This document shows, piece after piece, positions 1 to 64,000 of a DNA stretch of 64,000 nt; the first letter of the stretch is position 1; each line of letters begins with the position of its first letter. The notes under the pieces were generated by a model. That model made no database searches. It was not told where the DNA came from and saw nothing but the letters and a program-made list of their open reading frames with translations. Origin of the DNA: Struthio camelus (Eukaryota > Chordata > Aves > Struthioniformes > Struthionidae); contig NC_090942.1 of NCBI RefSeq assembly GCF_040807025.1, positions 77,667,987 to 77,731,986 on the forward strand, in the 5' to 3' direction. A program made the position numbers and the translations under genes.

Positions 1-3000
1 CTTTAAACCTCTGTAAGCAGAGGCACGCAGCGCTTGAGCCATATCACAGGTAGAACTATTATTCCAGCCCTTGCCTATCTTTTGGACGTATTTGTTTTAG
101 ACGGAGGAGCATTTCTTTCAAGTGGAGCGCCCCCCCCCCCGGCAGCAATCGCGGTACGCTTATTTTGCCCCTTCGGCCTGCACCTTCTCTTCTCCTCCAC
201 GAATTTAAAACTTCCCCTCGCCTCTGCCCTTCTCTTTGCCCCCCTGCCTGCAGGCTGGTTTTGAGGACAGCCCGAGCTCAGCATCACCGTGCAGGGCCGC
301 AAAACAGCCTGGGGAGGTCTTTCCTCTTGAGCGCGTTTCTCAGGCAAGGCGGCATATAATCAGCAGAGACGCCAAGTCCTCCTGTGCTCTTTCATTGAGC
401 ATGTCACTCATTAACTTTAAGCAGTTTTAAGTTCACTGGGAGAGACGTTTAGGTTAGCCCAGCAGGACCGCGAGACCGTATCACAGGGGTGAATTTTACC
501 TTCTGAAGAAATGTCCTTAACTTGATTTGAATTATTTCCAGTCAATGTTACTGTGAAATTTGGTCAGGTCAGTAACTTTTTAAAGCTTTCACATGATTTC
601 CCACCCTCCCCTTTTCTCCTTCTCTTAAAAACGCTGTGTTGAAGGCTAAAATTTAATGTTTAAGAGGAGGAATCTTGACATTTCTTCTCTCATTTCTGAT
701 TACAAATGCATTTTATTTTTCTATGCAGTCTCTCTCGTTAAAAATGAGAGCCAGGTCTGCATAAGCCAGCTCTCTTTGCAGAAGATTACAAATGATATAT
801 TTACACATAAGTACAGTTCTTTCTGCATAGACACGAACGCTTCCGTTTTGCCTAGAGCATTGTCAAAGCTGGAAATCCTCCCTGCCAAAACACTTAAGAC
901 TGCCTTCAGCCTCAGCTTCGAAACACTCATTCACCTATATTGTATGGTCAAATAACACTCAAACTTGCCCAAAGATTTAAGAAACAGAACTGGGATTCAG
1001 TGTAAATCATAACTCTGAGTTCATGGTGTGACGAAACGGACAGAGGCTGAACCTGCCACTGGAACTGACAAACTGACAAAAACTGGGGAACTGACAAAAA
1101 AGAACCTTATTCTGCACAGAATTGACTGATTACCACTTTGTGCCCCAAAATCACTTTGCTGTGTATAAAACCAGTGTCAATCAGACATACATGCTATCAC
1201 CTGTGAAAATCAGGTCTCACATTCTTATTTCATAGCGATATCAGAACGGGGCCAATGACTGTAAAGAAGTTTACAAGAGCTGTATATTCAGGCCCTGAGT
1301 TTGCTTGCCAAAACGATCAGACTGTCTTTCAAAAGTGAGGAAAACAATTCTATATTCTTCTTGCTAATCAACTATTCCCAGGCATGGACTTTGCCAAGGC
1401 TCCGTACTACTTGCACCTTTTTTTCCCCCCCCATATATCTAGGTACAGTAAGCACAGCCCTCATGTCACAGCGCAAAGGCAAGGAGTAGTTCCAGGGCAG
1501 TCCTCTCCACCTGCAACTCACGCTGGCTCTATACCCCAAGGGAATGGAGGCTGGGCAGAAACTAACAGCTTACACGACAGTGCTGTACTAACAACTGGCT
1601 TAGGCTTTTAACACAATTTAGAAATAACAACTGTGTAATCCAACTTTTCCCTTAAACATCTTTATAATTTCTGTAAAATTAAAACTGAAAAGACAAAAAA
1701 GCAAAGGCAGCATTATTAATAGGAAAAAAAACCACCAAAAGACAATTTATATGAAGATTTTAATTTAGTATTCGAAGGCTCCTTGAGGCACCACTTTAGG
1801 GAATACTATTTTTAAGCAGCTGAACATTTTCTTCTGGTTGCAAGATGTTTCCTAGGTTGTTTACATTTAGAATGAAAAATGGCTTAGACATCTTTGGAGA
1901 TAAAGATGATAAAAACAACAATCAGAATAAAAAATACAATTTTAATTGTACAGTTTTCATCCCTTTTTCACGTGTATCATTTGAAACATTTAAGAAACAA
2001 CATTATTAAAGTTGTCTGGTCTACATTTTGGGTCAACGCTATTGATCTTCCTGTGAGTTATCTCTATACCTGAAAGCAGAATTTGTCTACATTGGGGTTG
2101 ATGCACATACTGTTGCTTAATTTGACTTCATCAGAATCACGTACAGTAATAAAGTTAAATGCAAGTGTAAATATATGAAGACTTGAGGCCACATGCACTA
2201 TACACATACATATATACACTCAAAAAATTGCTTGCAGTAATATACCTCAGTGGTTAATAAAGCACTATTTTTTTCAATTTATAAAATGTAAATTCTCTTT
2301 ATGCATATTCAAACACTAAGTTTGGATATAATTAGTGGTCTAATTATATCTACCACTAGTCATGCATCCTCCCAGCATGATGACACTATTATAATGCCAT
2401 GAATAATTTACACATATAGTGAATCATACTTCAACATGGTATTAATCATCTTGAATTTAGCAATTTGAGATTTTTTTCTAAATATTACAATTCAGTTGTT
2501 CTCTGAACATTTTCAATTATATTCAAAATGTGACAACCTAGGAAAGATTACTTCAGTTGTTTTTCTTAGGAGAAAGGCTAATAGTTTATGCAGCCTGCCT
2601 GATGGACATTTAATTCAGACTGTTAGAGACAGGACAGGAAGTTTCTGAAAAAAAAATTCTCTCTCATTTTAGATAAGTATCCCACGGTTATTTTTGTTTT
2701 TAACACAATCTATTTTTAAATACGTTTCTTGTGTCTTCAGCTGTCCTCAGAAATTGCATGTGTCCTTTTAAGTACCAATATTTTCTCTGTAGAGAAATTC
2801 TGCCTCTTGGCTTCACTTATTGCAAGTTTCATTGGTATTTCTTGAGTCTTGCTGCAATAATGTTTTAGCATTCTTTTCAGAATCTTTATATCTAGCTGAG
2901 AAAGCCTATATGATACATATTTTTTTTACAGGTTTAAACCTAAATTTAAATCCTGATGGATTTTTTAATTGTGAATGTAATCCCTTTAGTGATTATATAA

Positions 3001-6000
3001 GCCAACCAATAACATGAACTTTCAAGATACTAAATTTAACTCCACTTGAATCAATTAATTTTACCACTTAACTGGCCAACTTTCATTGGGAAAGAACTTT
3101 TCTTACATAAGACTTACATATTCCTCTGAAAGTCTTTGTCATATTGTCAAGTTTTTCTGAAGTCCTACATATTTGTATGAAATATTCTTTTTCATCTCTT
3201 TTTCTCATTAATGTTTTTAATTAGTTTCATACTGTCCTACTTTTTCTGTTTTACAACAGATTTCTATGGTTATCCCGGATGTGAATGATATGCTTTTAAT
3301 AAGTACAAAATCTGAGAATAATTAAGGCATAGAAGACTCACTGTTAATAGTACAGATACACCTATGCCATCATAGCAATTGGAAAAGTCCTATGCATTGC
3401 TTCAAGTGTGGAGAGTTTCTTTAAGCTTGCCTAAGCTTTGATGGCAATGTATTAAAAAAAAAAGATGAGAAAAAAATCCTGTCTAACATATAAACAACTT
3501 CCTCCTATTGAGTAGAAACCATCAATCTTTCCATTATATTCATCTATGTTCCTATTTCGTCTTAATAAGCAAAGTTTTAACAAAATTATGGCCAAGGCCA
3601 GCTTTTCTCAACTATACACTTTCGTTTTCTGCAAAGATTACAAAGTTTGCAAAAAGGTTTTTTTTTTTTTTTTTAAGGAAACCCTATAGGATTGCAGCAC
3701 AACTAGCTCTGGACACCAGTTTTGTATTTTGAAACCTAAGCACCACATGGCATGGAGTTCTTCCCACTGTACTGAAGGCTTGAGTGAGCTATTTTAATAA
3801 AGCAGGCACAAAATGTAAGTTACATTCTGATTAGGCTTCTACCTATGTAAACTGAGCAGTAACTACTTCAGGAACAGAACTAGTTTATGATGACAGAGTA
3901 AAGCCCTTTCTTGCCCATAGATAAGTGAGCTGTTCCTGGCATGTTCTCCTGCTGAAGCGCAGCGCTGTACCTCTTCTGTGAAATGCCTATTGTTTTGCTA
4001 AGTCTATAGCAGGAAGTGAATCAGGAGACAGGGGGACATTTTAGGCAGAAGTTCTATTGTAAAGCCAACAGCAACAAAGTAGCTTTAGGGATAATACTGT
4101 TTCCTTTATTCTAATTAAGTTCCTCCAGCCATATAAAGAAGCTATTCTGTGGGAATCTTATTAATTCCATGTCAGAGAACTAATAGAGAGAAAGGTTAGT
4201 GCCCAGGAAGCAAGCCTGAGTACTCAACTAATAGCAATAAGCTGCTTCTGCGTCGATGTCGTTACACAATTACTGTGGCTTTTCAGTGCTTGTCTGTTTA
4301 ATTCTTCGTTCAATGCTGTCGTTATGCCAGTGATCATTTGAGCATATGAAGAGCAGCGTTTTAGGTCTGAGAAACATATTATGTTAGATCCGCCTGGTAA
4401 GTTATTATACTAGCTGAAGTCAGAACTTTCGAGGACTGTTATTTCTCATTTATTTTGCTCCCCTGAAACTCAAAACAGTTTCTTTACCCTACAGTCAGAT
4501 ACGCTTGGAGCTTGATTGGCTTAGGTCCAAGGTTAGTTACTCAGAACTAGGAGCCTGTCTGCATGGAGTCACTCAAATTTAAGCCCATTTAAGCCTTCTC
4601 AATCAGAGGTAAAACAGCCTTTGATCTTTTGGAGAATTAGGCTTCAGCAAAAAAAGATCACCTAACCTTTGAATGAGAGCATCCACGTAAGGTGTAACAT
4701 CTTTTATTGTACACATTAACATCACAGGCTTAGTTAATTCCCCTTTACCACTTATAGCAGACATATGCCCTAACTGGCTTCCACATCTCACTAATCACCT
4801 TAGTTCCAGCTGATAGCAGAGTAAGCCCACGCTTTTATCAGTTTATAAAATCACTTCATAGCATTAGTTCTGTCTTACTACAGTAGTAGATTTAGTTAAG
4901 CAGCCGCAAAAGTGAAAAGTCTGAGACTTTATTCCTGAGCGTGCAATAAAGTTTTTCTTTCCAGCCCCTCCTCCACCTCCTCACCAGATCTTCACCTTTA
5001 CCTTTCACGACATGTACAAACAACCATATGACAGCACAATATTCATGTATCACCCTCCTCCCTCCCTCCTACCCACTCTCCCCCAGAACTGTTAGCTATG
5101 ACTGCTTTTGTTTCCTTCTTATCCCCCTGGTTCTGAGCTTTCAGACAAGCTGTTTCATGCACAGAAAGGTTCAGACTCATTCTGGTTACCACAGACTGTG
5201 ACCCTGTTCTTATTCAAATTCCTTCAAAGAAGCATCGTATTTTCAATAGGTCGAACATAGAAAAATAGACATTATGTAACAATGGAGGTTCCTGATCTTG
5301 ATTTTCTTAAGAAAATTTTACCTATCTATGTGATAGATAGGGCCCCATGCCCTTCATAGAAGAGAAGGGCATTCTGCTTGCTTTCAGTTTGCTTTTTGTT
5401 ACTGATAATCAGAAAGGCAATCTTAATCATCTAGAATGTCATGCTATTTCAGTTTTGTCCCATAAAGCCTCCGTTGTCTATCTTGTTTCTTCACATGTTA
5501 GAAGTGAAAATATAGTTGGGTCTTCAAACTTCAACCTCTGCAAAAAGCCTGTTAGAAAAGGAAGTGAGGAGAAAGCAGTCTGATACATCTAATCACTAGC
5601 CCATTGTTTTCAAAAAGAAAGGGGAGGGTGATGAGGAAGAGAGGGGTCACTGTATCTGCAGCCTATTTTGGCTATTTCTTGCTCTTTAAAGAGCACTGCA
5701 TTATTGAATTCGTGCTCAGGCCAGCAAGAAAAATTACTAATGATACATTGGTTAGAGATATAAATGTGAATGTAGCATTTTGCAGTTAAAATCCAAGTTC
5801 TAGCTTTGAGATTAAGAGTACTTAGCCAAAATTTCCTGTCAGAGTTTTTTTTTTTAATTTGCAATTACTAATAACTTTATGTTTAGATATTGAAGTAGTC
5901 ATGGTAATTTATTAGATTTTTTTTCACAAAGATATTTAATCTTCAAGTAAAATGTTTGAAATATGCTTTCCAGTACTACAGTGGCCAGAGAGAAGGATTA

Positions 6001-8819
6001 GTCTGTTCCAAACCAATAGCTCTGCAGCAAAAATATCTTCCATATCAAATATTGCTCTGCAAATATTACATGTGAACAAAATATACCTGCTGCATACTGA
6101 GAGACAAATCCTTGTTTTTTGAAAGCAATAGTAAGACTTTCACTGACTTTAACATCAGCTTTTTACAAGTCAGGACTGGAAGAGATGCATTATACTGATT
6201 TATAAAACTGCAAGCTCTGAGCTGACCCTTTCCAAACCATTAGAAACCCCAAACAATTAGACTATTCAATATAAGTAATACTATAAGTAATACCACTCCT
6301 ATTCTGCATGTCTTGTGAGTCTGTGTTCTGGGCGCCTGACTGCCCTACATGAAAAGACACTATTGCCAACAGAGAGAAATACCTATAAACAACTGTTTGC
6401 AAGAACAGGATTATTTATTTTGACAGTACCATCAATTCTGGTTAAATGTGGAACTACAGCTAAAAGGTATCTACTGGAGTTATTCTCCCAAGCCATCTAC
6501 AGCAATACATCCTAATAACCCAGGTCTGGTTTCACTTTCACATCAAGCCTCCCTATCAGGCACGATCAATAAGGTCACTGCAGCTGCTTTAGTATGGTAC
6601 AACTTCCATATACTCCAAAAGTTACAGTGCAAAGCGCAGAATCTGCATTTCTCAATATATATCTTCCTTATAAAGGCCCACCACTGTAGGCTGCACAAAG
6701 AGAGAAAAAGAGAAAGGGAAGGAGCGATCATTCTGTTGTAGCCTTTTTAGTGCTTTTACGACATAACAAGACCTAAATAACATCTTTTGTTCATACTACT
6801 TGAGAAACGAATTAGAAGCAGTGGAAATAAAACAAAGCAAGAGAAGGCTCCACTTTCCTTCTATCAGAACATCCTCACTGTGTTAGCTATCTGTAGAAAA
6901 TATAACCATACTACAAAATACTATTTATTACAGCCTAATATTTCCTAAGGCTATCATGTTGTTACATACTAGTAAGGGGCAGTCAGAGGTAAAGCTGGAA
7001 ACATCCGTGTGCTAAACATCACATAATTAAAACAACATCCAATATTGGACAACACATCTACTTAAAGACTAGCTTATCTGCCACGGTCCAAAATACAAGC
7101 AAAGCTCACAGTAAGGAATTAAAAAAAAGAGTAAAACCCCCCAACTCAATAGCTATGAGACCTAGAATTTAGACGAGCTTTACATGGTAAGATGAGCTTT
7201 GTGGTAAATTTTTCTTTTCTTAACCTTACTTCAAAAATGCTATTACAGAGGCCAGTAAGAAGACCAGAGAATCAGCTGGATTTTGGGTTTTATTTAAACA
7301 GACCATACAGGATAATCAAAATGAGAATTGCACTTTCAGTGACTCGTTCATTCTACATACTTCATTCCTCCTTGCAAGGATGAATCCCAGATCATGTCTG
7401 AGGTTATCGGGCAGCTCCAAATCATACCTGTCCCAACTCACCCCACCCCAATCTGCTATCATCAGATTGGATCCAGATTGAGTGTCATAAGCACTGCCCC
7501 AAAGAGAGCGGTTTGCAAGCAGCTGCCTTCCTTTCTAGGAGGGCCTTCAAAAGCAGGAAAGGGACTGGCATTTTCTGTGGGTACAGGTGGTCTGCTCTGC
7601 ACACTCAAGAAACTCAAAACTTTTGGAATAGGTAAGTTTACTTTGCATGCACTTACATGGCCTGCCTTATAGGAAAGCAAAGTACTCTGCCCGCTATGGC
7701 AGGCGGAGATTGAGTACCACTGCATTAGTGGCATCCAAGATAAAGTTTATTATGGTTACATGAGTATTTATGATTTTTTAAAACCTCCCTCACTTTCTCT
7801 CAACAATTCTCCCCCATCCAAAAAGAAGGGGGGGGAGTGGGGAGGAAGGTCCGAGCTGCACATTACAGCATTTATAAATAACTGCCTAACAACTGGTGGA
7901 ACCACAAGTGAAAGCAACAGCCAATCAGAGACCCAATGAGTTTATTTATATACTACACTGTTAGAAGACCGAATTACCTATTTTTAATTTTTGCTCTATA
8001 CATTTTGTAGCTGAACATCACAACCTTTGACATCAGAGCTACCAGAGGTAGCTTACCAGATGCAGCAATATTTTTGTTACAGTACATACAAAATTTAAAA
8101 ATATATACAGACATATTGTACTTATTTATATACATGCATAGACACATGAAGAGATTCTGGTGCAAGTAAGGATTTTTAATCAGCTACAAGCAATGAGATT
8201 TATTACAGTATGTAGTTGTTCTGTCTGGTTTTCTACAGGGATGTGTACTATCTCGGAATAAAAATGAATAGCTGGTAAAATAATGCATCAATATACCATG
8301 TGAGACATTCCCTCAAATCATGAAACTTTCTGCCTCTAAAAATTCAGCAGCTCAAAACATTTAAAGAAAAAAAGGTCCTCAGCATATAAAGATTTGCTTT
8401 CTAACGTCTTCGTACCGGTTATAAATCATTAGCTGCATTAACCGACCACAGCCTCAACTCTATGTACAGCTATTTTTGTTAGTTACTCATTTCTTACCGG
8501 TAAGAAACTGAAACCCTTGTGACAATACACTGTTATAACGCTCATCACTGCCACCCTTTTACAGAATACACATTTACTAAAAGGATTAGAGAGAGGCTCT
8601 TCTAGAAAATAAATTATATCCAGAACAGCAAGAAGTTTCTTTTAGAATGCCTATTTTGAGTTGTCAAGTTTAAAGAAAGCTCTTAATCATTACTGAAAGA
8701 GTGTTAGTTTCTCCAAAGTGTGAAGAGTTATGCTTCTAAAAGTTTAATAGAATTCATTGCTTTCAGAGAACTAGTATAACCACATGCAACATGAGATTAG
8801 GTCTACATTATATATAGTA

Positions 8820-8877
<58 letters not shown>

Positions 8878-8958
8878 CTGGCAATTCAGTGCATCTCCAG
8901 TACAATTCCTGGTTTCAGAAGCTTTGTTTCATGTCTTTCAATGGCTGTATTGTCCCCT
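1..8958. other. Non-coding region downstream of TTLL1
   Basis: AT-rich sequence with no convincing coding exon on either strand; open frames are all below 100 codons and resemble no family I know. In human the next gene on this side of TTLL1 is PACSIN2. Bases 1-350 are somewhat richer in GC and CpG and could be the edge of a promoter, but no exon can be identified. Visible details are a T-run near 3,657-3,674, a perfect 11-bp hairpin at 2,325-2,350 and a TG/TA microsatellite at 8,820-8,871. TTLL1 transcripts may extend into the right end of this region. Confidence 0.6.
8820..8871. repeat. Compound (TG)n(TA)n microsatellite
   Basis: About eleven TG units run directly into about eleven TA units. 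It lies about 230 bp past the TTLL1 stop codon, in the 3' UTR or just beyond the gene end. Such arrays are usually length-polymorphic. Confidence 0.95.
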
Positions 8959-8964
8959 TTTAAT
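8959..8964 (-). terminator. Candidate TTLL1 polyadenylation signal (ATTAAA)
   Basis: On the minus strand this reads ATTAAA, the commonest variant of the poly(A) hexamer, 132 bp past the TTLL1 stop. No AATAAA lies between the stop and this site. Further minus-strand hexamers near 8.2, 7.94 and 7.75 kb would give longer 3' UTRs. Transcript data would decide. Confidence 0.35.
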
Positions 8965-9095
8965 AATTCTCACATGTAACATAGTAAAATAAAGGTGTCT
9001 GTTCAAGAATTATATTTTAGTTCATTGTGTCTTCCTACCAACAGTGCAGCTCTGAATTTCAACAAGAGTTATTCTTTTACACTGATTTTAGTTTA

Positions 9096-23008
<13,913 letters not shown>

Positions 23009-23699
23009 TTAAGTAAGATGGAAGTAAATCAATCAAAAATTGAGGAAAGCAATGTCTTAGTTTCAGACTGAAACTTACGTTTATCAGCTGGACAACTACA
23101 AACAGAAGCAATACTAGTTACAAGGATCTTTCACGCTTCATCTTGCACAGTTGCAAGGATCCTTTCAGCTAATCCACCTTTTATGAGTGCACACACAGCT
23201 TGAGCCTCTCCTTAATGTACACTAATGACAGACATCAGTATCATACACTTACTGGGTGGTAACGTTTCCAGAACAAAGTGTAGAGCACAGACATTTTATT
23301 GCTTCAAACCAAGACTTATATGTATACATGGTTTTGGGGTCTGTTTTGAAGTTGGAGAGTTCTTACAGATATCTCCACTCAGTGGCTGTAGACACAAAAA
23401 GTACATTTCCAAAAGAAATCCTTTACACACCCTATCAAGAATCACAATTTGCTAAATTACACAGAAAAGAATCAAAACAATGTTACCATCTTTTTGTTGT
23501 CTTTTCTGTATTTCATGCGATCATGATTCTGCTGCTTGCTCTAGCTGCAGGGAGGACACACTGATGTTATTACACCCTTGATAGCAGGATATCCCAAGCC
23601 TAAGGTTGTTAAAACAGTCCTTACAAACTGCATTTCAGTTCTTGACTCCCAGATGTCACTACCTTAGATCTCTTACTTGTCAGCCTTTTACTTCTGTTA

Positions 23700-23945
23700 G
23701 GATCATAGGCTCACTCAGGTCGGAAGGGACCTCAGGAGGTCTCTAGTCCAGCCTCCTGCTCAAAGCAGGGTCAGCTGTGAGGTCAGATCAGGCTGCTCAG
23801 GGCTTTATCCAGCTGCACTTTGAAAACCTCCGAGGATGGAGATAGCACAGCTTCTCTGGGCATCTGCCCCACTGCTTGTCTGTCCTCACGGGGAAAAGGT
23901 TTTTCCTTATACCCAGCCTGAACCTCTCTTGTCCGTGGGAACGGA
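23700..23945 (-). mobile_element. Truncated CR1 LINE fragment (3' end)
   Basis: In TTLL1 intron 1. The plus strand reads GTCGGAAGGGACCTCAGGAG, then TCTAGTCCAGCCTCCTGCTC, AAAGCAGGGTCAGCT, GAGGATGGAGATAGCACAGC and AAAGGTTTTTCCTTATACCC. These are the hallmark blocks of the avian CR1 3' end in reverse orientation. It is heavily 5'-truncated and carries no reverse transcriptase, as is usual for CR1. The outer boundary near 23,945 is uncertain; related sequence may continue to about 24,060. Confidence 0.85.
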
Positions 23946-26900
23946 CAACCAATGCACTGACGACAGCGTGAGGACAAGCCGAGCCAAGACAAGCCAGGGA
24001 GAGGCACCCACAGTTGCTCCCTCTCTAATGGGCAGGCTGAAGCGCCTCTGACAGCGGTAGGCACTCTCTCACTCAGCACTTACCCGCTTGCGTTCTCCTT
24101 CACCAGGGCGACTCGGCGGGATCCCCTTCACACTGTGTCTCCTCGTCCAATTACATTCTGCACGCCCAGCTTTGAGAACCACTACCCTGTATCACAGATT
24201 AATGCAATTCTAGTGAAGGTGAGGGCAATGAAATAAGTTCAAACGCACTGCCACTCATGCATACGCAGCCTAGAGCTGGAAGCCTACAACACAGTTGATG
24301 TGGACAGAGCGCTGTACCACATACACGTTTACCCAGTCTGTAAATAGGTGCTGGAGCCCGAGTTCCTACAGTCTAGGCCTGATGACTTTAATACGCAGCT
24401 ATTAAGCAAGCTAACAATACACGTGTATTAATGAGCAAGTGATAAGACTGATACAGTCAAGGGCAAACAGCTATGGTAAGCAGTTTCAATACTGCTATTT
24501 AGTCTTTCGACAGCATACTCCATAAATTAGTTGTAAACTCGTCTAGTGAGTTTTCACTGCAGAAAAGTGCTGATTCAGGAGAGAATCTATGAGTTAGTTT
24601 AAAAGCTACTTGAATCAAATCCTGCTCCTCTCTTTGAGCCAGAAGCACATTCTTTGGCACTTGCTTCTCTCAAGAACAAAAACCATGTCATGCAAGGAAG
24701 TGGGAGAAAGTGGAGTTACACATGCATATAACACCATCTACTGCTCCCTCTACATGTAATTTTCAACTGAACAGTCAATTAAAACTTCAAATTGTCTTCA
24801 CTAACGTAGTAAAGTAATTAATGCAAGTAAGTCATTAATGTAATTAATACAATTTTGGCAACCAAGGTATTGGACTGGAATTCAAGAGGTCTTCAGTTTC
24901 CAGACTAGATGTAGAGACATACATCTGTTAGCAAGCCAGTACCCCTATGGTTTCTCTCTTGCTGGAAGACACAGTTTATTATATGGTGCTCACACTTTTT
25001 CCTGACTAGTTGATTGAAATCACAAAACTCCAAAGGCACAGATTTTTTTCTATTAGACTTTGATCTTGACAAGTTTTAGGCACACTTATTTTTATTCACA
25101 TTGGCAAGTCAAGTTGAAATCGACCTTTAATAGATAGATAGAGAAGATTATGCAGTCTCAGGGTCCTTTTTCTGTGCTTAAACAACACTTAGTTCTGCAA
25201 GGTCATAATCTTTCACTAGGCCTTTTAGATGCTATCAAATCAAAAATAAGTGAAATAAAGAGACTAACCTGTTTACATTGAAATGTCTATGATTCATAGT
25301 AAGTGACTCACTAGTACCACACACAATCTTGTTGTGGTTTTAAAAGTTCAGGGACAAGTCATCCTGGAATAGACTTGTCCCTCAAAAAAAAAAAAAAAAA
25401 AAAACGCATTAAGTGCTACATTAGCATTAACTAAACATACCATGCTCCACACCTCCAGGTTCCCCCTCAGATTTACCAACATCTAACCCCACCTTCATAC
25501 CTGCCTCTGTCACCTGACTCCCTAATCCTGCTCCCTACTTCCCAAGCTTGTCTCACTCCACCATCCTCAGTACACAAGCTACACCCTCCTCAGGGCTCGT
25601 ACTTCTAGAAACGCTGCATCAGACATACGTAGCTGTATGCATCTCCGTTTTTAGCTTGCAGCATGTAGCTGCAGCTTGGCAAAGATTAAGAGATATGCTG
25701 CCACTAGCAGGGCTACTTTGCCAGTGCTCCTAACGCTGCAACCTCATTTGTACTCAGGGATCCAACAGTTAATGCCATGTCTGGTTTTTTGATCAGCTGT
25801 GTCCAATGGAAGGACTCCTAGTGCTGAGAAGAGGTACTGGTGCTCTACCACCATGGGAAAGAAAAGGGTGGCTATAAACCAAAGGTGGCAGTGATGACCC
25901 TGGTGCTCAAAGGACACCTGCTGGAAGGTGAAACCTAAACCTGTCTGCACCCCTCACATGACCCAGGCACCTTTGCGTTATACCATCCCTCCCCACCTAC
26001 TAGATCAGAAAAAAAAGAAGTCATGAAATTGCAGTAAGCATTAGAAGTGCAGCTTGCCAGCCACAAACTGTGTTTGAGCTACTTCACGCCTTTGCTATAA
26101 TGAAATAACTTCTGAAAATAAAGTTAAAAGGAAACTGTCACGGCATCCTTTCTATAGAGTCTTTTATCTCACTATACGCTATATAGCCTACGGCAAGGAA
26201 TCCTGAAAGACTGTGTCTACTGATCAGCAAAACGCTTCTGTGGCAGCAGGTGGGACTGCTCCACCACTAACTCTGCTACCTTACTCCCAGAGACCGTACG
26301 GTTTGACTTTTTGACTTCAGAAGCCAGAGACAATTCCATTATGGTCACTCACAGGAAGATCATACTAAATTTAATCTAAATCAAAGCCCAAAACTGAACT
26401 GAACTTCCAACACAAATAAAAAGAAGAATTATACAAGCATCATTCTTCTCCGTTTTGGGAACTTCAGGCTTTACAGATCCCTGCTGCTACAAGAGGATTA
26501 ACAGGATAGCAATACAATAGAAGACTGAAAATCAGTCCTTGGTTTATGTAGGTAATTTAGTTATCTAGCTAACAGTTAGCTATCTAACTGACCTGTAAAT
26601 AAAATGTTGTGATTTTGCATAATTTAACTGCTCATACCCAGAGACAAGAAGTCAATGGAAAATAACACGTATTAAGTTGTACAGAAAACTTAATTATTTT
26701 CAATAATAAAACTTAGACCAATTTAATTTTCAATGGGAATCCTCTAATTCGCAAGCAAGTATTCTGAGATGATCTGATGAGATAATCCCAGCATTCAAAA
26801 TTCTGATCAGCTAAGATCCTTAGCTTTTCTAAACGTCAAGGAAGAGCCATAAAACGCAGCCTTGACAGTGCATAGGGTAGGATAAGTCAAATCCCTCTCA

Positions 26901-27726
26901 GGACACTAGACTTCCTATCCAGGAAACAACAGATTTGTAATACAGGCATAATAGACCTGACACTTATCTGAAATACTGTTATTTACTGCCTGCTGGTCCT
27001 AGCAACAGCAAATAAACTTAAGGACACCTGGCAGCAGCCTAATCATAGGGGAAGGCCTCCCACCTCATCACATGACTGGCACAAATTCATGAGGTGGTGG
27101 TGAGACCCAAAAGCACCTCAGTGGCATTTTTCTTGGGAGTTACTGCCATTACTAAAACTAGTCATGCAGATCACATATAATGTATTTATACTCCAAAATA
27201 AGTACAGTGATGGTGTCTACGCATGGATGAGGTTTCCTGATCTCACAAGTTCTATCTCCCTCTAACTGTTGAAAATGTAATTGGGGTTCATTATTAAGCT
27301 TGCTACCAGAAAATCCAGTTAAACCGACGCAAGTCGCGCCATTAGAGAAGAACAGGAGGATCTGCCAACACGATCCCCATAAGGCGAGCACGGTAGATGT
27401 CCGGTAACAAGCAGCTGAAAGGCGAAAGAGCTGTTACCTACAACTGACAGACGTGACCAGCCAAGTGGAAACAGAAGCTCCTTAGAGAATCACTAGACAC
27501 CTCAGGGAGAAAGGCACGCGGACAGGAAAGGCCGGGATGGGCACAGACACAGCAACGTGCAGCGCCACGTCGCGACAGCCGCAGGAGGGGACAGACCCGG
27601 GCAGGCCTCGCCGCCGCCTCCCCTCCCCGCCGTGTCGCGATCCTACGGGCTGTCGCGATAGCGCGGGGGAGGGGACGGGCGGGGCAGGCGGCTCGCTCTC
27701 ACCTGCCGGCGGCGAGGGGCCGCCCC

Positions 27727-27783
27727 TCACGCTCCGCGGGCGCCAGCAGCAGCAGCAGCGCCGCCGCCTGCCCTCGGCCCCAT
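27727..27783 (-). CDS. Possible upstream ORF in TTLL1 5' UTR (18 aa)
   Basis: ATG GGG CCG AGG followed by Gly and Ala codons including five consecutive GCT codons, ending GCG TGA before the exon 1 donor. The ATG has G at +4 and lies directly after the GGC repeat. It would be translated before the TTLL1 start and could damp expression. It depends on the transcription start being upstream of 27783. Confidence 0.3.
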   Translation of the reverse strand: MGPRAGGGAAAAAGARGA

Positions 27784-27784
27784 G

Positions 27785-27785
<1 letters not shown>

Positions 27786-27829
<44 letters not shown>

Positions 27830-27830
27830 C
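27786..27830. repeat. (CCG)14 trinucleotide repeat in TTLL1 5' UTR
   Basis: Fourteen uninterrupted CCG units plus two bases; on the TTLL1 sense strand it is a GGC/CGG run. It probably lies in the first exon or core promoter. Such CGG-type runs form stable RNA structures and vary in length. Confidence 0.9.
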
Positions 27831-27942
27831 CGCCGCAGGAGGGGCCGCCTCGCCCCCCCCACTTCCGGCCGCTCCCTAGCAACGGCGACGCGGCTGGGGG
27901 CGGGACTTCCGGAGGAGGGCGGGGCCTCTGTTGCTAGGGAGC

Positions 27943-28114
27943 TGCGCCAGCTCCGCCCCCTCGCCGAGGACCCGCCCCCGGCACCCGCCCCTTCGCTGCG
28001 TCCCCCGGCGCCCTCCGGGCGAGGGCGGCCGGACTCGGCCCCTGTGGGCGGCGCGCGCGGACGGAGCCGGCTTGGGAGAGCCCGGTTCCCCCGACGGCCA
28101 ACAGTTCAGCCAAC
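27943..28114 (+). ncRNA. Possible first exon of a divergent transcript
   Basis: On the plus strand a strong donor, AGCCAAC|GTGAGTCC, lies about 170 bp from the shared TTLL1 promoter elements. No ATG-initiated frame of known family spans it. It could start a divergent non-coding RNA. No second exon could be assigned. Confidence 0.25.
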
Positions 28115-31100
28115 GTGAGTCCGTGGTGCCGAAGGTCTCCCGCGCTGCCCGGTGACCAGCTGCTCCCTCGTCTCCCCACCGCCCTGGCTTCGCATAGCCG
28201 CTTGTCCAGGCACTGAGAGACCCGGGCAGGGGGACTGCGATAAAACTAACCATGTTTTATGGATGAGTCGCCATCAGGATGCGTTTCCCAATTTGCTCAG
28301 GATGAGGCCGCGCAGACCCTGGCTCCAGCACAGGAAGAGCGGCGGGAGAAGGAGCAGCAGGGCACAGGCGGCAAGGAGAGGGGCTGCACCGGGGGCGAGC
28401 GCCGGAGGTCTGGTGTGGCCCTGAAAGCGACCTGCCTCTCCCCTCAGGGCAGCTGCTGCTGTGCCTCTGCTGGGTGCTGCGGGCCTGGTCCCGCAGGCTC
28501 CTTGTGTGGACGGCGAGGGCCCCAGCAGCCTTCACGCAACCTTCACGCTCCCGAGCTTGGCTGCGCCTGGCACCATTTTGAATTTCGGCCTGCGTGGGCC
28601 GGGCCTGCGCCATGTTCAGCGCAGGAGAATGTCTCTTGCTGTCTCTAACGAACACCTGACCGGACGTAACCTGAGATCTGCAGGGGCTCAGAGCGTGACA
28701 AAACACGCATGCGTTTCTGCAGAGTACATAACAAGCCAGGGTTATTCCAGTACCAAAACGCCAGCCCCTGTGCCAATGCGTAAGGTGTCAGAGGTTCTTC
28801 ATAACACACGTATAGGAATGTCTTTTTCCTAATTACATTGTTCTGAAGAAGTGTGTGAACACTTTCCTGAAATGACAACAACTATAATTTTCAGTGAAAA
28901 TTGGGAGAGAAAAAATAGTACCTAAAAAGTTACAACATTAGTGCCTGCGTAAAGAAGCCTGGTTTACGCATACTAAAATTCTCCCAAGATAAGTGATTAT
29001 ATTAAGACACCAGACAGTCTGAGGATTACTGAGATACTGTGATATGGTTGATACAAAACATTAAGATATTTCATAGAGGACTGTAAAGATTTGAAGACTA
29101 CCAGAGGGAAAAATATAGGTAAAATGAATGATTAATTCTGTAAGACAAATGATTCTGTTACAAAGTAGAACCATCAGACAGTAGCCGAAATAAGGCAACT
29201 GTTTGCAATGTGGTGGCATACAACACAAAACTCTGTTACTGATTTATAAATGCCTAATTCCCCAAGTAATCTGAATATAATACATATATTTTATGAAATA
29301 CCCTGTGATCCTATGGTAATAGGCTCAGACTCAAGGATGCAACTACCAAGAAACAGTTCAATGTAATAATTCATATAACTGGAACAAACTATTAAATATT
29401 TCCTCGTTTAACTACAAAAGCAGCTACGAAACACAGTATATCTTCCTTGGGTCACGTGCAGTGGAAATTTCCTAACACCACATTATCTCTGGCAACAGAA
29501 CAGAAGCATGGAGCAGCCTTCACAGCTCTCTTCAAAGTAAGAAAACATATCTACTATGACAGCTGACAGTCAGAAAAGTGAACCTGAGTCTGCTACGTCA
29601 GTAGCAATCCTTTTTTGTCCTGGCCTCCGTCATGCGTCAGGGGAAAGTTAAAATATTATCACCTTTTTAAAAATTATTATACAATACAGTAAGGACACGA
29701 AAAGGTATCTTCATGTGGCAGTCTGTAAGTTTAATTTAGCAGTCCAGGCCTTAATCAAAGTTACAGTTGCATGCTATAAAAATCCGATGTTCTGCAGTCT
29801 CTGAAAATTACACTGACAGTATTAGATCACACCTAAAAGCTAATAAGCGATGCTCTCATTTTTAATATTATATGTGCTTCCATTTTGTAACATTCTAGTT
29901 CTAACAAGGGCCTGTTTTGTTTTGACAGAACTCTTAGGGAAGTCACAGAGAATCTGAGAACAGCTCAATAATACTTACTATTATTCTATCAGGAAGTCCT
30001 GTAGCAGCATCAGTGTGGTATCTTTGTGGCACGGATCAATCCTACAATGATATTTGCATATTTTAAGCATGAGTCAGCTCACTGACAGAAGCAGGACTAC
30101 CTATATGTTTAAAATTAACCATAGTTTCAGGTGGGAGACCATGAGTTATTTGAAACAAAAGGCATACAAAGATTAAAATACCAGAAATGATAAAGAGGAC
30201 AAAATCTTGATGTTATTAACAAGAGGAGATATTACTGAGGTTCATTTCCCTGTTACTACCTTTGTACCTTCAAGGCAATTTTCATCTAGCATATTGCATG
30301 TATGCTATAGACATATCCACGCTCCTCACAACACAGTCCTCAGTATCAGTTTGAAGGCAAGCATTATGACGTTTGCTTTATAAATGAGTAAGCCTGACTT
30401 ACAGAAGTTAGAAGAAGATGGAAAGACATCCATTTTACAGAGAGGATTATTACGCCTAGTGCAAGAAGAAGCGGCTTGCATAACATATATCCAAGCACTT
30501 TTTACGTGAAAAATCTTAGCCATGCACGTTTATGAACATCCAAGTTTCAGGCATAATTTGCTAGCCGCGCCGCTGCGCTGCCTCCCCTGCTGTTTACCTT
30601 CGCTAACACAGATGATATCATATTATAAACAGAGGGCAAAGTCCGCTCCCAAGCCCTGCCCGATAAAGCCCCCTGTTTGACAGGACAATAAAGCGTGGAG
30701 CAATAGTTGTCCAGGTCTTTACAGCTCTTCTGAAGTAAACCCTGCTCTCCAGTGATGGGGTGATACCGACTGACTCCTTCACCCTACAGCTATCAACACA
30801 TACACACAAGAAACACGCTCCAAGTGCCACGGCCTTACTAAACCTTTCGGGCAAGAGGTCAGCGGGGTTTCGGGAACTGCCTCCCTTTAACCCTTTAACC
30901 TGCGCACTTCCCAGCCAAGGGGCCGGCTGCGCTGCCGGCGCTTTTCCAGCTTTCTGGCCGCACCTTTTCCGCAGTCGCCGCCAGCCAAGCTGGGGCGGTG
31001 GATGCACCTCACGCCTTTCCGCCGAGCCAAACGGGCAGCCGCAGAGGTCGTCGGAGGCGAGCCTGTCCCTCCCCGTTCAACAGCGGACAATCCCGTGACA

Positions 31101-31230
31101 AGTGGAAATTAAGAAAGGCCCAGGGAAGCCCGAGTGCGGCTCACCACACGGAAAGCGACATCGCAGCATGGAGGCAGGGAAGAGGGGCCACCCGCCCCCG
31201 CTGTGCTCCTCCTCGGCCGCTGGGAGATCC
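28115..31230. other. Intergenic region between TTLL1 and BIK promoters
   Basis: CpG-rich at the left end (to about 28.6 kb) and again from about 30.9 kb, AT-rich between. A 10-bp palindrome ACGCATGCGT lies near 28,705. No coding exon is recognised. Confidence 0.6.
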
Positions 31231-31234
31231 CCCG

Positions 31235-31970
31235 GCCCTAACGGCCACGGCTCCCCCCCACTCCAAGGACCCCACAGCGCCTCCCCCCCCCCAGCCCTAA
31301 CGGCCGCAAAGGCCACGGCTCTCCCCAAGTCCAACGACCCCAACGGCCACGGCGCCCCCCTCCCCGCCCCAACGGTCACAGCACCTCCCCCCCCCAGCCC
31401 TAACGGCCCCAAAGGCCACGGCTCTCCCCAAATCCAACGACCCCAACGGCCACGGCGCCCCCCTCCCCGCCCCAACGGTCACAGCACCTCCCCCCCCCAG
31501 CCCTAACGGCCCCAAAGGCCACGGCTCTCCCCAAATCCAACGACCCCAACGGCCACGGCGCCCCCCTCCCCGCCCCAACGGTCACAGCACCTCCCCCCCA
31601 GCCCTAACGGCCCCAAAGGCCACGGCTCTCCCCAAATCCAACGACCCCAACGGCCACGGCGCCCCCCTCCCCGCCCCAAAGGTGACAGTGCCCCCCCCCT
31701 CACCTCCGGCCCTAACGGCCCCAACGGTCACGGCCCGCCTCCCCCCCGCCACAACGGCCACGTCTCCCCCCCACTCCAACGGCCTCGACAGCCACGGCGC
31801 CCGCCCCAACGGTGACAGTGCCCCCCCCCACACCTCCGGCCCTAACGGCCCCAAGGGTCACAGCCCGCCTCCCCCCCCGCCACAACGGCCACGGCTCCCC
31901 CCTACTCCAACGGCCTCAACGGCCAGGGCGCCCGCCCCCCCGCCAGCCCTAACAGCCCCAACGGCCGCGG
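31235..31970. repeat. C-rich minisatellite upstream of BIK, packed with YAACGG motifs
   Basis: Tandem array. The marker GCTCTCCCCA recurs at 31318, 31421, 31524 and 31625, a 101-103 bp unit present about four times. It is followed by about two copies of a related 130 bp unit starting GGTGACAGTG at 31681 and 31811. Inside are shorter CCCCAACGGCCACGG-type blocks. By eye I count about 22 CAACGG/TAACGG hexamers, all on the plus strand. Because 103 is not a multiple of 3, the same peptide-like string appears in successive minus-strand frames; these are not genes. Confidence 0.9.
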
Positions 31971-31974
31971 CGCC

Positions 31975-32500
31975 CCCCACTCCCCCCCGGCGGAGCCCGC
32001 GGGGGTCAAGCGCGCCGGGGCGGCAGCACGTCGGGCGGGGGCGGGGGCTGGCCGAGCTGGCGGCGGCAGCGGCGGGGAAAGCCCGCGCGCGGCGCGGCGG
32101 GGCGGGGCGGGGAGGAGCGGGGCGGCGCGGCGGGGCGGAGCGGGGCGGCGGGCGGACAATAGGGGCAGTCTGCGAGTGACGCCGCGGTGAGTGGCCGGCG
32201 TTGGGGGTGCGGTGCGGTGCGGGCCGGGGCGGGGGGGGGGGGGCGCGGGCGCCGAGCGGAGCTGAGGTGAGCAGCGCGCAGGGGCGCCGGGCGGAGGAGG
32301 AGGAGGAGGAGGGGGTGATCCCGGTTCCCCCCCCCCCACCCCACCCCCCGGCGGGGAGGGGGTGATCCCGGCCCTCGGCAGGGTTTGGCGGCGGCGGCGG
32401 CAGCACCTCGGGGCAGGGCGGCGGGCGCGGGCCGCGGCCGTTTGTCGGGGTTGCGCGGGGCCGGGTCCGTGGGTCCGTCCCGAGGATGCTGCGGGGACCG
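31975..32500 (+). promoter_or_regulatory. CpG island, probable BIK promoter
   Basis: Very GC-rich, with repeated GGGGCGG GC-boxes (about 32,090-32,150) just before the putative BIK exon 1 donor at 32187. No TATA box is evident. A 13-base G run lies near 32,231-32,243. Assignment to BIK rests on orientation, position and the lack of any other plus-strand gene nearby. Confidence 0.55.
32120..32186 (+). other. BIK: Putative BIK non-coding exon 1
   Basis: Sequence ends GACGCCGCG followed by a consensus donor GTGAGTGG at 32187, inside the CpG island. The first coding exon begins 9.1 kb downstream with a good acceptor and needs an upstream exon. The start coordinate is arbitrary and no ATG is present near the donor. 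Confidence 0.45.
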
Positions 32501-35500
32501 GCGTGGCTGGCACCCAGCTGAGATGCTCTAAGCAAATGAGGAGCTGAGGACGTGTACTTTCACTCTTAGCAAAGCAGGAAACAAGCCCTCAAAATAAGCC
32601 TCAAACATACAGCTTAAGGTACCGCCGACTGGCGTTTAAAAATACTCCCGAGTAACTCCTTTTTGTCTGCCCGTACGCGTTTACGGTGATGCTGCTCGAT
32701 GACAGGAACGGCGCGCAACAACCTCTGTAGCTATATAACCACGTGGGCCCCTATAACTATAATCCAGTCCCTCTTAGTAAGTAGCTTTTACAGTAGAGGC
32801 AAACGGCGTTCTTGGTAGAGGGAGCGCGACGGGGAGACTTGCTGCGTTTGTACCGTTTCCCAGGGAGCGGCTGCGCTGGCCTGCTGCGAGGGCCGACAGC
32901 AGTTCGGGACTAGGCAGGCTTACAGGTGTTAGCTTGCAAAATGAGTATTAGTCTAAGATGAGTCTGCTGCTTTGCACCTTGTCAGAAACGCTCCTTCTTA
33001 TAAAAACAAGGCAGAACGGTCTCCGCTGCCGTTTTCTCTCACAGATGCACATACGGAGTTTTTTTTTTGCATTAATGTTTTGTGGGTATGATTTTTTTTT
33101 TCACTGTTTAATGCACGTGGCTTGGCTGGGAGCTAAGACTGAATGTGACAGAGAAGAAAATCAGAGAATGTTTGTTCAAGGTATTTCATCTCTTCTTCCT
33201 TAGCTTTCAAAACACTACTGCTGCAGACATCCTCTCTCTCTCTATAGGGAAAATCTAAGAAAATTGCCTCCTTCACTTTGTCAGTAGGTGTCTGTGGTAG
33301 CTATCTTAACAGATTTTTCTATCAGTAGGTCATTGACCATAAAACCACTTAAAGAGGACTGAAAAAAAGACTTAACTGTACTCAGCTCATGCAGGTTAAC
33401 AGTCTGCTAGCTGAAGCAATAGCTCGCCAGACTAGGATACCAGTTGTGAGCTTGAGCCTGCCATTACCCAAGTGAGCAGTAAAGCCACTCCTCATGCAGG
33501 AGCAGATCCAAAGCCAGTACGGATCTGAAATCAAACTGTGGGGCCAAACACTGAAATCAAAATGGATGTGATAAGGGCTGGGAATCTGCAAAAAGAAAAT
33601 GAGTTAAGAACGCACCGCTTTTGAAGAAATGCAGAGCTGTAGTTAATGGGGCAAGAGGCCAGCTGTGTGGAATACCTTCTTCCTCTGCTTTTCGCATTCC
33701 ATGTCTGATACATTTATCTATTTAATAAAACATACTATTTTTACTGTGTTGGTCACACTGTTTGCAAGATGTGTGGAATACAGTTTACCAATGGTAGCTT
33801 GGTAATTATAGTATATGAAAATACCACTAAAATACAGTACACGAAGTAGTATTTTAACTTCAAGTAACTTTATTGCAGTGTTTGTAACACCATTATCATC
33901 AGCATTTTACCAATCCAGGAAGCCTAGGTAAAACTGGGAAGAGTGTGGCATTTTAATTATTTAAACTGATGCGCAGAATAAAAAACACAGCACAAATAGT
34001 GAGATAACTTTAAATCTAAGAATTCTAATTTACATTGTACCTGCATATCAACAGTTTCTCTCATCTTCCCAGTCTGACAGTGGTAAGTGGGATCTCAGAG
34101 GAGGCTACAGGGGAGGACTACCAAAGGTCACAGAAGATGACCACAGCCCAATAAAGTATCCCTGTCAAATGGGACAGGATAGAAGTGTGCGGCAGCAATA
34201 CATGACACTATGTGCGTGCCATGCTGCACAGTGAGGCCAGGGACCAAGTGAGGGGAAAAAGGCAGCCCATAGCTCTCCCAAATACACCCCTTTTTTTTTT
34301 TTTTTAAAACATGAATAATGATGTTTAAATTAACTATATTATTCAGTCATTTGAAGCTAAGCATCTGCCTAAGTATTTTGACAGATTATGACCTGTGTGA
34401 TCAGCATCCTGTAGTACTGAATTTAATATCAAGGCATGAATTCAGTAATGTGCTTGGTAAAGATACCAGCAGGCTCACTGCAGGTACTTCACCCTTCAAG
34501 TGAATGGCAAAACAAGGTCTCTTAAGTACGTGAGAGATTTTTTTTTTTCAATTTGATTGAAAATATGTTAATAGTAGATTGAAGTATTCCAATTTTACTA
34601 TGGAATTGTATTTGTAAGTACAAGCAGTGTATGAACTTCTCTGACTACCAGTAGTAATTTTTCTGTTCTGCATCACTTATTTTAGTAGCTTTCAAAAATA
34701 CAAAACTAACCTACACGTTTTTAGAATAAATGTGACACAAAGAAAGATTTTTCCATAGCCTTATGGTCTATTTATGTATTACAGACCTATATACATTTTC
34801 CTACTTACTTTCCACAACTTGATCACGCAATTTAAGGAACAATTTTATTTAAAATCTTATTTATTATAAAAGAATCCTGACCTTTTGGTGAGACTGAGAA
34901 GTGCAAAGGGCAGAAGATGTTTTGAAAAGGAAATGTAAATGTTAGAGCAGAAGCTTTCTGACTTAATCTAAAACTTAACTCTTTGTGAACAATTAGAACA
35001 AAGACGACATCCGTAGGATACGTGGCGCTGTCACAAAACAAATATCTGAGCCTGGCGGAAAAAAAAAAAGGATTTTTTTTTTTAAACTGTTGATTTCAGT
35101 TTATATTTCTTTTCAATATTCTTAGTTCTTCCCATAACACTTGTTGGGAATTTAATATTTGTTTTTATTAAAAGCAGAACCTCCTCGTTTTTATAAATGT
35201 TTAGAAACCATTGGAATATACTTGTCAGCACTGAAGGAATCAGTAAACATTTCAAGGAAAATGACACTTTGCAAGATTTTTATCAACATGTATTTTTAAT
35301 GCGGACATTACTATTATGTCATTTTTAAGGAAGAAACCTTTCTTTTTGTTTGTTTTCTGTAGGTGTACAATAAATATCAGAGTCAGGATGGGAGCTCTCT
35401 AAGTGCTCTAATAGGCAACGTACAAATCCTGACAATGCGTAAAAATCTGCCCTCACTGATGACAGTGGAAGACTTGAGGCATCTGTTCCTGAAGTCCTGA

Positions 35501-38500
35501 CTCAGGATTTCAACCGTGGGCCCCTTAAATATTTTCAGTGGAGACTGAAATAAAAAAATACCTGTGCAAGCTCTGTATTTCAAAAGGTTTCCTCCGCTTA
35601 GTCTGCTGTGTGCACTGCTTTCACTGCAGTGGTTACAGGACTTGCTTAAGGAATACATTTTTTATTTTTAAATATAATCAAAACATTTCATTCCTATCCA
35701 GTTTTGGGGTAGGAGACCTTGTGTTAAACTTCCAGTGAAGAAATGTTCCGATACTGACTTACTGAATATAAAAATGTAAATGAAATCACATGTGAAAAAT
35801 ACATGGCGTATTTTTTTACATTTACAGAAGTACGCCTTTAATGGCTGTTTGAAGCAATATTAAGAGGTGTTTATGTGTAAACAGTGTCCAAGGTCATTGA
35901 AGTTAAGCTAATGGAGAACACAGTATGAGACAAAGAAGGAATTTAGCTTGGCTCCTTGACCTGATAGTGATTTAAGAGTTAATCCAGAAACCTAATCCAG
36001 AAGAATGAATAACGATTACTTAACCTCTCAGCTTTTTTGGAGAAACCGAAGTAGTTGATGGCTGCCTCAGAATGTTTTGCCAGAAACCGTCACGGGTGTC
36101 TCTACGGGCAGCCCGTGGGGATGAAGGTGCTACCTGCTGCGTCTTTGCTGCCCGTGGCCCAGGGCTTCTGCCTTGGAAGGCAGCGCCCGCAGGTGCTGGG
36201 CTCGGGGCCGCGGCGCCGGGTACGGGAGCACGGGACTCGCCGCCGTGCTTGGCCTGCCCGCTGCGCTCCTCAGCCGTTACTCTGGCAAAGAGGAGAGCCA
36301 ACAGCTGAGGGCAATAACTTCTTCAGCGGCTGCTGGTAATTCTGACAGGGGTCATAGAAAAGCCTAAAACTTAAAAAAAGAAAAAGCCTTGGGGTTTTAA
36401 AGAGTATACTATACTCCTCCTTGCCGTTTCACCCTGAGCGTCCAAAGTACCCGTTTTCCCGTAATGCTAACTAGTTCTTAATCTTCTGTCATCTTATCGA
36501 AGACCTTGTCCTTGTAAAATGGAATAGAGATTTATATTTGCAACAGGGAGGATGATGTCATGTTTTGGAAGAGTTGGCTATGGATTGAAGGCATATATGC
36601 AAACAACCAAGCCTCTATTTGTTTTTCATTTAAATTTTAGTTTGCATAGGCAGCTAGTAGAATCTGAAACAGTTTGAGATATGCTTTGATACCTCAGGGA
36701 TAAAGGGCAAGAGTCCTATTTGGTAATCTTTATTTACGTAATTAGGGCCTGGGAATTTTGAGCCCTAATATTGGAATGAGAGTATCAGTAGTAGTTTACT
36801 ACTTTCATAACTATCCTTAAAACACTCTAAGTTGCATATTGTAATTCTGAATAGTTTTACCGTGGGATAGCTGCATAAAACACATAAAATTGTATGCATA
36901 AGATATAAATTACACATTCATTATAAACATACACAGAATAAAATATATAGACATAATACATAAGCTACAGTTAACCCATGCAGCGCCTTCTACTGAAAGA
37001 TTGTTGTGAGTGCCTTCTTAAAAAACATTACCGCAGCAAATCTAATCAAACTGAATACAAGAAGATTTCAGGACCTATATTTTCTTCAACTCACCTGCCA
37101 GTACATTCGATTTAGTAACATATTCCTTTTTCAAGAAAAAGATTTTCTGTTCCCTTTTGCTAGGTGGAAAAAAGCACGAATAGAAAAAAATGACTATGCG
37201 AAGTAAAGAGTCGAAATACTCTTTCTACCAAAGATGCTTCATTATTCAGTCACAATTATGTTCATAAAGAGCCATAATTTCCATATCATCAGGCATTTAG
37301 AGGGCTGGATTTTTTAATTTGGAGTTAGGCCCCTATTCAGCACAGCATTAACTATGTTTAACTTGAAATACGTTATTCCTTCTGCTGAAGGCATTTCATC
37401 ATTAAAATTAAGCTTTTAGTTTGGCTAGTCAAAGCCTTAAAAAAAAAAAAACAAGTTTTTTGATCTGTATGCTAGTGTGGAAGTGTTCTCTATTCGTTTT
37501 ACAGGATCCTGCTTTCCTCTTTCTTGGATGTGTTGTGAGGATTAGATCTATGTTCGCTTGATATCTAAATGACAAGCTATTGCTCACGCGCACTTACAAC
37601 CTACTGGTTTCTGTAAACTAAAATCGGTTTGGCATTTCTTTGTGTGTAAATGAGAGAAAGAAGGAAGGCGTGAAACGGATGATGAGAAAGAAGATCATTA
37701 CATCCTGCTCTGGGGAGTCTAGGGAGCGTGCAGCTCCTCTTGCCCAACTCTGTATGGATACAGACTTGAGAAACCAAACAGGCCCGTATTAATGCAGCTT
37801 TCACGTATATGTTTATATACACCTATGCCTATTTTTACCCAGATTAAGGAGAAAAAAAAAATGAAAAAGCAGTAAAGGTCCTGAACTTGGCCCTTAGTTG
37901 CCAAGGAGGAAACTCTTAAGCTTTGCTTTGAAACTAACTTAGACACCTCTTGTACATCTTCAACGTAGTAGCCCTGTCAGACTGCCTTTGCCCCGACGCT
38001 GTCAGTTCTATAAAATACCATTATAAATACCCTCTTTGTCAGATCTTCCTTACGCTAACGTCGAGACAAATAGGTTGGCAAAAACAGCATAGCAGGCTGC
38101 AGCTGAATTCTGGACAGCATGAGCTAATAGCTATGACAGTTTCTTTTTTAGCCTGTGGGAGGAAGGTATTATCATAACAGGTGTGAGGTAGCATATGTTG
38201 CAGTTTGGGCTTTTGTCGTGGGATTGTATGGTTTGTTTACATGTCTGATTTCTGTAGTGCATTGACTTATTATAGGTCTTTTTCAGAACTCAGTTTTCAT
38301 CTCATACAGATATAGACGTTTCCATTGTGTGGCTCTCTGAATCTGAAACTCGCATCTATTCTAGAAATGAAGAGGAAAAAGAAAAAAGAAAATACCTTTT
38401 TTAGAGAAATTTTCACAATGTAAAGTCTAATTATACTTAGTATAAACTTGCAATAGACAGTTGACTTCTTATGCCCATTTTTGATACATTTTATCCACTG

Positions 38501-41310
38501 TATTATTTGTATTCTTACTAAAAAACTTTTGCAAGCCCCAAAGAAACACCATCAACGCGTTCCCGTTTGTTTGACTCTCCCTGTGATGCCCACGCCGTAT
38601 AGGAAGAATAACACTACACTTTTAGATGTTTACTTGTACATTGGAGAGTGCAGTTGGGTTAATTTCTAAAAGTCCAAAATTGCATACTTTGACTGTTTCT
38701 CTGTGCAGTCCATTGGGGCGAACTGCGTACAGAGATCTGACGCTTTAGATGTCCAAGAGCAGTACTTCAGCATGCCTGGGTTCCTCCAAACCTTGCTCAG
38801 CCATTGCTAATTTTTCATTCACGGACATTCAGGACCACTTGAAGCTCATGCCTGAGCTTTGGTGGCGTTCTCAGGCCAGGAGCTGCCCTGTTCAATCCAG
38901 TTCATATGGCAATAGCATACGTGTTGCATCAGACTTTGCACAGAAAATGGACAGGGATGCACTCGGGTGAATCTGATCAGCTGCTCATCACCACTACACC
39001 CAAGAGCCTGCTAGTTTAGATGTTCACTCGGCAAACGGAAGAGTAAGTTCATGTACCTGCTCCAGTGAATACGGATTTATTTAAAGTGGAACGGCATCAC
39101 TGTGTGGTAGGTATGGAGCCTTGTCCGCAGTTCAGAGCTATGAAGCTCTGGGTGACAGCATCTGGAAATCGGATATGGTGTTGGAGCACTCCAAGTCCCT
39201 GTATGGACATAACCCTTTTCTTCTGATTTTTGCTCGGATTGGGGAGAGGGACATAAAATAACAGAGAAAAGAAGCATTTCAAACAGGATAGAGCATCTTT
39301 TGAAACAAACATAGCACCTGAAACATTTTTTTTTTTTTTTAAGATGACTGTATTTAATTAAACCTTTTAACTATCTTGTAGAATATGGCTAGATTCTGCC
39401 ATTCTTATGCAGAAATCCACAGGTGTCCCCTTGGAAGAAAGGAGTGTGGTATTTCTTTTCAGGAACAGTTAGGTCATACAACTCGTTAATAGCATTTGGA
39501 ATAAAATTCAGAACGCCTGATCCTAACTCCTGTCTGTAACTGCCAAACTATACAGCTCTTCAGAAACTGGATATATTTAAAATCGTAGATTTTCAGCATT
39601 TATACAAGTAGAGCAGAAATGATACAAAGGAAAAAATATAATAGTCAGCTATAATTAATCTATATGACATATGCTAATATCTACTGAGCATAAACTAATC
39701 CTTATAATTCTTTTCCAAAACTACGATCACATTAAATGGCAGTGAAAGAAGTTGTCACTTTTGTAGAACCATAAATATTTCCAGTTATTTAGTATCAAGT
39801 TTCTGGTAGTTTATGGAAGTGCGTTTACTTATGCCATTATAAATATACAGTAATTAGTAACAGTTTCGCTTTGTGGAGAATGTAAATTTCTTCTAAATAT
39901 TGCAAGAAGATCAAGGAGCCCTCAGTGCACAAAGGCCCCAATCTTCTCCCAAGTGTAAAACTAGAAAAAATAGAGTTTAGGCATTGCGTGAACACGTCAG
40001 AACAAATGCACTGCAAGCAGCACTATGACAGATAGATACCTTTTGCTTTGTTTAGCTCTGTCTCTGGGAATATTTTATGTAAGTTCTATTTATTTGGCCC
40101 AGTGAGAGTGTGCTTAAAAGGACAAAGGAATCTAGCCTGGGGGAAAGTCCAGTCATTGTTTTCCAAGATCACTCCATCAACAAAAGGAATTAGCTCTCTA
40201 ATGACCTAGCTCGGAACTGAAGGCACCATAAAGGAGAAGGCCAAAAATATGCCGCGCAGAAATTAAGCATATCTAGAAGCCTGTCATTACGTTTAATAAT
40301 CAGGCACCCCAAAGACAATGAGCAGAGCCTCCCTGGGGCAATCGTGCAGAAGCAAATATCCAAGGGGCAGGAAGAGTGCTAACTGTCCAAGGGCGTGTGT
40401 GTAGTCTTACATAATCCGGTTGCACAGCTCTGATGTCATTTTGCTGGTAAGTCAGATACAACCATTTGTAAAAACTACAAAACCATTAGCTCTGCTCTGA
40501 GCTCTGCTGTTTGTGAACTGAACCTCTTTAGTGCTTTTAGGAAAGCATATCACGACACTAGAAATAATAGAGGTTTCTCCACTTATGCTGAAGCCCATTA
40601 AGTTTTGCCTTTTATTTCACAAGAGAACAGGACGACGGCTTGTGATAAGCTTACGTGCTAGATCATGGCTGCTGGTTGTGAATTACTTTCCAACTGTATG
40701 AGCAGACAGCTGCATTGATTTCACTGGTTCTCACTGTCCACTTATAGGTTTGGAAAATTACTAATACATTTAAATCTTTGCATGATGATTGAGGTCCAAA
40801 GTCTTCTTGTAATCGCCAGGGTGACAGACTCCAGCTGAAGAAGGCATAGAACTCTGAACTAAACTCAGGACCTGTGAAATAATCCCATTCAAGTTGTATG
40901 TTTTACGTAGTTTACTGAATGGGGACCTCAATCGGTGGGTGTGATTTAATGCTAGGCAAGTCATTGCAAACGTTGCAGGAAAGCATCAGGTACTAAGTGA
41001 AACTACTGAGAAACTATGCTTATCTACATCAGCTATATTTAGCTAGATATTTTCCAATTTCTAGGCTGTTTTGACCCAATATAAAGACGTAGCAGTCTGA
41101 ATGCTGCATGTTCGAACTGCTGTACGTCTGTCTGCTGGTTCACTGAAACTTTCCTTTGCCTACTCTCAGAATAGGTCTCATCTTAGCAACGCTTGCATTC
41201 GGACTGGAAAATTAAAAAGGACAACTCAGTATGTTAAACAATTTCTATCTCAAATGAAAATAGTTAATACTACAAGAAACCATGGGATTGTCTTTCCTCT
41301 CTTTTTGCAG
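32187..41310 (+). other. Putative BIK intron 1
   Basis: About 9.1 kb, mostly AT-rich and without recognisable exons. A small GC- and CpG-rich patch lies at about 36,060-36,310, and poly(T) or poly(A) runs occur near 34,290, 37,440 and 39,327. A long first intron is also present in human BIK. Confidence 0.5.
36060..36310. other. Isolated CpG-rich patch in BIK intron 1
   Basis: A short stretch of high GC with several CGs, including GGGGCCGCGGCGCCGGG, in an AT-rich intron. Open frames exist on both strands but match no family. It could be an internal promoter or enhancer, or chance. Confidence 0.4.
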
Positions 41311-41316
41311 AATAAG

Positions 41317-41447
41317 ATGTCTCAAACAAGGAGAACTCCCAGGCACTTTGTTCTCTCCAGCTACCCAAGTGGAGCACCAGGAGAGGAAAGTTACAGCAGC
41401 CTCCTAACAATTCCAGACACCACACAGCAAATGGAGTTTAATATCAG
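41317..41447 (+). CDS. BIK: BIK coding exon 1
   Basis: Encodes residues 1-43 and two bases of Ser44. The exon starts at 41311 after TTTTTGCAG; the donor is AG|GTATCA. This N-terminal part is Ser/Thr-rich and poorly conserved. The frame is also open upstream to an ATG at 41101, inside the intron. Confidence 0.8.
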
Positions 41448-44400
41448 GTATCATGCTGCATTAATGCTCCTTTTGTCTTCCCCTCTCACACCCAGGTACA
41501 AAACCCCAGACTTTCAAGAAGACTCTTTGCTAAGCCAAATAATCAGCGGATAGTATTGAAAATAGAATAGATACAACTGTAGATAACCTGTAGTGCTTAA
41601 CACTGATCACATAACATTATTCTGCATTAAATGTCAATGCACAAGCACGCAGATGTGGTTCTTCATTAGAAACCCAGCTGTTATAACAAGCAGCTGAGGA
41701 AGCCATTTTTACATAATTCTCTAGGCGCCTCTCATAAACTGATAGAGCTGCTTTTTTTCCTGTGTAATCCCGTACATAATTTTTTTCCAGTTCAAGAGCC
41801 CAGAGGCAGGCTTTGCCCATGTCTGTGAAAATTATTTTCTATGTGTTTTTTGTTTGACTGACCAAACCAATCCCAAGGTATTTTTTAAACAGCTCTCTAG
41901 AATTTGGCTCTTAAACCTACTGTTCAGCAAATCTCATAAAGAGATCTCAACAGAAATACAATAGATTAAAAATATATAACCTGATACTGTTTTTCCACCA
42001 AAAAATGGAAGCATGCCTAAGAGAAGCCAAATTTCATGGGAAATTTTCATCAAGTCTAAACAGTGTTTGCAGTTAGCTATTGTGCTTCACAGAAGTTGCA
42101 GTCCAAGGACCTGTATGCCCCAGTACTTCCTTAAGAAACTTCGCATTTTGGTCAGATAGCGCTCTAGCATCACCCAGTAGCTGGAGATTCACTGTGGAAA
42201 TCATTGGCGTAAATCAGCTGGACAACAAAGTGAGCAGTTATTTAATATGATTTTTTGGAGACATCCAAACTGAAGGATGGTTCGATATTTTGACTTTGGA
42301 ATAATAATAAAAACAAACCAGAATTCTATTGCCCTATATAAAGGAAATAGACACCTAAAAAGCAACATGATTTTTTCAAAAGTGCACCATATGCAGCTTT
42401 TTATAAAAAAAAAATCAGAGCACTTTTGCATATGTTTAAATACGGACTTAAGACGTCTAATCAATAAAACTGTTAACAAAAACCCCAAACCCTGAACATT
42501 CAGTTTTTACATGCCCAGCTTGGTCAAACTTTTAGCGGAATAATTGTGCCTGACCTCTGCAGAGCTTTCTAAAGACTCAGTGTTACAGTGTTTTCCTCTA
42601 ACACACACATCCTGAATACCTTACAGCACAGCTATCCAGGTTGGCCATCAGCTGGCAGTAATTGGGGATGAATTTAATAGAACATACAACAGGAAGTTTG
42701 AAGATACACTGCTTCACCTGGCTCGTGGGTAAGTGATGTTATTGGATAGCGTCAGTCTTTGCATACTTTTAGTATTCATCTTAGACAGATAATAATGTTT
42801 CTGCACCAACAGCAAAAATTTGTATTGCACCTACTACTGCTGTTTCACATAGAACCTAAGAAAATAGCTACTGAAGCTTGTGTTGCAAGGAGGAACTTTC
42901 TAATGTAAATTGTTTCCATAGACTACAGCCATTTACAGTTGAAAGACCTAAAAAAAAGATTTCTCCGTATTTAAGATTTCACAGTAGTTTCTCTAGGTTA
43001 AATTGTGCCTTAAAGCACAACTGATCGAGGAGAGGTCTGCAGCCTAGTAGGCATGATGCTTCAGGAATTAACAGGTTAGGGCACGTTAAATAATTTGCCA
43101 GTGCACGTAAATCAAAGGTGGCTAAACTAGTTTGAATTGCCTTTTATCTGCTGCGAGCTGACAGGACTCTGCTGTGTGGTTATTAGCTGCAGAGTAACTG
43201 ACATGCAGGAACCTCCTAATGCGATACACACAATTTTTGTCTGAACCCTAAATATACTCAAGTGCAATTCCACCTCTTTTCTCTCCTTGCTTCGGGGAGA
43301 GGAAAGTCAATTATTGCAGACCTCAGAAGCATGTGATTCAGTTACACAAATGTTCCTGAACATAGCATATAGACATAAAACTTGGATCTCAGTAAACCTG
43401 GATATAAGCTGCAGAGAGAGACTCTGCTGGGTTGTCACGTTAGTCTTATATTACTACACTCTGGTTCATTAAAGATCAACAGCACTCGTTGAGTTGTACT
43501 ATTCTTAGTTGGGAGCAAAGGCGCAATATTACAGTTCAGGAGATCTGCTGTACGTTTTCCTGTGTGATGTTGGTGATCAATTAATTCTAAAAACAAGGTA
43601 TTAAATTTCATACAAATGCAGGTGTAACAAATGTTGAAGAAATGCCGCAACTAAGTAGATTAAAACGTAAAACGCATTTCATCACTTTTCTATTATTACA
43701 TGTATTTCTTGACTTCCAATTATCTAACTGTTGGGCAGGAGAAATTGCAAGTTTTCCCGTCTAGGAAATTCTTCCTTTTGAACACCGTGGGCAGAATCTT
43801 ATGTTTAATTTGAAGTCAGCAATAAACAACGCTTTTTCAGCAAAAAGGACTAGTTAGCCTTTAACGCCCTACTAAGTTACTAGGTCTTCTTCCTAAATGT
43901 TTATAGAAATACACGTCTATGTTAAGCTCCATAGACTTACAAAAAAGAACATATTGGAGTTTTGGGTTTCTCTTCATAATTTTTTAAACCTTGGTATTTT
44001 ACTTTTGATCTTTAGAATAAATCTTTTATCCCCATGGTGGTTTTGTTGTTGTTGTTGTGTTGTTTCTTTTTTTTTTTTAAATCAGGGTTGCTATCAGTGT
44101 TTTCCAGACATGGAATATTATTAAAAGTGTTATAAGAAGCCTTGGAAATCTTTTGAGCAATAACTGGACTAAGAAGATCATTGGTTATGGAAGCTGGGTA
44201 TGTTCTCTCCCACTCTTTTTGTTGAGACGTGGGTAATAGCAACACCTAACTCCCATGTAAGCGTCAAGGAGTAAAGCACTCTAGGTTTGGATTTACTCCT
44301 TAGTTGGTTGCCCTCCCCTCCCCCCCCCCTTTTTTTTTTTAAACACTGAAATTTCTTGTTCATGGAGTATGCCAAAAGTCTGCAAACAGAACTGAACAAC

Positions 44401-44859
44401 TGCAAAAGCCCCACTGAAATCCCTGGGGGTCCGTGCAGAGAGGAGTTCTTTGCTATAAAAAGCTGTAAGAGTACATTCCAGATGGGGTAAGTGGGACTGT
44501 TCTCACTAGGGTTGCACCCTATATTCTGGAGAAGAGCTGAGGGGGGTCTTTAGAACTTCGATATGAATATGCCACTGCAACAGCCACACGAGTGGCCAGC
44601 AAAACTAGAACCTGACATCCAACCCTTGTTTCTGGAAAGGAACTTGACTATATTCACAGTTTAACGCTAATTTTAGATGCAGGCATTCTTGTTAGCGTTT
44701 CTGCACCATCTTTTCACTGCTTGTTATTTCTAATTACCTTCCCTTTTCTTTCCACAGATTTGTAGGCTTCCTTTCAGGTGTGTGTGCCAGAAGCTGGTGC
44801 CTGCAGCCTTGCTTGTTGTTGCTTTTTGGTGGACCATAAATTATGGACTGCGGAATTAA
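41317..44859 (+). CDS. BIK: BIK, tail-anchored BH3-only apoptosis inducer (4 coding exons, 148 aa)
   Basis: BH3-only proteins bind pro-survival BCL-2 relatives and promote BAX/BAK activation; mammalian BIK is tail-anchored, mainly in the ER. Exons are 41317-41447, 42627-42728, 44086-44197 and 44758-44859, totalling 447 bp. All junctions are GT-AG with matching phases (2, 2, 0). The protein starts MSQTRRTPRH. It has a BH3 core QVGHQLAVIGDEFNRTY (48-64) with the hallmark Leu53 and Gly57-Asp58, a predicted amphipathic helical stretch, GSW at 113-115, and a C-terminal hydrophobic anchor LVPAALLVVAFWWTINYGL (128-146) followed by RN. Human BIK (160 aa) shares MS at the N-terminus, LAxIGDE, a GSW before the anchor, and the place between TTLL1 and MCAT. 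The ATG follows the acceptor by six bases. Oddly, the BH3 region resembles BAK more than human BIK. A diverged BAK-like paralogue is the alternative, but position and size favour BIK. Confidence 0.87.
42627..42728 (+). CDS. BIK: BIK coding exon 2 (BH3)
   Basis: Encodes Ser44 to the first part of Gly78, including the whole BH3 motif and FEDTLLHLARG. The acceptor is CTTACAG. A second AG five bases on (CACAG) would shift the frame and lose the BH3, so the first is chosen. The donor is GTAAGT. Confidence 0.9.
44086..44197 (+). CDS. BIK: BIK coding exon 3
   Basis: Encodes the end of Gly78 to Trp115, including VFQTWNIIKSVIRSLGNLL and NNWTKKIIGYGSW. Acceptor AAATCAG follows a TTG/T-rich tract; the donor is GTATGT. 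Confidence 0.85.
44758..44859 (+). CDS. BIK: BIK coding exon 4 (membrane anchor, stop)
   Basis: Encodes residues 116-148. After ICRLPFRCVCQK comes a 19-residue hydrophobic segment with FWW, then RN and TAA. Acceptor TTTCCACAG. The pattern of basic residues, a single helix and a very short tail is that of a tail-anchored protein. Confidence 0.88.
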   Translation: MCRLPFRCVCQKLVPAALLVVAFWWTINYGLRN

Positions 44860-45260
44860 TACAGAGAATTACAGGAGGTCATTGCTGGACTCTGACCAAT
44901 ACACTCAACACCCAGGTGGTGGCAGTCGGTTTGTTTTTCAAATTTTCATTGATAAAAATCTCTTTTATATTTAAAGCCTAGGCTAGTGCTGGGTCACTGC
45001 TGTTTCATACCTTTTTTTAAAAGAAAAACATTTAAAATAATACGAGGTTGTTGCTGGATAACTGCCTGACTTGCTAGTTTTGAAATGTGAGTCTGGGTGA
45101 TTAGAAAGTTTGTTTTTGTCTTTTTTGTTGTTTTGTTCTAATGCAACATACAGCATCTACTTCATATAAACAACTTTCTAAAAAAGACTGTGGATTTGGG
45201 GAAGACTGAAGGAATGCTGGTCATCCTTTAAATTTTAACACTGTAAAAGCAATAGTAAAG

Positions 45261-45291
45261 ATTAAAATCATGATACTTTTTAAAAATTAAA
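45261..45291 (+). terminator. Candidate BIK polyadenylation signals (two ATTAAA)
   Basis: ATTAAA at 45261-45266 and again at 45286-45291, about 400 bp past the BIK stop. No AATAAA was seen between the stop and these sites. Confidence 0.4.
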
Positions 45292-48200
45292 CTGTCGCTT
45301 CAACTATTTTCCAGTGTTACCTACTTTATTTTCCAAGGTTGTACCATTGCACATGTTAATTCTGAGAGAAGACATTCCATTCTCTTTGTTATCAAAATAC
45401 TACAGGAAAAGCCTTACTTGATTTTTGTCAAGTAAAATTAGCCTATAAAATTATAGTTTATCAGGGAAAAAAGAGTTGTTCAGGTGAACTAGCAATCAGC
45501 TTGGCTGGACTGGAACTTGAGGTTCACTCAATCCAAGCTTCCAATATTTCTCAAAAAAATTACTAATAGATTTTATATTTCTGTGCCTCTTGAAGTAAAA
45601 TTTTAAGTTGCTCAGCAAAATGAGAATTTGATTGAATTTGGAAAAGAGCTTTTGACAACACCAATCTTTTTTGGAAGGCACACAGTTAGGGGGAAATAAA
45701 TTCCGAAAGGAGACTGGAGCACAGCGTACAAAACGGAGATGCCATAGGTGTCGTCCTCTCTCATTCCACAAGGCAGTAGTTAGGACACAGTTGAGTGTCT
45801 TGTCTCTCGGAAGCATGCCCTAACCGCACCAAATTATTGCGTACACTTGGGTGCCTCTTTCCTAGTCTTTGCTGTTGAAGTTGTTTTTTCACTGTATACA
45901 GTTTATAGACTCTGGCTCAGTGAGAGAAAATGAAAGTACATCGCTGTGGTTTGGGTATTCCCCTTAGAAGGGGGGATACCTGCTTCCTGTCTCGTCAAGT
46001 GACTGCTATCGTTAATATACTTTTGAAAGAGGGAAAGCACACTATTTAATGGCCTGGTGGTTTAAACACTTTCCTGAGAGGTGGGAGTTTCAAATTCAAG
46101 TTTCTCCTTTAAATCCGACAAGGAATCTGAAACGCTCTTTTCTTCACTGTAGATCAGTGTCCAATCCAGTGACGTTTAAGAGGGCTGAGAACTGTTTTTC
46201 CTCTCTTTTGTGAATGGCATTCAAATCCCATTATGATCCTAACTCTCTGTATAAAGGGTATAAAAAAATTGTTCTAAGTTAAAAAAAAAAAAAAGAAAAA
46301 AGAAAAAGGCTTAACTGAAATATTTTGTTCACCACTTAAAAGATTTTTGAAATACCTTAAACTGACATGAAATGCAAACCAAAGAGCATGCACTTAGAGG
46401 GTGATGGCTCCAGTACCCCTAGCATTCAAGCACCAGCATGTATTCTAGCATATCTCCAAAAATATGGCATCTTTCTTTCTGAATGCCCTAGATTTGATTT
46501 CCCACTCAGCAACAGGTACACAAGTTACTTCTTTGAAAGGCAGGATTAGCATGCTTAGTGCCGTAGTCTTGCCAAGGCCAGAAGATGGCAAACTGAATTG
46601 CCCACATAAGCAAAAAGCAAAGACCAAATTTTCATCAGTGAATTGACTGCTCTGTTTAACTCCATACTAACACTATGATAGAAAATATTTTAACCTTATT
46701 ACTTAGGAATTTCTACCTTGCACTATCAGGAGAATGTAATAAACAATCTATGCAAGTGTAATAAAAAACCCACCAATTGCAAACAGTATGATTCTTCCTG
46801 ACTGAATCACTTCAGCAACACAAAATAGTTTCATTTATTTCTAGATAAATAATCTTTATGTACACGGAAGCAATTATAAATAGGAGACTGCTGTACTGCC
46901 TATTCTATCTGAAAGCTGTAAGTGATGACTGTGCTTTTTTCACCCTCTTGGATTGCAGTCAATAATGTGATATTTTCAGTCTTAAAAGATGAGAAGTCTG
47001 TCATCTAGCATGTAATATAAAATGCAAGTATACCAACAGAACAATCAAACTACAATGCAAACAGGGTCTGCTGCAACAGTGGCCACAGACTGGAATACTG
47101 CAGTCAGCAGTAACTACTAGAGCCTTCTCGCACACGTGGAGTTGAGTAAAGAGTCTTTTCAGGTTCTGCAACCATGACTCCGGAGACCCAAATTCAATTC
47201 TTACTACTGCACGCTTCCTCCTCATGTGACAGAGCTTCCAGCACCTGCTGTTGTTTTTTTTTTTCTTTCCACATCCTGTTTCTGCTTGTTCCTAGGTGAA
47301 GGAACTGCACTGACTTTCGCAACTTAAACTTTTGGTTTCCAGAAACAGAAGGAATAGATCAGTAAGAGCATAAATGAAACGCAGATAGGATAGTAAGGTC
47401 CAACATCCTTAATTACTCCACATGCTGTTCTCCACCTAGCTACATGCAAGTTTTACAGCGCATGAGACACCCTTCCTTTTATTTACAGCCATATGCTAAT
47501 GTGACACTGTACTACCAGACACTTCATGAAAGCAAGCACTGAATACCCTTGATATAGGAGAAGTATGAAGATGTCCCTCATACTTTTTAGTTCATCTAAA
47601 TTGTGGCATCAGCAAAACAGTATGATACTACTTGACTTCTGTTTTTGAAAATACAGTGCTCAGAAAAGAGCTTCTGAAAAAGAGCTTGCTCTATAGGCTT
47701 CAATCAAACACTCCACAGAAGAAAAACAAAGAACAAACAGTGCAGTGGCTACTGTTCTTTCTTCCCCCTATTTAAACAGGGCCTACACAAGTGTGACACT
47801 CTTGGAATACAAACATTACTTCAGTATTCTGCATTTGCTGACCAGAGATTTTGATCTCATTTCTTCCAAAGAGTTTTATTCCAGGTAAAGCACACAGTAA
47901 GGTGAAATGAGTGAAAATATGTACATAGTAAAAAGAGTATAAATAGAAATAGCTCTTCCAAGTTCCTAGAAACTGTTAAATAGAAAAAAAAAAACATCAG
48001 AAACTATAAAATGCTATACTAAGAATCAGTGACATCAACACCTCAGACTCAGTTACAACTATTATAAAAAACGGTTTCAAGGTCACTGACACTACATTTG
48101 GTCTTGCAAGAGGTCGTCAGACACTTACAGCCCAACATGTAATTCAGTGTTTAATAATACAAGGTGCGATTTAGTTGCCAATTTCACAAAAGAACTGTTC

Positions 48201-49384
48201 AGTAATACAGTCCAATAATCAATCATAGCTCAGACTAGTATTGTTTAATTCATTTGCCCTTTCAGAAATGTGAAATTATTAAATGCTTAATACTGTCATT
48301 GGAGTTTATTCTGCATTTGATAATAAATTCTTGAAGATTTGTGCAGACATTTAGTTCCTTTCAAGTAAAATATCCTGAACTTTACATATACATCCAACTA
48401 GTTTGTAACAAAACGTGGAAAATTAGCATCCTGCTACTAGAAGGGTGTTAACTGTTACACCAGCAAAAAAACCCAAAAGTAAGACAGAACTAAAGTTTGG
48501 GCTGAAGCTTCTGGTCACTCACGTATGCTTGTTTGTACAGGATCCCCTAACAAATACTATTCTCTAAAGTTTTTCCTTACTTCGCAGTGGTGGATACAGA
48601 GAACCGAAATATTAACATTCAAGTTCTCCTCACCTGACACATTTTTACTACAGAGTTCACCTGGTACGAAGGTGCCCTCCTAAGAAGTCTTCACATTTCC
48701 AGCGCTGTCATTTTCTGCTCCAAGAGAAGTCACTGAAAGGGCTAATTCTGCCTATGCGACATCAGAAGCTCTGTCACAGATAGCAAAACTCCTACATCTC
48801 TTTAGAGGCAGGAAATTTTGGACAAGTTCGTTCATTTAGCGGAACGCTTCTCTCCTTGGTAACGTAGCACAACCAATGTGACACTGAACAATTGGAGGGA
48901 AAAATCACTTCCTTCCATTTGTGGACTATATTCCAGTAACCATACACCTCACAGCATTAAAAATACCAAGAAAATCTTTATTTATAGTTTAATGTTAAGA
49001 GAACCCTATTCCTACCTAATATCTTCTGCCTTACCACCTGCTAACCAGCAGTACAGGACAAAATAAAAGAATTTTACAGACATGCTTGTCCCACTAGTCA
49101 ATCACCTTAGAAATTAGAAACAAGTGTACTGAAAGCTGTAACAATCCAATGGCTTAACTAAATGAACCCTTGATCCTAGTAAAGAGCACTCCCTATTCTG
49201 GAAGGGCAATCAAACAGTCGAGTTCTACACCGATATCCATGCAGAAGACCCTTGCAACAGACAGCAAAAGCTACTGGCTTCAACTCAAATCCACACACAC
49301 ACACACATCAAAAAAAAAAAAAAAAAAGAAGGCAAATGGAAGCTGCTTGCAGGATTAAGGCCAAACAGAGTGTCCATTGGCAAG
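45292..49384. other. Intergenic region between BIK and MCAT (convergent 3' ends)
   Basis: AT-rich, no exon recognised on either strand. The two flanking genes end towards each other, so no promoter is expected. A poly(A) tract lies near 46,281 and A-rich runs near 47,984. A CA-repeat plus A-run lies at 49,294-49,326. Confidence 0.6.
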
Positions 49385-49390
49385 TTTATT
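49385..49390 (-). terminator. Candidate MCAT polyadenylation signal (AATAAA)
   Basis: Minus-strand AATAAA 241 bp past the MCAT stop, with U/G-rich sequence (TCTGTTTGG) just beyond. This is the only canonical hexamer close to the gene end. Confidence 0.6.
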
Positions 49391-49630
49391 GGCATGTTGC
49401 AGGCATAACACAGAGGGAAAAGCCAAATTTTGCAAGTTGCTCTCCCATTCCACATCCGAGGCACGCCGGCAGTCACGTGGGGAAGGCAAATATGCACTGC
49501 AATTATGTACGTGGTGCTCTTTTCACCATGAGAAGCCATTAATATTAAAGACTTCCTGTTTCAGGAACACGGAGTTATTTTTAAACTAAGCAGAAAAAAC
49601 AAGTCACATGTTTTTCTCTCAAAAAGTTAT

Positions 49631-50053
49631 TTAAGTTTCTGCTGCTTCCTCATCTTCTGAGACATCTACATGTTCATATTGTCTCCAGGCCTTTAAATTG
49701 CACTTTTTGAGAATTGCTCCTAGTTGTTTCCCAGGCCCCACTTCGTAAGTGTAAGGAAACTCTGTTCCTTGCTTTCTTTCGTATACAGAATGCATCGTCT
49801 GCTCCCACATCACAGGGGAAACAACCTGCTTGACTAGTAACTTTTTAATATGATCTGAGTGCATGTACTTTTTGCTGTCAACGTTAGAGTAGACACAGAT
49901 CAGCGGTTTCTGAATTTCAATGGATTTTAGGACTTCAGCCAGCGGCTCTACTGCTGGTTCCATAAGTCTTGTATGAAAAGCACCGCTGACAGGAAGCATT
50001 TTTGTACGTGTAAAATAATATTTTCGGGCATTCTCCTGCAAATATTCCAAAGC
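49631..50053 (-). CDS. MCAT: MCAT exon 4 (catalytic histidine, stop)
   Basis: Encodes residues 264-403: ALEYLQENARKYYFTRTKML, then PVSGAFHTRLMEPAVEPL with catalytic His290, then YEVGPGKQLGAILKKCN and an acidic tail EDEEAAET. Acceptor TTGTAG, stop TAA. Confidence 0.96.
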   Translation of the reverse strand, partial: ALEYLQENARKYYFTRTKMLPVSGAFHTRLMEPAVEPLAEVLKSIEIQKPLICVYSNVDSKKYMHSDHIKKLLVKQVVSPVMWEQTMHSVYERKQGTEFPYTYEVGPGKQLGAILKKCNLKAWRQYEHVDVSEDEEAAET

Positions 50054-51550
50054 CTACAAGAGAGAGAGAAGAGCGACAGTCTTACTTACACGGCAAACCT
50101 TTCCTCGTTCACCCCGCAAGAACCACCTCGCCAATCTTACTGTGCTGAAAAAATCCTTTCCGCTACCCAACAAGCGGGCGCAGACTGAAAAACACCACGA
50201 ATCAAATGCTTCTGTTTGGCCTAACTGAGGCCGCACAGGTTAAGTGTCGCGCAGAACTACGAAGCGGTGGTTTTTAAAAACGAAACGTTAGATGCAATTA
50301 AGCGGGCATTAATCCTGAAATAATACCTGCAAGTGTCCTGCAATGACTCTGCTGTCCGGAAACAAGTAGTTTGAAATCTCGCACACGGGGTTTTCTATGC
50401 CCAGCGATTCACAGTGCTTACGAGCTTCCAAGCAGGCAAATTTGTAATTTGCCGCCGGGCGACCGATAACCGACAGCATCCCGCTGGGAACCGCTTCCGA
50501 GGCCTTCTGCATGGCTTCGGCGCGCACTTTCACCGCGTAGAGGGCTGGGGAAAGACGAAACAAGAACAGAAGCAAACAAACCAGCAGGCTAACGTGAGTC
50601 TCCACCCGGGGCACCTTGCACCTGCGCATGCAAAAAAAAAAAAAAAAAAAAAGAACAAAAAGACAAACAAACCCCATGATAACGGTGGGTGCTTAAAAGC
50701 GCGACGCTTTTAACGTAAGGTGCATAGGGGAACGGAAGAGGCGAAGGAGAAAATAAAAAACATTTGTTCCCCCCTTGCTCTAGCGGGGCAGCAGGAGGGA
50801 GAGCGCGGCGGAGGCCCCGCGTCCCCCGCCCCGGGGCAGCGGCCGGGGTCCCCAGCACCTTGGGCGAAGTCCAGCGCTCCGGCGAACACCAGCGCCGCGA
50901 ACTCGCCCACGCTGAAGCCGGCGGCGCCCACGCAGCTCTCCAGCACCTGCACGCAGACAACCGCGCCCCGCTCAGGCCTCCGCCGGGCCCCGGAGGGCCC
51001 CGCCGCCAGGCCCGGCCTCCTCCTCCTCCTCCTCCTCCTCCTCCCCCCCAAATCCCCGTCCGCTCACGTCAGGCTGCCGGTGGCTGAGCCTCTCCACGGC
51101 GGCCAGGGAGGCGACGAAGACGGCGGGCTGGCAGTGGCGGGTGCGGTCCAGCTCGGCCCGCGGCCCGCGCAGGCACAGCGACAGCAGGTCGTAACCCAGC
51201 ACCGTCTCGGCCACGCGGAACATGCGCCGCACGTTGGGGTAGCGCAGCAGCCCGCCGCCCATCCCCACGAACTGGCTGCCCTGCCCGGGGAACAGCAGCA
51301 CCGTGCTCTCCCGCGGCCGCCGCCGCCGCCTCGCCGCCGCCGCCGCCTCGCTCCCCTCCGCCGCCGCCGCCGCCGCCTCTTCCCGCTCCGCGGCCCCCGC
51401 CGAGTTCCGCAGCAGGTCGCTCAAGCTCCCCGGCCGGTCCCCACCGCCGGCCCGGCAGCTGCCCCGCCGCCTGGGTGCGCCGCGGAGGCCGCCGCGCCCG
51501 CTGCAGCCACCAAGCCGCCATGGCGCCGCCGCCGCCGCCCAGCTGCCCAT
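49631..51550 (-). CDS. MCAT: MCAT, mitochondrial malonyl-CoA:ACP transacylase (4 exons, 403 aa)
   Basis: Transfers malonyl groups from CoA to acyl carrier protein for mitochondrial type II fatty-acid synthesis, which supplies octanoate for lipoate. Exons in gene order are 51550-51068, 50946-50859, 50544-50327 and 50053-49631, totalling 1,212 bp and 403 aa plus stop (human 390). Visible are FPGQGSQ (87-93), the nucleophile motif GFSVGEFAAL with Ser173, Arg198 in KVRAEAM, and His290 in SGAFHTRLMEPA; Ser and His form the FabD-type dyad. Residues 1-80 are Arg/Ala/Gly-rich and suit a mitochondrial presequence, expanded by Ala/Glu runs (55-75) from GCC/GCG repeats. Introns are only 121, 314 and 273 bp. 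The chosen ATG has purine at -3 and G at +4 and is the nearest in-frame start giving a plausible presequence; the frame is open further upstream, so the start is less sure than the rest. Confidence 0.96.
50327..50544 (-). CDS. MCAT: MCAT exon 3
   Basis: Encodes residues 191-263, starting ALYAVKVRAEAM with active-site Arg198 and containing SLGIENPVCEISNYLFPDSR. Acceptor CCCCAG, donor GTATTA. Confidence 0.95.
50859..50946 (-). CDS. MCAT: MCAT exon 2 (catalytic serine)
   Basis: Encodes residues 162-190, VLESCVGAAGFSVGEFAALV onward, with nucleophile Ser173. The acceptor is GTGCAG. The donor GTGCTG is weak but is the only one keeping frame with exon 3. Confidence 0.93.
51068..51550 (-). CDS. MCAT: MCAT exon 1 (presequence and FPGQGSQ)
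   Basis: Encodes residues 1-161, ending HCQPAVFVASLAAVERLSHR and QPD. Donor GTGAGC. It holds the Ala/Glu and Arg runs coded by imperfect CCG repeats. A second ATG in ideal Kozak context at 51521 is out of frame. Confidence 0.88.
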
Positions 51551-51799
51551 CGCCGCCCGCCGCCGCCCGCCGCGTTGCCGGGGCAACCGCGCGGCCCTGG
51601 GCGCCGCTCCACCCCCCCCCCCCGTCCCCGCGCCGCCGCCGCCGCCGCCGCCGCCGCACGTGGCGCCCCCCGCCCCCACCCTGCCACGGCCCCGCCCCCC
51701 GCCGCCGCGGCAGACCCCGCCCCTCCCTGTCACGTCCCCGCCCCTGCCACAGGCCCCGCCCCCGCCGTGGCGGCAGGCCCTGGGTCCCGCCCCCTCCCC

Positions 51800-51854
51800 C
51801 CCCAACGGCCCTCGGCACGAGAGGGGCGACGGGCAGCGCGGCGCGGGAGCGCAG
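51800..51854 (+). other. TSPO: Candidate TSPO non-coding exon 1 (proximal)
   Basis: Plus-strand GGAGCGCAG|GTAACG gives a donor at 51855, about 300 bp from the MCAT start. It could pair with the TSPO acceptor at 58,204. The left boundary is arbitrary. Confidence 0.3.
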
Positions 51855-51910
51855 GTAACGGCCGGGCGCGCGGCCGGCGAGGGGGGCGGGACGCGCTGCG
51901 CCCCCCGCCC

Positions 51911-51960
51911 GGCCCCGGCCCCGGCCCCGGCCCCGGCCCCGGCCCCGGCCCCGGCCCCGG
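51911..51960. repeat. (GGCCCC)8 hexanucleotide repeat
   Basis: Eight perfect GGCCCC units plus GG, i.e. GGGGCC on the minus strand. It lies between the MCAT and TSPO coding regions, and would be in TSPO intron 1 if the proximal first exon is used. GGGGCC is the unit expanded in human C9orf72 intron 1. Confidence 0.95.
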
Positions 51961-52059
51961 CGGCGGCGCGGGCTCACGGGGAGCCGCAGAGGCGTTTCGG
52001 GGGGGTCTTTCCGCTGTTTAACAGCGACACGAGTAGCCGTGGTCTTATTTACTCCTGAC

Positions 52060-52345
52060 TTTCACATATATACGTATGTATGAGGGGTGTGTGTGTATGT
52101 ATATAAAAGATATACACACACACACATATATGTATGAGGTATATTTTTATATATGCGATTTATATGTGAGATATATATGTATTTTTATATATATGTCTCA
52201 TGTATACGGTGAAATACGTATATATCTCAGAAGAAGGAGCTGGGATAGGCTGCAAGTGCTGGGCACTGGATGGAAAACTGTTTAGGGATATTCGGTTATG
52301 CTTATTTATATAAATACACACACGTGCGTGCGTATACATGAATAT
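52060..52345. repeat. TA/TG/CA-rich low-complexity tract
   Basis: Mixed runs of TATA, TGTG and CACA units form an AT-rich island of about 280 bp between two CpG-rich blocks. Several TATAAA-like strings occur, but none is clearly placed as a core promoter. Confidence 0.7.
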
Positions 52346-52369
52346 ATAAACGTTTCTGTTGGTGGAACT

Positions 52370-52860
52370 TGGACCGAAGGCGCACCAGACCCTGAGGAGG
52401 GCGAGGGAGGAGGCGCGCCGGGGCGAGCGCCGCTCCTTTTTCCACCCGTTTAAAAGAAAAAAGGCGGTGAAGGAGGGAGCGCCTTGCTCGGGGCCTGCCC
52501 GCCGCCTGGGCAGCGTCCGGGCCGTACGCCGGCTGCCCGGTCGCGGCGGCACCTGCGGCCTCCTGCCGCGTCCGGCCCCGGCGTGGGGACGAGCGGCGGC
52601 CGTCGCTTCTGCCCTGCGCTCTCCGAGCCCCGGCTCTGCGCCTTCTCGTCTCACGCGCGGTGTTTCCCTGCCACGCCGCCGCCCGAAGCAAGCTGCTCGT
52701 GTCCCGAGGTGGACGCGGGCGCGTCTTCCTGTATTTCCAGGTAACGCCCTAGCGACAGGTTGGAGCACGAGGTAGGGTACGAAACCTGCAGCGCCCAACG
52801 GCGGGATCGTGGCGCCGGGAGCAGCAGTGGCCGCGCCGCGGCTGCAGTTGTGCAATGCTT
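52370..52860 (+). promoter_or_regulatory. TSPO: Second CpG-rich block, possible main TSPO promoter and exon 1
   Basis: GC- and CpG-rich sequence ends in CCTGTATTTCCAG|GTAACG, giving a plus-strand donor at 52741. This distal block could be the principal TSPO first exon, with the 51,854 donor as an alternative. Which one is used cannot be read from sequence. Confidence 0.45.
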
Positions 52861-55800
52861 TGCATCGCTTGAGGTTATGAAACAGCGTCAAGCAGTCAGT
52901 CAGACTCCGCAGAGCAGTTTAATGGAAGAAAGCGTATTAATCTAACCCAGCCCAAACAGAGCCCAAACGGATGAGAACAGCAAGAAAGGCTGTTGGCTTC
53001 TCATTCAGGCCCGTTCAGAAGGGGAGTGAGTGAGAAAACACTGTTAAAGCACCCCTTGCCTGTGGCACTTCTGTTAGGTTTTACTGTGTAAGAAGTGGCA
53101 AGCTGACAAGAGCCAGGCCTGGACAGCCCTCGAACTAGAGAGATCCAAGAGAGACTCAAAACGTTTTAATAATCGGCATTGATGAGACTTTCAAAGCGGG
53201 TGGACTAGCAAGAAGAAAAAGCCACAGCAGGGCCTAACGTAGCTGTTTGGGACGGAGAAATCTGGAGGATGTTTTGGCTTTAAGAAGTGCCACCCGCGGA
53301 GGACTTTATACAAACATTAGAAGAGATCCAGCAGGAAACAAAGACGATTATAACTTGGAAAGATTTTGTTTTAAAGGGCATTTCTACTCCCCATAGGTGA
53401 ATCTGGTCACTTCAGTAAATCATAGATTCAATTGCACAGGTTATGCTCTGCTGTTTTAAAAGACATGTAACCTGGGTAGTGTGATCTATGAAATCTATTT
53501 TTTTAGAAATTTATCTGCCCTCAAGAAATCTATGGTAGAGGATGAGAGGGGGAGAATAAGTCTCGGGAACCCCCTCACACCCCATTCCTACTTTCACAGC
53601 TTTCTGCCTCTACCTCAGAATAGCCAGTACTAACAATTCCTGAGCTACTTGGGTATTTTCGCCTTGCCAAGAGGTTTCCCTCAATGTTTTTAATGCGATA
53701 TCCACAATTTAAACCCCATGTGATTGGGCAGCCAGCGCTGAGTTGCACAAGGAAGGGATTAGTCGGAGGTTTCTCAGAACAGGGATATAAAACCAATGCA
53801 ATGGAAGTAGCCGTCCTTTCTTTCCGTCTCCTTCCAGCAGCCTGAGCGCTCTCTGGGGACGCTCTCTGGGGAAGCTGGCTATTTTGAACACCCAGAGAAA
53901 TTATTTCGACGTGTTTGTAATGCAAACTGGCCTGCTGCAGCCCTCACACTGCACTGCTGAAATTGCCTGAGGTCAGGCTAGGGCTAAGCAGATAGTGGGC
54001 AGCATGACGAAGGAAATGCTGCAGGGCAGATATGAGGGGTGGAAACAGAAACAACTAAGTTAAGTGCAGGTGGGGAGAAAAGATTTCCAACCCTGGTGGC
54101 TCTTAGAGGCAGTGTTAACGTTACCTGCTGGGCATGCTGCAGGTACTGTCCAGCACACGCATCCAGCTTTCTGCAATGGGAAAACTGGGGTGCAAGAGCA
54201 TTATGCAACCAGATCTCGCCCTGAAACGCAGCTGGGATATGATTGAGAACATAGTAATTATTTGTAGCTTGAGTAATACGGATGCAGCCAGAGGCGCTGT
54301 GGCAAATACCTGAAACTATTTGGTGATAATGTACATGGCACTTGCTAAAAAGTCAGCATGTGCATCAAATAAAACAAACTAGTGAAGGAAAACTGATTTA
54401 TCTTAAAGTCTGCTCTTTCCAAATGTGGTCCCTGCACATTTGTAAGCCTAGAAAACAAGTGGCTGAAGGACGCAGTCAGGTCCTTTCTGCTCTATCCTTT
54501 CATCCTTCCCCATCGCCTTGGCTGACTTACAGTACCTTTGAACCTTCCTTTGTCCCCAGATTTGCTTCTGCAACCACCAGAAAGTTAAAAGTACTTAATT
54601 CCCTAGGCCATTACCATAGTATTATTCGCTGCAAAAAATAATCTTGTCAACTATGATGTTGTCACATCATAGTTAAACATACAAACTTACAAGGTTTACA
54701 GGCCTAAACCTATGAGCATTAAGTTTAATTAAAATTATACTGGATAAAATACTCCCCTAAAAGAAAGTCAGGGCTGACAGTCTTCTATGTACTCTGTGAC
54801 TACCCTGCTTTCAAAAAAATGTCCCAGGCCTTCAGTAAACAGGAGTGAATGAGCGGTAGGGTGCAGGCAAGGCTGGGTTGCAAGCAGTGTGCGGTGAAAG
54901 GTCCTAACAGAAATTTATTTGCACAAGCTTTTCTGAGATCCAGGGTGTATCACGCAGGCCCCTAAGTATTTTTCTCTTCTCGCTCTCTCAGCCCCACCCC
55001 GGGATTTTAAATACTGCCTCTTTTCTTTTGAACATTTCTCATTGCTTTTGTTGCTGAGTTGTCGTTTGGCATTTCACCCTGAGCGGCTGTGTGTTAAGGG
55101 GAATCCCCAGAGCGTCCCTGGCTTTTGTTTATTCTCTCACCAAAGACCTGCACCAAGTAGCCAGAGAAAGATGGACACAGCTTCTTCCCAAACCAACTAG
55201 TGCCGCTCCCTGAATTAGCTATTGCTTTTTTTTTTTTTAATAGGAAATTGATACTAGTATTTAATTGCTTGGGAATTAAATACAGGAATTCCCACTGCCG
55301 ACAGCTGTGGTCTACTCGGCAGAGCCTGCCAGCACATTTTGATGTTGCTGCATGCCTTTGTACATGTTGCTCTACCTCTTCTTCCTTGGTACCATGCAAG
55401 GATGGGGCTTGCCAAGCATTGTGCAATACTGAGAAAACATACTATTAATTTATAGTAATAGTAGTCAAAAGAATGAGACGCCAACATTCAATTCAAGCCA
55501 GCATGTCTAGTCTGTTCACTTTTATTTGTTCCCTTTCCTGTTCATGCACAGCTTCGCTTTCCCGCTTCTTTTGCTTTCTGCCTCCCCATTTCTGTTTTCC
55601 TGCCTGATTTGCTCACCTCGTGTCACTTTGAGTGATCCTCCTCCAACATCAATTTGATAGCGTTTAGCACTTTCAGATAGCAAAACACTTTCAGACTTTC
55701 TTTCCTGGGAAAAAGCTGACAGAAGAAACAACATCTGACAAAGTCCAGTCACTTAATACATACCAGAAACCACCCTGATAAAAATATGTCCAAACAAAGC

Positions 55801-58204
55801 ATAAACCCCAATAACGCAATATAAAATAGATGCTCTACTGTCCCATATTTTAGGTCCTTACTTGGCCCTTTTTTTTTTTTTTTTAAATTTATTAACATCT
55901 GACAGCCACAGTAGAGATGCACAAATGACCGGCACTTTATAGCACGTGTAAAAACGGAGCCTGGCGTTCTGTCTGCAATGGCAGCAAAAGCAGCAGGGTA
56001 AAAAATGAGGTCTTAAGTCGCTTTAAATGTCTAACTTAACCCCTTGGGAATTCCCGGCTGAAGGCAGCCAAAGAGGCTCGCTGTGCTGCGAGCTCTCGTT
56101 CCCATTACACTTGGTGGCTCCTGCACATACAGATTCCCCCGTATCCCAGTAAAAGCAGAGCCTTTGATGCTGTCAACGTTTGTGACAAGTAGTGGAGACC
56201 GCCTGCTCCCTCGGGAAAGTAATGCTACAAATCTAGGCATAGGGGAACCTGTTCGTGTCTCCGCGCCCGCACAGAAGAGACGAGGCACGATGTAGTTGTT
56301 GCCGCCATACAGCAACGAGCTCTGCAGCCTTTTGCCTGCCTCCCTTGTAGTCCACCCTCCACCCCAAGTCCCAGTTGATACTCTTCCAGGAGATGAGCAC
56401 ATTATTGTCCCTCTTTCATTTCTCCTCAACCTTGGTTCCATTTCCCCCCCCCCCCATTTAATTTGTTCCTTTGTTCTTTCATTCCTTTGTCCTGTTTGTG
56501 ACTGTCCCACCACTTTGTTTGCTGTCTTGTCTTGCGCAGTCCCCTCCCACGGCTCTCCCCGAGGCATGCCTCCAGCCCAGCAGCCTGCTTGCCCCTTCTT
56601 GTTTACGCCTTACAAACTTCCCAATCCTGCATGCTTTTCCAGTCCCTCCAGACTCTCTGTTCTGCCTTCAAAATCTTGCCCTGCTCCTGTCACCAGGACT
56701 TCTCTTGATCCCCTGCGATCTGCGTGGTGGTGCCAGCCACCAAAATCTCTTTTATTAGCTCTGCATGGCTGTATGGACAGACCCCTGAGTAAAGAGACAA
56801 AAATCACAATGCGAGAGGGCCTTCTGGCAGGCTAAGTTTATACCTCTTCTCCAAATAAAAATCCATGGCACCGGCAGAACTGCGACCGTATAACGTCATC
56901 TGTGCGCGATTTCCTGCCGGTTTAAGTACAGCTGTTAAAAGTGTGATTTCCTCTTGCCCACTCCCTGCCTCCTCTTCCCAGCAGACATAACTAGAGCAGC
57001 GAAAGTTTTTAGACGTAGGGCAAGACAATAGCGCCGGCACTGGGACCCTTTCCTTGGACCTGCCTCTGACGTGCTGGCTGCTCAAAAACTTGCCGTTTGC
57101 TCCTGCTGGGGCTTTCACTGTTGCTTTTTCCCCCTTTGCTTCACTGGCCTGTTGCAATATCTTTTGTGATACCTTCCTGCTGTGTCTCCCTGCTGTAAAA
57201 CAAATTAACAGGAATTGGGTGTATTTGGCTACTGTATATTTGAAAAAGAACGTGTTTAAGTTCTGCCCTTTTTATCATACCTCTAATCTACTCACGCTTC
57301 AGCAAGCTAAACATGGGTCCTCTGTAGTGTTTGGCTTTGGGCCAGAAAACTTGCTAGGGGGATTTTTCCTGCTTCCCCTTTTCACTGCAGCCTGTGCTCA
57401 AACTAAAGCCTACCAGAACAAGGAATCTACTTAGTCTTGTTTCTGTAGGAAGTTTGAGTACGCTTCATGGGCTTGCCAGTCGAGACTGCGGCAACTGATT
57501 GAATACTTCAGGAAGAAGCCACTGGTGTACTCCCTGTTCATCCACTGAGATCTCCTTCCTTGTTCAGCAAAACCTCATTTTAATGCCCATCCGCTCTTTC
57601 TCCTCCCTACTATTTTCTGGGGCAGCTTCTCAAATGTCTGTAACTTATCACCTGAGTCTTACGAGCCACTGATCATCCTCAGCATCCTTTGAGGCTAAAA
57701 AGGCATACACAGGATATAGAAATTATTTTGCTCACAGGTGGGTAAGCACACACTCTTCCCTTGCCCTTGACTAGACAGGCCCATAGAGACCATTCTGTTT
57801 GGGTGAATACAGAAATACAAGTTTCTTAATGGATTTTTTTTCTTCCAAGTGCAATTTATGTAATATCAAACGGCATTATTCCTCTGGCCTACTTTTTTAT
57901 GGGGTGAGGGGGAATACTTACGTAGATAAAAATCGCTAGCCTTACTGCACAAGGCTTAGAGGGAACTGAAGGCCTCAAAGAGTACAGAACATAAGTAGTA
58001 GGTTCCAGTAGGGTGGTAAATATTGTCCAGTGAACCTCTTTCGAGGTCCATTAACTTCAGCTGCAGTCTTACTGCACTGACAAGACTAGACTGTGCATCA
58101 GATCCTACATATATGTGTATTTTTAAAATCTGCTAAAAATGGAATGTTTTTCTACCTTCGTTTTAAAATTATTTTGCCAGTCAACGTGTTTGTGCTTGTT
58201 TCAG
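52861..58204 (+). other. TSPO intron 1 (major part)
   Basis: No known exon recognised. It contains a perfect 11-bp hairpin at 54,649-54,674, T-runs near 55,228 and 55,869, and a segment at 56,031-56,835 open on both strands for about 180 codons but matching nothing I recognise. It ends with the TSPO acceptor TGTTTCAG. Confidence 0.6.
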
Positions 58205-58217
58205 ATTCATCGTCTCA

Positions 58218-58405
58218 ATGGAAGCGGTACCAGGCTGGGTCCCAGCAGTGGGTTTCACACTCTTGCCCCATGCAGGAGGATTTTTAGGAGGCAAGATAAC
58301 CAAAAAGGAAATCCCCGTGTGGTATGAAACTCTACAGAAGCCATCTTGGCGTCCACCTAACTGGATGTTTGCTCCTGTTTGGGGAACTCTCTATACATCT
58401 ATGGG
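58218..58405 (+). CDS. TSPO: TSPO coding exon 1
   Basis: Encodes residues 1-62 and two bases of Gly63. The exon begins at 58205 after TGTTTCAG with 13 bases of 5' UTR. Donor GTATGT. Read-through past the donor gives a longer unrelated open frame, which is intronic. Confidence 0.96.
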
Positions 58406-61400
58406 GTATGTTTTTTCACATTGTATTAAGGCACTTATCCGATCTCAGAGTTGCTTATGGTACTGTGCTGGATCAGAAAACTGTATTTTTGTATTCCTGT
58501 GGCTCTACAACTGTAAGAAACTGTGTCAGGCTCCCTCTTCAGCAGGTAGAAACATGTTTTGGGAGTTGTGCGTGGCTTTGATAGGACACTGCTCTGTATG
58601 CAAAAAAGTCCACATCAAAAGCAGCCGTTTGAAAAAAAAATCTGCGATTAATTAGCTTTCCTCCTTCACTCTGAGGGGGAGACCTGCCAAACTGTGCAGC
58701 GATGGAGCCAGGCAGCCCTGGGATTCCTCCTACCTACGTGCTTTAGTAGTTTTAAAATTAAAAGTCATTGGGATAGAACTATTCTAATTAAAAGCTCAAT
58801 TAAAAGAAGCCAAAATCAAAACTAAGGTACTTGTCCTTTCAAATAAAACTGCCAGGCTCTAAAACTCTAAATGTGTGAAACCAGTGCCTGCCTTCTTATT
58901 TAACTAGTTTAAAATACTTGACAACACAGCAATTACTGTCAAATGAATAGGGTATCATGAGGCCAAATACCATTCCCACAGGTACCTTAAACATTTAGTA
59001 ATACTGTATTCTGGCAACTGTCACTTTTAATAAGATGCAGCAAAAACATTTATAGAGGTAGGTGGTCCCTGGAGATTGTCCTTGCATCTGCTTGGACAGT
59101 TATGATAATTCCTCACAGACTGCTCCAGAAGTAGCCCACCCAACATAGCGTGCTTTTATATTAACTCTCGTGAGCAGTGCCACAGAGAGGAGAGGTAGCA
59201 CGCTGCTGTTAGAGCCCGAACAGCGGCTGGTGCAGCTGCCAAGCACAAAGTGATGCTTTGTTTCCCCCTTCCACGCTTCTTCATTAAGAACGAGCTACAC
59301 GCCCAGATTCGGCATGCTTTTTCCTAGCTATCAAATAGGCATTACTGCTAACCCAACAGTAAAAATTTTGGGGCCGCAGTTTGCGGTTTATAGCTTACCC
59401 TTGCTAGCTCTTCCATCATGCCAGTGCATTTTAAGCGATTCCTACCTTGTGTATAGCACTGGCTTAACCACAGACGGTTTCAGAGAGATCAACTCTTTTC
59501 CAAGTTGAGATTACACAGTTACCCTGCTGCTCATCTTAAATACCACAGTCTGATGTAAAATACAGCAGTGATGCAGTATGTCTGAAAAACGTATCTGAAG
59601 GTGAAATTCTCTCACACACTCTCTCTCCTCTTGGTTTCCTTTTCTTTCAAGAAAAGCTTTGTAATTTCTGCAGCCTCATGTGCTGTGCCCTCTTTTTTGT
59701 CTATATTCTTTCTCCTCTTCTACAGAGTTTTTTTTTTTAAATGAATCTTCCCTCTTGTATAATCAGGGAGTTAGCATTGGAATCAGAACGTTATTGTCCT
59801 ACGAGTCGATAAAAGATGCCTTTTTTCAAAGAGACGAGAACTCGGTGGCTTTCCCATGAAGAGTTTCCTTCACGTTGACTGCACAATTCGTAATCCGCAG
59901 TTGCTGGGGTTTCCTCATCGTAAACCTGGCCATCAAGTTAAGCATTTTAAAAATCCTGATTGTGACAGCTGGTCACTTACTTTAACAATACCAGAATATC
60001 AGTATTATTCGGAGGTGGGTGCTGCAGGTTACGTACCAGACGTCTAGCACCTGAGTCCGTTTCCTCAGTGCTTATCAGACCTTTTTTTCTGTAACCCATC
60101 CTGCACGCATGTTCCTTGGACCGATTAAGACATCTCATTCCTTTAGAATCCCTTGAATACATTAAAAGGAAGAAATAACTGAAAGCAAGAAATAATAAGC
60201 TTTCATGCCGGTCTTTGACATTTAGTTCCCTAGCTGACTTGTACCTAATCATCTTGCGCTGAAATGAAAGTTAGATCTGTGAACAACTGCAAGCACATAC
60301 TAAAGCTCTTTAAGTCACTTAGGAGCAGATTTCTCTTCCTTTTGGGAAGAGAAAATGTGAAGTTTCTCATCCTTCCTCTCCCATACAAAGTTTGTTTGCT
60401 TTGTTTTTTTTTTTATTCCCCTAAACCGTCTGCTTTGTGCAATCAAACTGCCAAGCTATCAACAGCTGTGTGGTTTAGTCCTTACGAAAGGAATAGCCAG
60501 GAAGCAATCTTGGTTGTTTACTGGGCCAAAAAGAAAAAAATAATCTTTCCTATATGACACATGAATGAAGACAAACGCTTGCGAGCACCCATACGGATAT
60601 TTGCTACTAAAACAAATAATGCTTAAAAACTGGCCTCCATCTTTGCTCCACTGCTGACATCCGTCTGAGCCCCCTGCTGTCCAGCACAGAGCACAGTTCA
60701 GTTCACATTGCTACCAAGATGGAGTCTGTATTCTGGGTACAAATACTGAAACAGGGATATCATTTAGGATGTTGGCATTTTATCCAGGGCAGTCTACTGT
60801 CTCATGCAATGGCTGTGCAGTCATCTGGACTGAAATCTAGCTAATGCCTAAAGGAAAAGTCAAACAAGAGCAAAACAGATAGTCTTGGGCAGTGACTGCT
60901 CCCTGCTCTTTCAGGCTTCTTCAGTGCAAAAATAAACCTGCATTAGTAAACCTGCCAAGTCCGAAGGATTCTCGTCTTTGGCAGCTTTTGTTCTGAGATG
61001 CCTCCAGTGACCGGTTCGGTGGCATGAAGATGATCCGTTCAAAATCTTCCAACCTGGTTGGCAGATCTTGCAGAAGCAAGGCTCCCATGGATGGGAAGAG
61101 CGCTGCTGGCTCTTAATTCTTCCCTTGGAAGTCCTAAAATCTTTGTTCTCCTCATCTTTGTCTCCTCCCTTCTGAGATGTGATTAGGGGTTCCTTATGCT
61201 CTAACACCATTCACACTATACTCACCTGTCTTTGGGCCGCTACTCGTTTTGTCCGTTCCTACTTCAATTCCTACTTCAATTCCTACTTCTCCCATATCTT
61301 CATTTCAACCATTTGAAAATGCATTTCTTTGTTTTAAAGCATCATCTCCCATTACCAAAATAAGTTTCTTCACTATTGAGAGACCTAGCTTTTCCACTCA

Positions 61401-62608
61401 AGCCCTCGACTTGCTTCCATTTCAATACGCCATTCTCGTCAAAGACTGAAATGCAGTAGGTAATCAGCTCCTCTGCACCTGGAGAGGAGAAATGATTTTT
61501 CTCTCTCTTTACTGCTACCTGCAGCATATGATCAGCTCTGTGCAGTCAGTTATTCGGCCAGGCAGTGTCTGGATATCTTCCTTTCCATATGAATTCAGAC
61601 TCCGACACTGAAGTCATTTCGTTTGGCCAAGGCTACAGTTGCCTTCTAGCCAATGTACAGAATTACACCTTATGTTTGCTTTCTTCAGATATGGCTCCTA
61701 CCTGGTGTGGAAGGAACTGGGGGGCTTCAATGAAAAGTCTGTGGTTCCACTGGGTCTGTATGCAGGGCAGCTGGCATTAAACTGGGCATGGACTCCCATA
61801 TTTTTTGGAGCTCACAAAATGGGATGGGTAAGTAGAAAAACAAGTTTCTTAAGCATAGACTCCCGCTATCATTTACAAGGTGCTAAGAGTAAAGTTTTGG
61901 GTTGCAATTTTTTTTTCCTCCTTGAAAACGAACCAGATTCATATAATTGGTATAGAATATGGCTTAGGCAGTAGTTATCTAAAATTCTCTTCAACGCGTG
62001 CCTGCAACTGCCTGAGAAAATTTACCTATCTACAGCATCATTACATGTTTAGATTTCAAGTAGCTCTTTCTGTCACCTTTTGATAAGAGCTTTGTGCGAC
62101 TGAAAAAGTAAACACTTATGCCTTAGCAAAATTCCTAGGTACCTCTTCGGCAAACAGCAACAATAAGAGCGTATCATGACATTACTCAGTCAATAGGTAT
62201 CCGTACTAGACGAGACTGATTTTCTGTAGTCTGAAAAGAAACAAGATAGCCTCCAAAATAAAAATCAATAATAAAAACAAAAATAAAAAGTTTTTCTGAG
62301 AAGGCATCCGCTCACAAAGGGATCCAACAAGTGCCAGAGCCAATGCAAACTACGTGGGAAGAGCCACACAAATACTGTCTAGTCAAGAAAACGCAACAAG
62401 TAAAAACGCTAACCACCTTCCTGTGTTTCAGGGTTTGGTGACTCTCCTACTCACCACCGGTGCAGCAACAGCTACAACTGCTTCCTGGTGTAACGTCAAC
62501 AGAACGGCAGCGTATTTGATGGTTCCTTATTTAGCTTGGTTAACCATGGCTTCTGTGCTCAATTACCGTATCTGGAAGGACAATCACAACAAGAAACAAC
62601 CCGAATAA
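58218..62608 (+). CDS. TSPO: TSPO, translocator protein of the outer mitochondrial membrane (3 coding exons, 167 aa)
   Basis: TSPO/MBR family membrane protein with five helices. It binds cholesterol and porphyrins and is the classical peripheral benzodiazepine receptor of the outer mitochondrial membrane. Coding exons are 58218-58405, 61689-61827 and 62432-62608, totalling 504 bp and 167 aa (human 169). Junctions are GT-AG with phases 2 and 0. The N-terminus [20 protein letters not shown] matches the family; [10 protein letters not shown] (40-49), [20 protein letters not shown] (52-71) and [19 protein letters not shown] (91-109) are conserved TSPO signatures. A CRAC-type cholesterol-binding motif, V151-L-N-Y154-R155, lies in the last helix, followed by a charged tail ending KKQPE. 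It is not TSPO2: the position beside MCAT marks it as TSPO. Non-coding first exon(s) lie in the 51.8-52.8 kb CpG-rich region. Confidence 0.97.
61689..61827 (+). CDS. TSPO: TSPO coding exon 2
   Basis: Encodes Gly63 (last base) to Trp109: [20 protein letters not shown] and [20 protein letters not shown]. Acceptor CTTCAG, donor GTAAGT. Confidence 0.97.
62432..62608 (+). CDS. TSPO: TSPO coding exon 3 with stop
   Basis: Encodes residues 110-167, including helices 4-5 and the CRAC motif in [12 protein letters not shown]. Acceptor GTTTCAG. The stop TAA is embedded in an AATAAA hexamer (62604-62609). Confidence 0.97.
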   Translation, partial: GLVTLLLTTGAATATTASWCNVNRTAAYLMVPYLAWLTMASVLNYRIWKDNHNKKQPE

Positions 62609-62819
62609 AGAATCTTCTTAGGAGAGAGACATCAGCCAAAAGATCTTTTTTTAAAGAGTTTTCTAAATGGCCTTCCTGTATTTTTAGCTGAACTACTTAA
62701 TGCTATTAGACAAAGCGACTGCTAATTACTATTTGACAGAGCAGTACTTGTTTAAAAGCAAGCGTGCCTTTACTAGACAAGTCACAAAGGGCTGCATACC
62801 TTGGTGACTTTTATAACAC

Positions 62820-62825
62820 AATAAA
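62820..62825 (+). terminator. Candidate TSPO polyadenylation signal (AATAAA)
   Basis: Canonical AATAAA 212 bp after the TSPO stop. It predicts a 3' UTR of roughly 230 bp. Confidence 0.65.
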
Positions 62826-62849
62826 AGACAGTGATTAAAAAGATACTAG

Positions 62850-64000
62850 TTTTCTATATCATAGTTAAAATGCTGTTGTCATATAAACTGTAATACTAAA
62901 AATGAGCACAAATTACAACTTCACTAGGTTCAGAGGTAGAAATCAAGCCATATGTTAATACAGCTTCCAGAAAGCTGCTCTTAACAATCAGGCATGATTG
63001 TGGCCTGAATCTTTCGTATGTTTTCCACTAGACAGTGCTGTGCCTTAGTGCTGCAAAGCACCCATCCCACTAGAGCTGCTAGGTATTTGTTCTCCAATCA
63101 TTGTACTCTGGAAATGTTTAAGATCACATCTTTTTCACAATTTGTGCCTTCCCACTTTAAAGCATAGTACACTCTAAGTGTCAGCTAAATGCATTAAACT
63201 GCATGTAACTTACGACATTTGCTTCTCTGTTTTTATTGTTTGTAAATAATTTTAAACAGAAAGATGCTAAAGGCAACGAGATGCTGTAGCCTCAAGGACA
63301 GCCCCTTCATCAACTCTCACCACTGCAGTAGGTAAGACAAAAACAGCAAATTCGGTGCACAAAGCCAGAAACGGAGTGCCCAAATACTCAGCACGCACCT
63401 TTGAGTCATCGTCAGCAGCGCTAGCCCAGCGGCGAGACAAGAGGTGCCTGCCTGGACCCTCAGTGCAGCGCCAGGGCACCACTAGACCTCCAACGCAGAG
63501 CCAGCTGCTAGGCCACAAATGGGTCTGCTGCAAGTACAGCAGTACTTACATGGGCCCTATAGCTATGATGGGGGTCTCCTACCTGTGCCTTCTCACTTCA
63601 GCTGCTTAAAAACAGAACCACAGGTTTCTTCTCTTAAGGGCTATGGTAGGGAATGTTATGACATAGCAAGATCTGGGACGCTTAGTTCAACCAGTTACTG
63701 TCCTATTAGATAAAAAGATTTTTTCTCTAAGGGTGCAAGAAAAGAGGGACTATTTTTGCCCACAGCTTGTGGTCTCACTGCACATACGCTTTTTTAAAGT
63801 AATTCTTCAGGTTTGCTACATCTGACATCACTGTTCCCTTTGCGATTGGGAAAGCTTCCCCTTTACTCTAGGTCCACAGTCACTTTGTTATTTGCTTTCA
63901 TTTACTTTGCAAGCAGGTACCCTGAAGTGCCTTTTACTCTTCTAGACAAGTCAGAAATACATCTGCTGAGCAGCACCACATGTCCCCTTACGTCTAGTCT
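62850..64000. other. Non-coding region downstream of TSPO
   Basis: No exon recognised. Human TTLL12 lies next on the opposite strand, but no TTL-domain coding sequence is visible here, so its end must be beyond the window or the synteny differs. Confidence 0.55.

Follow-up and report, generated by a model that had tools for sequence, protein, structure and literature searches.

The window, a stretch of 64,000 nucleotides of the Struthio camelus genome (G000:C1:77,667,987-77,731,986), contains a BIK gene with four coding exons on the plus strand (41317-44859) that encodes a protein of 148 aa, with GT/AG at all modelled splice sites. In the following list of features, and in the junctions given below, a slash marks the splice site.

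41311-41447, plus strand: BIK exon 2, with the ATG at 41317; residues 1-43 and two bases of Ser44
41447, plus strand: donor of BIK exon 2 (CAG/GTATCA), phase 2
42627-42728, plus strand: BIK exon 3, 102 nt, residues 44-78, containing the BH3; phase 2 at both ends
42640-42720, plus strand: BAK-like BH3 and next helix of BIK, residues 49-75
42729-44085, plus strand: BIK intron 3, phase 2
44086-44197, plus strand: BIK exon 4, 112 nt, residues 78-115, the putative shortened counterpart of the 181-nt BAK1 exon 4
44159-44197, plus strand: NNWTKKIIGYGSW in BIK exon 4, ending at the Trp codon and followed by a phase 0 intron
44758-44859, plus strand: BIK exon 5, 102 nt with the stop, encoding the C-terminal membrane anchor; counterpart of the 105-nt BAK1 exon 5
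58239-62605, plus strand: TSPO exons (span of three matches), downstream of BIK

The length of 148 aa given in the original prediction led us to seek exon 2 as a frame open from an ATG for 43-45 codons and 2 nt more; of the two candidates in the window (at 41447 and 37114) the one at 41447 was taken. This choice is supported by the peptide named Bik in PDB entry 5tzp (chain B, ISSAIQVGHQLALIGDEFNRAYSRK), because the peptide crosses the exon 2/3 junction: 21 of its 25 residues are identical with window BIK, and it contains the junction residues IS-SAIQ, including two from the exon 2 side. We take this peptide to be chicken, and its partner in 5tzp is presumably a viral BCL-2-like protein; the record holds only the peptide of Bik, yet at this level of identity the bird-type BH3 itself was already known. 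All of the residues first noted (V49GHQLAVIGDEFNRTY, F68 and LLHL at 72-75) are present in the spliced frame, and the span given with them (42627-44197) holds exon 3, intron 3 and exon 4 but leaves outside it exon 2 with the ATG and the anchor exon. Since exon 3 is 102 nt long with phase 2 at both ends, its skipping would keep the frame and yield a BH3-less protein. The acceptor score of this exon (0.6) is the weakest of the three that were scored, those of exons 3-5, the others being 7.0 and 8.6. BIK appears to be a single-copy gene in this genome, with four of six matches in the genome search being its own exons and the other two having E values of 3.3 and 6 (10 candidates scored).

The identity as BIK, initially argued from a place between TTLL1 and MCAT, is borne out by position and profile. 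TTLL1 motifs lie on the minus strand at 10.8-18.8 kb of the window, MCAT on the minus strand near 50-51 kb and TSPO on the plus strand near 58.3 kb, where the names and motifs of TTLL1 and MCAT are our assignments. The PF12201 (BIK) profile covers residues 37-138 of the window protein at 26.2 bits, a narrow pass over the cut-off of 25 and far below the 260.9 and 239.2 bits of human and mouse BIK, whose sequences, here and in all comparisons that follow, were typed in and not taken from a database record; exons 4-5 alone reach E 2.2e-4 and 21.6 bits, under the cut-off. Its architecture resembles that of BIK / NBK / Blk (PF12201): an amphipathic stretch comes after the BH3, then GxW and a C-terminal anchor, and the gene occupies the TTLL1-MCAT position. 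The hydrophobic moment is 0.54 for the BH3 helix and up to 0.60 for the stretch of residues ~85-105, which marks both as amphipathic; the C-terminal 25 residues are hydrophobic. In Smith-Waterman alignments mouse Bik scores 79 (shuffle maximum 43) through SVIRSLGNLLSNNW...GSW, whereas human BIK scores 45, which is not above its shuffles (maximum of 300, 49).

The BH3 and its flanks show a different affinity. Over this region BIK matches human BAK at 18 of 32 residues and the BAK1 of its own genome at 14 of 32. A phmmer search of PDB chains with the BH3 exon returns 5tzp_B (E 2.6e-9) and then BAK chains from 2.7e-6; when the query was lengthened, BIM chains came in no earlier than 0.086 and BCL-2/BCL-XL chains no earlier than 0.24. 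For the flank +5 to +22 after IGD the shuffle p is 4e-5 with human BAK, 0.0019 with own BAK1 and 0.039 with own BID, compared with 0.22 for human BIK, 0.26 for mouse Bik and 0.71 for own BAX. The block from -9 to +22 around IGD gives scores of 78 (human BAK), 51 (own BAK1), 39 (own BIM, 22 positions only), 36 (own BID), 17 (mouse BIK), 14 (human BIK) and 3 (own BAX). Smith-Waterman scores are 93 with human BAK (300 shuffles, maximum 43) and 69 with own BAK1 (maximum 49), so that window BIK scores higher with human BAK than with the BAK1 of the same genome. Outside the BH3 the direct similarity of BAK and BIK is weak, and the alignable part is limited to ~32 residues, within which the likeness to BAK is above chance. 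The proposal of a BAK-like BH3 is upheld by the PDB search, where only 5tzp_B stands ahead of BAK, and by the flank comparison with human BAK. Judged by these scores, all of these proteins share the core BH3 motif, whereas the flanks side with BAK and the remaining protein with BIK, so that bird BIK bridges the BIK and BAK families, although human BIK does not exceed shuffles. The BH3 flanks of window BIK are BAK-like rather than mammal-BIK-like; such flanks seem to be absent from mammalian BIK, and the BH3 of birds may have stayed closer to BAK than that of mammals. A loss in mammals of what birds retained agrees with the human and mouse BIK sequences, but the zebrafish Bik peptide is ambiguous, scoring 53 with own BID, 48 with human BAK, 45 with own BAK and 41 with window BIK.

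Gene structure extends the likeness to BAK1, whose exons lie within C24:5,932,658-5,935,839 (L013) of the same genome. In both genes the exon that carries the BH3 starts 34 nt upstream of the Ile codon of IGD, in phase 2, and the intron splits a Ser codon as AG/C (BAK1 AGCAG/C ACG GGG AGC CTG GTG; BIK ATCAG/C ACA GCT ATC CAG GTT). This intron lies elsewhere in all three of the other genes compared in this genome (BAX, 124 nt and phase 2; BID, 59 nt and phase 1; BIM, 74 nt and phase 1), and being common to BIK and BAK1 it points to BAK. The three intron phases (2, 2, 0) agree between the two genes, and the exon lengths in BAK1 and BIK are 136/137, 144/102, 181/112 and 105/102 nt. The intron after the BH3 exon (intron b) is in phase 2 in both but lies 42 nt (14 codons) nearer the BH3 in BIK, so that its homology rests on phase and an assumed deletion. 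Comparison of the exon 2 proteins of BIK and BAK1 gave no clear similarity. The last intron follows GSW in BIK, in phase 0, and follows GGW in 10 of 10 BCL-2-fold genes, namely those reached by a PF00452 search of the genome, with gene names assigned by us. This count derives from 15 rows at 12 scanned loci, from which two chance rows (L010 at 3663 and L011 at 1716) were dropped; BOK, BCL2 and BCL2L1, which came up repeatedly, contribute one gene each. For pro-survival genes PMC8998228 describes such a phase 0 intron after GGW, which by its account is retained in sponge BAK-like genes. Being general to BCL-2-fold genes, the GxW motif with its phase 0 intron marks BIK as a descendant of the BCL-2 fold at large.

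The neighbouring genes pair BIK with BAK1 as well. TSPO begins on the same strand 13,380 bp past the BIK stop, MCAT lying between them, and the other TSPO-like gene of the genome (C24:5,952,914-5,954,860) lies 17,075 bp past the BAK1 stop in the same order and strand. These two genes account for all six matches of the TSPO genome search at E <= 0.001, and the chance of a single randomly placed copy falling so close is ~2/100,000; TSPO was chosen because it adjoins BIK in the window, although human TSPO2 was also considered in the choice. Of the three PACSIN genes, one precedes BIK by 88 kb (C1:77.61-77.62 Mb), one precedes BAK1 by 383 kb (C24:5.55 Mb) and the third is at C5:39.4 Mb. One SCUBE-like cluster, with 88-93% identity, follows BIK by 159 kb (C1:77.87-77.99 Mb), a second, with 74-76%, precedes BAK1 by 652 kb (C24:5.27-5.28 Mb), and a third is at C5:23.36-23.37 Mb; the search gave 114 matches (150 of 422 candidates scored), and only these three clusters were used among many EGF-type matches. 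The names PACSIN, SCUBE and TSPO2 are our presumptive assignments, guided by identity. The paralogous neighbours pair BIK with BAK1 in all three of the families searched (TSPO, PACSIN, SCUBE), although PACSIN and SCUBE were picked from human gene maps and so are not blind tests. The TSPO2-like gene at C24:5,952,914-5,954,860 adjoins BAK1 as TSPO adjoins BIK, which suggests that it is as old as the split of BAK1 and BIK, although TSPO2 is reported from mammals and birds in PMC3790746. Separately, the EGF-type matches on G000:C40 and G000:C41 form eight pairs, seven offset by ~19.13 Mb and one by 19.54 Mb, as if these contigs were near-identical long copies (a sex chromosome pair or haplotypes).

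Together these data are best explained if BIK and BAK1 are sister genes that arose by duplication of a chromosomal block, after which BIK shrank to a tail-anchored BH3-only protein, a reading to which we give a probability of about 0.86. BIK resembles BAK1 in the BH3 with both flanks, the pre-BH3 intron with its split codon, the three phases, the length of the last exon and the same-strand TSPO-type neighbour, and differs from it in that BAK1 has the full fold (PF00452) and BIK is ~37 codons shorter over exons 3-4. The duplicated block would also have carried the TSPO, PACSIN and SCUBE genes, and its duplication was probably part of the early-vertebrate whole-genome duplications. With the introns as anchors for placing the deletions, BIK would have undergone in-frame losses of ~14 codons towards the 3' end of the BH3 exon and of ~23 codons in the exon after it. 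The missing 14 and 23 codons would correspond in BAK to the fourth and fifth helices with BH1. Their loss would have removed or reduced the central helices including BH1, while the BH3 helix, the BH2 exon boundary and the tail anchor probably stayed. The original suggestion of a BAK-like multidomain ancestor, some features of which survive in bird BIK, gains strong support from the identical intron site, the matching phases and the duplicated neighbours.

Two other origins have to be weighed against descent from the BAK lineage. If the likeness to BAK were convergence, BIK would have evolved its BH3 independently or taken it from elsewhere, as could be imagined for a short linear motif that is found inside and outside the BCL-2 family (a passage of PMC9171138). 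Over the shorter block from -9 to +11 the scores of window BIK are 45 with zebrafish BIM, 42 with own BIM and 41 with own BID, compared with 63 for human BAK and 49 for own BAK. Convergence nevertheless leaves unexplained the identical intron site with its split codon, the phases, the boundary of GxW with a phase 0 intron and the TSPO neighbours, and we regard it as very improbable. Descent from some other BCL-2-fold relative (BID, BAX, BOK or an older ancestor) could account for the zebrafish Bik peptide, which scores highest with own BID and then with human BAK, and for the presence of BID, a BCL2L13-like gene and BIK on one contig (C1). Against this stand the start of the BH3 exon in BID and BAX, at the positions given above, and the three tested neighbours, which pair with the contig of BAK1, and such an origin seems improbable to us.

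Within the sister-gene reading, the nature of the block ending in GSW bears on which part of the fold was lost. It had been taken for a BH1 trace, and NWTKKIIGYGSW indeed gives a shuffle p of 0.016 against nine own BH1 blocks and 0.0076 against BAK alone, but this match is the best of 27 offsets and so is not significant after correction. On the BH1 side, the optimal gapped alignment of BIK with human and with own BAK pairs NW105 with the NW of BH1 and not with BH2, and the residue counts from HL to NW are similar (23 in human BAK, 28 in BIK). In that case NNWTKKIIGYGS would be the BH1 remnant, the loss would start in the middle of BH1 and reach the BH2 end, and the stretch from BH3 to BH1 would have been kept; however, the N of NW is exon residue 8 in BAK1 and 27 in BIK, so intron b would need to have moved. 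If intron b was kept, the block fits the BH2 end with one 23-codon loss: with the offset fixed beforehand by the intron position, NNWTKKIIGYGSW aligned to the BH2 end of the family gives p 0.008-0.037 over four overlapping lengths (0.034-0.13 against BAK alone). The exon ends after GSW in phase 0 like the BH2 GGW of BCL-2-fold genes, so the block more likely belongs to the BH2 side. We consider NNWTKKIIGYGSW a probable remnant of the BH2 GGW side, with the BH1 assignment a possible but distinctly weaker candidate.

What remains of the protein has the make-up of a BH3-only protein. It carries the core L53AVIGD58 (L-x3-G-D), and a PF00452 search of window BIK at a limit of E 10 listed no match (with filters that drop most matches above 0.1). 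The BH1 NWGR and BH2 GGW of BCL-2-fold effectors are represented only by NWTK and GSW. Structure prediction of the 148-aa protein, proposed at the outset as a way to look for a BCL-2-like bundle, gave helices at 35-101, 104-113 and 118-147 and no bundle, in a single-sequence model of low confidence (mean pLDDT 60.8, pTM 0.29) that yielded one Foldseek match at E 6 and none at E <= 0.001. The idea that bird BIK acts as an effector is not sustained by these results: a pore-forming protein that keeps the bundle could appeal only to the BAK-like BH3 and the anchor, and has against it the missing Pfam match, the codons lacking relative to BAK1 and the model, so that we find it scarcely credible, with the case against it coming mostly from length because the model is single-sequence and weak. 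Window BIK is not a BAK, only its paralogue, and bird BIK is most likely a tail-anchored BH3-only sensitiser. Its BH3 helix (V49, L53, I56, D58, F60) would enter the groove of pro-survival BCL-2 proteins, and at ER or mitochondrial membranes BIK would free BAK and BAX. Published tables give 12 nM for the zebrafish Bik peptide with NRZ, a pro-survival protein of fish (PMC6148235), and 30 nM for Bik with one avian-virus BCL-2-like protein, presumably the pair of 5tzp, but no binding of Bik to a second, the passage giving no species for the peptide (PMC7823800).

A more speculative extension, which we think doubtful, starts from BIK as a sister of BAK1 from the genome duplication and holds that bird BIK, with the BAK-type BH3 and the helix behind it retained, still acts on BAK, as a direct activator or as a mimic of one half of the BAK:BAK BH3-in-groove dimer, with the function weakened in mammals as the BH3 flanks diverged. 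In a passage of PMC7335050 the human BIK BH3 shows no BAK binding by SPR and barely activates BAK, and the same passage notes that direct BAK activation by BIK has been reported by others. Bird and mammal BIK may differ in possible effects on BAK.

BIK was among the proteins that first defined the BH3 motif, as a passage of PMC9171138 recounts, and our searches of open papers, a scope that leaves out most subscription journals, turned up none that derives BIK from BAK. The origins of BH3-only proteins are difficult to establish, since a short motif by itself does not distinguish descent from convergence; intron sites and duplicated neighbours do. Tracing one BH3-only gene back to a pore-former with a lost core would provide a concrete origin for a member of the class, make testable whether sensitisers arise through the breaking of effectors, and imply that 'BH3-only' need not be a single lineage.

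The genome also shows two close pairs of other BCL-2 family genes. The BCL2L13-like gene and BID lie ~22 kb apart at G000:C1:70.67-70.70 Mb, on the contig of BIK. BAX and a second BAX-like gene are found within ~3.6 kb on the minus strand of L011 (G000:C120), at ~5.47-5.94 kb and 7.97-9.02 kb. This contig is 29.7 kb long and looks GC-rich by eye; assemblies may easily miss BAX in birds.
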